From Bacteriovoracaceae bacterium (GTDB lineage Bacteria > Bdellovibrionota > Bacteriovoracia > Bacteriovoracales > Bacteriovoracaceae), in assembly GCA_017858255.1 (NCBI GenBank), contig JAFMBV010000015.1:1-54138 (forward strand): a stretch of DNA of 54,138 nucleotides, in the 5' to 3' direction. Both the position numbers and the translations under genes were made by a program. Each line of letters begins with the position of its first letter. Positions within the stretch are counted from its first letter, which is position 1. This document shows, piece after piece, positions 1 to 54,138 of the stretch. Below the pieces are notes generated by a model that worked only from the letters and a program-made list of their open reading frames with translations, was not told where the DNA came from and searched no databases.

Positions 1-1071
1 ATCTGGAGGTATATCAGAAGTCAGGTCGTAGACTTCGAAAAACCGTTTTGGTTTAAATTGAGCAGCACCATCATCTTCAAATGAATGTTCAGAGAAAAGC
101 TGCTCAGAAAAAGATTGGCTCACAAGCTGGCGAAACATTCTTCCGAGGATACCTTTTTTTAGACGCCCAGGAAGCAATAAGCTAGTAGGGAGAGCATTAA
201 GAGAAAGGCTTTCAAGAAGGTCGAAAGTATAAGCGGTTATACGATCTTTCTGATTAAGCCTTCTAAAGAAGTCATCATCAGAACCACCAATAAAACCTAC
301 CCTAACGGACCCTTCCCAATTGCCAGCAAGTCCCGACTCACAAGATTCTGCATATACACTGCGAATAACATTTAAAAATTCTTGAGAAAAGCGATGCCCT
401 TGATCAGGAGTCATCACTCCATCAATCGGCGCTTCTCCGCTTCCTTGAATCTCATCTTTTTTGGAAGAGAGAAAGCGGCCAAAACCCTGCTGAAAAACGG
501 GGGAGAAATCTTTTAGCGTACTTTGAAAACCATCAAGAGAAATTTGACCACAGTCCATTCCCCAAACATCACTTGATATACCTGTTTGAGAAAAGTACTG
601 ACCAAGAACATTTGTAAACTTCCCATAGGCCTTGTAAACTCGTGGGTCAAAAAATGAAAACATCTTATTAAGAGTTCCATCTTGATCGACAAAGGCTTTA
701 TAGCGACCACGATCATCCACCATCGGAGTACGGGCCAAAAGTGCAGGCAGTCCTCCGTTAGGAAGAAAGGGACAAGGAGACATGGGTACTAAGAATATAA
801 TTTTTTTGCCCAGCTCATCAGCGATGGTAACTAGTTTCTTTAAATCAGTTTCTGGTTTTTCATCTGCGAAGTCATAACTATCTCCAGTCTCACTATGAAA
901 AGACCAGTTGATTGGGACCAGTAGTTTATTGAATCCCGTCATGGACTCAATTTTACTTCTCCATAAAGAGGCCGAAGTCTTCCAATAGAAGAACCAGTTT
1001 TCACCTGGAAATACTGCGTCTTCATCCCTGATTACAGGAGTCGTTAATGACAAATCGACCTCGTTTAACAC
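1..1071 (-). CDS. glycoside-hydrolase-like protein, partial (C-terminus beyond window)
   Basis: An open frame runs from GTG at 1071 to the left edge without a stop, about 357 residues. AAGGA lies 9 nt before the GTG and a stop (1086-1084) sits just upstream, so this start is favoured. The region PINWSFH, then YDFADEKPETDL, then LGKKIIFLVPMSPCPFLPNGG resembles the N-terminal half of a GH35/GH42-type TIM barrel (strand 1, the xYDFxxxxDL motif, then GGLPA). The usual Asn-Glu acid/base pair is not obvious: the likely equivalent strand reads VWGMDCGQ. Enzyme activity is therefore doubtful and the family assignment is by pattern only. No signal peptide is seen. It is transcribed divergently from the acyl-CoA dehydrogenase operon. 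Confidence 0.6.
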   Translation of the reverse strand, partial: MLNEVDLSLTTPVIRDEDAVFPGENWFFYWKTSASLWRSKIESMTGFNKLLVPINWSFHSETGDSYDFADEKPETDLKKLVTIADELGKKIIFLVPMSPCPFLPNGGLPALLARTPMVDDRGRYKAFVDQDGTLNKMFSFFDPRVYKAYGKFTNVLGQYFSQTGISSDVWGMDCGQISLDGFQSTLKDFSPVFQQGFGRFLSSKKDEIQGSGEAPIDGVMTPDQGHRFSQEFLNVIRSVYAESCESGLAGNWEGSVRVGFIGGSDDDFFRRLNQKDRITAYTFDLLESLSLNALPTSLLLPGRLKKGILGRMFRQLVSQSFSEQLFSEHSFEDDGAAQFKPKRFFEVYDLTSDIPPD

Positions 1072-1185
1072 GCTTAGGCATCCTTACCTTCGAATAGACA
1101 TTGTAATTTTAGCAATTTAGAAAAAATGATGGCAAGCATCCATTTTAACTACGGGCAGCATCTTCATCTTCTAATGCTACTTAAC

Positions 1186-1215
1186 TTGTCAAATTTTCAA
1201 GGTTTTTGCTAATAT
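1186..1215 (+). promoter_or_regulatory. sigma70-type promoter of the acyl-CoA dehydrogenase operon
   Basis: TTGTCA (1186-1191) and TAATAT (1210-1215) are separated by 18 nt, 38 nt upstream of the preferred GTG start at 1253. It is read by eye only. Confidence 0.5.
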
Positions 1216-1252
1216 TCGTTGTTTTTATGTCATGCACAACAAAGGATCTCTC

Positions 1253-2395
1253 GTGTGGTATTTCACTGATGAAGAAAAGCAATTACAAGAAGTATGTCGA
1301 GACTTTGCTCGAAAAGAGATAGCACCCTATGCAGAGAAGCACGACACGGATGAAACATTCAACACTGAAGCCTTTAAAAAAATGGGCGAACTCGGTGTCC
1401 TAGGTATTACTGCTGACCCGGAATATGGTGGTGCTGGCATGGGCTGTTTGGCATCAACCCTGGTAATGGAAGAGTTTGGTAAGGCATGCCCAGGACTTAC
1501 CCTTAGTTATTTGGCCCACTCAATCTTAGCCGTTAACAACATTCAAAATAATGCTTCAACTGAGCAGAAGGCGAAGTACCTTCCTAAATTAGTCACCGGC
1601 GAGCATGTTGGCTGTATGGGGATGAGCGAGCCTGAATATGGTTCTGATGCTATTGGTATCCAAACCCGAGCCAAGAAAAATGGCGATAATTACATCATTA
1701 ACGGCACGAAGATGTGGATAACCAATGCCCAGTATTCAGACATTGCTTATGTATACACACGTACTGGTGAAGATAGAAAAAACCTCTCAACCTTTATTCT
1801 TGAAAAAGATAAAGGTCATTATGAAGTTGGAAAACCCATTCACAAAATGGGCATGAGGGGCTCTCCCACCGGTGAGCTCATTTTCGACAATGTCTCTGTT
1901 CCTTCTGAAAACCTCGTTGGAGAGGAAGGTCAATCGGTTTATCACATGATGAAAAACCTAGATATTGAGCGGCTAACCATTGCCGGTATATCCCTCGGAA
2001 TTGCCCAGGCATGTACCGATCAGTGTTTAAAATATGCGAATGAAAGAAAGCAATTTGGAAAAAATATTGGCGACTATCAGCTCATCCAAAAGATGATCGC
2101 AGAAATGGCAACTGAAACAGAGATGATGAGAAACTTTCTCTACAATCTCTGTTACCGCTACGATCAAGGAGATAGAGGGCCAGTCTCTGCAGCTATGGCG
2201 AAACTACAAATCCCTAAGATGGCAACCAAAATAGCGCTAGACGCCATTCAACTGCATGGCGGCTATGGATACTCGAGAGAGTTCCCAGTAGAGAGACTGA
2301 TGAGGGATAACAAGCTTAATGAAATTGGTGCTGGCACCAATGAAGTAATGATTATGATTATTGCAAAGAATCTTCTTAAAGAGGCGGCACAGTAA
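1253..2395 (+). CDS. isovaleryl-CoA dehydrogenase-like acyl-CoA dehydrogenase
   Basis: FAD-dependent acyl-CoA dehydrogenase of 380 aa, covering the complete N-terminal helical, middle beta and C-terminal helical domains. MSEPEYGSDA and WITNAQ are the usual flavin/substrate segments. The catalytic base is informative: the usual position near the C-terminus reads GAGTNEV, with Gly instead of Glu, while LDIERL about 120 residues earlier supplies a Glu in the place used by isovaleryl-CoA and long-chain enzymes. This favours leucine-derived isovaleryl-CoA as substrate, though a long-chain substrate is not excluded. I prefer GTG at 1253 over ATG at 1232 because AAAGGA lies 6 nt before it and the protein then begins MWYFTDEEK, as family members do. 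It is followed after one base by a second acyl-CoA dehydrogenase. Confidence 0.88.
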   Translation: MWYFTDEEKQLQEVCRDFARKEIAPYAEKHDTDETFNTEAFKKMGELGVLGITADPEYGGAGMGCLASTLVMEEFGKACPGLTLSYLAHSILAVNNIQNNASTEQKAKYLPKLVTGEHVGCMGMSEPEYGSDAIGIQTRAKKNGDNYIINGTKMWITNAQYSDIAYVYTRTGEDRKNLSTFILEKDKGHYEVGKPIHKMGMRGSPTGELIFDNVSVPSENLVGEEGQSVYHMMKNLDIERLTIAGISLGIAQACTDQCLKYANERKQFGKNIGDYQLIQKMIAEMATETEMMRNFLYNLCYRYDQGDRGPVSAAMAKLQIPKMATKIALDAIQLHGGYGYSREFPVERLMRDNKLNEIGAGTNEVMIMIIAKNLLKEAAQ

Positions 2396-2396
2396 G

Positions 2397-3524
2397 ATGA
2401 ACGAACTCCAAAGAGAACTGAAATCTCAACTTGAAAAATTTAGACTAGCAAAAATCGAGCCTCATGCTGAACATGATGACGCTCATGAAAATTTTCGTAT
2501 GGAAGTTTTTCAAGAACTAGGTGCTTTAGGCTTTTGCGGCATGACCATACAAGAGGAATATGGCGGTGCCGGTCTTGGCTATACTGACTTCTGCCTTGCT
2601 CTTCAAGAAATTGCGAAGTCTTCCGTTTCCTATGCAGTAACAGTTTCAGTTTCAACTATGGTTCAAGGAATCATCGAGAAATTTGGAAATGCGGATCAAA
2701 AGAAAAAATTTCTTCCTGCTCTAACAAGTGGTCAAGAAATCGGTGCTTTTTGCTTATCAGAGTCAGGCTCTGGATCTGATGCAAAGGCCCTAAAAACCAC
2801 CGCAAAGAAAGTAGATGGTGGCTATATGCTAAATGGTTCAAAAATGTGGATCACCTCTGGCGGAATAGCTAAAACTTATATTGTTATGGCACGAACTGGT
2901 GGTGAAGGTTCTAGTGGCGTAAGTGCTTTTATTGTTGAAGACGGTTCTGAAGGGTTTAGCTTCGGCAAAAAGGAAAAGAAAATGGGCTGGAAGGCCTCTC
3001 CAACGCGTGAGGTTCTTTTTCAAAACTGCTTTGTCCCTGCAGAAAACCTTATTAAAACTGAAGGTGAAGGGTTTAAAGTTGCTCTTGGTGGTCTAGATGC
3101 GGGTCGAGTAACTATCGGTGCCATTGCTGTTGGCCTAACAGAGAGAGCACTAGATGAAGCGGTAAGATATTCTTTAGAAAGAAATCAGTTTGATCAGCCA
3201 ATCTTTAATTTTCAAGGCCTCCAATTTATGATGGCCGATATGGCCACAGAGCTTGAGGCCTCTCGTCTCTTAGTTGAAAGGGCCGCAGAACTTCTCGATA
3301 AAGGTGAAGTCAATTCAAAGCTCTGTGCAATGGCGAAGCTTAAATCAACAGATGTTGCCATGAAAGTAACAACTGACTCTGTCCAAATTCATGGAGGTGT
3401 TGGCTATACCTCCGAGTACCCCGTAGAAAGAATGATGAGAGACGCCAAGGTTCTTCAAATTGTTGAAGGTACTAACCAGATTCAAAGAGTGGTCATTGCT
3501 CGCCATCTAAAAAAAGAACACTAA
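2397..3524 (+). CDS. acyl-CoA dehydrogenase
   Basis: Second acyl-CoA dehydrogenase of the operon, 375 aa, oxidising an acyl-CoA to the trans-2-enoyl-CoA with electrons passing to ETF. Visible motifs are LSESGSGSDA and MWITSGG, and VEGTNQIQR near the C-terminus carries the canonical catalytic Glu, unlike its upstream neighbour. It is therefore probably a short- or branched-chain enzyme of different specificity. The start ATG at 2397 follows the upstream TAA by one base, so translation is likely coupled; an in-frame upstream start at 2361 would lie deep in the previous gene and is rejected. pgi follows after 9 nt, which suggests cotranscription. Confidence 0.88.
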   Translation: MNELQRELKSQLEKFRLAKIEPHAEHDDAHENFRMEVFQELGALGFCGMTIQEEYGGAGLGYTDFCLALQEIAKSSVSYAVTVSVSTMVQGIIEKFGNADQKKKFLPALTSGQEIGAFCLSESGSGSDAKALKTTAKKVDGGYMLNGSKMWITSGGIAKTYIVMARTGGEGSSGVSAFIVEDGSEGFSFGKKEKKMGWKASPTREVLFQNCFVPAENLIKTEGEGFKVALGGLDAGRVTIGAIAVGLTERALDEAVRYSLERNQFDQPIFNFQGLQFMMADMATELEASRLLVERAAELLDKGEVNSKLCAMAKLKSTDVAMKVTTDSVQIHGGVGYTSEYPVERMMRDAKVLQIVEGTNQIQRVVIARHLKKEH

Positions 3525-3533
3525 GGATTAGTT

Positions 3534-4802
3534 ATGAGTCTCAAAATATCTTTTGATAATGAAGAACGTATTCTTCCCAAATATAAAGAGAACTCTCTCG
3601 TTCAAGAACATTGGAAGTTATTCCTTCAGACAATTGATAATCCAGAAGTCGGCTTTTTTCACATCAACAAAAGAAAAGAACTCCTAAGTTCATGTGTTGA
3701 AATATTTCAGAAGTTTCAATCTCGAACACAATTTATTCAAGTAGGTATTGGCGGCAGCTCATTAGGACCAGAGATGTTGGTATCTGCCTTAGGTGATCAA
3801 AAAAGAAGTTTTACTTTTATAAACAATATTGACCCTGAAAAGTTATCTCAACAACTTGCCTCTCTCGACTACCAAAAGTCTCTCTTTTATATAGTTTCAA
3901 AAAGTGGGGGGACTGCAGAGACTTCAGCTGCGATGGCGATTATATCAAACTGGTTAAAAGAAAAAGGTGTTAGTGAAAAAGAATTTAAAAACTACTTTGT
4001 TTTCGCTACTGACCCAGTAAAAAGTGACCTCCTCGTTATTGCTAAAACATTTGGTATTTACTGCTTAGAGATTCCTTCTAATATTGGTGGACGCTTTAGT
4101 GTCTTAACTCCTGTTGGCTTTTTGCCGGCCCTCTTTGCCGGTATCGATGGCGCTCAATTATTAGCTGGGGCCCAAGATATTAAGAAAGATCTACTAAACA
4201 CACAGTTGAATGAAAATATTCTCCTTAAAAGTGCGTACTATCTCATGAGTCTTAAAGAGGAAGGCTTCTCACAAACCGTACTAATGCCCTACTCATCCAA
4301 ACTACGTGACCTTTCGTTTTGGTTCGTCCAACTTTGGGCCGAGTCTCTCGGCAAGAAACTTAATAATGATGGAGAAACTGTTTACACCGGTTTTACACCA
4401 GTACCCGCCTATGGTGCTACTGATCAGCACTCCCAAGTACAACTCTTCATGGAAGGACCCTATGACAAAACCTTTCTCCTTATTGAAGTAGAAAATTTTC
4501 ACGTTGATTTCTCTTTGGAAAGCTCATTTGAGACTCCATCCTTTAAAAAACTTAACAGACATAGCCTCTCAAGCCTCATGAATGCCGAATTAAAAGGCAC
4601 CATAAAAGCCTTTGAAGCTGCCAACCGTCCCCATATGGTACTTACCCTAGAGAGCAATGATGCCTACCATCTTGGTCAACTATTGCTTTTTCTAGAGTCA
4701 CTTACCGCCTTAACAGGCATAATGCTAGGCATAAACACCTTCGATCAACCAGGTGTTGAGGCCGGTAAACGCTATGCTTTCGAATTTTTAGATAAATGCT
4801 GA
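3534..4802 (+). CDS. pgi: glucose-6-phosphate isomerase
   Basis: Interconverts glucose 6-phosphate and fructose 6-phosphate in the cytosol. The SIS-fold landmarks are all present: VGIGGSSLGP near residue 70, SKSGGTAET near 123, the family signature NIGGRFSVLTPVG and the C-terminal signature FDQPGVEAGK with the catalytic Lys. At 422 aa it belongs to the shorter bacterial form, not the roughly 550-aa enterobacterial type. AAGGA lies 6 nt before the ATG. It sits at the end of the acyl-CoA dehydrogenase operon, with which it has no evident metabolic link, and a long stem-loop follows the stop. Confidence 0.95.
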   Translation: MSLKISFDNEERILPKYKENSLVQEHWKLFLQTIDNPEVGFFHINKRKELLSSCVEIFQKFQSRTQFIQVGIGGSSLGPEMLVSALGDQKRSFTFINNIDPEKLSQQLASLDYQKSLFYIVSKSGGTAETSAAMAIISNWLKEKGVSEKEFKNYFVFATDPVKSDLLVIAKTFGIYCLEIPSNIGGRFSVLTPVGFLPALFAGIDGAQLLAGAQDIKKDLLNTQLNENILLKSAYYLMSLKEEGFSQTVLMPYSSKLRDLSFWFVQLWAESLGKKLNNDGETVYTGFTPVPAYGATDQHSQVQLFMEGPYDKTFLLIEVENFHVDFSLESSFETPSFKKLNRHSLSSLMNAELKGTIKAFEAANRPHMVLTLESNDAYHLGQLLLFLESLTALTGIMLGINTFDQPGVEAGKRYAFEFLDKC

Positions 4803-4811
4803 AATTTAACA

Positions 4812-4872
4812 GCTATTTTACCCTAGGACTCACTACCTAGTTGAAAAGACTAGGCACTAAGGATAAAATAGC
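4812..4872 (+). terminator. nested stem-loop after pgi
   Basis: The arms GCTATTTTA (4812-4820) and TAAAATAGC (4864-4872) pair exactly and the bases just inside nearly continue the stem; inside the loop CCTAG/CTAGG (4836-4840 and 4850-4854) forms a second hairpin. The U-rich tail is weak (TTATTTT), so this may be a terminator, an mRNA processing site or a 5' leader element of the cyclase gene. Confidence 0.45.
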
Positions 4873-4919
4873 AATTATTTTAACTTCGCCTTATTTCTAC
4901 AGCATCAAGGGAATTAAAA

Positions 4920-5834
4920 ATGGCCGGTGACGATTCAACCGTCGTTTTAACAGATATAAAAGCAGCGCTCGCCGCTGCTGAAAATGAAGCTGACAAAAAG
5001 CCGGCTGCTCTTCTTGTTGTTGGAGGAGACCTTAATGGCACTATATTTGATATCGTTCAAAGTGAAGTAACCGCTGGTCGTAATCCAGACAACACCATCC
5101 CTTTAGAGTTCAATGGCATTTCTCGCTACCATTTTAAAGTACTATCAAAAGATGGCTATACTCATTTTGTTCAAGACGCTGGTTCAAGAAATGGAACCTT
5201 TGTAAATAATAAGAAAATAGAAGGCCAAGTACAGCTCAACAAAGGCGACATGATAAAGCTTGGCAGTATTGCCCTTAAGTACTTACCTAAAGGTGATCCA
5301 GAAAGGCTTACTTACGATAAACTTCAACATGAAGCTAATACCGATAAGCATACCGGTTGCTATAACAAAGGCTATTTTAACAGTGCCTTAGATCTAGAGG
5401 TTAAAAAGTCTAAGGTGACGGGCAACCCACTCTCCTTAATTGTTTTTGATCTAGACCACTTTAAGAATCTTAATGATGGTTACGGCCACGATGCAGGCGA
5501 CTTCGTCCTAAGCGATATGGCGGCCATTATCAGAAGTAATGGTGTAAGAGACCAAGATGTCTTTGCCCGTTACGGTGGTGAAGAATTCGTCATTCTCTTA
5601 CCTAAAACAAATTTGAAACAGGCCTTCGAAATCGCTGAAAGATTAAGAAAGCTTGTTGAAGGCCACGAATTTATTTACGACGAAAAACGTCTACCAGTAA
5701 CGGCCTCTATTGGTGTTGCTGACTATCGCCAAGGAGTGGCGACAGGGACTGACTTGTTTAAACGTGCTGACGAAGCTGTTTACAAGTCTAAACAAGGAGG
5801 AAGAAATCAGGTTAATTTTTACCGAGCTAAATGA
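4920..5834 (+). CDS. FHA-GGDEF diguanylate cyclase, DgcB-like
   Basis: A 304-aa soluble protein that should make cyclic di-GMP. A short N-terminal tail (DDSTVVLTD) precedes an FHA phosphothreonine-binding domain at about residues 30-115, with GRNPDNTI, SRYHF and GSRNGTFVN marking the peptide-binding loops. A GGDEF domain follows at about 135-304 with the catalytic GGEEF; RDQD lies exactly five residues before it, giving an intact inhibitory I-site, so product inhibition is expected. FHA-GGDEF is the architecture of Bdellovibrio DgcB, a cyclase needed for prey invasion. Orthology is inferred from domain order alone. The gene overlaps mutL by four bases (ATGA). A Ser/Thr kinase that could supply the phosphothreonine lies at 9326-11374. 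Confidence 0.9.
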   Translation: MAGDDSTVVLTDIKAALAAAENEADKKPAALLVVGGDLNGTIFDIVQSEVTAGRNPDNTIPLEFNGISRYHFKVLSKDGYTHFVQDAGSRNGTFVNNKKIEGQVQLNKGDMIKLGSIALKYLPKGDPERLTYDKLQHEANTDKHTGCYNKGYFNSALDLEVKKSKVTGNPLSLIVFDLDHFKNLNDGYGHDAGDFVLSDMAAIIRSNGVRDQDVFARYGGEEFVILLPKTNLKQAFEIAERLRKLVEGHEFIYDEKRLPVTASIGVADYRQGVATGTDLFKRADEAVYKSKQGGRNQVNFYRAK

Positions 5835-7471
5835 CACTCTTTTACGGCGAAACTAACCTAGATTCATCTTCCAATATCCATCTTCTTCCTGAACATTTAG
5901 TCGATCAAATTAAGGCCGGTGAAGTCATCGAAAGACCGGCCAGTCTCATTAAAGAAGTTTTAGAAAATAGTGTTGATTCTAATGCCACCCAGATTGATAT
6001 TCATATTATTGCCAATGGAATGGAACTTATATCGGTTGTAGACAATGGTAATGGGATGACTTTCGAAGACCTCCCCTTCGCCTTCTGTCGCCACGCAACC
6101 TCAAAAATTGAAAAATTCGAAGACCTCTACCGCCTAAATAGTTATGGCTTTAGAGGAGAAGCACTTGCCTCCATTGCCGCCGTATCTAGAATTACTTGTA
6201 CTAGCTCCAAGGAAGACAATGCTGCCAATGGTGGAAAGATCATCTTTCACGGTGGTGAGTGTCTTGCCCATGATAAGCAAGACAACCTACCTAAAGGAAC
6301 ATCCCTTTATATAAAAGATCTATTCTTTAATACTCCTGCCCGCCTCAAATTTATAAAAAGTGTACAGTCTGAAAAGAATGCCATTAAACGTATTTTAGAA
6401 TCCACACTCTTGGCCCATCCCCACGTAAGCTTTTCAATAAAGTGGGATGACCAAGATAAAGAGTTTTACCCTCCTTGTGAAATTAGTGAACAGAGAATTA
6501 AGCAGGTTCTTTATTCACGCAACAAAAACAAAGAGCTCTTGGCCTTTGACGAATCCTATGAAGGACATCGAGTCTGGGGATTTGTGTCAGAGTCTTCATC
6601 TAGGGGCAATGCTCATAAGAAACATTATCTCTTTGCCAATAAGCGAATATTTACGGATCGCCAAATTCATCAGACGATCCTAAGAGGTATGGAAGGGCTT
6701 TATCCTCAAGGTGAAACCGGACATTACTGTATATTTATTGATGTGCCTGAAAATCTTATTGATGTAAATGTACACCCTAACAAGACACAAATTAAATTCT
6801 TCAAACTTCCCGTCATTACCGCCTTGCTCTCCTCAAAGTTAAAAAAATTAGTCCTACAAAATGCAGCCCCAGTAAACCAAAGCTCATTTCAGCAGGGTAA
6901 TTGGCAAAATAACTCAGGAAATGATTCACTCTCTCCTCAATTCTATGAGCCTCAAAGTTTCCTCGGCCGTTTAAATGAAGGAGAAAATAACTATAATAGA
7001 GAGCTGTCTCCATCCACAAAAAATATATCTGCTGGAGATCTCCTATTTATTAAGGAAGGAGACAAGCAATTCCTTCTCTCAAAGAAACAGTTTTGGATTG
7101 AGCTTTCGAAATGCCTTAGGGAAGCTTCTCATAACCATGACCAAGACTTTTTACCGCTGCTCATAAGTGAACCTCTCACTCTTTCCCCTCTTGATAATGA
7201 GGAAGAGAACCTACTAGATCTTGAGAAGTGGGGCTTTATTTGTGAACGTATTGATCAACAAACAATTGCCTTAAGGGCCATTCATAACCACCTAGCAACG
7301 TTAAAAAAACCGACTGAGGTAGTAAAAAGTATTCTACTTAATGAAGAATTCATTGAACAAAGCTTTGAAGATTCCAGTTATTTAGACATTGCTGAAAAAG
7401 CAAACCTACAAAAGAATCGATTTCTTCTCGAAGTAAATGACGAATTTTATGAACGAAACTTCCAGCTTTAA
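5831..7471 (+). CDS. mutL: DNA mismatch repair protein MutL
   Basis: Couples MutS mismatch recognition to downstream repair. The N-terminal GHKL ATPase motifs are clear: EVLENSVDS (motif I, the Mg-binding Asn), DNGNGM (II), and GFRGEALASIAAV with GTSLYIKDLFFNTPARLKF. The transducer domain ends near residue 340, followed by a poorly conserved linker and a C-terminal dimerisation domain. At 546 aa it is rather short. I do not see DQHAxxExxxxE, the metal-binding motif of MutL endonucleases; the equivalent stretch reads KEGDKQFLLSKKQFW. It is therefore expected to lack intrinsic nicking. No mutS or mutH is in the window. It is translationally coupled to the cyclase upstream and overlaps miaA. Confidence 0.93.
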   Translation: MTLFYGETNLDSSSNIHLLPEHLVDQIKAGEVIERPASLIKEVLENSVDSNATQIDIHIIANGMELISVVDNGNGMTFEDLPFAFCRHATSKIEKFEDLYRLNSYGFRGEALASIAAVSRITCTSSKEDNAANGGKIIFHGGECLAHDKQDNLPKGTSLYIKDLFFNTPARLKFIKSVQSEKNAIKRILESTLLAHPHVSFSIKWDDQDKEFYPPCEISEQRIKQVLYSRNKNKELLAFDESYEGHRVWGFVSESSSRGNAHKKHYLFANKRIFTDRQIHQTILRGMEGLYPQGETGHYCIFIDVPENLIDVNVHPNKTQIKFFKLPVITALLSSKLKKLVLQNAAPVNQSSFQQGNWQNNSGNDSLSPQFYEPQSFLGRLNEGENNYNRELSPSTKNISAGDLLFIKEGDKQFLLSKKQFWIELSKCLREASHNHDQDFLPLLISEPLTLSPLDNEEENLLDLEKWGFICERIDQQTIALRAIHNHLATLKKPTEVVKSILLNEEFIEQSFEDSSYLDIAEKANLQKNRFLLEVNDEFYERNFQL

Positions 7472-8465
7472 TAAAGCTAAAAAGCCTATCATTCTTATCT
7501 CAGGTGCTACTGCAACTGGAAAAACCGCTCTCTCGATTGTCCTCGCAAAAGAATTAAAGAGAAGAAATTACCTAAGTGAAGTTATCAACGCAGACTCTCT
7601 GCTCTTTTACAAAGAGCTCAATATTGGAACCGCCAAGCCAAGTCTAGAGGAGCGTGAAAATATCCCCCATCATTTAATTGACCATACCAGTATAACTGAC
7701 TCTATGAATGCTAGTGATTATTGTGATCTGGCCTTACCAATAATAGAAGACCTCCATGCAAGTAATAAGATTCCTATTCTTGTCGGCGGTTCAGCCTTTT
7801 ATATTCGGGCCCTACTAAAGGGCATGTATGAAGTTGGTGCGCCCAATAATTTGGCCATCCTAAAACTAGAAGAGATTGAGAAAGAAAAAGGCTGGAGTGG
7901 CATCCGAGAGTTCTTAAAGGATGTCGACCATAGCTCCTATGAAAAAGTGCATGAAAATGATCGCTATCGAACACTGAGGGCGCTAGAACACTACCTCACT
8001 CATCACTCAAAATTCAGTACGTTCAAAGATGTTATGGATGAAGCAGGTCCATATGACTTCTCTCAACTAAGAGAGAGTTCTTGGTGCCTTTATCATATTT
8101 ACTTAGAGGTTCCTAAGGATAAACATTGGGAGCTGATGGAGAAGCGCGCCAACAAGATGATTGAGACTGGCCTTATACAAGAGGTTAGAGACATTTTAAA
8201 TAAACCTTACAACAGTGATTTGAAACCACTGCAATCAATTGGATACAAAGAATGTATTCAATTTATTGAGGAAAATAAGGAAGAAAGCCCTACTAACCTA
8301 CTGGGTCTTGCTGAGGAAATTTATATCAATACCAGGCAGCTCGCAAAGTCTCAAAAAACCTTTTTTAAAAAAATTTCACCTAAAATGACTTATAATCCAA
8401 TAGAACAATCAGAAATAATTATTCACGATTTTTTTGATTTTTTTAAACAGGTTATAGATAACTAA
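7437..8465 (+). CDS. miaA: tRNA dimethylallyltransferase
   Basis: Transfers a dimethylallyl group to N6 of A37 in tRNAs reading codons that begin with U. The P-loop GATATGKT lies near residue 24, followed by NADSLLFYKELNIGTAKPS (the substrate-binding region) and HHLIDH. The arrangement QSIGYKE near the C-terminus is also typical. Length (342 aa) is slightly above the usual 300-320. It overlaps the mutL 3' end by 35 nt; a second ATG at 7449 is an equally plausible start and neither has a strong ribosome-binding site. mutL-miaA adjacency is common in bacteria. Confidence 0.93.
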   Translation: MTNFMNETSSFNKAKKPIILISGATATGKTALSIVLAKELKRRNYLSEVINADSLLFYKELNIGTAKPSLEERENIPHHLIDHTSITDSMNASDYCDLALPIIEDLHASNKIPILVGGSAFYIRALLKGMYEVGAPNNLAILKLEEIEKEKGWSGIREFLKDVDHSSYEKVHENDRYRTLRALEHYLTHHSKFSTFKDVMDEAGPYDFSQLRESSWCLYHIYLEVPKDKHWELMEKRANKMIETGLIQEVRDILNKPYNSDLKPLQSIGYKECIQFIEENKEESPTNLLGLAEEIYINTRQLAKSQKTFFKKISPKMTYNPIEQSEIIIHDFFDFFKQVIDN

Positions 8466-8467
8466 CT

Positions 8468-9319
8468 ATGGAAAAAAGAAAACGACTCAAAATTATTATA
8501 ATATCGGATGGTACAGGGGAAACGGCGACGACGATAAGCCGGGCCGTCATGACCCAGTTTAAAGGGCGTGACGTATACTTTACTCGCTACAAATCTATCC
8601 GAACCAGTGAGCAAATTGATGCCATTTTCTCTGAAGCAGCAGTTCATCATGATCTCATCATATACACTCTTGTTTCTGTAGAGCTACGTGAGTATATTGC
8701 AGAGGTCGCGAGAATAAAGCATGTAAGAACCCTAGACCTTCTTGGCCCGGCCTTAACAACATTCTCAAACTACTTTGACCAAGAACCCAACAGAGAACCA
8801 GGACTACTTCACCAAGTAAATGATGCTTATTATAAGAGAGTAGAGGCAATGGAGTTTACTCTTAATCATGATGATGGAAGAAATCTAAAATCACTCCATT
8901 TGGCGGATGTTATACTTGTAGGAATTTCAAGAACTTCAAAAACCCCGCTCTCTCTCTACCTGAGTCTTAATGGACTAAAAGTAACGAATGTTCCCTTGGT
9001 TTTAGGCACGAAATTACCTGATGAGCTTTTTAAAATCGATCAGAGAAAGATCTTTGCCTTAACGATAGAACCTGAAGCCCTTAAACAAATAAGAAAGAAT
9101 AGACTGTCACGTTTAGGTGCTGAAAATATAACAGGTGACTATGCCAACGAATCAAAAGTTCTAGAAGAGCTCGAATGGGCAAACGCAATTTTCAAAGAAA
9201 ATAAGCGCTGGCCAGTTTTTAATGTCACGGATAAAGCTCTTGAGGAAACGGCCGCTGAAATCATGCGACTAATAAATATGCGGAAGAATAATATTTTCAA
9301 ACAAAACAAGGATGATTAG
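8468..9319 (+). CDS. ppsR: PEP synthase/PPDK regulatory kinase-phosphorylase (DUF299)
   Basis: Bifunctional ADP-dependent kinase and Pi-dependent pyrophosphorylase that switches off and on phosphoenolpyruvate synthase or pyruvate phosphate dikinase by modifying a Thr in the target. The opening IIISDGTGETA and the P-loop-like GISRTSKTPLSLYLSLNG are diagnostic, and length (283 aa) is typical. The target enzyme is not in this window, so which dikinase is controlled cannot be said. Start is ATG at 8468, two bases after the miaA stop. It ends only 6 nt from the convergent kinase gene, leaving no room for a separate terminator. Confidence 0.92.
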   Translation: MEKRKRLKIIIISDGTGETATTISRAVMTQFKGRDVYFTRYKSIRTSEQIDAIFSEAAVHHDLIIYTLVSVELREYIAEVARIKHVRTLDLLGPALTTFSNYFDQEPNREPGLLHQVNDAYYKRVEAMEFTLNHDDGRNLKSLHLADVILVGISRTSKTPLSLYLSLNGLKVTNVPLVLGTKLPDELFKIDQRKIFALTIEPEALKQIRKNRLSRLGAENITGDYANESKVLEELEWANAIFKENKRWPVFNVTDKALEETAAEIMRLINMRKNNIFKQNKDD

Positions 9320-9325
9320 TACTTA

Positions 9326-11374
9326 TTAAAGATCACAAAGATCGATCCGATCTTCATCCTTTTCAAAAGAAAAAGAAATTTTACGCTGAATATTTTCGTT
9401 AGTTTTTTTAAAGTAAATCGTATACCTAGCACGCCCACTCTCATCTGCCGGCACTCTTCCATCACCTTTAACAGGAAAAGGAATACCAAATGGGCTTATA
9501 ATAGGAACTCTCTCCACACGATTTTCACCATAAAGATCAAATGATAAAGTTCCATACATTTGGCAACCGCGGGAAAGATAAAGGTATCCAAATGCCATAG
9601 GCTTCAAATTCGGTATCTCTATTGTTTCCATCTCACCACGACGAACGGTATATTCTTTTACAAAAGGTTCAAAACCAGGACGTTCTACTCTAAGAAAAAA
9701 TGGTAAATTCGCTTTAACTGAAACTTTTTTAAGAAAATCAGGTTTTGTTTCCTTTCCATCTATATAGACCTTATAAATTTGACCATCGAAATTAGAAAGG
9801 CGAATACCATTCTTAAGTTGATCATTAACCCTGTTAAGTCCATTATGTAAATCTTCGTCTTTGGGTAACTGTTTAATCACAAGTTTATCACTTGCTGGAT
9901 CTCGCCCAGCAAATATGGCCTTTAAAATGGGAATGTCATCTTTTCCAAAATAAGCGGCAAAAAGAAGACAGGCCGTAAGTGCAAAAATCATTTTTAAGTT
10001 TTTATGTTTTTTTGTATCTATAGAAAGGACACCCGTTTTGGTCGACGTCTTTCCTTTACGGCTACGTTTAGTTTTTGTTGATGTAGCAGACCCCATAGAA
10101 ACGACATTCTTTTTACTAGGAGCAGCTGTCATTTTGAGATTATCACCATCGATCATCTGAAAAGGCTCACCTTCGGTTTTAGCAGATGCTATTTTAGAGC
10201 TACCCGCCTTTACTTTGGTTTTTCTTTTCTTAAGACTTGTTTTAGTTGCTGTTTCTTCATCAAAACCAAAATCTAATACATTTTCCTTTTTTCTTGTATT
10301 AGTATTTGTCGACTCTTTTCCTTTGGCCTCTGCTTCCTTTTGATCCTGCCTTATTGTTCCGCCCTCTTGTTCGGTTTTCCAATCCGCTAAGTAAGACTTA
10401 ATATCAATCTTACCAAACTCGAATAGCGTCTCGCGATCCTTTTTAATTTCTTCTTTAAAGAGCTCTTTTGCAAAATAAGAGAGATCAGACGAATTAAAAT
10501 CGGGGTAATTGGCATAGAGGAATTTAATAAGAGCACGGTTTAATTGATCCATGTTCTCAAATCTTTTATTCCGATCCTTTTTTAAAGCCTGTAAGACTAT
10601 ATCATCAAGTTCCTTAGGAACATTTGGATTTATTTTTGATGGAGGTGGAATTTTACACTCTTGAATTTTCTTCAATACTGCTAAATCATTTGCTGCTTTA
10701 AATAGCTTTCGACTACAAAGCATTTCCCATAATGTAATACCTACCGCAAACATATCGTAACGAGCATCAAGGGCAAGGCCATCAAGATACTCTGGTGCAA
10801 GATAACTAAGCTTACCTTTAATGGTTCCAGCTTGAGTTGCTTCAGAATTTGTATTAGCTTTCGCAATCCCAAAATCTATTATTTTTACCGCTCCATCATA
10901 AGTTAACATGATGTTATGCGGAGAAATATCACGATGAATAATGTGAGCAGCTTTTCCTGTTAACTTATCTGTAAAGGTATGGGAGTAATGAAGCCCCTGA
11001 CATACTTGAGAAATTATATAAATACTAATTTCTACAGGAAAAACAAATTTCTTTTGGCGTAACCGGTCTAGATACTCTTTTAAGTTTCTACCATCACAAT
11101 ATTCCATGGCCACAAAGAGTTGATCTTTTTGTAAACCATAATCATATGTTTGAACGATGTTAGGATGAAGAAGGCCAAAAGTTACCTTAATCTCATCCAT
11201 GAACATTTTCTTAAAAGATTCGTCTGAAGAATATTGTGGCTGAATCATCTTAATGGCGACGACCTTATCCGCCTGTTCACCCAAGAAGCGAGCACGACAA
11301 ATTTTGGCCATGCCACCATCTACAAGGTGATCTAAAATTAAATATCGACCAAATCTTTCTTTCTTTTCAGACAT
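9326..11374 (-). CDS. membrane Ser/Thr protein kinase with PEGA-like C-terminal domain
   Basis: A 682-aa Hanks-type kinase. Residues about 10-280 hold the catalytic domain: glycine-rich loop LVDGGMAKICRA, VAIK lysine, HRDISPHNIM catalytic loop, DFGIAK and the APEYLDG segment, so it should be active. A Lys/Ser/Thr-rich linker follows, then one transmembrane helix near residues 450-470 (MIFALTACLLFAAYFG). The exported C-terminal part contains a PEGA-like stretch (YKVYIDGKETKPDF, then VERPGFEPF). The layout is a cytoplasmic kinase reading an envelope signal, as in myxobacterial kinases. Substrates are unknown; the FHA protein at 4920 is a candidate partner by proximity and chemistry only. Confidence 0.92.
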   Translation of the reverse strand: MSEKKERFGRYLILDHLVDGGMAKICRARFLGEQADKVVAIKMIQPQYSSDESFKKMFMDEIKVTFGLLHPNIVQTYDYGLQKDQLFVAMEYCDGRNLKEYLDRLRQKKFVFPVEISIYIISQVCQGLHYSHTFTDKLTGKAAHIIHRDISPHNIMLTYDGAVKIIDFGIAKANTNSEATQAGTIKGKLSYLAPEYLDGLALDARYDMFAVGITLWEMLCSRKLFKAANDLAVLKKIQECKIPPPSKINPNVPKELDDIVLQALKKDRNKRFENMDQLNRALIKFLYANYPDFNSSDLSYFAKELFKEEIKKDRETLFEFGKIDIKSYLADWKTEQEGGTIRQDQKEAEAKGKESTNTNTRKKENVLDFGFDEETATKTSLKKRKTKVKAGSSKIASAKTEGEPFQMIDGDNLKMTAAPSKKNVVSMGSATSTKTKRSRKGKTSTKTGVLSIDTKKHKNLKMIFALTACLLFAAYFGKDDIPILKAIFAGRDPASDKLVIKQLPKDEDLHNGLNRVNDQLKNGIRLSNFDGQIYKVYIDGKETKPDFLKKVSVKANLPFFLRVERPGFEPFVKEYTVRRGEMETIEIPNLKPMAFGYLYLSRGCQMYGTLSFDLYGENRVERVPIISPFGIPFPVKGDGRVPADESGRARYTIYFKKTNENIQRKISFSFEKDEDRIDLCDL

Positions 11375-11498
11375 CTTACCTTCTACTCCTTAACTTCTTT
11401 TCGGTAATAGAGAGTAATTTATTGAGTGATTTTTGTGAGATAAACTCAGTTAGTTGCCCTCCAACCAGTTGAAATGACAATAGCAACAAGTATACCTA

Positions 11499-12011
11499 TT
11501 ATAATGTTACAGAATTAAATCCAGGAAAGGAGATCACTAATTTTTGATCACCAATTTTTTTACGGCAAATCAAACTAGTTTTATAGAGATAAACATTGAT
11601 CCTTGCAAAGTTAGGGTGCATTTTCACATGGCTGTGAAAGTTTGGAATAGACATTCTTTCATAACCAAGCTTTTCAACTTCCGCATAAAAGCCTTCTCTA
11701 GAAATCTGCATAGGATCCCAAGCGTAAGTTAATACAATCTTATTATCCAGACAGCTCTCGACCATTCTTTTTTCATCTTCTGAAAACCAAACATAAAAAG
11801 GGCTGTCTTTTGTAACCGTTGTCATAAAAATTTCAAATGTAAGGGTCAGTTCTTTAAACCATGAAATCCTCTTAAAGGTTAAGCTTGTATCCCACTTTAA
11901 ATTTTCAAAAACACCGCCACTAATATCATAGGTTCCAATTTTAACCATGTTCTTATTCAACGTTGAACAGGAGAATGTTAAAAGGAAAATTAAAAACAGT
12001 TTTTTAGACAT
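11499..12011 (-). CDS. putative lipoprotein of unknown function
   Basis: A 170-aa protein beginning MSKKLFLIFLLTFSC, a short positive start, a hydrophobic core and a Cys at residue 15. The lipobox (TFSC) is imperfect, but a similar FSC ending occurs in the lipoprotein at 20923. The rest is mixed alpha/beta with no family I recognise. Two tandem stops (TAA TAG) end it. It is the last gene of a three-gene set with the pseudo-hydrolase 8 nt upstream and the GYF_2-PilZ protein before that, so it may be the envelope component of that set. Confidence 0.75.
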   Translation of the reverse strand: MSKKLFLIFLLTFSCSTLNKNMVKIGTYDISGGVFENLKWDTSLTFKRISWFKELTLTFEIFMTTVTKDSPFYVWFSEDEKRMVESCLDNKIVLTYAWDPMQISREGFYAEVEKLGYERMSIPNFHSHVKMHPNFARINVYLYKTSLICRKKIGDQKLVISFPGFNSVTL

Positions 12012-12019
12012 ACTTTACC

Positions 12020-12925
12020 TTATGGATTTAAAAAATATTTCTTAAACCAATTATAAACATCTTGTGAGAGTTTTTCACATTCAAAGTTATGAAGTAGGTC
12101 ATGTGAAGCATTTAAATAGTCCACATAAGTACAATCAGCTATTCCTTTAGCAAAAAGCTCAACTACTTTCCTTTCATAGAGCCGCCCCTTTCCCGATATC
12201 CCCACAAAAACCGGTATATCAAGGTAATAAGCTGAAGTTCTCATCAAGGTAGCATTGTGCTGCAACTCTAATAAACTACCCCATGTCAGAGAGTGGTTTA
12301 TAAGAGGGTCACTGTCAAACTCCTCAGCAATATAAGAATCACCACAAAAAAGCTTTCCCTCTACAACAAATGGAAGCTTCACTTTTGAAAGAGAAAGGTA
12401 ATCTCTTTTTGCGACAGCCTCTAATATACTTGGGAAGGACCAATTTAGTTTTAAGGCGGGATTTAATAAAATCAAACCTCCCACTTTTTTTGATAAAAGA
12501 CTAAAGTGAAGATGAAGAATTTTTAAGGCAACAATTCCACCTAAGCCTAGTCCCATAAAAATAACAGGTTTACCACTCTCTTCCAGTTGATTAGTCAGAC
12601 CAATGATATCTAAACAGAGGTCATCAATACTTTTCAAATGACCTCTAGTTCCACTACTTTTCCCATGTCCTCTAAAGTCCAGGGTATGAAAGGCCAAATC
12701 AGGGTCTTTAAAATGATTTAAGAAAGAGTGAAAAAAATCTTGATAGCGATTACCGTGCTCTCCAATATCATGCAAAAATATGACATGCCTCTTCTCTGTA
12801 GATCTAGTTTCATAAGACCTTCCATAGAGAAAATTTTCATTTGTCCCACGGTTAAAGGTAAAAGAAGACGTTAAAATTCCATCAATATCTGAAATCGTCT
12901 TTTTATTAAAAGCATCAATATTCAT
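12020..12925 (-). CDS. alpha/beta-hydrolase fold protein lacking catalytic Ser
   Basis: A 301-aa protein with a monoacylglycerol-lipase/serine-aminopeptidase-like fold: oxyanion-hole strand FLHDIGEHGNRYQ, then DFRGHGKSSG and the C-terminal SHDLLHNF carrying the expected His. At the nucleophile elbow the sequence is GLGLGG, where family members have GHSMGG, so Ser is replaced by Gly; the codon reads GGC. The usual Asp strand (GEKD-like) reads SGKGRLYE, so the acid also seems lost. It is probably a binding or scaffolding protein, not a lipase. Its start overlaps the stop of the PilZ gene upstream by 11 nt, which implies coupled translation. Confidence 0.85.
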   Translation of the reverse strand: MNIDAFNKKTISDIDGILTSSFTFNRGTNENFLYGRSYETRSTEKRHVIFLHDIGEHGNRYQDFFHSFLNHFKDPDLAFHTLDFRGHGKSSGTRGHLKSIDDLCLDIIGLTNQLEESGKPVIFMGLGLGGIVALKILHLHFSLLSKKVGGLILLNPALKLNWSFPSILEAVAKRDYLSLSKVKLPFVVEGKLFCGDSYIAEEFDSDPLINHSLTWGSLLELQHNATLMRTSAYYLDIPVFVGISGKGRLYERKVVELFAKGIADCTYVDYLNASHDLLHNFECEKLSQDVYNWFKKYFLNP

Positions 12926-13763
12926 TTATATAGCTTTGAATCGCTGTGTGCGCATCCGGAGCTAAATCTTCAAAGCGTAGGGAAAAACCAGCGTTCCCTT
13001 CAAGCTTTCTTACAACCTTACCTGAAGCGGTAAAATGATAATCAGAATTATCGGGATGAACATTCATTGAGACCTTATCACCCACCCTGCACGGATATTC
13101 AGAGACTAAGATTTGCAACCCACCAACTGATATATCGCGACAAATCCCTTCATAAACCTTTTCGTTATCGTGAAAGAAGAGCCGAGCGACAAAGGGTTTT
13201 CTAACATTAAATCTACGATCTTCGTCTGTAATTTTTGGGGGTAGGTTCCCCGCAATATCTTCAAATCGTTCAAAATCACCTAGAAGTACCCACGTGGTCA
13301 TTCCAGGTGTAAATATAAATGTTTTTTCATTTATTCTTTGTTCTTCGAAGGCCCTATTTAATTGGCTTAAAGAAAAGGGTCCGTATTCTGTTTCATTGCC
13401 ACCACGGTCGTAGCCAACTTTAATAGTAAATACTTTGTTTTCATAATCAACACTTTGAAGCTCAAAAGAACTAGGTTCTTCTTCAGATGAGAAATCATTA
13501 CTACTATCCAATTGAGGAATGTTATCGATCTCATCGTCTTCAAAGTCTTCACTTATAGCGGGAATAGATGAAGCACCTGCCCCCCCCATTAAAAGAGAAT
13601 CAAACTCATCAATAGTATTTAAATTTTTCCAGTTATCAAATCCTTTACACCATACGTATGAATCCGGGTTCAACACTCCGTCATGAAATAATTTTTCAAT
13701 ATCCTCTTTTTCAACAGGACCAACCCTCTCGCTTCCTTGAACGTAATACCATTGAGCGCTCAT
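12915..13763 (-). CDS. GYF_2-GYF_2-PilZ protein
   Basis: A 282-aa cytoplasmic protein with two GYF_2 (DUF4339) modules and a PilZ domain. The first GYF_2 is at residues 1-55 (WYYVQGSERVGP, then VWCKGFDNWKNL), the second at about 105-165 (EYGPFSLSQL, then TTWVLLGDF), separated by an acidic stretch. The PilZ domain (about 182-282) has both c-di-GMP binding motifs: RFNVR (RxxxR) and DISVGG (D/NxSxxG). It should bind c-di-GMP, while GYF_2 modules likely mediate protein contacts. It heads a three-gene minus-strand unit. Another GYF_2 protein lies at 30917-31888. Confidence 0.9.
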   Translation of the reverse strand: MSAQWYYVQGSERVGPVEKEDIEKLFHDGVLNPDSYVWCKGFDNWKNLNTIDEFDSLLMGGAGASSIPAISEDFEDDEIDNIPQLDSSNDFSSEEEPSSFELQSVDYENKVFTIKVGYDRGGNETEYGPFSLSQLNRAFEEQRINEKTFIFTPGMTTWVLLGDFERFEDIAGNLPPKITDEDRRFNVRKPFVARLFFHDNEKVYEGICRDISVGGLQILVSEYPCRVGDKVSMNVHPDNSDYHFTASGKVVRKLEGNAGFSLRFEDLAPDAHTAIQSYINEY

Positions 13764-13977
13764 GACTTCTCCCTCTTCACTTATAATCAGAAATATTTCA
13801 TCATAAAAACAATACCTTACCTATTTTACAAGGCCTTGGCCGTTAGCCCTAGAGGGCAAGAATAACCAGTAACCGAGCATTTATGACAACCAACAGGTCT
13901 CCTCTCGGCCACTCTTAAAGGTTTTTGGCCCATTTGACGATAAGACTAGAGAATTAGGTAAAACCTAGGAAATTTTC

Positions 13978-15537
13978 ATGATCAGAAAACATAAAAACAT
14001 TATTACTTATATTCTTATAGTCTTCTTTATTTCTGCCTGTGGCGAAGAAGCATTTGCTCCTAAGCGGGTCAGCCAAAGTGAAGTCTCGAACCCAATTAAT
14101 ACTTTTAACTTTAATGCCTGTTCGTCTTTCACCCTTATTAAGCCAAAAGTAGATTTCCTCTTTCTTTGGGATAACTCTACCAGCTCAGTTTTCATTAATG
14201 ATCAAACTAAACAAGCACTCAATAGAACTATTGATAATATTTCAAGTCGTTTTGATTATCATGTGATGATGGCCCCCCTCGTAGTAGGAAACTCTGACTC
14301 ACTCAATTCTCAGGCCAAGCTTATTTCTGAAAATACTATTGGCCTCGCGAGTAGTGCCCTTAACCTTAAAATTGATCGTACCCTAGCGGCTCAAAGTCTT
14401 AACTTTAGTTATGCAAATGGCTCAAGAGAACAAGGCGTCGATCGTGCCATTGATCTTATAAAAGGAAATGTTAGTAATGGTATTTTCCGTGCAAACTCAT
14501 ATGTCTATGTCGTACTCATGAGTAACCAAGACGATTCTTCATGGGAAAGGTACCCTGTTGCAGAAGCTGACCGTCAGGCTTACTTGAACGATAAATCAAA
14601 AGAGATGCTTTGTTTAAGAGGTAACTACTCACCTCAAAGTGGAAACTGTACTGGCATTAATCTTAACTCTATTCAGATGAGATTTATGTCTGTTACCGCC
14701 TTTAACGATTATGGTAATGGCAATAGTTGCGGTGGTGTTTCTTCATGGAAAAAAGGTGCAACTTATCAACAGTTCTCTAAAAGGGTTTATTTAGAACCTT
14801 ACCGTGTTGGAGGAGTTCCAGAATACAGGCAGTCCGATCAGAACACTCGCTCTGATGGTATGTTTGATTCTTATGATATTTGTGCTCAATCAAGCTTTAC
14901 TTCAATTTTTGACGGAATAAATGCTTCTATCAATGACACTCTTATCACTCACCGCTACAACTACTGGCCGTTGGCGTCGAGTGGTGCCAGTTCTATTGAT
15001 CCCGAAGAGATTCGTGTCTTTAAAGAGGGTGTAGAAATGCCGAAGCTTAATCCACCGATTCCAGGTGGTGCTTCAGGTTTTACTTTTAATAACTATGTCC
15101 AAACAGTTAACACTAGGTTTGAACCAACACCAGGCGAGCCATTTACTGGTTACGTTGTTCGTCTTTATGGAAACGCGATTGTAAACTATCCAGAATGTAT
15201 TCGTGTCCAAACACAAAGCCCAAAAGAGTGGTTCGGTTATGTTAATTTACAAACCAAGCCTGTTGAATCTTCAATTCAGTTAAAAATTAATGGTCAAATA
15301 GTTCCTCAATCAACGACAAATGGTTGGCAGCTTATCAAGTCCGGCGGACAGCCTCAGTACTTTACGAGCAAAAACATAAAGATTTCAGGCCCAGGTAACT
15401 TTTGTCCTAGCAACTCAACAAACTATTGTGTGGGTAATCCTTCATTAGATAAGTCGGGTTACTTTATTCAGCTCTTTGGAAATGCTGTTTATTCAAATGG
15501 TGCGACTATTGAAGTTATCTATGACCCTAGCTCGTAG
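13978..15537 (+). CDS. VWA-like surface lipoprotein
   Basis: A 519-aa protein with a lipoprotein signal peptide (lipobox ISAC, Cys 21). After it, VDFLFLWDNSTSS resembles strand 1 of a von Willebrand A domain with a DxSxS metal-ion (MIDAS) motif, followed by helices and VYVVLMSNQDDSSW, which would be a later core strand. The C-terminal 200 residues are beta-rich with paired Cys (for example NFCPSNSTNYC) and may be Ig-like. A role in adhesion or envelope binding is inferred from the fold only. TTGACG lies at 13934, but its -10 partner is weak. bpt follows after 19 nt. Confidence 0.75.
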   Translation: MIRKHKNIITYILIVFFISACGEEAFAPKRVSQSEVSNPINTFNFNACSSFTLIKPKVDFLFLWDNSTSSVFINDQTKQALNRTIDNISSRFDYHVMMAPLVVGNSDSLNSQAKLISENTIGLASSALNLKIDRTLAAQSLNFSYANGSREQGVDRAIDLIKGNVSNGIFRANSYVYVVLMSNQDDSSWERYPVAEADRQAYLNDKSKEMLCLRGNYSPQSGNCTGINLNSIQMRFMSVTAFNDYGNGNSCGGVSSWKKGATYQQFSKRVYLEPYRVGGVPEYRQSDQNTRSDGMFDSYDICAQSSFTSIFDGINASINDTLITHRYNYWPLASSGASSIDPEEIRVFKEGVEMPKLNPPIPGGASGFTFNNYVQTVNTRFEPTPGEPFTGYVVRLYGNAIVNYPECIRVQTQSPKEWFGYVNLQTKPVESSIQLKINGQIVPQSTTNGWQLIKSGGQPQYFTSKNIKISGPGNFCPSNSTNYCVGNPSLDKSGYFIQLFGNAVYSNGATIEVIYDPSS

Positions 15538-15556
15538 AAATTGAAAAGCTGTTCCT

Positions 15557-16264
15557 ATGAAACTGCTAAGTCCACCAAGGCTATCGCCTGAAGAAAAATG
15601 TCCTTACATTGACAATCAGTTGGCCAGACACGAATTCTTTCTGGCCACTGAAGTAGATTCTAAAGAATTTAATAGCTGTCTAGAACGTGGTTTTAGAAAA
15701 TTTGGTATTTATTTCTTTAGACCGAATTGCCAGACCTGCCAGAAGTGCCTTCCACTTAGGGTCTTGGCCGATAAGTTTCAACCGACAAAGAGTCAAAAAC
15801 GAGTCCTTAAAAAGAATAAAGACATCAGCGTTTTCTACAACCCCCCTCTCTATCGAGAAGAAATTTATCAACTCTTTGTTATGCACTCAAAGATTAGATT
15901 TAATCAGGACAAAGAAAAGACAGGTAGCCGGGAAGATTTCATTCAAACTCACTTTACTCCCTCAACGGCCAGTGTTCTTAGTGAATTTTTTCTGGATGAC
16001 AAACTTGTGGCCGTCGGTTTTTTAGACCTTTCGGTAGAGGCGACCAGTAGTGTTTATTTTATCTATGACCCTGATTATGAGAAAAGAAGTCTGGGCATCT
16101 TTGGCGCATTAAAAGAAATTGAATACACCAAGGAATCTCAAAAAAAATATTATTACCTTGGTTACTTTATTGAAGAAAACCAATCAATGAATTATAAGAA
16201 TCAGTTCTATCCTCATGAGACTTATGATTGGAATAAGGAAACTTGGAATATCCCTCCGAAATAA
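15557..16264 (+). CDS. bpt: aspartate/glutamate leucyltransferase (N-end rule)
   Basis: Adds leucine from Leu-tRNA to proteins with N-terminal Asp or Glu, marking them for ClpS/ClpAP degradation. Family marks are CPYIDNQLARHEFF near residue 15, the Cys cluster NCQTCQKCLPLRV near 55, KKNKD, and the C-terminal GNAT-like half with YYLGYFIEENQSMNYK. The length of 235 aa matches the family. It sits between a surface lipoprotein and a convergent secreted protease, an unrelated context, and shares the terminator at 16280-16306. Confidence 0.9.
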   Translation: MKLLSPPRLSPEEKCPYIDNQLARHEFFLATEVDSKEFNSCLERGFRKFGIYFFRPNCQTCQKCLPLRVLADKFQPTKSQKRVLKKNKDISVFYNPPLYREEIYQLFVMHSKIRFNQDKEKTGSREDFIQTHFTPSTASVLSEFFLDDKLVAVGFLDLSVEATSSVYFIYDPDYEKRSLGIFGALKEIEYTKESQKKYYYLGYFIEENQSMNYKNQFYPHETYDWNKETWNIPPK

Positions 16265-16279
16265 AAGAGTGATAATAAG

Positions 16280-16306
16280 AAAAAAAATGGCCTCCATTCG
16301 GAGGCC
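16280..16306. terminator. bidirectional terminator between bpt and the metalloprotease gene
   Basis: GGCCTCC (16289-16295), loop ATTC, GGAGGCC (16300-16306). The run of A at 16280-16287 gives a strong U-tract for the minus-strand gene; on the plus strand the following CCTTTAATT is weaker. Confidence 0.8.
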
Positions 16307-16334
16307 CATCCTTTAATTGTTTGATGTTAATAAA

Positions 16335-17183
16335 TTAAGGTTTGTACCAACAAAGTGGTCTTACGCCCATTTGATCATTTTTACTTCTGTTACAAGTTCC
16401 AACAGTTGCGTCACTTTTAGAAACGTCAGTTGTATGAGGCACTGTACAAAGTGACCCTTGGAAATAAGTATCCAAACGACACTGTCCCTTTGGGTGACGA
16501 TTATTAGTGCTATCAACGACAGAGGTATCAGGAGTTTTAAAGTTTACTGAACGAGTGCCTCCACCTAAGAGAGTCGCCAATGACTTACCTGCCATGGCTG
16601 CACGAATACACAACGCCTTGTCACTATCGTTACCCCATTGAGCCGCACATTGTGCAGCTGCATAAGCATCAATATTCATAGAACTAATGATTGCGGCATT
16701 GTCATCATCACCAAATACTTTTCTAAAACACTTTAGAGAAGCAAAGTAATCAGACTGACCTTCGTTTGATGCCCATCCCATTGGAAGTGTGTTCTTAGGT
16801 GCTCCACCAAGGTGGTGCCCAAGCTCATGACAAACAACGAGAGCAAATCCATCGTCACTTACGGCAGGGTGGCGAGCGAGACCACCGTACATATTAACAA
16901 TCCACAGTTTCCAGAATTGTTGAGCTGATGCGTTTACAGTGTCATCCGTCCATTTACGGTTAACTTTTAAACGGGCCCTTCTTTCTTTTTTAATAATCGG
17001 AGCATAAACGGCTTCAACTTTATCAATGATTTCATTGAAGCGCTCCTCTGTCATAGAGTTTGCATTTTTTGAGCCAACGGGAATGCTCATATCATTTTCA
17101 GGCATGAAGCCTTCTTGACCGTCCATTGTGCAGGCAAAGGTACTTGGAATTGCCAAAACTAGCATTAATAAAAGAACTCTCAC
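16335..17183 (-). CDS. secreted zinc metalloprotease (HELGH)
   Basis: A 282-aa protein with a signal peptide (MRVLLLMLVLAIPSTFA, cut before or near Cys 18). CHELGHHLGG supplies the HExxH zinc motif near residue 117, and WASNEGQSDYFASLKC some 20 residues later provides an ExxxD motif as in M48-type gluzincins. Several Cys residues in the C-terminal half suggest disulfides in the periplasm or outside. A role in digestion of prey or environmental protein is inferred. A strong terminator follows it. Confidence 0.88.
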   Translation of the reverse strand: MRVLLLMLVLAIPSTFACTMDGQEGFMPENDMSIPVGSKNANSMTEERFNEIIDKVEAVYAPIIKKERRARLKVNRKWTDDTVNASAQQFWKLWIVNMYGGLARHPAVSDDGFALVVCHELGHHLGGAPKNTLPMGWASNEGQSDYFASLKCFRKVFGDDDNAAIISSMNIDAYAAAQCAAQWGNDSDKALCIRAAMAGKSLATLLGGGTRSVNFKTPDTSVVDSTNNRHPKGQCRLDTYFQGSLCTVPHTTDVSKSDATVGTCNRSKNDQMGVRPLCWYKP

Positions 17184-17277
17184 AGGTTCCCTCCTTGGAA
17201 TTTGTGAATAAAGTGAACCTAACCATTATCTCTGAAAAAGAGATCTTATGAAAAAATTTCTCTAAATCTTTCTTACA

Positions 17278-17306
17278 TTGAAAGAACATCTTATTTGACA
17301 TAAAAC
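17278..17306 (+). promoter_or_regulatory. promoter placed for a leaderless transcript
   Basis: TTGAAA (17278-17283), 17-nt spacer, TAAAAC (17301-17306). The ATG of the next gene is only 7 nt beyond the -10 and has no Shine-Dalgarno sequence, which would fit a leaderless mRNA. Confidence 0.35.
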
Positions 17307-17312
17307 CGACTA

Positions 17313-17780
17313 ATGAACACAGTCTTAAAAATTCTAGCTCTATTCCTCATTCTCACCGGACTATCGACTATTCTGATGCAAAGCTTCCAGTTTGATTTTG
17401 GAACTGTTAATTTCTGGCAAACAAGGGGTGTCTTCTTCCTTATTTTCATCACTCTTTTTCCAAGGCTTACCTTATTGTTTAGCTCAGTCGTTAGTGGTGG
17501 ATTTCTTTGGTGGATCGCTTGGCTTTTTGCTCCTCGCTTTCTTGTGGCCTTCTTAGCGACCGTTGCCTACTGGAATACCAATCCCATTATTGTCATGATT
17601 TCTTGGTTAATTGCTTTGGGTGGTGAAACATCTGAAAAGTCTTTTGTTTTAAATAGAAGTAGACCCTTTTCATTCAAAAGAACGATCATCGTTGATGGTG
17701 AACATAGAAGTAGATCAACTCAAAATGATGGGGACACAATAGAAGCTGACTTCAAAGTCAAAAAAGAGGAAGAGACTTAG
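17313..17780 (+). CDS. small integral membrane protein of unknown function
   Basis: A 155-aa protein with about four hydrophobic helices in its first 105 residues (starting at residues about 3, 40, 60 and 82) and a charged cytoplasmic tail rich in Lys, Glu and Asp. I do not recognise the family. Its stop overlaps the stop of the convergent cNMP-binding gene by three bases (17777-17780). The absence of a ribosome-binding site and the very close promoter suggest leaderless initiation. Confidence 0.7.
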   Translation: MNTVLKILALFLILTGLSTILMQSFQFDFGTVNFWQTRGVFFLIFITLFPRLTLLFSSVVSGGFLWWIAWLFAPRFLVAFLATVAYWNTNPIIVMISWLIALGGETSEKSFVLNRSRPFSFKRTIIVDGEHRSRSTQNDGDTIEADFKVKKEEET

Positions 17781-18838
17781 TAGCCTCCCTCCTTCGCTTT
17801 TTTCTCATTAATTCTTTTAATTGCATTTTGTAATCGGATCGCAGGAAAAACCTTTCTAAGCTTATCGATATTGATGACTGAAGTAAGCCGGTTATCTTCG
17901 CCTACAAGGAGATCTTCAGCAAAACCAGCATCGACCGCATCTTTGAAGTCTCCATCATTTATTGGAACTTTCCTTTCTTTAAAGTCTGCAAGGATTAGCG
18001 AAATATCGGCCATGGCCTGAGGCTTATCGGCCGTTTTCAACTGCTCAAGAACTCGACTTAAAAATCTTTCACACTTAGAGGAAACCTTTAACTTCTTCTC
18101 ATCTTCAATAAGCTTTTGTTGATTCATAAAAATTGAAATCGACCTAAACTGATCAGGGTTTCTCATACGAAGATTTTTGGGAAGTCCATCCTCATCTTTT
18201 GCCATCTCCACATAGTGCTCTTCTTTAAGCATATTAAGAAATTCTTCAAATTTAATTTCGGGTACGTTAAAGACATCAAACAGATAAAACTTAAGCTTAT
18301 TCATATGAACTTGATATTGCCCATTCTCTAGCTTTTCTCCGTGGGAACTAAATACTAAGTATATCGTCGCCAAGGCACGCATAATATCCGTTGTATGAAA
18401 AAAGACATAGTCAGCAACCTTGCCACCTTTTCCAAAACCAACAGAGTTAGACTCTAGGTCTCTTACTCTTTCATTCGTCTTTCTTAAGCGATCAGCAAGC
18501 GTATTAATGATTGTTTTAAACCAAGGGTTAAGACCTTCCATCGTCTTAGCAAAGGCAACAAATGAAATTTCAATGACATCAGTTGTAACAATAGCTGCAG
18601 CTGAGCAAGAGCGGCGACGGCTCTTTTCATCGAAGTAGGCCATCTCACCAATAACTTCACCAGATCTTAAAATCGCAAGATCAACAAAACCCCGCCCTTT
18701 CGGACGGTAGAGTCTAATCTGACCTTTTTGAATAATAAAAAGAGATGTAGCTGGATCGCTTTCTTTAAATAGGACCTCTCCAGGTTGAAAGGTCCTTATG
18801 CCTGATTTTTTTTGCTTTACGGGTGCTGCTTGGGACAT
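17777..18838 (-). CDS. cyclic-nucleotide-binding (Crp-like) regulator
   Basis: A 353-aa protein. Residues about 15-130 form a cNMP-binding jelly roll (FQPGEVLFKESDPATSLFIIQKGQIRLYR, split as GEVLFKE then SLFIIQKG, then GEVIGEMAYFDEKSRRR, the phosphate-binding cassette position). The remaining 220 residues are unlike Crp: no classical HTH signature is obvious, though FDVFNVPEIKFEEFLNMLKE could be a winged helix and a second similar unit may follow. It may be a DNA-binding regulator or a signalling adaptor; the ligand is unknown. It ends tail to tail with the membrane protein gene. Confidence 0.8.
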   Translation of the reverse strand: MSQAAPVKQKKSGIRTFQPGEVLFKESDPATSLFIIQKGQIRLYRPKGRGFVDLAILRSGEVIGEMAYFDEKSRRRSCSAAAIVTTDVIEISFVAFAKTMEGLNPWFKTIINTLADRLRKTNERVRDLESNSVGFGKGGKVADYVFFHTTDIMRALATIYLVFSSHGEKLENGQYQVHMNKLKFYLFDVFNVPEIKFEEFLNMLKEEHYVEMAKDEDGLPKNLRMRNPDQFRSISIFMNQQKLIEDEKKLKVSSKCERFLSRVLEQLKTADKPQAMADISLILADFKERKVPINDGDFKDAVDAGFAEDLLVGEDNRLTSVINIDKLRKVFPAIRLQNAIKRINEKKAKEGGY

Positions 18839-18865
18839 CCTATCCTCTTTAAATAATCTCTATCC

Positions 18866-20026
18866 TTAAACTTTTTCTATTAACAATGCTAAGGCCTCTC
18901 CGCCTCCGATGCAAATAGAGGCCATTCCGTACCGGCCATTTCTAGCTTCAAGAGCATTCATTAAAGTTACGACAATTCTAGTCCCTGAACACCCGATCGG
19001 ATGACCCAGGCTTACTCCGCCACCGAACACATTTACTCGGTCTCTTGGGAGCTCAAGTTCCTTCATTGCCGCCATTGTTACAACCGCAAAGGCTTCATTG
19101 ATTTCAAATAGATCAATATCTTGTAAAGGGATACCTGCTTTTTCAGAACACTTTTTCATGGCCTCAACAGGAGCTGTCGTAAACCATGTAGGGTTTTGAG
19201 CATGCTTGGCATAAGCGAGAATTTTAAAAGATGCCTGATCTTTATACTCGTCTCCGCCAATTAATACAGCTGCCGCTCCATCATTAATAGTTGAAGCATT
19301 GGCTGCAGTGATTGTTCCATCTTTCTCAAAGGCAGGTCTTAGTTGAGGAATCTTTTCAAAGTTGGCCTTAAATGGACCTTCGTCTTGCTCAACTACTGTC
19401 TCTCCTTTACGAGTCTTAATAGTCACAGGAGAAATTTCTGCTTTAAAGTGACCTTCTTCAATTGCTTTTTGAGCACGTTTAAAAGATTCAATAGAAAAGG
19501 CATCTTGCTCTTCACGAGTGAAATTATATTTTCTAGCACACTCTTCAGCGCAGTTACCCATCGGTCTATCAGAGTAGACATCCCATAGACCATCCCATTG
19601 CATGGCATCTTTCATAGTGGCCGCACCAAACTTATTACCTGTGCGAGAGTTCGGAATCAAATGAGGCGCCAAGCTCATATTCTCCATTCCGCCAGCGACG
19701 ACAAGCGAGTTATCCCCGGCCGCAATAGATTGGGCACCCATGATAATAGTCTGTAGGCCAGAGCCACAAACCTTATTAACAGTTGTACACGGAACCGCTT
19801 CAGAAAGGCCGGCCGCAATAGAAGCTTGACGGGCCGGTGCCTGACCAACTCCTGCTTGCACAACGTTACCCATAAAAACTTCATCTACTTTATCTTTGGA
19901 CATGCCAATTTTGTCTAGTGCACCCTTGATTGCGACAGCTCCAAGCTGAGGCGCTGGAACACTTGAGAGTGCACCTAAAAAAGAACCACTTGGGGTACGA
20001 CTACCTGATAGTAAATAAACGGCCAT
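18866..20026 (-). CDS. acetyl-CoA C-acetyltransferase (thiolase)
   Basis: Catalyses reversible condensation/cleavage of acetoacetyl-CoA, the last step of beta-oxidation. NKVCGSGLQT holds the nucleophilic Cys (residue about 86), NEAFAVV and GGGVSLGHPIGCSG supply the catalytic His and second Cys. The length of 386 aa is normal. I place the start at ATG 20026 because GAAGGAG lies 6 nt before it; an earlier TTG at 20041 would start inside that ribosome-binding site. It is transcribed apart from, but presumably works with, the bcd-crt-hbd operon at 23502-26310. Confidence 0.94.
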   Translation of the reverse strand: MAVYLLSGSRTPSGSFLGALSSVPAPQLGAVAIKGALDKIGMSKDKVDEVFMGNVVQAGVGQAPARQASIAAGLSEAVPCTTVNKVCGSGLQTIIMGAQSIAAGDNSLVVAGGMENMSLAPHLIPNSRTGNKFGAATMKDAMQWDGLWDVYSDRPMGNCAEECARKYNFTREEQDAFSIESFKRAQKAIEEGHFKAEISPVTIKTRKGETVVEQDEGPFKANFEKIPQLRPAFEKDGTITAANASTINDGAAAVLIGGDEYKDQASFKILAYAKHAQNPTWFTTAPVEAMKKCSEKAGIPLQDIDLFEINEAFAVVTMAAMKELELPRDRVNVFGGGVSLGHPIGCSGTRIVVTLMNALEARNGRYGMASICIGGGEALALLIEKV

Positions 20027-20105
20027 ATCTATCTCCTTCAATAACTTGGAATCTTAATCGGGGGAATTTAAGCATAAGTAGAGAAGAAGTGGTAGGTCTC
20101 TTGGG

Positions 20106-20420
20106 TTAAACGCAGAGCCCAATTTCAAGATTCTTCCTAAACTCTTCGAGAGTTTTAATAGGTTCTAGTAATCGCAGGCCACAAACTTGACCATTATTTC
20201 CGACAATCCATTCCGTTTGGTCAAAGTGGAGCTCATGCCAATAATGCTTAACTTTAATACTAACTGTCACTTTAGGTGAATCTTTAACAGGGAGCGCAAT
20301 ATTGTCTTTAAATATCAGCGATTCAACATGCATATCAACAACATTCAGATCATAGGGAAGGTCGTGATTGTCCCAGTGAAAAAGAAATTTAGAGTTTTCG
20401 AGAATTTTTTTGAAATCCAT
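20106..20420 (-). CDS. hypothetical protein, possibly PilZ-related
   Basis: A 104-aa soluble protein with AAAGAAGG upstream of its ATG. The second half (VSIKVKHYWHEL, then NNGQVCGLRLLEPIKTLEEF) has the strand-strand-Gly-helix ending common in PilZ-like folds, but the c-di-GMP motifs RxxxR and D/NxSxxG are absent. I do not recognise it with confidence. It is divergent from the gene at 20495. Confidence 0.6.
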   Translation of the reverse strand: MDFKKILENSKFLFHWDNHDLPYDLNVVDMHVESLIFKDNIALPVKDSPKVTVSIKVKHYWHELHFDQTEWIVGNNGQVCGLRLLEPIKTLEEFRKNLEIGLCV

Positions 20421-20494
20421 GTGCCTTCTTTACCGTAAGCCTTTACCTAGTGTATGTTCAGGCCCTGTATGAGTCAAAAATAAGGAGCAATATT

Positions 20495-20935
20495 TTGCTA
20501 TCACGTAAGGAACAAATAAAGCCTGGTGCTTTACTCCCAGCAAAATGGGGAGAGAAGGTTGAGTCTGTCCTCTTCGGAGTTTATAAAGAACAATGTGATC
20601 ATCAAAAAAAGGCATTTCAAGTTCACGGTCTGACTTATCCTAACGAGCTCTTTTTGGCAGTCGGCTTAGTTAATCCTGAAAAGCTTGAGATGGCACCTAT
20701 AACCTATGTTATTAGTATGGACCTTGATGAGAAAAATCAAGAGCCTGAAAAGTACCTCGATACCCTCATTGATTCTATGGGCATATTCTTTGACTCATAT
20801 TTCGCTGATGCTGACTGGAATGATTACGTAAGCAACTGGACTGAAGCAAAATATAAGGAACTTAATTTCCATTATAAAGTGAGTAGAGAAAATATCGCCC
20901 TTTCGATTCAAGCGGAGGCGTTATTAAATCAATAA
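20495..20935 (+). CDS. hypothetical soluble protein
   Basis: About 146 aa, no signal peptide. I favour TTG at 20495 as the start: AAGGAG (20483-20488) sits 6 nt before it, whereas the in-frame GTG at 20450 has no such site. The sequence is mixed alpha/beta and rather acidic (MDLDEKNQEPEKYLDTL). No family recognised. Its 3' end overlaps the start of the lipoprotein gene at 20923 by 13 nt, suggesting the two are coexpressed. Confidence 0.7.
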   Translation: MLSRKEQIKPGALLPAKWGEKVESVLFGVYKEQCDHQKKAFQVHGLTYPNELFLAVGLVNPEKLEMAPITYVISMDLDEKNQEPEKYLDTLIDSMGIFFDSYFADADWNDYVSNWTEAKYKELNFHYKVSRENIALSIQAEALLNQ

Positions 20936-21594
20936 TTTTCACTCTCCTTATAGTTGGTATTTTTTCCTGTGTAGAGGAAAAATCAAATCTCGCTTCAATG
21001 ACCAAAAAAGAGGCCATCCTCACTCAAAAGAATTCAATTGAACTCATTAATGATACGGGCCTTATAAATATCACCGTCGGCGAAAGCATAAAGCTTGAAT
21101 ACCAAAAGATTAGTTGGCGCGAATGGTGCCTTCTTCACCATAGAGAAGAAGCAGACAAAATCATTATCGAAGTCGAAAACACATCTTTTACTGGAGAGAG
21201 CGGTTGTGATCTTACTTGGAATCTCCAAGTCACAAAAGAATCAACATTAAAGCTCACGCAAAAAGCAGGTAAAATCGTTGGAGTTGGTAATATCAAATCC
21301 CTCACCACAACCTTGGCCGCTGGCACTGTTGCGTGGTCAAAAGGAGAAATGCCTGTACAAATAAATGTTGCTGCTGGTTCTGTGAAACTCACCGACATGA
21401 ATTGGACAAGCGAGGGTTCGTCTAAGGTGGCCCTCAGCACTGGTAATGTTGAAATCACCAGCCCAAAAGAAGCACAAGTCACGACTAAAATATCAAATAG
21501 CGTTGGCATCAAAAAAAATGACTTCACCGAACAAGGTAAGAAACACACTCTTGTAATCCAGGTGGCCTTCGGACAGGTTCGCCATACCTTTTAA
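20923..21594 (+). CDS. lipoprotein with DUF4097-like beta-solenoid, probable ATT start
   Basis: The frame is open from a stop at 20884 and, read from ATT at 20923, gives MKSIIFTLLIVGIFSC: a textbook lipoprotein signal with Cys 16. GGAGG (20914-20918) lies 4 nt before the ATT. There is no ATG, GTG or TTG in frame until 20998, which would remove the signal peptide. The mature 208 residues are beta-rich with repeating Thr/Gly/Lys strands (TTLAAGTVAWSKG, VNVAAGSVKLTD-like, ALSTGNVEITS), recalling DUF4097-type beta-solenoids. The start overlaps the upstream gene's stop, so reinitiation by terminating ribosomes is possible. If the ATT is not used, the protein would be cytosolic from 20998. Confidence 0.7.
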   Translation: MKSIIFTLLIVGIFSCVEEKSNLASMTKKEAILTQKNSIELINDTGLINITVGESIKLEYQKISWREWCLLHHREEADKIIIEVENTSFTGESGCDLTWNLQVTKESTLKLTQKAGKIVGVGNIKSLTTTLAAGTVAWSKGEMPVQINVAAGSVKLTDMNWTSEGSSKVALSTGNVEITSPKEAQVTTKISNSVGIKKNDFTEQGKKHTLVIQVAFGQVRHTF

Positions 21595-21644
21595 GAGCAC
21601 TGTGCTAGAATTCTTGTAAAAACGATCTCTAAAAAAGGTACAAA

Positions 21645-22310
21645 ATGAGTTATCCGAAAGATAGCGCCCGTGCTCATGTCGTTTTCGATAATGACGGGAC
21701 AATGATCAACAGTCTCCAAAACTTTTATGACCTTATCGATCAAATTCTCTCGACACACATGGGGAGGACCGTTTCTAAAGAAGAGGTAAAAGAAGCCTAT
21801 GTTCCGGATTGGCATCAACTCCTTATCAATCTTGGTGTTGAAAATCCTACGAACGATTTCATTCAAGGGATTATCGACGATTTAAATGAAATCAATAAGG
21901 ACTACCTTCCCCCTTTAGTTCCTGGAACGATAGAGTTTATTAAACGCCTCCATGATCTAAAAATTGCGACCTATGTTTGGACTGGAAGAGATAAGCATTC
22001 AGGAATGCAGATTTTTAACGGCCTCGGCCTCACTTCTCTTTTTCATGATATGCAGTTTAGAGATACATCCATTGCAAAACCTCATCCAGAAGGGTTGGAG
22101 CTAATGTTAGGTGATGTGGAGAAGAGTAAGATCGTTTTAATTGGAGATAGTGAAGTTGATATCAAAGGCGCAAAAGCTTTTGGAATAAAGTGCGTTATTG
22201 TCGATTGGTTTGGTGACTGCCATCACGAAAGTTTGCATGAGGAAGGTGCCGAGCAAATATTCGATTGTCACGACAAGCTACTTACGTGGCTTGTCGATAA
22301 CCTAGACTAA
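21645..22310 (+). CDS. HAD-superfamily phosphatase
   Basis: A 221-aa haloacid-dehalogenase hydrolase of the phosphoglycolate phosphatase type. Motif I is DNDGT (nucleophile Asp and acid/base Asp), motif II is WTGRD, motif III Lys is in AKPHPEGL and motif IV is IGDSEVDIKGA; a helical C1 cap lies between motifs I and II. All catalytic residues are present. The substrate is not predictable. AAAAAAGG lies before the ATG. It converges with the histone-like gene across 5 nt. Confidence 0.85.
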   Translation: MSYPKDSARAHVVFDNDGTMINSLQNFYDLIDQILSTHMGRTVSKEEVKEAYVPDWHQLLINLGVENPTNDFIQGIIDDLNEINKDYLPPLVPGTIEFIKRLHDLKIATYVWTGRDKHSGMQIFNGLGLTSLFHDMQFRDTSIAKPHPEGLELMLGDVEKSKIVLIGDSEVDIKGAKAFGIKCVIVDWFGDCHHESLHEEGAEQIFDCHDKLLTWLVDNLD

Positions 22311-22315
22311 GAGAA

Positions 22316-23371
22316 TTAGTCGTCGAAGCGAGGAGTTACCGTCCCCTTAGTTTCAAAGGCGATGTCTTGATCATCATCTTCACCTTCTTCGCTATCTTCG
22401 TAGGACTCTTCGTCAGCATCGATATCCATTTCTTTTAAAATGGCGAAGAATGACTTTTCATCAGTTAAATCACTGACAAGACCTTCGATGAACTTGATAG
22501 GATATTTTTCGACAAGTCCTTCAATATACTCTTGAAGCTGTCCTTCCTCGAGAATTCTCTGCTTCTTCTTAATGTCTTTCCAGCCAGAGATGTAGTGAAA
22601 ACGACAATATCCTGAAGTTGATGCAGGTGTTTCACAGTTACGGGTTAAACATTCATCACTATCAGAAGTGTAAAATTCAAGAGTTTTTATAGCATCAAAA
22701 ATTTCTTTAAGTGAGTATTCGTTATTAAGATCAGCAATACCTTCACCAATTTTATCTTTGGCCTGTGAGGTAATACTTTTCTTTTCTTTTTTCGTTAGCT
22801 CTAGATCGATCTCCTCTTCTTTAAGAAGATCCGCTTTCTTAGGAGTTGTTGCTTTTTTAGAGCCTGCTGCCTTTTTCTTTGGCTCTGCCTTAACAGGGGC
22901 TGCTTTCTTAACGGCAACTTTCTTTTCAACTTTCTTAGTATCTTTTTTAGGAGCAGCAACTACTTTTTTAGAAGCTTTACTTGAAGCAGCAGTTGTTTTT
23001 TTAACAACTTTCTTTGCTACTTTCTTTGCGACTTTTTTAGCTACTTTCTTTGCTACTTTTGCAGGTGCTTTTTTAGCGACCTTTTTAGCCACTTTCTTTG
23101 CGACTTTTTTAGCTACTTTCTTGGCCACTTTCTTTTTGGAAGCCGTTGATTTTTTAGCTACTTTTTTTGCTGTTTTCTTTGCTGTTTTTTTAGCCACTTT
23201 TTTTGCCGTCTTTTTTGAAGTCGTAGGTTTTTTCTTAGTTACTTTCTTCTTAGCAACTTTCTTCGCTGTCTTCTTTTTAGAAGCTGTAGATTTCTTGGTG
23301 ACCTTTTTCTTTGCCGCTTTGGCCTTAGTTGTTTTTTTTGTGTTCTTTTTGGCAGCTTTTTTCTTGGCCAT
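22316..23371 (-). CDS. Lys/Ala-rich histone H1-like protein with C-terminal Cys/His motif
   Basis: A 351-aa protein. Residues about 1-185 are almost entirely Lys, Ala, Val, Thr and Ser in repeats of the KKVAKK kind, like the tail of eukaryotic H1 and bacterial H1-like proteins, so non-specific DNA binding and compaction is likely. The C-terminal part (about 205-351) is a separate helical domain with ECLTRNCETPASTSGYCRFH, three Cys and a His spaced like a small zinc-binding knuckle, and a very acidic end (EESYEDSEEGEDDDQD). The start ATG at 23371 is chosen because the basic region begins there (MAKKK) and GGAG lies 9 nt upstream; a longer frame reaching 23533 would overlap the neighbouring gene. 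A candidate promoter TTGCAC-N17-TTAATA lies upstream. Confidence 0.85.
   Translation of the reverse strand: MAKKKAAKKNTKKTTKAKAAKKKVTKKSTASKKKTAKKVAKKKVTKKKPTTSKKTAKKVAKKTAKKTAKKVAKKSTASKKKVAKKVAKKVAKKVAKKVAKKAPAKVAKKVAKKVAKKVAKKVVKKTTAASSKASKKVVAAPKKDTKKVEKKVAVKKAAPVKAEPKKKAAGSKKATTPKKADLLKEEEIDLELTKKEKKSITSQAKDKIGEGIADLNNEYSLKEIFDAIKTLEFYTSDSDECLTRNCETPASTSGYCRFHYISGWKDIKKKQRILEEGQLQEYIEGLVEKYPIKFIEGLVSDLTDEKSFFAILKEMDIDADEESYEDSEEGEDDDQDIAFETKGTVTPRFDD
22860..23370 (-). repeat. imperfect tandem repeats encoding Lys/Ala units
   Basis: Degenerate 12- and 24-nt units (plus-strand pattern CTACTTTCTTTGCGACTTTT and variants) encode repeated KKVA. Such DNA is prone to length change by slippage. 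It lies wholly inside the histone-like gene. Confidence 0.8.
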
Positions 23372-23501
23372 ACCTACTTTCTCCAAAATTCTCTTTAAAA
23401 CCACGGCAGTCACCTCTGGTCGGGTATTAATAGCAACGACATATGAAGTGCAATCACCATTGGTAGCACTTATAGAATCCAAAGGCAAACATTCTGAGGG
23501 T

Positions 23502-24641
23502 TTAGCGCAGGTCTTTGAGCTCGTTAGCAGCAATTACTAAGCGCTGAACTTCAGACGTTCCTTCATATATTTCAGTGATTTTAGCATCTCTAAAATGACG
23601 CTCGACAGGATACTCACGCACATAACCATTACCACCAAGAACCTGGATGGCCTTCGTGGTGATCCACATCGCAGACTCCGCCGCAAAAACTTTTGCATGG
23701 GCAGACTCTTTGGAATAGGGCTGGCCAAGATCCTTAAGGCGACTCGCCTCAGCAATTAACAAACGTGACGCCGCAATTTTTGTGCTCATATCGGCAATAA
23801 TAAACTGTATCGCCTGAAGGTCAGCAATGGGCTTTCCAAATTGAACTCTCTCAAGTGAGTATTTTTTAGCATAGCGGAAAGCTGCTTCAGCAATCCCCAA
23901 GGCCTGGGCCGCAATACCAATACGCCCACCATCAAGTGTTGCAAGACCAATACTAAAACCCTTCTTCTCGCGACCGAGTAGATTTTCTTTTGGAACCTTA
24001 ACATTCTCTAAAACAATCTGAGTCGTCGAACTTCCTCTTATTCCCAGCTTATCTTCTGCTTTTTGAATCTCATAACCGTCCCAAGCCGTCTCAACGATAA
24101 ACACAGACATGCCTTTGTGGTTATCAGTTTTTTCTGTCTTAGCAAAAACTATCGCAAGGTCAGCTTCCTTACCATTCGTTATCCAATTCTTTGTTCCATT
24201 AATGACGTAATGATCGCCTTTTAACTCTGCATAAGTTGTTAGTGAACCAGCATCAGAACCAGCGTTTGGCTCTGAAAGACAGAAGGAACCTATCCACTCA
24301 CCACTTGCAAGCTTAGGTAGATATTTTTTCTTTTGCTCTTCACTTCCGAATTGAAGAATTGGCCAAGTCGCAAGAGAAGTATGGGCAGACACAAGCACGC
24401 CTGTTGACGCACAACCACGCGAGAGCTCTTCAATCAAAATTGAATAACTCATGTAGTCCATACCTGCGCCGCCATATTCCTCAGGAACATAGCTGCCCAT
24501 AAAACCATTTTCAGCTACTTTTTTAATGAGTTCTGTAGGGATCTTACCTTTCTCATCAATCTCAGCTGCAATTGGGCCCACTTCAGCATCACTAAATTTG
24601 GCCACTAATTCTCTTAATTCTTTATAATCATCTAGTGTCAT
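23502..24641 (-). CDS. short-chain acyl-CoA dehydrogenase (butyryl-CoA type)
   Basis: A 379-aa flavoenzyme with LSEPNAGSDA, WITNGKEA and the canonical catalytic Glu in YEGTSEVQR near the C-terminus. Overall sequence is closest by eye to butyryl/short-chain enzymes (PIAAEIDEKGKIP at the start). It oxidises a short acyl-CoA to the enoyl-CoA used by the enoyl-CoA hydratase encoded just upstream. It is the third gene of the hbd-crt-bcd set, 21 nt after crt. Confidence 0.92.
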   Translation of the reverse strand: MTLDDYKELRELVAKFSDAEVGPIAAEIDEKGKIPTELIKKVAENGFMGSYVPEEYGGAGMDYMSYSILIEELSRGCASTGVLVSAHTSLATWPILQFGSEEQKKKYLPKLASGEWIGSFCLSEPNAGSDAGSLTTYAELKGDHYVINGTKNWITNGKEADLAIVFAKTEKTDNHKGMSVFIVETAWDGYEIQKAEDKLGIRGSSTTQIVLENVKVPKENLLGREKKGFSIGLATLDGGRIGIAAQALGIAEAAFRYAKKYSLERVQFGKPIADLQAIQFIIADMSTKIAASRLLIAEASRLKDLGQPYSKESAHAKVFAAESAMWITTKAIQVLGGNGYVREYPVERHFRDAKITEIYEGTSEVQRLVIAANELKDLR

Positions 24642-24662
24642 ATATCCCTCTTTAAAATTAAT

Positions 24663-25469
24663 TTAATTACCTGTAAAATTTGGTGCCCGCTTTTCAACAA
24701 AAGCGCTTGTTCCTTCTTTCATATCTTCAGAAGAAAAAATAGCAGAAAATTGTTCAAGCTCGTGAGCAAGACCCTCAGTAACAGTTAGATCATTACCTGA
24801 ATTCATTACCTTTTTAGATAATTTTACGGCATTTGGGCTGACTCTTAGAATATAAGAAAAAGTCTTTAACGCGCCAGCAATCAATTCTTCCTTAGTCAGA
24901 AATAGCTTTATGGCCAAACCAATATTATGTGCCTCTTCGGAGCCTACATTTCTTCCCGTATAAATAATCTCTTTAGCGCGGTGGCGTCCAACGATGCGAG
25001 AAAGCCTTTGAGTTCCCCCAAATCCCGGAATGAGACCGAGTTTTACCTCTGGTTGACCAAAGACAGCATTCTCTGTGGCATAAATAAAATCACAGGCCAT
25101 CGCCATTTCACAGCCACCGCCTAAAGCGAAGCCATTCACACAGGCAATCACCGGCATTGGTAGCTGTTCAAAGAGAACTGTAACCTCTTGCCCTAGGGCA
25201 CCAAAGACACGCGCCTGATCGACTGACATGTCCTGCATTTCGGCTATATCAGCTCCTGCGATAAAAGCTTTCTCTCCAGCACCTGTAACGATAACACCTT
25301 TTACAGTTCTTCCCTTGTCCTCTTTTATAAGGTGAGTGAGAAGTGTTTTTAATTCATTTAGAACTTGAGAATTAAGAGCATTTAGCTTTTTCTCTCTATC
25401 GATAGTTAAATGGCCAATATTGTCCTTAACCTCAAAAGTTATAGTTTCGTAATTATCTGTTATAAACAT
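24663..25469 (-). CDS. enoyl-CoA hydratase (crotonase)
   Basis: Hydrates trans-2-enoyl-CoA to 3-hydroxyacyl-CoA. [11 protein letters not shown] forms the oxyanion hole, and the two catalytic Glu residues are visible in [11 protein letters not shown] and [15 protein letters not shown] place the start at ATG 25469: AGGAAGAGG lies just upstream and the ATG is inside the 3' end of hbd (17-nt overlap), giving a 268-aa protein of typical length. A longer frame to 25514 adds residues unlike the family. It is translationally coupled to hbd. Confidence 0.93.
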
Positions 25470-26310
25470 AAAAACCTCTTCCTGACTTTCTTCCCATACG
25501 CCCAGCGAGCACATATTTCTTTAAAAGTGGGCATGGACGATATTTAGTATCTCCTAAACCTTCATGTAAAACTTCCATAATGGCCAAGCAAGTATCAAGG
25601 CCAATAAAATCAGCTAACTCAAATGGACCCATTGGCTGATTAGTTCCAAGCTTCATACCCGTATCGATATCCTCACAGCTTGCAACGCCTTCATAATGTG
25701 CGTAGATCGCCTCATTAATCATGGGCATTAAGATTCTGTTAATCGCAAAGCCTGCAACGTCATTAACTTTGATAAAAGTCTTACCCATCTTTTGGGCAAC
25801 CTCTTCTACAGCATTAAACGTTTCATCTGATGTTTCGAGACCTCGGATTCCTTCAACAAGCTTCATGACAGGCACCGGATTCATAAAGTGCATACCGGCA
25901 ACCATACTAGGTCTGCTGGTAGCAGCTGCAATCTCGGTAATTGATATGGAGGAAGTATTAGTCGCAAGAATTGCACCATCTTTAGCAACAGCGTCTAAGT
26001 CTTTGAATATTTTGAACTTAATACTTTTATTTTCTGTGGCAGCTTCAATGAGAAGATCGGCTGATCCCAAGGCCTTTAATTCATTAATAGGACTAAGGTT
26101 ACCCATCGTCTTTTCAACAAAACTACTATCCCACTTACCTTTTTCAACTCCACGCTTAAGCTGTTTTTCAATAAAGCTCATGGCCAAATCAAGAGACTCT
26201 TTTGAAATATCAAATAACTGGACCTTGTAATCGCTCATGGCCGCGACCTGTGCAATACCACGCCCCATTTGCCCTGCGCCAACAACCCCAATACTTTGGA
26301 TGCTATTCAT
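25453..26310 (-). CDS. 3-hydroxybutyryl-CoA dehydrogenase
   Basis: Interconverts 3-hydroxyacyl-CoA and 3-oxoacyl-CoA with NAD(P). The Rossmann motif [14 protein letters not shown] opens the protein; [13 protein letters not shown] carries the catalytic His, and the C-terminal dimerisation domain contains [15 protein letters not shown] and DIDTGMKLG. The length of 285 aa is standard. It is the first gene of the hbd-crt-bcd unit, with its own promoter at 26370-26398. Together with thiolase the set completes a short-chain beta-oxidation or acetoacetyl-CoA cycle. Confidence 0.95.
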
Positions 26311-26369
26311 GATTTATCCCCTGCCAGAAGAGGCCAGAAATGGCCTTGATACCGTGAAAATTTTGGTCG

Positions 26370-26398
26370 ATAATACTGAGCCTAAGCGGCTTTATCAA
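26370..26398 (-). promoter_or_regulatory. promoter of the hbd-crt-bcd operon
   Basis: On the minus strand TTGATA (26398-26393), a 17-nt spacer, then TATTAT (26375-26370). The spacer contains the inverted repeat AGCC-N5-GGCT, a possible operator. The rpsT promoter starts 9 nt away in the other direction. Confidence 0.6.
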
Positions 26399-26406
26399 AT
26401 AAAACC

Positions 26407-26435
26407 TTGCCATGTCCGCTGATTGGGAATATAAA
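26407..26435 (+). promoter_or_regulatory. promoter of rpsT
   Basis: TTGCCA (26407-26412), 17-nt spacer, TATAAA (26430-26435), about 60 nt before the rpsT start. Confidence 0.6.
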
Positions 26436-26494
26436 TCTAGCAATATTTTAAGATAACTGGCCTAGTGCATTATTTATAACAGCAGGAGTTGTTT

Positions 26495-26755
26495 GTGCCA
26501 CATCATAAGTCCGCAAAAAAGCGTGTAAGACAAACTGAAACGCGTACTTTAAGAAACAAGATTAAGACAACACAAGCAAGAGGTGTTGAAAAGAAACTAC
26601 ATGAATTTATCGCCGCTGGTGATAAAGCTAGTGCAGCTTCGTTACTTTCTAAGGTTCAAAGCCTTTTCGCTAAGATGGCAAAGACTGGCATCATTAAGCC
26701 TAATACAGCTGCTCGTAAATCAAGCCGTTTAGCTAAAAGCGTAAGTAAAGTTTAG
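26495..26755 (+). CDS. rpsT: 30S ribosomal protein S20
   Basis: An 86-aa basic protein of the small ribosomal subunit that binds the 5' domain of 16S rRNA. HKSAKKRVRQTETR at the start and the C-terminal GIIKPNTAARKSSRLAKSV are diagnostic. I use GTG at 26495 (AGGAG 6 nt upstream, protein begins MPHHKSAKK); a TTG six bases earlier abuts the ribosome-binding site. It is monocistronic, with its own promoter and a strong terminator. Confidence 0.95.
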   Translation: MPHHKSAKKRVRQTETRTLRNKIKTTQARGVEKKLHEFIAAGDKASAASLLSKVQSLFAKMAKTGIIKPNTAARKSSRLAKSVSKV

Positions 26756-26784
26756 TCTTTTAATTTCTTAATTAAAGATATTTA

Positions 26785-26815
26785 GCCCATCCTTGAAGAT
26801 GGGCTTTTTTGTTTT
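26785..26815 (+). terminator. Rho-independent terminator of rpsT
   Basis: GCCCATC (26785-26791), six-base loop, GATGGGC (26798-26804), followed by TTTTTTGTTTT. Confidence 0.92.
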
Positions 26816-26855
26816 CCCTACTTCAACTTGTCCTTCAGCTTAACTTTCAACTTAA

Positions 26856-27806
26856 TTAAGAGTAACAAGAGACCTTTTTAAGGCGTAATTGTTGAACAAG
26901 TTTTGAGGAACGAGACTTTGCAAGAATTTCGCATTCTCCAAAGAAGCGAAGCTCATCTCTTAGGTCGGCATGTGTCCAAAGCGCAGAAGTCGCCTCAATC
27001 TGGCGATCATACTTGGAAGGCTTACTTTTACCTCTCATGTAAGAGGTGTCACACATCTTAATAATGTGGCCTTGCATAAAGCGGAAAAATAGCATTATGC
27101 CATCAATATCATGTGAGAGTTCGACTAGGAGCTTATAGAAGTCTTGGTTTTTCTTCTCTCCCCATAAGCGAGCTAGTTCAAACTGATTGATTCTCTCTTG
27201 AGAGAGCATCTCCTTAACATCAACGAGCTTTAAGTCTCTTGGGTTTCGCCCAAGAAGCGCCAACTTTTTTAGAGCAATGATGAACTCACCGGGCTCATTA
27301 GGAATGGCCTCTAAAAGATAATTTTGAACTTCATAGCTCAGGCTAACGCCTGTTTGTTCACACAAAAACTTTAAGAGCTTACCCATCTCCCAAAAGCGAG
27401 GCTCTTTCACTTTAAGAGTTGTTACTTTCTTTTTAAGTTTTTCATAAAACTTATCTTCCTTCTGAAAGGTTAAGAGAAAGTATCTGTCACCCCAGTCAAT
27501 ATTTTCGTTTAATAGAAATTCTTTTACTTTGGGAGACATTTGCTCACTTAAGAGAACTTTGTAACTTTGGGAATTTGAAAAAAAATCTAAGGTCGCTAAA
27601 TTATCCTCTAGCCAACCTACTGTAACTTCTGGACCCGCTAATACTTTCCAGTTTTCCTCTTCTAAGAAAGACTTAGGGATCGTAGAGAGAAAAATCTTTT
27701 CAAGGTAGGGATCATAGCAAGAGAATGCGTAAGGGCCTGGAGCGCCTTTAGTAAGGAGGTTAGGATGCGCCTGAATGAGTTCCCATGGAAATAAACTAGA
27801 AAACAT
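26856..27806 (-). CDS. holA: DNA polymerase III delta subunit
   Basis: Clamp-loader subunit that opens the beta clamp. The 316-aa sequence is diverged, but it has the HolA arrangement: N-terminal strand segment (PYAFSCYDPYLEKIFL), a middle domain with helices ending in NEPGEFIIALKKLAL (the NELEKL-like segment) and a helical C-terminal collar domain. The main support is context: it overlaps lptE by 11 nt, and lptE-holA is a conserved pair in proteobacteria. Confidence 0.82.
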   Translation of the reverse strand: MFSSLFPWELIQAHPNLLTKGAPGPYAFSCYDPYLEKIFLSTIPKSFLEEENWKVLAGPEVTVGWLEDNLATLDFFSNSQSYKVLLSEQMSPKVKEFLLNENIDWGDRYFLLTFQKEDKFYEKLKKKVTTLKVKEPRFWEMGKLLKFLCEQTGVSLSYEVQNYLLEAIPNEPGEFIIALKKLALLGRNPRDLKLVDVKEMLSQERINQFELARLWGEKKNQDFYKLLVELSHDIDGIMLFFRFMQGHIIKMCDTSYMRGKSKPSKYDRQIEATSALWTHADLRDELRFFGECEILAKSRSSKLVQQLRLKKVSCYS

Positions 27807-28464
27807 TGATTACGAGGTCCTCGAGATCTCTTGCTGATTGCTTAGCGAGGCCCTCTATAGTTTGCATAAAATATCTTTTTGTTTTTGCATAGTTCACAAT
27901 CCCCCCACTATCAGAGGTAATCGTGTCCTTCGTTTCCCGGTTAAAGTTACCAGTATAATTAAATGATTGCTGAAAAATAACTTTCGACTGAGAGTCCGCC
28001 ATTACTTTGGCCCCGATGGAAGAGGCCAGAAGCTCTTTTGTCATCTTGCTAGGATTTTTAATCAAAACAAGCCTTAGAGTAATCTGATAAGTGGAGGCCG
28101 TTGGTAGATAGAATTGAGCTCGATTGCCAATAGATTCCTGTAACTCTCCAGATGTAAATTTTGTTGCGGTCGTTAGATAGGCTTCAGAATAGCGGCTTGG
28201 ACTTTCAATGATGCCAACTAGTACTGCATCCTCAGAGCCACCACTTAACCCTTGAATTCTTAAACCTGGATAACTGGATAACAACTTCGTTATCTCACGA
28301 GTAAATATTGGCCCAACACCAGCGTAACTAGATTTGTTAATGAACATGGGAATCGCAAGTTTACGAATATTCTCTTGTTCAAATGGGTTCCCTCTATCGC
28401 GCACGCGGTAGCCGGCACAAGAGGAGACAAAGATAAGAATCAGTAAATGCATTATTCGAACCAT
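27796..28464 (-). CDS. lptE: LPS-assembly lipoprotein LptE
   Basis: Outer-membrane lipoprotein that plugs the LptD barrel during lipopolysaccharide export. Signal peptide with lipobox VSSC (Cys 16), then AGYRVRDRGN and IRKLAIPMFINKSS, the typical LptE opening (CGYxL ... IPxFxN). The 222-aa length is slightly above average. A second ATG five codons in (MHLLIL) is an alternative start. Sequence similarity is modest, and adjacency to holA supports the call. It is divergent from dciA. Confidence 0.8.
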   Translation of the reverse strand: MVRIMHLLILIFVSSCAGYRVRDRGNPFEQENIRKLAIPMFINKSSYAGVGPIFTREITKLLSSYPGLRIQGLSGGSEDAVLVGIIESPSRYSEAYLTTATKFTSGELQESIGNRAQFYLPTASTYQITLRLVLIKNPSKMTKELLASSIGAKVMADSQSKVIFQQSFNYTGNFNRETKDTITSDSGGIVNYAKTKRYFMQTIEGLAKQSARDLEDLVINVF

Positions 28465-28549
28465 GGCCCATCATAGCGAATAGCTTATTAATCGACTAGC
28501 ACCTAGCGCTGCTCCTTGCCATTTGCGTAAAAAAAGCCTGAAATGGCCT

Positions 28550-29101
28550 ATGTTTAAAAAAGTTTCTGACCTACTGGGTCAAAGCTCTTATTCATCTAAA
28601 AAGTACAAATACTGGAGAAAGGCCAGCTCCTCTCCCCGTCCTAGTGAACTTTTTGATTTCCTGTCACTCATTGCGAGATGGGAAGAAATTGTAGGGCCAA
28701 AGCTTGCAAAAGTGACAGTCCCTTTAAAAAACCAGAAAAAAGTCCTCACAATTCTTACCAATCATTCGGGTTACTCTCAGACCCTAAGCATGATGGAAGA
28801 AACCCTTAAAGCAAAGATCCTTAAGGTATTTCCCGAACTTCAAGGGAAAGTAAATCGCCTAAACTTTATCGTTAGCACTCAGCACTTTGACCAAGAACGT
28901 CTTGATCTCTTAAGAAGAGCATCTGCCCATAAAACGGAGGAGGTTAAAACAAAGAAACAAAATCATCTCCACCCTCAAAGCCCAAAATATAAAGCCTTAA
29001 AAGAGGAAGCAAAAAAAGAGTTTTCTGATTTTGATGAGGACCTTCAAGAGAAGCTCATTTCTCTTTATATTCAAAATAAAGAAATTAATAAAGATAACTA
29101 G
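28550..29101 (+). CDS. DciA-type DUF721 replication protein
   Basis: A 183-aa basic protein with the DUF721 core: WEEIVGPKLAKVTVPLKNQKK, then TILTNHSGYSQTLSMM and LKAKILKVFP. Family members (DciA) interact with the replicative helicase DnaB and help load it in bacteria lacking DnaC. A C-terminal extension rich in Lys and Glu follows. I start at ATG 28550; a TTG nine codons earlier is possible and neither has a clear ribosome-binding site. Its stop overlaps the convergent methyltransferase stop within CTAG. Confidence 0.8.
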   Translation: MFKKVSDLLGQSSYSSKKYKYWRKASSSPRPSELFDFLSLIARWEEIVGPKLAKVTVPLKNQKKVLTILTNHSGYSQTLSMMEETLKAKILKVFPELQGKVNRLNFIVSTQHFDQERLDLLRRASAHKTEEVKTKKQNHLHPQSPKYKALKEEAKKEFSDFDEDLQEKLISLYIQNKEINKDN

Positions 29102-29673
29102 TTTTCTTTTTTCCAGAAGTAAAAGGTAGCGCCTGGTCCCTTCTCTTTCAAAATATCCGTAAAACCAAAATCTTTGGCCTGCCACGTATCACTTCTGTGA
29201 CAAAAAAATAATGATCCACCAGCTTCTAAAGACTCAAACGAATTTTTAAACCATTTTAAAAAGTCACTACGCTCAATCCTTCGACAGGTTTCCAATTGGC
29301 TGTTATTTGATGAACGACCTTCATGATTAAAAAAGTAGGGGGGATTGAAGCAAACAAGGGAGTTTTTACTTCTTACAACTTTTAGGAAATCATCACCGGA
29401 AAAAGAAGATTGATGTATTGAATAATTTTTAATCCCTACGCTATCCAGATTGTCCTTAAGATAAGGTAAAAATTCGGCTTGGAGCTCAACGAGCAAGAGT
29501 GACTTGAGACCCACATTTTTAAAAAGCTCACAGCTTATAACGCCACAGCCAGCACCAACCTCTAAGGCAGAATGTTCAGTAGAATTATCTATATTTTCTT
29601 TGATGAAACGGACAAGTTGAATACTGTCCTCATTAAAGTGGTAAAAGTCAGGCTGTAGATAATCATCTTTCAT
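29098..29673 (-). CDS. TrmN6-like SAM-dependent methyltransferase
   Basis: A 191-aa class I methyltransferase. QPDFYHFNEDSIQLVRF resembles the start of tRNA1(Val) A37-N6 methyltransferases, LEVGAGCGVISCEL is the SAM-binding motif and FNPPYF is the NPPY active site of N6-adenine or N5-glutamine enzymes. The family assignment is likely, the exact substrate less so (RsmC-like or HemK-like relatives share NPPY). It has tail-to-tail overlap with dciA. Confidence 0.8.
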   Translation of the reverse strand: MKDDYLQPDFYHFNEDSIQLVRFIKENIDNSTEHSALEVGAGCGVISCELFKNVGLKSLLLVELQAEFLPYLKDNLDSVGIKNYSIHQSSFSGDDFLKVVRSKNSLVCFNPPYFFNHEGRSSNNSQLETCRRIERSDFLKWFKNSFESLEAGGSLFFCHRSDTWQAKDFGFTDILKEKGPGATFYFWKKEN

Positions 29674-29693
29674 AATAATTCAGACATACTTAT

Positions 29694-30860
29694 TTAAAGC
29701 ATTAACCACCAAAGGTTGTCCTCATTTTTGTCACCAAGCTGGAAAAGCTCATAGAGGGTACCTTCTGTGGAATAACCAGTGTTAAGAACTTCGGTAAAGA
29801 ACTCTCTTTTCATTTGAAAATCCGCCCTTAAAAAGGAGCTTTCTTTGTCTGCTAAATTCTTTTTAATTTTTGGTAAGGAAGCAGCACGAAGGACAGTGTA
29901 GCGATCCACTAAGTTTTTCCTCTTCCACATCTTTAATAATTTTTTGATGATTTCATTTCGCCTATTTTCATCAGCTGGAAAGAAATACTCAAAGACCCAC
30001 ATTTGGCCTGGACGAGCTTTTAAAAGTGATCTCTTTGAAATCGCTTTTCTAAAATTTTGGCGAAGTTCTGTATCTGAGGTTCTATTCATCATAATGAGAT
30101 ACCAAAAATCAAAATATTCACTTTTTAATAATGGATTTTTAAATTTACTTCTGATTTCTGTTAGAGACCAGTCGGCGTTAAGTTGACTCTTTATCAGTCT
30201 AAAGTCATTCGTATGACCAATTTGAGCAAAACGTTCAGCCAAAATCTTAACATCTTCCGAGTCTTCAAAAACTTCTTGATATTGAGTTAAAGCATAGAGA
30301 ATAAAGTCTCTAATCATGATTTCTTCTTCATGAGTGAACGAAATGGATTTGATTAAATTCCAATAGGGTGATGATTTTGCCAATTCTCTCTTCAGCTCTA
30401 GGGCCCAAGGCAGATTCTTGGCCTTAATCGCTAAAGAGAATGAAAACAACTGACGCCAAAATTCATGTCCAATATTCTTGACTCGATCAAAGACGACTTG
30501 CCTTTCACCTGGAGATTTAAGAGAATCCTCTTTTTTTAAAGTCTCTAATAGTTCTAAAATGACGACTTTTTTACTACTAAGATATTTTTTTTGACGGAAA
30601 GTACTTTGAATTCTTAGTCTTCTTTTTAAAGGAAGACCGTTTTCCTTTAGGTACTTACCTACTTCCACGATTTCCCCAAGAAAGGGAAAGAACATCATCA
30701 CCTTCATCTGATCACTTAAATTTTGAGAACATTTGGCAAAGTAATCTTTTAGGAGCTCCCTCTTGCCTCTTCTCAAGGTAATTAAAACACCCATTTTGAA
30801 GAGGTAATCATCTAATGCTGCACATTTCCCTAGGTCTTTGAACTCTGGTTGATCAAACAC
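29694..30860 (-). CDS. helical protein, probably the -1 frame continuation of the GYF_2 membrane gene
   Basis: At least 388 aa, almost all helix, rich in Lys, Phe and Leu, resembling a helical-repeat protein; family not recognised. The first available start, GTG 30860, has no ribosome-binding site and is preceded by 24 in-frame sense codons of coding-like sequence (NLHSLNSLSNEF and on) that reach back to an A10 run at 30940-30931. The frame is closed just upstream of that run (TAA at 30941-30939). A -1 slip on the A-run would fuse the GYF_2 membrane protein to this one, giving about 730 aa with this part outside the inner membrane. Alternatively it is a separate gene, or the A-run is miscounted. 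Confidence 0.7.
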   Translation of the reverse strand: MFDQPEFKDLGKCAALDDYLFKMGVLITLRRGKRELLKDYFAKCSQNLSDQMKVMMFFPFLGEIVEVGKYLKENGLPLKRRLRIQSTFRQKKYLSSKKVVILELLETLKKEDSLKSPGERQVVFDRVKNIGHEFWRQLFSFSLAIKAKNLPWALELKRELAKSSPYWNLIKSISFTHEEEIMIRDFILYALTQYQEVFEDSEDVKILAERFAQIGHTNDFRLIKSQLNADWSLTEIRSKFKNPLLKSEYFDFWYLIMMNRTSDTELRQNFRKAISKRSLLKARPGQMWVFEYFFPADENRRNEIIKKLLKMWKRKNLVDRYTVLRAASLPKIKKNLADKESSFLRADFQMKREFFTEVLNTGYSTEGTLYELFQLGDKNEDNLWWLML

Positions 30861-30916
30861 AATGCCACTAAAACTTAGATGAGTTGGTATAGTTATGAAT
30901 TCATTTGAGAGACTAT

Positions 30917-31888
30917 TTAAGGAATGAAGGTTTTTTTTTTACTAAGACTTTGAATCGTCTGTGCATGAGCTTCTTGCATTCCAATTATTGGAATTGGTTT
31001 GTTTAAAACTGCTTTGTAATAATAGATGACAAAACCTATGGCCACGACAATAAAGAAAGCAATATAGAGGAGATAACGATCATTTCCTTTTCTTTCGGTT
31101 ATGACTTTACGTCTCTTCTTAACTTTTTTCTTATTGCCTACATTTTTCTTTTTAGGAAGTTCTTCTGCGAGCTCTTCCTCATGATGATCAAGAGGTTGTT
31201 CTTCATATGACTCTTCAATCAGCGAAGCCTCGATAGGGATTTTGACATTTGGATCCGTGATGTCTTCTTCCACTTCTTCAATAAAATCCCCTTCGACCTC
31301 TGGGTATTCTAAATCATCTTCTTCGGGATATAGATAGTTCTCTTCCTCATCTGATGATGAATCCTCAAGACCCTCTTTGGGTATCATAGGCTCAGAAAGA
31401 TTTTTATCTAATAGGTCCTTACCTACTTCAATTTCAGCTGTCTCGTTGGCCTCAATTTCCCCACTATCGAGTAGTGGATCAGTTGCCTCGAAATTATCAG
31501 GAGTCGAGTCAGGATAATCTAAATCATCCATATCAGGGTAGGCCAAGTCATCTTGATCTGGGAGTTGATTAGTATCAGTCTCAGTAGACTTTGCCTTGGC
31601 CCTTTGAGGGCTTTCTAAAACAGAAGCAGTAACGCCGTCTGGAGAACTTTTTGCTGTTAGAACGTCTTGTGCTTCACTTATAGGATTAAAAGTTTGCGGA
31701 AGATCGCCATAAAGATATTTTTCTAATAGGTCTTTTTCTCTAACCCAAACCCAATAGCCATTACCACAGGTAATTTCATCATCGTTAGTGAGGCTTCCCT
31801 TTTCAATTAGCTCAATAACCTTCTCCTTGGTCGCAGGACCAAGGATCTGTTTATTTTTTGTTCTAATAAGCCAATTTTTTAAAGTCAA
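30917..31888 (-). CDS. GYF_2 domain membrane protein
   Basis: A 323-aa protein starting at TTG 31888, two bases after mlaD. Residues 1-55 are a GYF_2 module (NWLIRTKNKQILGP, then GNGYWVWVREKDLL). A long acidic linker follows with repeats of the YPDMDDLDYPDS and YPEEDDLEYPEV type, then a Lys/Arg patch and one transmembrane helix near residues 275-295 (LYIAFFIVVAIGFVIYYY). Only about 30 residues remain outside the membrane, ending at an A10 run (KKKTFIP then stop). The layout resembles cytoplasmic-adaptor proteins of the Myxococcus GltJ kind. It is in the alr-mlaEFD operon, but a role in lipid transport is unproven. Confidence 0.85.
   Translation of the reverse strand: MTLKNWLIRTKNKQILGPATKEKVIELIEKGSLTNDDEITCGNGYWVWVREKDLLEKYLYGDLPQTFNPISEAQDVLTAKSSPDGVTASVLESPQRAKAKSTETDTNQLPDQDDLAYPDMDDLDYPDSTPDNFEATDPLLDSGEIEANETAEIEVGKDLLDKNLSEPMIPKEGLEDSSSDEEENYLYPEEDDLEYPEVEGDFIEEVEEDITDPNVKIPIEASLIEESYEEQPLDHHEEELAEELPKKKNVGNKKKVKKRRKVITERKGNDRYLLYIAFFIVVAIGFVIYYYKAVLNKPIPIIGMQEAHAQTIQSLSKKKTFIP
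30931..30940 (-). promoter_or_regulatory. A10 slippery run (candidate frameshift or transcriptional slippage site)
   Basis: Ten consecutive A on the coding (minus) strand, read AAA AAA AAA Acc in the GYF_2 gene frame. The gene stops 12 nt beyond it; the -1 frame stays open through the next gene. Tandem Lys codons allow tRNA re-pairing, and runs of this length also cause RNA polymerase slippage. Confidence 0.55.
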
Positions 31889-31890
31889 TT

Positions 31891-33252
31891 CTAATTTCCA
31901 CCCAAGAAAAGTCCAAGTAATCCACGAATATCTTCATCAGTGAATTTAAGACCTAAACTGATTGTTGCGCTCCCCACACCCTCTTCAAGCATATCTTCAA
32001 GTCGAACTCTACCGTAAAGAACATTATAGAGCTGATGCTCAGCTGAAAACCTAACATTGGCACCAACCTCTTTACGATAGTCATAAACATCAAGAGAGAA
32101 CTTTGAACCCCAATCATTGAGTTCATAATCTACGCCAAAGCCACCAGTTGATTGAATTAAACCACCACGAAGAACCCAATTGTGAATGTGTCTCCCCATT
32201 TGAACGTTGAAGAGATAGCTGTTCTTATTCTGTATAGAACGAACCTCAGTAGACTTTAGGCCATTAACGTCTGTTTGAATAATACTCTCGTTTTCTAAAC
32301 CAAACTCACTTGTAACAACTCCAACCTCGTAGAATCTTTCTGGAGAGGGATAGAGCCTCAAGTTAAAGTTTGACTCACTCCCATATAATGTATTCGCCCC
32401 AGTGTACATTTCCATCTCAGTTCGAAGATTGTTTACTCTGGTGACGAGTTGGCGAACACCTGAAAGGGTTTGGCGAACTTCGTCAGCAATTTGCTCTTCA
32501 ACAAAAAGCTTACCCATGGTTCCCTTACCTGCTTTCAGGTCACTCATAACTTTTTCAAGATCTGCAGAAATCGTTTTAGCATTCCCAAGGATTTTCTGAA
32601 CATCTGCCATAGCAGAGTCAGAATTTTTATTATTCGCCTGATAAGCAATATCAGAAGAGAATTCATTTAAGTTCGCTATGATATCGTTAATCTTGTCTTC
32701 ATTTCCTTGCATTATTCTACCGAGAGACTCTGTCGTTTTCCTAAGTTCTGATAAGATTATTGTCAATGGCGGCTTTTCATTTGTAGGAGCGAAACTCTCT
32801 TTAAGAGAGCCAACAATCGCCTTAACGTCTTTAAGAACAGTAGAGGCATCCTTTACAAGGTCCTCTATTCCTCCTCCTTCATGAGCAGGAATAAAACCAT
32901 TCTCAGCCAGTCTATCAGTTTCTTCACCTACAACGATCTCAAGGTACTTATCCCCCAAGAAGCCAACGGTCTTTATTTTAAGCTTAGAATCTTTAGTGAC
33001 TGTTACCTTTTCAAGAACTTCAAAAGTAATGATGGCATTATTATCAGCAAGAGCAATTTCTTTAATCCTACCAGCATTGATACCAGCGACTCTTATTGGT
33101 GTCTTAGGAAAGATACCAGAAGCATCCTTAATGATTGTTCTATAAGTAATGTACTCGCCAAAACCAGACTGGTTTGACGTTATCTTGATGGACATAATAA
33201 CAACCGCTGCCATGGTCGCTAATGCCAAGAGGCCTACTTTTAGTTCATTCAT
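31891..33252 (-). CDS. mlaD: MlaD-type MCE lipid-binding protein with C-terminal beta-rich extension
   Basis: Periplasm-facing lipid carrier anchored by an N-terminal helix (VGLLALATMAAVVIMSI). Residues about 35-115 are the MCE domain (DASGIFPKTPIRVAGINAGRI, split VRVAGI/GRI-like core, then VGFLGDKYLEI). A long coiled-coil/helical stretch follows to about 285, as in hexameric needle-forming MCE proteins. The last 170 residues alternate hydrophobic and polar positions with aromatic ends (FNLRLYPSPERFYEVGVV, WVLRGGLIQSTGGFGVDY), which suggests beta-barrel-like or outer-membrane strands, far beyond the 180-aa E. coli MlaD. It is cotranscribed with mlaF and mlaE. Confidence 0.88.
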   Translation of the reverse strand: MNELKVGLLALATMAAVVIMSIKITSNQSGFGEYITYRTIIKDASGIFPKTPIRVAGINAGRIKEIALADNNAIITFEVLEKVTVTKDSKLKIKTVGFLGDKYLEIVVGEETDRLAENGFIPAHEGGGIEDLVKDASTVLKDVKAIVGSLKESFAPTNEKPPLTIILSELRKTTESLGRIMQGNEDKINDIIANLNEFSSDIAYQANNKNSDSAMADVQKILGNAKTISADLEKVMSDLKAGKGTMGKLFVEEQIADEVRQTLSGVRQLVTRVNNLRTEMEMYTGANTLYGSESNFNLRLYPSPERFYEVGVVTSEFGLENESIIQTDVNGLKSTEVRSIQNKNSYLFNVQMGRHIHNWVLRGGLIQSTGGFGVDYELNDWGSKFSLDVYDYRKEVGANVRFSAEHQLYNVLYGRVRLEDMLEEGVGSATISLGLKFTDEDIRGLLGLFLGGN

Positions 33253-33324
33253 TGATCTTTTCGCTCTCTCAACTACATTCTAAGTAGTTAGCTTTTGCAT
33301 CCTTGCAAGTTAACCGTAAAAATT

Positions 33325-34077
33325 TTAGAGGTTCACAAAATCTTGAACCAACTCATTGGATGAATGAGGAAAATCTTCAGCGGCTAAGTACTCAACAATA
33401 TTACCACGATCAAGAAAAGCAACAAAGTCAGAAATTCTCAAAGTTGCCTTCACATCGTGAGAAATAATAACAGACGTCATTTGTCGGTCTTTATTTCTAT
33501 CAGATGTACTAACAATAAGATCATTCACCATATGAGTAGTGATTGGATCAAGACCTGTAGTTGGTTCATCGTAGAGCATAATTTGTGGTTCAAGGGCCAA
33601 GGCCCGTGCTAATCCGACCCTTTTTCTCATCCCGCCAGATAACTCTGAGGGAAGCTTATCGTGAGAGATGGGCTGTATTCCGACTGATTCTAGTAAGGCA
33701 TGGCACTTTACATTGATTTCTTCTTCTTTCAACGTTGTAAACTCTTTTAGAGGAAATGCCACATTCTCTAATGCTGATAATGAATCAAAGAGGGCGGCAT
33801 ACTGAAAAAGCATGCCAAAGTTTCGTCGAAATTCTCTTTGTTCAACATTATTTAATTCTGAAAGATCTTTATCTAAGACGTGTATAGAGCCAGAAGTCGG
33901 CTGCATTAAACCAAGAATATGTTTGAGTAAAGTTGACTTTCCTGCTCCAGAAAAACCCAGAATCGTTGTTATTTTCCCGCGTGGGATATCGAAGTTCAAA
34001 CCATTTAAAACCGTATGATCATCAAAGGTCTTTGTGAGATTTTCAATACGAATGGCAGGGTTATCAAAATGCAACAT
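33325..34077 (-). CDS. mlaF: MlaF-type ABC transporter ATP-binding protein
   Basis: ATPase that powers lipid transfer through MlaE. Walker A is GFSGAGKST, Q-loop MLFQYAALFDS, signature LSGGMRKRVGLARALA, Walker B IMLYDEPTTGLDP and a switch His in IISHDVKA. The wording SGGMRKR is the hallmark of Mla/Mkl ATPases. 250 aa. mlaE lies 2 nt upstream and mlaD 72 nt downstream, in the order E-F-D. No mlaC or mlaB is seen nearby. Confidence 0.95.
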   Translation of the reverse strand: MLHFDNPAIRIENLTKTFDDHTVLNGLNFDIPRGKITTILGFSGAGKSTLLKHILGLMQPTSGSIHVLDKDLSELNNVEQREFRRNFGMLFQYAALFDSLSALENVAFPLKEFTTLKEEEINVKCHALLESVGIQPISHDKLPSELSGGMRKRVGLARALALEPQIMLYDEPTTGLDPITTHMVNDLIVSTSDRNKDRQMTSVIISHDVKATLRISDFVAFLDRGNIVEYLAAEDFPHSSNELVQDFVNL

Positions 34078-34079
34078 AG

Positions 34080-34901
34080 TTATAGTATATGAATAAGAAA
34101 ACTCGTTAGGAAATAATCAGAAATTAAAACCATAATCATTCCCCATACAACAGAAAGGTTAGTACCTTTACCAACTCCCTCTGCGCCTTTAGTAACGTTA
34201 AAGCCAAAATAGGTTCCAATACAGCCGATCATGAAACCAAAGAAGGTAGCCTTAATAAGACCCTGCCAAATATCAGATAAAAACATAAAACTTCCAAGTT
34301 TTGAAAGGTATATGGCCTCATCAATACTCAAGAACTTTGTCCCAACAATATAGGAGCCTACGTTTCCAATAAAAAGAAATATCGCTGAAAGCATAGGAAG
34401 AGAAATCGTTGCTGCAAAAATCCGGGGAACAGCAAGGTACTGAATACTATTTATCCCCATGACTTCTAAGGCATCAACCTGTTCTGTTACTTTCATCGAG
34501 CCAATCTGCGCGGTCATTGCTGCACCGGCGCGTCCTGCCACAATCAAACCAGTTAAAACTGGAGCCAGCTCCTTGGCCAAAGTTAAGGCCGTTACAGGAC
34601 CTACGAGTGAATCAACACTAATAAGCTTAAAACCAAAGTAGGTTTGATAGGCCATTACCATTCCCGTAAATGAGCCAGACAATAGAACGATAAAGATACT
34701 TTTATTTCCTACAAAATAGAGCTGCTCAAAATAAAGACGAAAACGAAAAGGAGGTCTAACGAACCAAAAGAAGGCCTTAAGCACAAAAGAAATGAAAGCG
34801 CCTAACCCCTCAAGATTTTCTAAAACCATTGCACCCAAAGATTCAATTGGCTTTAGAAAAAAGTTTTGCAGAGCAGTCCCTGATTTTGTCGTCATAGACA
34901 A
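34080..34901 (-). CDS. mlaE: MlaE-type lipid ABC transporter permease
   Basis: Inner-membrane permease of 273 aa with an amphipathic interface segment followed by about five transmembrane helices. The conserved loop ELAPVLTGLIVAGRAGAAMT and then QIGSMKVTEQVDALEVMGI (the EQ loop contacting MlaF) are unmistakable. It starts immediately after the alr stop, so the Mla genes are in one operon with alanine racemase, joining peptidoglycan precursor supply with outer-membrane lipid balance. Confidence 0.95.
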   Translation of the reverse strand: MSMTTKSGTALQNFFLKPIESLGAMVLENLEGLGAFISFVLKAFFWFVRPPFRFRLYFEQLYFVGNKSIFIVLLSGSFTGMVMAYQTYFGFKLISVDSLVGPVTALTLAKELAPVLTGLIVAGRAGAAMTAQIGSMKVTEQVDALEVMGINSIQYLAVPRIFAATISLPMLSAIFLFIGNVGSYIVGTKFLSIDEAIYLSKLGSFMFLSDIWQGLIKATFFGFMIGCIGTYFGFNVTKGAEGVGKGTNLSVVWGMIMVLISDYFLTSFLIHIL

Positions 34902-36038
34902 TTAGTCTATCTGATAGATTCTAGGAACGCGAGTTGTAAGCTGAATAACCAACTCATAAGGTAGAGTTTTTGTTTCACGGGCAAGTTCCATAAACATTTT
35001 TGAATCTCCATCCCATATCCAAAAATTCTCCCCCCGTTTAATATCGGTTCCCTTAGGGAAAAGAACATAGGTCATATCCATACAAACGCGGGCACAAACT
35101 TTTCCGGCCACACCTTTATGATATAAAGTCGCCCCCATGAATCTGGTGCTAATCCCATCGCCATAACCCAAGGCTATAATCGCAACAGTACCCGCTTGAG
35201 GACAAGGTGTTGAGCCATAACCAAGAGGATCACCCTTAGAAACATCGAAAACATTTAAGACTTTTGTTTTTAATTCCGAAATTATTTTGCCTTGCCACCA
35301 ACTCTTATCAACATGCTGAGGGGCCATGGAAGTTGCACCAAAGAGCATCAGACCTGGACGAATATGAGTTTCTTCTTTGCAAGATTCTTGCTCCAAAGCT
35401 CCAGAATTCGCGAGAGAAGTTCTCTCTAACTCTATTCCTGCACTTATAAATTGTTCTTTGAGTTCTTTAAATTTTTCTTTCTGGCCAATATTACGTTTAT
35501 TGGTACTCATCGGCATGGAAGCATTCGCAAGGTGACTCATTAGATGAAATATTTTACAGCGGTTTACTGCCTTTAGACTCTTTATTATCTCTTCCGACTT
35601 CTCCAAAGAGAGACCGAGCCGATTCATTCCCGTATTAAACTTTAGGCATAGTGGTAAGTTAGAGAATTTTGGATTATTTAATACTACGTCTAAATCATCA
35701 TTGTGACTGATCACAGGTATAAGCCGGTATTCAAGATATAGCTCTGAGAGTTCTGGTTGGAAAAACTGAAGGTCACTAAAAACATAAATTTCAAAAGGTA
35801 ATGATGAGAGATGGCGACGAAGGGTAATTGCCTCACCTAAAGTCGCAACTCCAAATTCCCTTACACCCAAATCATTAAAGGCATATTTAACAATCTCGAT
35901 AATGCCGTGGCCATAGCCATCAGCTTTCACCATAAAAAGAATATTATTTTCTTTGTAGCGCTTTTTAAGCGCCTCAAAATTTTCTTTTAATCTGTTTAGA
36001 TGAACAACAAGGTGACTACCAAGACGTGCTGGTTCCAT
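34902..36038 (-). CDS. alr: alanine racemase
   Basis: PLP enzyme making D-alanine for peptidoglycan. The PLP Lys is K38 in MVKADGYGHG; other marks are RPGLMLFG, GYGDGIS and DMTYVLF, with GYGS holding the likely catalytic Tyr. The length of 378 aa is normal. The ATG shares one base with the TAA of the upstream gene (TAATG), a tight coupling, and mlaE begins right after its stop. Confidence 0.94.
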   Translation of the reverse strand: MEPARLGSHLVVHLNRLKENFEALKKRYKENNILFMVKADGYGHGIIEIVKYAFNDLGVREFGVATLGEAITLRRHLSSLPFEIYVFSDLQFFQPELSELYLEYRLIPVISHNDDLDVVLNNPKFSNLPLCLKFNTGMNRLGLSLEKSEEIIKSLKAVNRCKIFHLMSHLANASMPMSTNKRNIGQKEKFKELKEQFISAGIELERTSLANSGALEQESCKEETHIRPGLMLFGATSMAPQHVDKSWWQGKIISELKTKVLNVFDVSKGDPLGYGSTPCPQAGTVAIIALGYGDGISTRFMGATLYHKGVAGKVCARVCMDMTYVLFPKGTDIKRGENFWIWDGDSKMFMELARETKTLPYELVIQLTTRVPRIYQID

Positions 36039-37576
36039 TACATGCTTTGGTCGTTACCGTGATGGTAAAATGACTTCTTCTTTGCAGGTGCAAGCGCAGG
36101 AGTCGATGTAGACTTACCGAGTTCTACCAATGTTTTCACTGGCTCCCCGACAAGTCTTTCAATGGCCTGAGGGGCCATGGGTACAATTCTTACGTCAGGC
36201 TTTAAACTGGCACCCAACACGACATCTGCATCCTCAAAGTAACGCCAAAAAGGATAGCGTAAGCAATAATTTTTTATCTGAGCTAAGTCGTTATCAAGGT
36301 TATCTTTTTCGATAAGAAGAAAAGTGTGGCGTGTATCGTGATGAAAACAACGAAAGCTTATTCCCTTCTGCGTTTCGAGTCCGGCCACAAAGTCTTGATA
36401 AAACTTTTTCCAATAAAAGCGCATCCCCTCTTGGCCCAAAGCTCTTTCAACAAGTATGCTGAAATCGATTCCAACTAGACAGAAACGATCATATCCACCC
36501 TGAACCCTAGATTCAGGAATGCTTCCAAATTTAATTTCATCCAAGATATTATAAAGTTCCCAAGACTGCCCTCGACTAGAAGAGAGACCTTCTTCGTTAT
36601 GTGAGCGCCAGCCAAAATAACAGTAGTAGCCAGAGAGGTAGCGTTCAAAAGATTCCCAGTCAAAATTGGCCAAAAAGTCTTCTCCCTCTACTCTGATAAA
36701 AATCATCATATCAGGCTCTTCTCTACGCCCCCTGATAAGGAGAGACATGAGTTCGCCGCCCATAATTTCTAAACAAATTTGAGAGGCCATATTTTGAGCA
36801 AAAAACTCAATACCTTTTGGACAAGTTTTACCAAGCCATAAAGAAGGAATATCCACGTATTTATCAAATTGAAACTTTGGAGAAATTAACTTTTGACCAG
36901 ATGGAGACAATTCTAAAAAAGTAAAAGAGCGCAACTCTTTTACTTGAGAGAAAACCCTTGCAACTGCTGTTTGAAAATCTTCAGCGTCTTTTTCAACCTC
37001 AAGTCTTCCTTGAAGACTTTTAAGATAAGACTGATAAAAAGTTTTTTCCTTAAGCTCTTCTGTCTTTTTAACAATATGAGTGAGTTTGCCATCAAGCTGT
37101 TCCTCGGCTTCCCAAGCTGATTGAGCGCGCGATTGCCAACTTTGATAACTATTAAACCTTTTTAAAACGCCCTTAACTTGGCCTGTTAGGCTTATGCGGC
37201 TATCAATATAACCAAGATTTAAAATGTCATAAGTAGAATAAAGAAGTGGCGAGCTGTCCCCATCAAAATAAAAGGACACTGGCATTTCTTGATTTTTAAC
37301 CTTGGGGTGTTCTTTAAAAAGATAGTTCCCCTCACTCATTAACTTCACATCAACTAAAGCAAGGTGAGGAGTCTCCTTAAGAGTCTCACTCCAAAACTGT
37401 GCGAGATCGGTACAAACATAGGGGTGAACACCAACTTTTTTGAATATATCAGAAAGCTGCTTACCCATCTTTAAGTCACTACAGAGGATGGCCACGACAA
37501 CATTCTGTTGGTCTTCTTTTAGGTATGAGGAAGATGTTAGTTTGGTGTGAGTCGTCATAGGGCTAAATCTATCCAT
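36038..37576 (-). CDS. receiver-like and degenerate-GGDEF-like signalling protein
   Basis: A 512-aa soluble protein. Residues about 20-130 look like a receiver domain (VVVAILCSDLKMGKQLSDIF, then LALVDVKL, where the Asp could be the phosphosite). A coiled coil follows near 150-190, then a possible GAF-like region. The last 150 residues (FCLVGIDFSILVERALG, then FRCFHHDTRHTFLLIE) have the strand pattern of a GGDEF domain without GGDEF or an I-site, so it would not be a cyclase. This is my pattern reading and could be wrong. The start is ATG 37576 with AAGGA 8 nt upstream, in preference to TTG 37594. It is coupled to alr. Confidence 0.65.
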   Translation of the reverse strand: MDRFSPMTTHTKLTSSSYLKEDQQNVVVAILCSDLKMGKQLSDIFKKVGVHPYVCTDLAQFWSETLKETPHLALVDVKLMSEGNYLFKEHPKVKNQEMPVSFYFDGDSSPLLYSTYDILNLGYIDSRISLTGQVKGVLKRFNSYQSWQSRAQSAWEAEEQLDGKLTHIVKKTEELKEKTFYQSYLKSLQGRLEVEKDAEDFQTAVARVFSQVKELRSFTFLELSPSGQKLISPKFQFDKYVDIPSLWLGKTCPKGIEFFAQNMASQICLEIMGGELMSLLIRGRREEPDMMIFIRVEGEDFLANFDWESFERYLSGYYCYFGWRSHNEEGLSSSRGQSWELYNILDEIKFGSIPESRVQGGYDRFCLVGIDFSILVERALGQEGMRFYWKKFYQDFVAGLETQKGISFRCFHHDTRHTFLLIEKDNLDNDLAQIKNYCLRYPFWRYFEDADVVLGASLKPDVRIVPMAPQAIERLVGEPVKTLVELGKSTSTPALAPAKKKSFYHHGNDQSM

Positions 37577-37641
37577 AATTTTTTTCCTTGGCAAAGCCTT
37601 CTTGGCCTACTCCGTCTTAATTATGCCTTAAGTGGGTTCTT

Positions 37642-38166
37642 TTAGTCCATTAAGCCTTGAACCTTGTATTTTTTGCAAAATTCACGAAGCTTTGGCCACT
37701 CACTGTCACCTGATAGTTGATATTTAGCCTGCTCATAGTCCGCTAACCTACTCTCATAGAGCTTATAAAAAGCCTCTTTTCCTTCGGCGACAAGAGGCCG
37801 ATTGGAATCTCCAGAAACCCTATCCCAACAGATCTCAACAGGCGTTTCCACCCATATTCCTTGGTGAGAATTTGATTCTTCCAAAATTTTCCTATTTTCG
37901 GGATGAAAGGCCCCTCCACCTAGAGAGAGCAGCAAGTGTCCTTCTTTAGACTCACTGCACAAATCACTAAGGGCTTTTGATTCCTCAAGGCGAAACTGGG
38001 TAAATCCAACCTTTTGAATCCAATCCCCCAGGTTATCCGGCCTGCACCCAACTCTTTGTGAAATTATGTGATCGAGATCTTTCGTTTTTCCAGGAAATTC
38101 ATGACGCCAAAAATCGGCTAAGCTCGACTTTCCTGCTCCCATAAATCCAACAATATAAACAATCAC
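37642..38166 (-). CDS. aroK: shikimate kinase
   Basis: Phosphorylates shikimate at the 3-position in aromatic amino acid synthesis. The P-loop GFMGAGKSS is followed by TKDLDHII (substrate Asp), FRLEESKAL (Arg/Glu), LSLGGGAF and the lid segment SNRPLV. The length of 174 aa fits. No other aro gene is adjacent. It is divergent from yceD, and its stop lies 65 nt upstream of the receiver-like gene start. Confidence 0.92.
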   Translation of the reverse strand: MIVYIVGFMGAGKSSLADFWRHEFPGKTKDLDHIISQRVGCRPDNLGDWIQKVGFTQFRLEESKALSDLCSESKEGHLLLSLGGGAFHPENRKILEESNSHQGIWVETPVEICWDRVSGDSNRPLVAEGKEAFYKLYESRLADYEQAKYQLSGDSEWPKLREFCKKYKVQGLMD

Positions 38167-38256
38167 AAATCCCCCACACTCCTATAATAATAACAACAAG
38201 CTAGACATTATGGCACTTTTTTAGCTAATCAAGGGTCTGCATATTTAGAGGAAGTT

Positions 38257-38829
38257 ATGATTGTAAAACCAATTTTAGAAGAAATTAAAAACGTTATAAA
38301 GCTAGGTCATTATATTTTTGATGAAACTGCTAAATATGAACTTAAAGAGTCATGCGCCTGGGTTCAGGATTTATTTAACGAGCTTGAAGAAGAAGTTGAT
38401 CGCGAGGAAGCCGATTATGAAAAGGGCGCAATTAGTTGTGAACTTTCCTTAAAAAGGAAGTCCGGCAAACCATTTGCAGACCACCTTTTAATAAGAGGAA
38501 ATATTAAAGCAAAATATATGGCACCGTGTATTAAGTGCCTAAAGCTAACGCATCAGTCCGTAGATGCCGATTTTCAAGTTTGCTTTATTCCTCAACATTT
38601 AGAAAATGAGCCTGAATTTGAAGAGTTAGATGATATATTTACTGAAAATGAAGAGTTTGACCTCTACTTTCACCAAAAGGGTGATGCGGACATTGCAGAA
38701 ATGGTCCACGAGAATCTCTTTATTAACATAGAACATTTTCCTCTCCACGATGAGAATTGTTTAGGGCTATGCACGGAGTGTGGACAAGACCTTAATGAAG
38801 GGACCTGCAAGCACCAACCTGCTCAGTAA
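38257..38829 (+). CDS. yceD: DUF177/YceD family protein
   Basis: A 190-aa acidic protein encoded before ribosomal protein L32, as in most bacteria; the family is linked to 23S rRNA maturation. The core KAKYMAPCIKCLKLTHQSVDAD and the C-terminal C-LGLCTECGQDLNEGTC motif (metal-binding Cys set) are typical. RBS GAGGAAG lies before the ATG. rpmF follows after 123 nt and has its own promoter-like site. Confidence 0.9.
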   Translation: MIVKPILEEIKNVIKLGHYIFDETAKYELKESCAWVQDLFNELEEEVDREEADYEKGAISCELSLKRKSGKPFADHLLIRGNIKAKYMAPCIKCLKLTHQSVDADFQVCFIPQHLENEPEFEELDDIFTENEEFDLYFHQKGDADIAEMVHENLFINIEHFPLHDENCLGLCTECGQDLNEGTCKHQPAQ

Positions 38830-38868
38830 ATTTAAGCGCCTGAAAATAGGTAAAATTGTAAAAAAAGC

Positions 38869-38899
38869 TTGTCGTTGCCGCGGTATTTTAGTAAATACC
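38869..38899 (+). promoter_or_regulatory. rpmF promoter overlapped by a palindrome
   Basis: TTGTCG (38869-38874), a 17-nt spacer and TAAATA (38892-38897). A perfect palindrome GGTATTT-TAGT-AAATACC (38882-38899) covers the -10 and looks like a repressor site, or a transcript hairpin. Confidence 0.5.
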
Positions 38900-38952
38900 T
38901 AAAGCTAAACGCCAAAACTAATTGTTAAAAGTTGTAAATACCGGAGTCGGAA

Positions 38953-39165
38953 ATGGCCGTACCTAAGAAAAAAACATCAGTATCTCGTAAAGGCTTAAGA
39001 AGAGCTGGTCAGCACCACAAATTATACCGCAAGCATCCAATGTCTTGTTCAAACTGTGGTTCACATGTTCTTCCTCATACTGTTTGTCCTGCTTGTGGAC
39101 ATTACAAAGGGAAAGAGTATTTAGCTGTTAAAGTTGCTCAAGAAGAAGGCGAAGCTGAGGAGTAA
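38953..39165 (+). CDS. rpmF: 50S ribosomal protein L32
   Basis: A 70-aa large-subunit protein. MAVPKKKTSVSRKGLRRAGQ is the standard opening; CSNCG and CPACG make the four-Cys zinc ribbon. An acidic tail (EEGEAEE) ends it. A strong terminator follows, and plsX, usually next in the rpmF-plsX-fabH order, is missing here. Confidence 0.97.
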   Translation: MAVPKKKTSVSRKGLRRAGQHHKLYRKHPMSCSNCGSHVLPHTVCPACGHYKGKEYLAVKVAQEEGEAEE

Positions 39166-39235
39166 TTCCTCTTTCCTTCACTTAGTCTTGTCAAACCTTA
39201 TCAAGTCAATTTGAATACTTTAGCTAATATAAATC

Positions 39236-39262
39236 AGCCTCTCATGTAGAGGCTTTTTTTTT
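39236..39262 (+). terminator. Rho-independent terminator after rpmF
   Basis: AGCCTCT (39236-39242), loop CATGT, AGAGGCT (39248-39254), then a run of nine T. It separates rpmF from the fab cluster. Confidence 0.93.
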
Positions 39263-39283
39263 ATGCTCAATAAGGAATAATTT

Positions 39284-40276
39284 ATGAGATCCAAAATATT
39301 AGGAACAGGTATTTACCTTCCAGAAAAAGTGATGACGAATATTGATCTGGAGAAAATAGTCGATACCAACGACCAGTGGATCTATGAAAGAACCGGTATT
39401 AGGGCCCGTCGTATTTGTAATCCAGAAGGCGGAGAATTCCCCACAGATATGGCTGAGAGAGCAGCATGGCAAGCTCTACAAGCAGCAAAGCTTGAGCCAA
39501 ATGATATCGACATGATTATCTTCGCGTCAGTTACGCCGGATTATAAGCTTCCTAACTCTGCCTCTGTCCTTCAGCAAAAACTTGGCATGACTAATAAATG
39601 TACCGCTTTTGATATCGCTACGGCCTGTTCGGGTTTCGTTTATGGCGTCAACATGGCCAATAGTTTTATACAAACAGGAATGGCAAAAAATGTTTTAGTC
39701 GTTGGCTCGGAGATGCTCTCGCGAGAGATTGATTGGACAGATCGCACGATCTGTATTCTTTTTGGCGACGGCTGTGGTTGTGCCATAGTCGGACAATCCG
39801 AAGATGGCGAAGGCTCTGAAATTTTGGCCACTCATCTTGGTGCTGATGGCTCTGGTAAAGAGTTCTTTGATCAACCAGTTGGTGGCGCAGTAACTCCCAT
39901 TAAAGAACACCATCTAAAAGAGGGCACTCATTTTATGCGCATGAAAGGTGGCGAGATGTTTAAAGTCGCTACCAGAACTCTAGCTGATAATGCAAAGGTT
40001 TGCCTCGAGAAAGCAGGTCTTTCTTTAGAAGATATTGACTGGGTCGTTCCTCATCAAGCCAACTATAGAATTATAGAAACCACGGCGAAGCTTCTTAAGC
40101 TTCCTATGGAAAAAATGATTATTAATATTGAAAACTACGGCAACACTTCAGCTGCTACTGTACCTATCGCCTTTCACGAGGCAATTGCAGATGGAAGAAT
40201 CAAAAGAGGAGATATTGTTCTCTTTGATGCTTTCGGTGCGGGCCTAACATTTGGTGCAACACTCTTTCGCTACTAA
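39284..40276 (+). CDS. fabH: beta-ketoacyl-ACP synthase III
   Basis: Starts fatty acid synthesis by condensing an acyl-CoA primer with malonyl-ACP. The catalytic triad is visible: Cys in TACSGFVYG, His in VPHQANYRI and Asn in NYGNTSAATVP. The length of 330 aa is typical. It is first in a fabH-fabD-fabG-acpP run placed 22 nt after the rpmF terminator, so read-through or a promoter inside the preceding gap is needed for its expression. Confidence 0.96.
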   Translation: MRSKILGTGIYLPEKVMTNIDLEKIVDTNDQWIYERTGIRARRICNPEGGEFPTDMAERAAWQALQAAKLEPNDIDMIIFASVTPDYKLPNSASVLQQKLGMTNKCTAFDIATACSGFVYGVNMANSFIQTGMAKNVLVVGSEMLSREIDWTDRTICILFGDGCGCAIVGQSEDGEGSEILATHLGADGSGKEFFDQPVGGAVTPIKEHHLKEGTHFMRMKGGEMFKVATRTLADNAKVCLEKAGLSLEDIDWVVPHQANYRIIETTAKLLKLPMEKMIINIENYGNTSAATVPIAFHEAIADGRIKRGDIVLFDAFGAGLTFGATLFRY

Positions 40277-40295
40277 TAAGAAAGGAGACAGTCCT

Positions 40296-41249
40296 ATGGT
40301 TAAATCAGTAACTTTAGTCTTTCCCGGTCAAGGTGCTCAGTATGTGGGTATGGGAAAAGCTCTCGAAAACCAACCTTCTTTTGAATTTCTAAACAAGGCA
40401 AATCAGTCCCTTGGCTTCGACCTAAAGACAATGATGCTTGAAGGCCCGGACGAGGAACTTAAAATGACGGCCAATACTCAGCCGGCCATCCTCACTCACT
40501 CTGTCGCTCTCTTTGATAAAGTTTCGGAAGTTCTCCTTAATAAGGGAATTAAAATTGACCGTGTTCTTGGTCACTCTGTTGGCGAGTACGCGGCCCTAGT
40601 CGCCGCCAAATGCCTTAGCTTTGAAGATGCCGTAAAAGCCGTTAATCTTCGCGGCACCTATATGCAAGAAGCTGTTCCTGCGGGCAAAGGCAAGATGATC
40701 GCCGTTATGAAAGTTCCAATGGAAAAAATACAAGAGTGCTGTAAAGCTGTCTCCCAAGATGGCAACGAAGTTATGGCCGCTAATTTCAACGAGCCCAATC
40801 AAACAGTAATCTCAGGCCACGCAGAAGCTTGTGACCGTGCCGTTAAATGGTTTGAAGAAAATATTGAAGATGCTTATCGCTGTGTTGAGCTAAACGTCTC
40901 TGCTCCCTTTCATTCTTCTTTAATGAAGCCTGCAAGAGAGAAACTTGCTGAGCATTTAAACACAATTGAGTTTCGTCCGACATTCGTTCCTTATGTGGCA
41001 AATATTGACGCTAAAGAATATCCTGCTGATACCAGTGGTGATGTAGTGAAAAAAAACCTGATCGAACAAGTTGATGGCTCAGTTCGCTGGACCCAAAGTA
41101 TTGCGGCCCTCCCGGATGATACAGTCTGCATTGAGGTCGGCCCTGGTCGTGTTCTTATGGGACTAATCAGGAAGATCAATAGAAACATTAAGGTCATCTC
41201 TTTAGATAAAGAGGGAGCCTTTGAAGAACTCTTGGAGGTTCTGTCGTGA
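40296..41249 (+). CDS. fabD: malonyl-CoA:ACP transacylase
   Basis: Loads malonyl groups on acyl carrier protein. [13 protein letters not shown] opens the protein; the nucleophile Ser is in [10 protein letters not shown] and the catalytic His in SAPFHSSLM. 317 aa. The start is ATG 40296 with AAAGGAG 8 nt upstream; a longer frame to 40251 would overlap fabH and is rejected. The stop overlaps the fabG start (GTGA). Confidence 0.96.
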
Positions 41250-42010
41250 AAGCCAATTTTTCAGATCTATCAGGAAAAAGAATCCTCGTAACTGGGGCCA
41301 CTCGCGGCATTGGTCGTGCCATTGCTGAGAGCTTGGCCGAACAAGGCGCCCATGTGATTTTTAATTACCGGGAAGGTAAGGAAGAAGTTGCCAAAGAAAT
41401 GGGAGAGCACCTTAAGGTCATTGGAGCCTCCGCTGCAACTGCCGTTATGTTTGATGTTACTAATACTCCACAAATTAAAGAGGCACTTGATAGTTTCGCT
41501 AAGGAGCATGGCGTAATAGAGGGCCTTGTTAATAATGCAGGTATCTCAAGAGACCAACTGGTTCTTAGGATGAAAGAAGAAGATGTCTCAGCAACACTAG
41601 ACACCAACTTAAAGGGCGCCATAATGGTAAGCCAGGCCCTAAGTCGTGGATTTCTAAGGGCTGAAAATGCGAGTGTTGTAAATATTTCCTCGATAGTTGG
41701 ACTTATGGGAAATGCAGGGCAAATTGCCTACGCTGCTTCCAAGGCCGGCATGATTGGACTAACCAAATCCTTGGCAAAAGAGCTCGGCGCTAAAAATGTA
41801 CGCTGTAATGCTATTTGCCCAGGCTTTATTGATACCGATATGACCGATAACTTAAAAGAGGAAACAAAAGAGGGATATCTCTCTGGAATTCCTATGAAAC
41901 GCTTTGGAACAACGCAAGAAGTCGCGAACCTCGTAAACTTCTTGCTAAGCAATGCCAGTTCTTATATTACTGGTGAAACTATCAAAATTGACGGTGGACT
42001 TTATATTTAG
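41246..42010 (+). CDS. fabG: 3-oxoacyl-ACP reductase
   Basis: NADPH-dependent short-chain dehydrogenase of 254 aa that reduces 3-oxoacyl-ACP. [12 protein letters not shown] is the cofactor motif, NNAG follows, and the Ser-Tyr-Lys triad appears in NISSIVG and YAASKAG. It starts with GTG at 41246 inside the fabD stop (4-nt overlap), with GGAGG (41233-41237) 8 nt before it. acpP follows after 49 nt. Confidence 0.96.
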
Positions 42011-42059
42011 AATTGAAAAATTCATATAAGATTTTTGGTAATACAGTAGGAGAAATCAA

Positions 42060-42284
42060 ATGGAAGAAAAAGTCATCAAGCTTATCAGTGATGCCACAAA
42101 AGTAGACATGGGAAAAATTACAACAGACACAAGCTTTGTTGATGATCTAAACCTTGACTCGCTCGACATCGTTGAACTAATGATGAAGATGGAAGATGAA
42201 TTTGGAATTGAAATTCCAGAGGAAGATGCTGAAGGCCTTAAGAAGGTCAGCGACGTCGTCAAATATCTCGACTCAAAACAATAA
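42060..42284 (+). CDS. acpP: acyl carrier protein
   Basis: A 74-aa acidic helical carrier. The phosphopantetheine Ser is in LNLDSLDIVELMMKME, and FGIEIPEEDAE is the usual helix III segment. AGGAG is 8 nt before the ATG. It ends at a very strong terminator, so fabF is a separate unit or read through. Confidence 0.97.
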   Translation: MEEKVIKLISDATKVDMGKITTDTSFVDDLNLDSLDIVELMMKMEDEFGIEIPEEDAEGLKKVSDVVKYLDSKQ

Positions 42285-42290
42285 TCGAGA

Positions 42291-42313
42291 GCCCCGCAAG
42301 GGGCTTTTTTTTT
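42291..42313 (+). terminator. Rho-independent terminator after acpP
   Basis: GCCCC (42291-42295), loop GCAA, GGGGC (42300-42304), then nine T. A GNRA-type tetraloop makes it particularly stable. Confidence 0.93.
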
Positions 42314-42413
42314 AAGATCTTTTTTTTAGATCCTATTATTTAACCGCCCTTAAGTTGTTTTATGTGAGGAAAAGGGACTTTACCTAAATAATACAAATGG
42401 AGTGTTGGTTATT

Positions 42414-43673
42414 ATGAAAGAATTAAAAAGAGTGGCCATTACCGGATTGGGTATTTCTTGTGGGCTAGGCCAAAACTTAAAAGAAGTATGGGCAAATGCT
42501 ATCGAGGGGAAACCTGGTGTCTCGCTCATAGAACAACTCAATACAGAAAATCTTGCGGTAAAAATCGCAGGTGAAGTCAAAAACTTTCAACTTTCAAACG
42601 ACATTCTTCCAGAGAAAGAGCATGCTCGTTATGACCGTTTTATACACCTTGGTCTTCACTCAACAGATGAAGCTATTAAAGATGCAGGTTTTGAGAGAAA
42701 GGACTGGAAAGGCTACGATCCAAAAAAGGTCGGCTGCATTCTAGGTGTCGGAATGGGAGGCTTTCCCTTTATTGAAGCTCAGCACAGTATTTACCTTGAG
42801 CGAGGCCCGAGAAGAGTTTCTCCTTTTTTCATTCCTTCTATTATTCCAAATATGGCCTCTGGTTTAATTACGATTCAATACGATATGAAAGGCATAAATT
42901 ATACTATCGCTAGTGCCTGTGCATCTGCAGCTCATGCCATTTCTACAGCAGCGATGGAAATTCAAACAGGTCGCCACGAAGTTATGATCACTGGTGGTAC
43001 CGAGTCCGTTCTTTCCGATATGACGATAATGGGTTTTGCCAATATGAAAGCTCTTTCTCGTCGTAATGACGAACCAGAAAAAGCCTCACGTCCCTTTGAT
43101 CTAGGACGGGACGGTTTCATCATGGGTGAAGGCGCCGGCATAATTGTTCTTGAAGATTATGATAAGGCGAAGGCCCGCGGAGCCAAGATTTACGCCGAGG
43201 TTGTAGGCCACGGTTCAAGCTCGGATGCTTATCATATCACTGCTCCTCATCCTGAAGGACTAGGCGCTTTTGAATGTATGAAAGCTTCTCTTGAAATGGC
43301 AGATATTAAGCCGGAGCAAGTAGGTTATATTAATGCTCACGGAACATCGACTCCTCTTGGAGATATTGGTGAAACCAATGCTATAAAAAAGGCCTTTGGC
43401 GATCATGCCTATAATCTTCACGTAAGCTCTACGAAATCAATGACCGGCCACCTCTTAGGTGCTGCGGGTGGAATTGAGTCTGTCTTTTGTGCGATGGCCT
43501 TGCATACAGGAGACCTTCCTCCAACAATTAATTTAGACAATCAAGATCCTGAATGTGATCTCAATTATATTGCCAACAAATCCATCAAAAAACAGGTGGA
43601 CTACGCTTTGAATAATTCGTTTGGCTTTGGCGGAACAAACTGTTCACTGATTCTCAAAAGAGAAGGAGTTTAA
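42414..43673 (+). CDS. fabF: beta-ketoacyl-ACP synthase II
   Basis: Chain-elongating condensing enzyme, 419 aa. The Cys-His-His triad is in [18 protein letters not shown] and [12 protein letters not shown], and the C-terminus has [10 protein letters not shown]. Start ATG 42414 is preferred over TTG 42402, which sits only 2 nt after the GGAG. glyA begins one base after its stop. Confidence 0.95.
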
Positions 43674-43674
43674 A

Positions 43675-44925
43675 GTGTTTCATCCCAACTCAAAATCAAT
43701 TTCTGCCATGGACCCAGAAATAGCAGAACTCATTGACCTCGAAACAAAGAGACAAGAAGAAGGTCTTGAACTTATTGCTTCTGAAAACTATGCCAGCTCT
43801 GCTGTTATGCAAGCGCAAGGTTCTGCGCTGACAAATAAGTATGCAGAGGGTTACCCAAAGAAACGTTATTACGGTGGTTGTGAATTTGTAGACTCTGCAG
43901 AACAACTGGCAATTGACCGTCTTAAGGAATTATATGGGGCAGGCTTTGCCAATGTTCAACCCCATAGTGGTTCCCAAGCAAATATGGCCTGTTACTTTGC
44001 TCTCCTTGAGCCTGGTGACAAAATTATGGGAATGGACCTCTCCCAAGGTGGTCACCTTACTCACGGATCGCCCGTAAACTTTTCAGGCAAGCTTTATAAT
44101 GTTGTGTCTTACGGACTAAATACGGAGACTGAAGCGCTCGACTATGAAGAAATTCGTAACCTTGCCGTAAAAGAAAAACCAAAAATGATTGTGGCCGGAG
44201 CTTCTGCTTACTCAAGAACTATTGATTTCAAAAAGTTTAGAGAAATAGCAGATGAAGTTGGTGCCTATCTCTTAGTCGATATGGCCCATATTAGCGGCCT
44301 CGTTGCTGCTGGTGTACATCCAAGTCCAATGGAGCACGCTCACTATGTGACCTCAACGACCCATAAAACATTAAGAGGACCCCGTGGCGGAATTATCCTT
44401 ACTAATGATGAAGAGCTTGCCAAAAAAGCCAATTTTAATATCTTTCCTGGTATTCAAGGTGGCCCGTTAGAGCATGTTATTGCAGCAAAAGCAGTTGCCT
44501 TCTTAGAGGCCCTTCAACCAGAGTTTAAAACTTACCAAGAGCAAGTTGTAAAAAATGCCAAACGCTTGGCCGAAGGTCTTCAAAAAGAAGGCATTAAAAT
44601 AGTTTCAGGTGGTACAGATAATCACCTTGTGCTTGTCAATGTCGACTCTGTTGGCCTTACAGGCAAAGAAGCAGAGAAGATGCTTGAAGCCGCTGATATC
44701 ACATGTAATAAGAATATGATTCCTGGAGATAAGAGATCTCCCTTTGTTACCTCTGGTGTTCGTTTGGGAACTCCTGCGATTACAACAAGAGGTATGAAAG
44801 AAGAACATATGGATATGGTTGCCTCTTGGATTGGTCGCGTTCTAAAGAATAAAGAAAATCCGGAAGAGGCAAAAAAAGTTTCAGCAGAGGTAAAAGCTCT
44901 CTGCCGAGATTTTCCTGTTTATTAG
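43675..44925 (+). CDS. glyA: serine hydroxymethyltransferase
   Basis: PLP enzyme converting serine and tetrahydrofolate to glycine and methylene-tetrahydrofolate. [25 protein letters not shown], the PLP Lys in [13 protein letters not shown] (Thr-Ser variant at the front) and [10 protein letters not shown] are all present. 416 aa. It starts at GTG 43675 with GAAGGAG 6 nt before it, one base after fabF. The stop overlaps that of the convergent secreted protein gene. Confidence 0.96.
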
Positions 44926-45857
44926 TTAGATAATTTCCGCTGCGCCAAAGTGGCCTTTCTCTCTACGAGGGCGCAGCCATAAATCGTATTAGATTCTAAA
45001 ATAAAATCCCCACGAATTCTTAAGAACATATTGCGATTATTATTTTGATGAGGAATCGGAAGCCATTGAGGCTTGGGGAATTCCTTCGTTAGAATTTCCT
45101 GTTCTGTAAAACGATGAATCCAACCTCCATTGTTGAGGTAGAACATATTCTCATGAACATAAAGCTTGGCATTAGGGTCAACAACTCCGTAGCGAATATT
45201 CCGGTAAGCCGCCTTATTAATAATTTCCTTTTTTGAAAGGTCATAAGTAACGATACCATTAAAAGCATTTTGCATATTTCCAGTCAATGCAATGTAAGCT
45301 CGCGCTCCTTGCCACGTAACAGAGACCGCTAAACTTCTTCTTCCATTTTCTTGAGTCGTATTAACAGAACTTAGAGAATTAAATTGACGCAAATTAAGAT
45401 CAAACTCTATAAGGCCTAAGGCCCCATGAGCAATTAAAATCTTGTCATCTCTCAAGTCCAAACCTCGTGGTTTTTCACTACGGCTTCCTGCTTGAACAAA
45501 ACTATAACGGTTAAGCTCTCGCCCACTCTCATTGAACTCGATAAGGTCGAAATCACTAATAACCCAAATATGGTTATTGAAGACGACAAAATCCAAAACC
45601 TTCTTAAGATTGGCCCTCAGAATGAAACTGCCTAAAACATCTGTTACTTTATAAAAGGTTTCTCCTCTATAAGTTACCTTTTGAAGATAAGTACGCTCAC
45701 CTAAGTTTTTAAAAACTAAGGGCTCCCTAATTGAATAAAAACCTGGCGAATTTCCAGGAACAAGAGTTTGAGCGCAGTATTCTTTTTCAAAAAGACCTGG
45801 ATCAAAAGCATAAGTTGATGAAGTAAAAAATAGGATAGTTATTAAAAAAAACTTCAT
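44922..45857 (-). CDS. secreted protein, possibly beta-propeller
   Basis: A 311-aa protein starting at ATG 45857 with signal peptide [24 protein letters not shown] lies just upstream. An in-frame ATG at 46022 would overlap nrdR and mask the signal peptide, so it is rejected. The mature part repeats short strands with the form (D/N)[14 protein letters not shown], [16 protein letters not shown] and [11 protein letters not shown], spaced like blades of a propeller. Two Cys residues could form a disulfide. Function unknown. It is divergent from nrdR. Confidence 0.75.
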
Positions 45858-46008
45858 AGGCTTCCCTGCTAAAAGTAATCTCTCTTGTTCACCCCCTAAG
45901 GATACCGAATAGGGAAATGGCCGTAAAAGGCATGCTGCAGTATCTCCTAAAAAATTGCCAATAACGTTGAAGTCAGGGTAAAACATTGCAGTAATAAAGG
46001 TTGTATTT

Positions 46009-46530
46009 ATGCATTGCCCCAACTGTCATGCCCAAGACACAAAAGTTATTGAGACGCGAATTTTGCAAAATGGCATGGCCGTGCGTAGACGCAGGCGCTG
46101 TGAAGATTGTGACAAGCGCTTTACAACCTATGAGAACTTTACCCAACAAATTCCAGCACTTGTAAAAGCAGATGGTCGTAGAGAGAACTTCAATCGCGAG
46201 AAGATCGTTAAGGGACTTACTAAGGCCTGTCAAAAAAGACCGATATCTAGAGACCAGATTCATAATCTCATTGATGGCCTAGAGCGGCATCTTGCTGAAC
46301 TCAACCTAAAAGAAATCCGTTCTGAATTCATCGGTAACTATGTCATGGAAGAACTTTATAAACTTGATCCCGTGTCATATGTTCGCTTTGCTTCTTTTTA
46401 CTGGGAATTCAATAATATTGAAGATTTTGTAAATAACCTTAAGAAAAATATTCGCCCCTATAAACCGCTGATCGATACCTCCCCTCCAGGGATAAAAGGA
46501 AATTCTAGTGAACCAACAAGAGCACAATAA
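46009..46530 (+). CDS. nrdR: transcriptional repressor NrdR
   Basis: Zinc- and nucleotide-binding repressor of ribonucleotide reductase genes. MHCPNCHAQDTKVIETR and RRRCEDCDKRFTTYE give the four-Cys zinc ribbon; the ATP-cone follows (VKADGRRENFNREKI, VASFYWEFN-like SFYWEF). The length of 173 aa includes a C-terminal extension beyond the usual 150. It overlaps nusB by 23 nt; nrdR and nusB are also linked in many proteobacteria, usually with rib genes between, which are absent here. Confidence 0.95.
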   Translation: MHCPNCHAQDTKVIETRILQNGMAVRRRRRCEDCDKRFTTYENFTQQIPALVKADGRRENFNREKIVKGLTKACQKRPISRDQIHNLIDGLERHLAELNLKEIRSEFIGNYVMEELYKLDPVSYVRFASFYWEFNNIEDFVNNLKKNIRPYKPLIDTSPPGIKGNSSEPTRAQ

Positions 46531-46996
46531 AACACCGGGTCGCGAATTCGCTCTTAAATTCCTATTCCAGCTATTTATTAAAGAAAATGTAGATCTAAAA
46601 GAACGTTTTCTTTCAAGTAGTGTTAATAAGGAAGACTTAGAAGAGCAACTAATAGAATTTAAAGAGAGTTATCTTCAGCCAGATGAAGAACATCAAGATA
46701 ATCAAATTGATGATAAAAACTTCTTCTTTGCCTGTAAGCTCGTCAAGGGAATCGCCCTACATATGTCTCGCATAGAGGAGCTTATAAAGGCCGAAACAAA
46801 GAGAGAGAGCCTCGACAATATTGAAAAGATAGAACGCTGTGTTTTATTAGTTGGGACTGAAGAGCTCTTTTATTTTGATACACCTTACCAGGTTGTGCTT
46901 AGTGAACTGGTAGGCCTTGCTAAAAAATACGGAGGAGAAAACTCCGGGCGCTTTGTAAATGGAGTACTCGATGGAATCCGTGGAAAAAAGAACTAA
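46508..46996 (+). CDS. nusB: transcription antitermination factor NusB
   Basis: A 162-aa helical RNA-binding protein that with NusE (S10) acts in rRNA antitermination. REFALKFLFQLFIKE opens it and the C-terminal half is typical (IEKIERCVLLVGTEEL, TPYQVVLSELVGLAKKYGG). The start is GTG 46508 inside nrdR, with AAAGGA 7 nt upstream. It has a longer acidic middle segment than most NusB. Confidence 0.9.
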   Translation: MNQQEHNKTPGREFALKFLFQLFIKENVDLKERFLSSSVNKEDLEEQLIEFKESYLQPDEEHQDNQIDDKNFFFACKLVKGIALHMSRIEELIKAETKRESLDNIEKIERCVLLVGTEELFYFDTPYQVVLSELVGLAKKYGGENSGRFVNGVLDGIRGKKN

Positions 46997-47387
46997 GGTT
47001 CTCACTTCAAAAGAAGACTTCCTTTCCCAAGTAGATCCAAAAACCTTAGGTTGTATCTGGGTAACGGATGGACCATTAGAGAGTAGAGAAAGACCATTTG
47101 TTTGGTTTGATTACCTTCTCGATGGCATACTAGAAAAACATATCTTAAAAGCTCCAAAGTCCCCGAAATCATTTTTTACGGCCAATCAGTTTGATCGCCA
47201 TTTCTATGTGCTTCAAATAGAAAGTTCATTCCCTAATCTCGATCAGGCCTTCGAAGAAGCTTTCATGCTGATGAAACAAACAGAAGGGCAAAATAAAGTT
47301 CTATGCCTTGGCCAAAACTCACAAGTCTTTTCTGTTCCTTCTATAAAGAAGAAAAAAGAACTCACTTTTACGAATCTAATTTATTGA
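46971..47387 (+). CDS. hypothetical protein
   Basis: About 138 aa, soluble, mixed alpha/beta (GCIWVTDGPLESRERPFVWFD, split by me as a strand-turn-strand region). GGAG with 6-nt spacing points to ATG 46971, inside the nusB 3' end, in preference to ATG 46959. No family recognised. Coupled translation suggests a housekeeping partner of nrdR-nusB in this lineage. It overlaps the convergent HD-GYP-like gene by 7 nt. Confidence 0.65.
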   Translation: MESVEKRTKVLTSKEDFLSQVDPKTLGCIWVTDGPLESRERPFVWFDYLLDGILEKHILKAPKSPKSFFTANQFDRHFYVLQIESSFPNLDQAFEEAFMLMKQTEGQNKVLCLGQNSQVFSVPSIKKKKELTFTNLIY

Positions 47388-48346
47388 AGTCTAAAGGCAG
47401 CAAATAGTGCGACAAGGGCCCGTTTAAAGCCACCCGTATTAAAATCCTCATTTAACTTCTGTGCTATGAGTGAGTAGTTCTCTTTAGTCTTTTGAGTCAA
47501 AACTTTATAAGAGAAATAGCCCGAAAGAATGAAACAAGCATCCAAAATTGGAATATTATGGGCTGAAACTCTCCCAGGAAAAGCCCCACTAATAGGAACT
47601 TCATGATGATTTTGAATCAGTTTTTCAATCTCCTCTCCTGAAAAAGAAGGCGACCGAACCAGGTCAGCTGCTAAGAATGGGTGTTTTAAAACTAAGTCTT
47701 TAGAAAATTCATCTAAAGCGCGAAATTCATCAGAGTCCTGAGTGTAAATCATTGCTTGTTCATCAGTCTCTAAAGCAATATTTTGAAACAAACTGGCCAT
47801 GACCAATTTCCTCTTAATATCTTTAGTAGACCAATCCATCTTCTCAAGAGTATTTGTAACAACATACGACGTTAAGAAGGCATGCTTAGTAATAAAACCC
47901 TCTTTATCATTTAAGAGTTCAAGAAGAAGCTCTAAGTTAGTGATCTTCTCAGACTGATCAATCGCCGCCTCAATTAGCTGATCCGCAACCTTGATATTCA
48001 TCTCGGTCATCCCAAGATTTACAACAAGACTTTTGACGTCATAAAGAGCACTGGCCAGGCCATCATAGCGTTCAGAGATATCCTCAGAGATACCTATGTT
48101 TTTAAAGTTTTTGCTAAGAGCACCTTCTATTCTTTCTTGAAATTTTTCAAAGACCTCACGCTCAACATATAGAGTTTCAAGTCCACGTGAGACGTAATCA
48201 TCGACAATTTCTTCGAGAGCATCGTCACCAATATTTACAACTTTAACAAATTTGCTGGAGCTAAGACGTAGGTAAACGGCGAAAGAAGATTCTTTGGAAT
48301 ATTCGAGAACTTTGTCGATACTTAATTTACAAAATTTCTCATCCAT
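47381..48346 (-). CDS. degenerate HD-GYP-like protein
   Basis: A 321-aa protein. The N-terminal 115 residues form a small alpha/beta domain; the rest has an HD-GYP layout: ITKHAFLTSYVV (first His), then LVMASLFQNIAL where active members have LLHDIGK, LKHPFLAADLV and QNHHEVPISGAFPGR where members have HHERxDGxGYP. The HD pair and the GYP are lost but the paired His and overall order remain. It is probably a c-di-GMP receptor or scaffold without phosphodiesterase activity. Confidence 0.75.
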   Translation of the reverse strand: MDEKFCKLSIDKVLEYSKESSFAVYLRLSSSKFVKVVNIGDDALEEIVDDYVSRGLETLYVEREVFEKFQERIEGALSKNFKNIGISEDISERYDGLASALYDVKSLVVNLGMTEMNIKVADQLIEAAIDQSEKITNLELLLELLNDKEGFITKHAFLTSYVVTNTLEKMDWSTKDIKRKLVMASLFQNIALETDEQAMIYTQDSDEFRALDEFSKDLVLKHPFLAADLVRSPSFSGEEIEKLIQNHHEVPISGAFPGRVSAHNIPILDACFILSGYFSYKVLTQKTKENYSLIAQKLNEDFNTGGFKRALVALFAAFRLQ

Positions 48347-48349
48347 GCG

Positions 48350-49150
48350 TCATACCAACCCGACAATATAGGTTACCCAAGACTCACAATTTTCTTCTTC
48401 TTTTGACTGATAGAAGTCCCCATCGCCTTCCCCATCATCATCCTCGCCTTCCCAGTAAGTGATAACCTTGGAAAAACCTGCTTCTTCCATAAGCTCTGTA
48501 ATCTCTCTTACTGTCCAATGGCGCCAATCGTAGACAAAGACTTTTTCGTATTTCATCCCTTTAGACTCAAAGTGAATGTAATAGAGAACATCGTTAGTTA
48601 AAGGATTATAGCTGTCACAATCCCAGAAATAGCTATGCTTATCAAACTCTGTTTCTTCAACCATTTCCTGATAGCACTCAGTACCACCAAAAATATCGAC
48701 AAAGAAAACACCATCTTTCTTTAAGGCCTTACGCACCTTTTTAAAGTATTTAAGAAGGTCCTCTCTTCTCTTAAAACAAAAATAACTAAAGTTAAAAGCA
48801 ACAACGACATCTGGATCAAAGTCATACTTATCAAGGACATTCCCTTGAATATATTTCACCCGACCTGCTTCTTCCTTATTTAGTCGGGTGTAGTGATTTT
48901 CCTTACCATATTTAATTGGCTCAGGATCGAGATCAACCGCCCAAGACAAATTATCTTTATGCTGCTTTACCCAGTCACAGGCCATGGCGCCTGTACCACC
49001 AAAGTCTTCTCTAAGAGTACGAGGCTTTCGACCTCTCAAGGTCTTAAATTCCTCTTCAATGAACTCAATATCGGCCATGTGATTTTGCACGGATGATTCA
49101 TAAAGCTCATACTTCAATACTACGGGAATTTCGCTAGTCCCTCTGGCCAT
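48350..49150 (-). CDS. class I SAM-dependent methyltransferase
   Basis: A 266-aa enzyme. TLREDFGGTGAMACDWV is a SAM motif I variant, followed by WAVDLDPEPIKYG (acidic ribose-binding strand), VVVAFNFSYFCFKRRE (motif IV) and VFFVDIFGG. The C-terminus is acidic (EGEDDDGEGDGDFY). The substrate is not predictable. It lies 3 nt upstream of the HD-GYP-like gene, which suggests cotranscription. Confidence 0.8.
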   Translation of the reverse strand: MARGTSEIPVVLKYELYESSVQNHMADIEFIEEEFKTLRGRKPRTLREDFGGTGAMACDWVKQHKDNLSWAVDLDPEPIKYGKENHYTRLNKEEAGRVKYIQGNVLDKYDFDPDVVVAFNFSYFCFKRREDLLKYFKKVRKALKKDGVFFVDIFGGTECYQEMVEETEFDKHSYFWDCDSYNPLTNDVLYYIHFESKGMKYEKVFVYDWRHWTVREITELMEEAGFSKVITYWEGEDDDGEGDGDFYQSKEEENCESWVTYIVGLV

Positions 49151-49229
49151 AATGCACTCCTAAATAACTCTAAAGATGGGATATCATAGCAACTTCATCG
49201 GAATATTGAAAAGGAGAAACCTTGCAGAG

Positions 49230-49613
49230 TTAATCATACTTCTCATAGGATTTAACTTCTCTAAGTTCACTTCCAAAATGGCCATTACACAAGGATTTGA
49301 CTTCAAAGCGCTTATCGTTGGTTATGTAGACTGAGCGCGCGAGCTCCACAAATTCACTGTCAAACTCCTTAGCACGCTCTTTTTCACGAATCTTATCTTC
49401 AATTTCCCAAAGCTCAAGGTTGATATGTCTTAGCTGTTCCAAAAAAGTCGAGATTCCTTCTAGGGCTAAATTATTGAGAGTCTCAAGCAGGGCAAGCCTC
49501 TCCTTTTCAATGTGCTGTTGTTTTTCTTCATCTTGAATTTTAACTTTTTTAATTTCAAGAATGCTGAGCTTATCAACAAGCTCACCTAGACTGACTTTCA
49601 CCTGGACCATCAT
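49230..49613 (-). CDS. DUF6165-like coiled-coil protein
   Basis: A 127-aa, strongly charged helical protein. VKVSLGELVDKLSILEIKK at the start fits the DUF6165 family, whose function is unknown; the rest is coiled coil (LRHINLELWEIEDKIREKE). Its ATG at 49613 lies inside greB (32-nt overlap), with GAGGAG 7 nt upstream. Two tandem ATGs exist; either may be used. Confidence 0.75.
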   Translation of the reverse strand: MMVQVKVSLGELVDKLSILEIKKVKIQDEEKQQHIEKERLALLETLNNLALEGISTFLEQLRHINLELWEIEDKIREKERAKEFDSEFVELARSVYITNDKRFEVKSLCNGHFGSELREVKSYEKYD

Positions 49614-50106
49614 ATTGAAACTCCTCTATCAAAATTTCCAAATACTTAAATTCTTTGAGCTCATACTCTGTAAGGCCCCCGGGGGCTCGAACCTCAATCA
49701 CGTCGCCAACTTCTTTACCCAAGAGCGCTTTTCCAAGAGGTGATTGCCAGCTCACTCGCCCAAGCCGAGCGGCAGTTTCATCAACTCCAACAATCGAAAC
49801 TTTTCGCTCATTACCAGCATCATCTTCTAATATGACTGTTGCACCAAATTGAACTTTACTATTTTCAAGCTTTTGAGGATCAATCACCTCGGCCTCATTA
49901 ATGCGCTTACTTAAGAAACGCATTCTACGATCGATTTCTCGTAATCTCTTTTTCCCATAAATATAATCAGCATTCTCCGAGCGATCCCCAAGAGATGCTG
50001 CCCACGCCACCAGACGAGTGATACGAGGCCGCTCTTGTTTCTTTAAAAAATCATATTCATCCTGAAGCTTCTTAAATCCACCTGGGGTAATATAATTCTT
50101 GCTCAC
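49582..50106 (-). CDS. greB: transcription elongation factor GreB
   Basis: Rescues backtracked RNA polymerase by stimulating transcript cleavage. The N-terminal coiled coil has the GreB signature GDRSENADYIYGKKRLREID, with the acidic Asp/Glu tip residues, and the C-terminal FKBP-like domain contains SPLGKALLGKEVGD. 174 aa. The phosphatase gene ends 3 nt upstream of its start. Confidence 0.94.
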   Translation of the reverse strand: MSKNYITPGGFKKLQDEYDFLKKQERPRITRLVAWAASLGDRSENADYIYGKKRLREIDRRMRFLSKRINEAEVIDPQKLENSKVQFGATVILEDDAGNERKVSIVGVDETAARLGRVSWQSPLGKALLGKEVGDVIEVRAPGGLTEYELKEFKYLEILIEEFQYDGPGESQSR

Positions 50107-50109
50107 CCT

Positions 50110-50571
50110 TTAATATCCCCACTTCTTCAAGAGGTTCTCAGCACCCTCGGTCACCATATCCATTACTTTTTCAAAACCGGCGGCCCCACCATAATAAGGA
50201 TCGGGAACTTCACTCTGCCCAGACTCGGGACAAAAAGCGGCCATTTTAATAATCTTCCCAATATCCTCAACATGCATAACCAGTTTTTTACAATTCTCAA
50301 AGTTTGAGTCATCCATCACAACAATATGATCAAATCTCTCAAAATCCTTACTCACAAATTGACGGGCGCGCGAAGGAAGCTCTATCCCTCTTTTCAGGGC
50401 ATGTTCTCGCATACGTTCATCGGCCCTCTCCCCATTATGGATTGAACTAGTGCCAGCGGAGTCCACCTGAAAACTATCGGTTAGACCCTTTTGCTGCAGC
50501 AAATGAAGAAAAACTCCCTCAGCAGCAGGAGAGCGACAGATATTACCCAGGCAAACAAATAAAACTTTCAT
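50110..50571 (-). CDS. low-molecular-weight protein tyrosine phosphatase
   Basis: A 153-aa phosphatase with the P-loop CLGNICRS (CX5R) at residue 7 and the general acid in VPDPYYGG. All catalytic residues are present. Targets may be tyrosine kinases of polysaccharide export or phosphoarginine; no kinase partner is in the immediate operon. It is divergent from def. Confidence 0.93.
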   Translation of the reverse strand: MKVLFVCLGNICRSPAAEGVFLHLLQQKGLTDSFQVDSAGTSSIHNGERADERMREHALKRGIELPSRARQFVSKDFERFDHIVVMDDSNFENCKKLVMHVEDIGKIIKMAAFCPESGQSEVPDPYYGGAAGFEKVMDMVTEGAENLLKKWGY

Positions 50572-50648
50572 AACAACTCCTGTGAGTGGCCGAAATTTAT
50601 TCTATCGGGTATGGATAGGATAAGGAAATTCATAAAAAAGGAAGACTT

Positions 50649-51257
50649 ATGGCCGTTCGCGAAGTGTTAAAGATGGGGCACCCGACTCTAAGAGTCAAAG
50701 CTGACCCTATTCCATTAGAAGAGATCCAATCGCGCGAATTTAGAACCCTCATCCAAGATATGTTTGAAACCATGGAAAAAGAGGAAGGCATAGGTATTGC
50801 GGCCCCCCAGATAGGGATCAGTAAACAAGTTGCCATTGTAGGTGTTCCAAAAGATAACCCCCGCTATCCAGATACTCCAGAATCAGAAGAAGAAGAAGAT
50901 GACGACTTTGATATCCTTGTGGTCATTAACCCAAAGGTCACAGTTATAGATGAAACCCCTAGTGGATTTTGGGAAGGCTGCCTAAGTGTCCCAGGTCTAA
51001 GAGGTTATGTTGAGAGACCTTCAAAAATTAAAGTTGAGTTTACAGACCTTGAAGGTGAGGCCCAAGTAATGGAAGTCTCTGGCTTTGGTGCCACAGTTTT
51101 TCAACACGAGCTTGATCATCTTGATGGTGTTCTCTATGTGGATCGAGTTACTGACATTACAAAACTCTCCTATATGGAAGAGTACTTAGAGTTTCATGAT
51201 GACCTAGATGATGATCCAGATAGCGATCTAGACAGTGACGAAGAGGAAGAAAACTAG
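50649..51257 (+). CDS. def: peptide deformylase with acidic insertion and tail
   Basis: Removes the formyl group from nascent proteins. The three motifs are intact: GIGIAAPQIG, EGCLSVPG and QHELDHLDG (metal-binding Cys and two His). At 202 aa it exceeds the usual 165-190 because of an acidic insertion at about residues 77-90 (ESEEEEDDDFD) and an acidic tail (DDPDSDLDSDEEEEN). RBS AAAGGAAG precedes the ATG. trmO starts 2 nt after its stop. Confidence 0.94.
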   Translation: MAVREVLKMGHPTLRVKADPIPLEEIQSREFRTLIQDMFETMEKEEGIGIAAPQIGISKQVAIVGVPKDNPRYPDTPESEEEEDDDFDILVVINPKVTVIDETPSGFWEGCLSVPGLRGYVERPSKIKVEFTDLEGEAQVMEVSGFGATVFQHELDHLDGVLYVDRVTDITKLSYMEEYLEFHDDLDDDPDSDLDSDEEEEN

Positions 51258-51259
51258 AG

Positions 51260-51931
51260 GTGGACATTCAAGCTATTGGCACCATCCATAGTCCCTTTAA
51301 ACAAAAACTTGGAATTCCTCGCCAGCCACTACTTTGCCCAAGCGTGAAAGGAAAGATCATCCTTGAAAGTACTTACGCGCGGGAAGATACCTTAAGGGAG
51401 CTCGAAACTTTTAGTCACCTTTGGCTTCTTTATTGGTGCCATAAAAGTGATTCATGGAGAGAGACAATTAAGCCACCTCGATTGGGTGGTAAGAAAAAGG
51501 TTGGCTTCTTCGCAACTCGCTCCCCTCATCGCCCCAATCCTATTGGCCTCTCGCTTGTAAAACTTGATAAAATCAATGAGGATTTCTCTCTCGAAATTAG
51601 TGGTCTCGACATATTAGATGGGACGCCACTCATCGATATAAAACCCTATCTTCCGATGTGGGACGCCATTGATAGTGCTAATAATGGCTGGGTTGATAAA
51701 ACACCAGGCCTTAAGCCCATTGGTGTCGATTTTTCAAAACTCAAAGAAGAAGACCTTAAAGTTCTTATGCCAGAAGAAAAACAGGTACTTGAAGAAACTC
51801 TATGTTGGGACCCGCGCCCTGCCTATACTAAGGATGAAGAGCGTACCTTCATTCATCAAATCGGTAACATAGAGGTGACCTGGATGAAGGAAGCTGACGC
51901 CATTTCTGTCCTGAAAATTAAGAGGCATTAA
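51260..51931 (+). CDS. trmO: tRNA (t6A37) N6-methyltransferase TrmO
   Basis: YaeB/TsaA-family beta-barrel enzyme, 223 aa, methylating t6A37 of certain threonine tRNAs. IGTIHSPFK, SHLWLLYWCHK, FATRSPHRPNPIGLS and GLDILDGTPLIDIKPYLP are diagnostic. It starts at GTG 51260, coupled to def. The fusion-free 223-aa form resembles E. coli YaeB. Confidence 0.92.
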   Translation: MDIQAIGTIHSPFKQKLGIPRQPLLCPSVKGKIILESTYAREDTLRELETFSHLWLLYWCHKSDSWRETIKPPRLGGKKKVGFFATRSPHRPNPIGLSLVKLDKINEDFSLEISGLDILDGTPLIDIKPYLPMWDAIDSANNGWVDKTPGLKPIGVDFSKLKEEDLKVLMPEEKQVLEETLCWDPRPAYTKDEERTFIHQIGNIEVTWMKEADAISVLKIKRH

Positions 51932-52028
51932 ACTATCTTAACTCATTAAAATCACGAACAAACCTTCCATCCTTATCCTCATTTTTTGGGGCCTTTAGCC
52001 GATAAGCTTCCTGAGGGAAAAGACTGGC

Positions 52029-53378
52029 TTGGAAACAAAAAATAAAAATAAATCGTTTAATTTAACTTTTGCGGTGCTGTGGCTTCTTGTCGCCTCTCAT
52101 GCCTCCTATCAAAAGTATCAACAAACCCAGCATGTTTCTTTTTGGGCCAATCAAAGTGAAAATATTCAAGATGGCATTAACCGCCGTCCAAGTGCAATTC
52201 TAGATTTTGATCCAGACAGTCTCGAAGTTTATAGAGACTTCTTTAGCTATGAAACTTATCAGAAGTATCTAACTTACGATTTGAGTTTAAATTTTAGAAC
52301 GAACAAAAACAAAGAACTCCTCGATGAAAGATTAAAAGAAAAGCTCAACTTGTCTCTTCGCAATTCGATAAAGACCACACTCATTCAAAAGAATACGGCA
52401 ACATCAGAAGAAGGGGTTGAAGCACACGACAAGGGTCTCGTATCACTTATAAAAGAAAACCTCATTCAAGAATTAACGAAGAACTTTATCAAGAATATTA
52501 AGGCCCACAAGATAGTTGATGGAACCTTTCAAATTGACCTCAATTTCACACCTAGAATGAACCCTGAGTTTAGTTTTGATGAAGAGCTCTCAAGTAATCA
52601 ACTCGTCAACTGGACTCATACTGATCGCCTGGCCAAAAAGTTAAAAATTAAAGAATCTCTCTTCCATCAAAAAATCCTTGAAACTCCAGTACCTGCCTCT
52701 ACCGAAACTTATCAATACAAAGGCGGTCAGATTACTATTTGGTTTAGAGTTCTCGATTCAGACTCTCAAGCAAACTCACCTGCCCCAAACAAAGAGCGAG
52801 TAAAGGGTTTTATCCGAATTCGTCGTTATTACCGTGCTCCTGAGTTAGCGAATAATGAGCCCTACATAGTGGATGATAACTTTCGCTTGAATATGGTTCA
52901 TTTCAAATCTCTGCAAAAGCGTAATAAACACGAAAAGAGTGAAAATTTTGTGACGATTGATCTCTATAAAGAGTTTGATCTTGAAAATCAAACACCTAGA
53001 CTTGATAGAGTCGAGCTGCACTTTGGTAAAGTATTACCTGATAACTTTCACACCTCTAGCCTTATTGGAAAACTTCATGCTTATAAGGATGATGTCATAG
53101 AGACAAGTGAACTTAATCTACATGGGGTTTTAAAATACCATGACAGCGAGTACATCTTTGTCAGTCAATTAGAAAAGCTCGTTTTTGATTTTAAAACAGG
53201 CCAATTTAGTAATAAGTCAAAAATGAAAACCGTTTTTAAGAAATCAGATCTAAGTGGTCCCCATTTGGGATCAGCTCAGCACAAGGTCTTTAATAAACTC
53301 CTCCATGAACACGGTCTTGCTTTAATAAAAAGTTTTCATCTCGGAGATATTCACTCAAAGTTTGGAGGTAGGAAATGA
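52029..53378 (+). CDS. membrane-anchored protein of unknown function
   Basis: A 449-aa protein starting at TTG 52029 with GAGGG upstream. One N-terminal helix (LTFAVLWLLVASHAS) would anchor or export it; the rest is soluble, with a charged helical part to about residue 190, then beta-rich sequence (RVKGFIRIRRYYRAPEL, VELHFGKVLPDNF). No family recognised. The next gene overlaps by four bases (ATGA) and also encodes an exported protein, so they may act together in the envelope. Confidence 0.7.
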   Translation: METKNKNKSFNLTFAVLWLLVASHASYQKYQQTQHVSFWANQSENIQDGINRRPSAILDFDPDSLEVYRDFFSYETYQKYLTYDLSLNFRTNKNKELLDERLKEKLNLSLRNSIKTTLIQKNTATSEEGVEAHDKGLVSLIKENLIQELTKNFIKNIKAHKIVDGTFQIDLNFTPRMNPEFSFDEELSSNQLVNWTHTDRLAKKLKIKESLFHQKILETPVPASTETYQYKGGQITIWFRVLDSDSQANSPAPNKERVKGFIRIRRYYRAPELANNEPYIVDDNFRLNMVHFKSLQKRNKHEKSENFVTIDLYKEFDLENQTPRLDRVELHFGKVLPDNFHTSSLIGKLHAYKDDVIETSELNLHGVLKYHDSEYIFVSQLEKLVFDFKTGQFSNKSKMKTVFKKSDLSGPHLGSAQHKVFNKLLHEHGLALIKSFHLGDIHSKFGGRK

Positions 53379-54138
53379 AGATCCTCCTTCTCGCCATATT
53401 CGCTATGAGTTTTGTTCAGGCACGAGAGTACCCCATCAATGATAGAATTCTTACACAAGACCTGTACTTAAAAGTTTATTCAGATATTTATGAGGTAGAA
53501 GATATTAAACGCATTGATCTCTTTAAAAAGAGAATTCAAGCCCTGGAAATGAAAAATCAAAAAGAGGCGAATAATCTCATTAAGTCCCTTGATCCCTTTC
53601 TTCCTGATCATTTTTTAAAGGCAGTTACCTTCTATCGCTATATAGAGCCATCAAAAGAAAAGCTTGCGGATATATTAAGTTACCTTTTAACCAATAAACT
53701 ACTGGTTCTTAGGGATGCTATTGATAACCCTCAAACCTCAAACAAGCAGGCCTTGCTTAATATTTTACGCAGTCTAACTGAACACAGTGATATTAAAACA
53801 GACACTCTTTTTAGTACTATGTACCCTCTCATTAAAGAGAAGGCTCAACTCATTAGCGATATCGATAATAATGAGGCTTTTGTCGAAGCGTTAAAAAACA
53901 CCAAGACTTTTACCTTTCTCTTGGAAGATCACCTCAAAGGTAAGTACCACTACTCACTTAGCTCTCTTGGCTTTATTCCAGGAAACTATGTTCAAGTTAT
54001 CAGCGAAAATAGAGTCGACCTCGATCGCATAAACTGGCTTAATGAAAGAATTATTTTTAATGGTGGTCCCTTTGATACCAATGCTCCCTACATTGAAATG
54101 CCCATGAGACCTAGTGACGATGGGCACCCGGTTTTTCG
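53375..54138 (+). CDS. secreted protein of unknown function, partial (3' end beyond window)
   Basis: An open frame starting at ATG 53375 (overlapping the upstream TGA) with signal peptide MKILLLAIFAMSFVQA, then at least 238 mature residues with no stop before the window edge. The sequence is mostly helical, with FNGGPFDTNAPYIEMPMRP near the cut end. GGAGGTAGG precedes the start. I do not recognise the family. Confidence 0.8.
   Translation, partial: MKILLLAIFAMSFVQAREYPINDRILTQDLYLKVYSDIYEVEDIKRIDLFKKRIQALEMKNQKEANNLIKSLDPFLPDHFLKAVTFYRYIEPSKEKLADILSYLLTNKLLVLRDAIDNPQTSNKQALLNILRSLTEHSDIKTDTLFSTMYPLIKEKAQLISDIDNNEAFVEALKNTKTFTFLLEDHLKGKYHYSLSSLGFIPGNYVQVISENRVDLDRINWLNERIIFNGGPFDTNAPYIEMPMRPSDDGHPVF

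Follow-up and report, generated by a model that had tools for sequence, protein, structure and literature searches.

In a member of the Bacteriovoracaceae, the gene for a GYF_2-like membrane protein stops shortly after a run of ten consecutive A, and the -1 frame beyond this run stays open for several hundred codons. How is this second frame expressed, and is the stop after the tract damage or part of how the gene works? The window analyzed here is a 54,138-nt stretch of DNA from Bacteriovoracaceae bacterium (assembly GCA_017858255.1, contig JAFMBV010000015.1; genome G000, 4.08 Mb), and the locus lies on its minus strand. The features of the locus are as follows.

31891..33252, minus strand: mlaD, directly upstream; its stop lies 2 nt before the TTG of the GYF_2 gene (31886-31893)
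31888-30917, minus strand: ORF 1, 323 aa, TTG start; the putative unslipped short product
31658..31873, minus strand: GYF_2-like domain (WLIRTKNKQILGP...), A2 family; 11 invariant residues in 54 relatives
31290-31570, minus strand: acidic linker
31017..31073, minus strand: membrane helix YLLYIAFFIVVAIGFVIYY, with a basic stretch in front
30958..30969, minus strand: AHAQ, the AxA|Q motif, about 7 residues ahead of the A10 tract
30940-30931, minus strand: A10 tract and candidate slippage site (site 2), exactly ten A
30917..30919, minus strand: TAA of the unslipped frame, 11 nt past the A10 tract
29694..30938, minus strand: ORF 2 in the -1 frame, 414 codons; helical two-cysteine domain

The protein encoded by ORF 1 comprises, in this order, a GYF_2-like cytoplasmic domain, an acidic linker with DLEYPD-type motifs, a basic stretch, one membrane helix, the AxA|Q motif and KKK before the stop, and its end reads ...QSL AGT AAA AAA AAA ACC TTC ATT CCT TAA. 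The profile PF14237 matched the window protein weakly (17.9 bits, E 0.0028, under the curated cut-off of 25.8) and matched 49 of 54 relatives at E-values of up to 1, the best being 4.5e-5. Because a basic stretch precedes the membrane helix, the helix is probably oriented N-in/C-out, positive inside. The motifs DLEYPD and DDLAYPD are repeated in the acidic linker of many relatives (also L053-L131). GYF domains take proline-containing peptides as ligands, and an interaction of these motifs with the GYF_2 domain, either intramolecular or with a partner, is therefore possible. The gene mlaD directly precedes the GYF_2 gene in 82 of 85 loci; this adjacency and the 2-nt spacing suggest translational coupling inside the mla operon, and the proximity of mlaEFD suggests a link to the cell envelope.

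The original prediction had described the A10 tract as joining the membrane-protein gene to a -1 frame open for about 410 codons, and this was confirmed, with the stop 11 nt after the tract and 414 codons counted. In the -1 frame, AGT and AAA together form a TAA, immediately after which the frame is open as far as 29694. ORF 1 and ORF 2 share just 22 nt. As had also been stated, ORF 2 contains neither ATG nor TTG ahead of its first GTG (30860), and the 24-26 codons between the tract and this GTG are coding-like, differing from the nearest relative at 6, 2 and 11 sites in codon positions 1, 2 and 3, respectively. Within the tract, the heptamer A AAA AAA, which is of the X XXY YYZ slippery type, lies in frame. 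At a second position ahead of the membrane helix (site 1), the longest A-run in the window genome is 6, and the second tract found in relatives is absent.

Pattern searches identified 12 runs of A10 or longer in the whole genome, among which only the run at 30940-30931 joins two ORFs of more than 100 aa in different frames. Because only one of the 12 does so, the A-tract frameshift looks specific to the GYF_2 gene and not an expression of genome-wide tolerance. The genome contains 144 A9 runs where about 819 would be expected, the expectation being the dinucleotide-shuffle rate of the window scaled up to the whole genome; runs of at least nine A are thus depleted about six-fold. This depletion suggests that the polymerase of this bacterium does slip on them.

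We then compared the locus across the family. A profile search found the downstream domain in 81 of 129 family genomes, and about 80 regions were fetched; further named loci from Bacteriovoracaceae, Halobacteriovorax and Bacteriovorax, cultured isolates included, were collected with a GYF_2 profile. A total of 86 loci with both parts were analyzed, 83 of them non-split, with each species represented by one genome; L129 and L114 were left out. Membrane helices assigned in alternative frames were corrected by hand for L076, L078 and L229, as were the site-2 run of L061 and those of L065, L074 and L075, which had fallen inside the helical domain.

The same junction recurs across the family, which is what the comparison with related genomes suggested alongside the original prediction brought out. 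At site 2, 62 of the 86 loci require a -1 shift at a tract of A9-A14, 12 are fused in frame yet retain A9-A10, one requires +1 at A11 (G120), eight are in frame without a tract, and three have separate genes (a fourth split genome, G107, lies outside the set). The tract is thus kept in 75 of the 83 non-split loci, most often as A10 (55/75), and wherever the frames differ, as they do in 63 of these 83, the run is A9 or longer (63/63). All seven genomes of the window genus are in the -1 state, the six others sharing the 414-codon frame after A9 or A10, and the pattern also recurs where the downstream proteins are just 12-74% identical. Two loci additional to the 86, in which the GYF part is missing at contig ends (L011, L089), likewise show A9 or A10 and -1. 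The tract is also present in the cultured isolates Bacteriovorax sp. BSW11_IV and Halobacteriovorax marinus 36_234_T64. An assembly error, which the original prediction had kept as an alternative, is ruled out by this recurrence in dozens of species, cultured isolates included. On a tree of 84 divergent loci we counted about 12 phase changes at site 2 and about 8 at site 1; these counts are approximate, as the tree was built quickly and has several long branches. Two sister-species loci, L126 (A11, +1) and L232 (A10, -1), form a natural pair for the study of slippage ratios, and in L085 (G110) a (Q/R)SD tandem repeat occupies the linker immediately ahead of an out-of-frame A11 tract.

The position and composition of the tract are also unusual. 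Where the junction is -1, the unslipped frame ends close to the tract, its stop following at a median of 9 nt, compared with 20 nt at control positions (p=8e-5). The linker contains 2.07 tracts of A9 or longer per kb; the corresponding density is 0.073 for the helical domain and 0, over 102 kb, for the upstream gene. With lysine encoded by AAA in 67% of its codons, the naive probability of uninterrupted tracts in 75 loci is 10^-41.8, and for the 12 in-frame loci, where there is no frame to rescue, it is 10^-6.4; relatedness is ignored in both values.

Many relatives carry the second tract, at site 1. Runs of A9-A13 were found there in 46 of the 83 non-split loci; 38 of these are in frame, four need -1 and four need +1 (G148, G141, G081 and L219), and all eight loci with differing frames have A9 or longer. 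Each of G141, G081 and L219 has two out-of-frame tracts that divide the gene into three ORFs; the +1 shift and the -1 shift that follows it cancel out. Two fused loci that have lost the site-2 tract (G029, G032) retain A11 or A10 at site 1. Altogether, at least one tract of A9 or longer separates the GYF_2 domain from the helical domain in 81 of 83 loci, the exceptions being the sisters G023 and G150.

The AxA|Q motif lies 5-11 residues ahead of the site-2 tract in 65 of 72 loci, and most of the others carry an AxA|D/S/K variant. It is a likely signal-peptidase-I-type site, and the same AQ closes the signal-peptide-like stretch found where the helical domain is a separate gene. Cleavage at this motif is uncertain, however, because the median distance from the membrane helix to AxA is 23 residues, which exceeds that of ordinary signal peptides.

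The helical domain itself, predicted to be periplasmic, was modeled with AlphaFold2 from 76 sequences, giving a mean pLDDT of 95.8 and a pTM of 0.92. The model begins with a small region of strands at the N-terminus, after which comes a helical solenoid. An alignment of 21 sequences shows two invariant cysteines, and one is conserved at more than 90% in the 76. A Pfam search of the domain returned no convincing family. Foldseek searches with the model gave no convincing relative (best match E 0.049), and VIA-align returned nothing at Z 8; the weak structural matches suggest only a helical solenoid.

The history of the two modules indicates which product came first. Elsewhere in the phylum, 16 genomes of other families were examined. 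The GYF_2 homologue stands alone in 15 of them, is about 145-230 residues long, stops just past the membrane helix and has no A-tracts; the sole exception is the 678-aa protein of G212. Within the family, genus g15 has only the short GYF_2-membrane form, ending ...NKPLPV and a stop codon at a junction that carries no A-tract, and the helical domain was not found there in the profile search of the family genomes; loci were placed in g15 by inference from matching ORF lengths. Loci with the short form only are L197, L198, L199, L209, L210, L213, L215 and L223. Conversely, G033, G108, G075 and G107 have an individual gene for the helical domain, whose product opens with a signal-peptide-like stretch (e.g. 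MIKPILFCLLLLSTTIQA|Q); the gene preceding it in G033 stops ahead of any membrane helix. Because outgroups and g15 have the short form only, and the split genes have signal-peptide-like starts, we take the short product as most likely ancestral, with the long form added in Bacteriovoracaceae, and the domain as most likely an exported protein that the tract links to it.

Based on these comparisons of sequence, we consider it highly probable that programmed transcriptional slippage yields two proteins from this gene, the ancestral short form and a long form with a periplasmic helical domain. Transcribed as a single unit, the gene would contain two or three modules, with a slippage tract linking their reading frames. 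RNA polymerase would mostly copy A10 faithfully, giving a short protein that consists of the cytoplasmic GYF_2 domain, the acidic linker, the membrane helix and a brief tail in the periplasm. Some transcripts would gain one A (or lose two), which would give access to the -1 frame and add the helical periplasmic domain of about 410 residues. Tract length and phase would set the ratio of short to long form, with the short form as the main product of -1 alleles and the long form as that of fused alleles. A cut by signal peptidase at AxA|Q, just ahead of the tract, might then release the domain into the periplasm, and the arrangement as a whole may serve to determine how much membrane GYF_2 protein is made relative to its periplasmic partner within the mlaEFD operon. 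The original prediction of a slippage fusion with two products, the short one ending just outside the membrane, is supported by the junctions of the orthologues.

We are evenly divided over a broader reading. The tandem tracts at both module borders may give three co-expressed products (soluble GYF_2, membrane GYF_2 and full length) whose stoichiometry is set by slippage, and the whole family may have gained its periplasmic domain through a slippage tract on an old stand-alone membrane protein that is still the main product. A counterpoint to the two-product explanation is the genus of G023 and G150, which lives with a fused gene and no tract; the short form is therefore not indispensable everywhere.

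Transcriptional slippage is favored because the phases -1, 0 and +1 all occur among orthologues with tracts. Nine A is the common length at which selection against slippage becomes visible in bacterial genomes (PMC1088944), and the features associated with transcriptional realignment are present here, namely a tract of A9 or longer in a frame overlap, a conserved organization of tract and frames, and a shift direction that is not fixed, although -1 dominates at site 2. The same tract could instead act on the ribosome, as in the tRNA re-pairing originally proposed: two tRNA-Lys would re-pair one base back on A AAA AAA, and a homogeneous mRNA would give a fixed share of fusion protein. The heptamer is indeed part of every tract, and 62 of the 63 out-of-frame site-2 junctions need -1; an SD-like motif lies 5-20 nt upstream in 24% of loci versus 9% of controls, a modest excess of a motif that is not conserved. 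Seven A would suffice for such a mechanism, however, yet every out-of-frame tract has at least nine, and the tract persists in 12 alleles that need no shift at all. Furthermore, five junctions require +1 (that of G120 at site 2 and the four at site 1), which a mechanism confined to -1 does not explain, and the regions downstream give no stem-loop signal (z -0.22 versus 0.08 in control windows). Mixed shift directions among orthologues are a hallmark of transcriptional realignment (PMC3711429), and we regard ribosomal frameshifting as unlikely to be the main mechanism, though it may contribute. Less probable again is a contingency locus, the on/off tract of the original prediction, in which replication slippage would toggle the helical domain across the population. 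The homopolymer has a suitable length, three phases occur among orthologues and the sisters G120 and L232 differ; against this, the phases are very uneven (62 : 12 : 1), changes number about 12 on a deep tree, and fused alleles keep the tract too. All seven genomes of the window genus are in -1 with the domain conserved, and the domain must therefore be expressed from the -1 phase; we consider phase variation very improbable.

Two further explanations would leave the short form or the tract without a role. If the helical domain were a gene of its own, it would start at GTG 30860 or depend on reinitiation past the upstream stop, and both the small overlap of the ORFs and the four relatives with truly separate genes agree with this. 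A start codon (ATG, GTG or TTG) occurs within the first 25 codons in only 16 of 63 out-of-frame relatives, however, and an SD-like motif in 2, which refutes separate initiation as a general route. A domain started in this way would also miss the signal-peptide-like segment found in the true separate genes, and the A-tract would be left unexplained; we give this explanation almost no credence. Alternatively, leaky slippage might silently compensate for indels driven by the tract, and the short form would go unused, as in insect endosymbionts, where slippage on long poly(A) rescues broken genes (PMC5009743). The existence of phase changes and of fused alleles fits such tolerated damage. The out-of-frame configuration is nevertheless the preferred state and not a decayed one, and such tracts are rare genome-wide and concentrated in the linker. 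The short form stands alone in outgroups and one genus, and the genomes, at about 2-5 Mb, are not degenerate. We therefore consider tolerated damage quite unlikely, and programmed transcriptional slippage remains the preferred explanation.

The alleles in all phases, the gene splits, the domain losses and the outgroups with the ancestral short form constitute a natural series. Because this series exists, two open questions become testable, namely whether selection acts on slippage ratios and by what route a protein can acquire a new domain while keeping its old form. The case also bears on annotation, as pipelines may label such genes as truncated or as pseudogenes and thereby hide a conserved domain of 410 residues.

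To our knowledge, bacterial genes with transcriptional slippage are mostly those of IS elements, dnaX and scattered cases in single species. Programmed transcriptional realignment as such is already known; judged by the open literature that can be searched, what is new is the gene, the family-wide spread, the tandem tracts, the coexisting phases and the evidence for the ancestry of the short product. We found no report of slippage in Bdellovibrionota in the open-access literature. In the same phylum, Bd0075 of the predator Bdellovibrio bacteriovorus, which is listed as essential for predation, combines a GYF-like cytoplasmic domain with an extracytoplasmic TPR region (PMC12034629). The GYF_2 gene resembles it in layout, with a GYF-like cytoplasmic and a helical extracytoplasmic part, and for Bd0075 no slippage was found reported. 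In the type III secretion genes mxiE, spa13, spa33 and mxiA of Shigella, slippage likewise gives extended or truncated variants of envelope machinery; these proteins are unrelated and plasmid-borne, and tandem tracts were not found described for them (PMC5009743).

The closest parallels are dnaX and tssM. In dnaX of Thermus thermophilus and in those dnaX genes of other bacteria that are made of two ORFs, transcriptional realignment takes place at A9-A10 (PMC1088944, PMC3711429). The GYF_2 gene shares with them an A9-A10 tract near a stop, two C-terminal variants, and the occurrence of in-frame and two-ORF alleles depending on lineage. In contrast to the single tract of dnaX, it has up to two, it would give a membrane protein with or without a periplasmic domain, and its tract is kept across most of one family in all three phases. 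In tssM1 of Citrobacter rodentium, slippage of about 20-25% occurs at A11, both inner-membrane forms are needed, and one tssM allele slips to the long form and another to the short form (PMC4256274). Like this tssM1 and like tssM3 of Yersinia pseudotuberculosis (A11), the GYF_2 gene encodes an inner-membrane protein that would acquire its C-terminal domain through transcriptional slippage only. Whereas the tssM tracts are rare among orthologues, that of the GYF_2 gene is the rule in its family, lies beside an AxA|Q motif, and belongs to a protein whose short form most likely predates the fusion.
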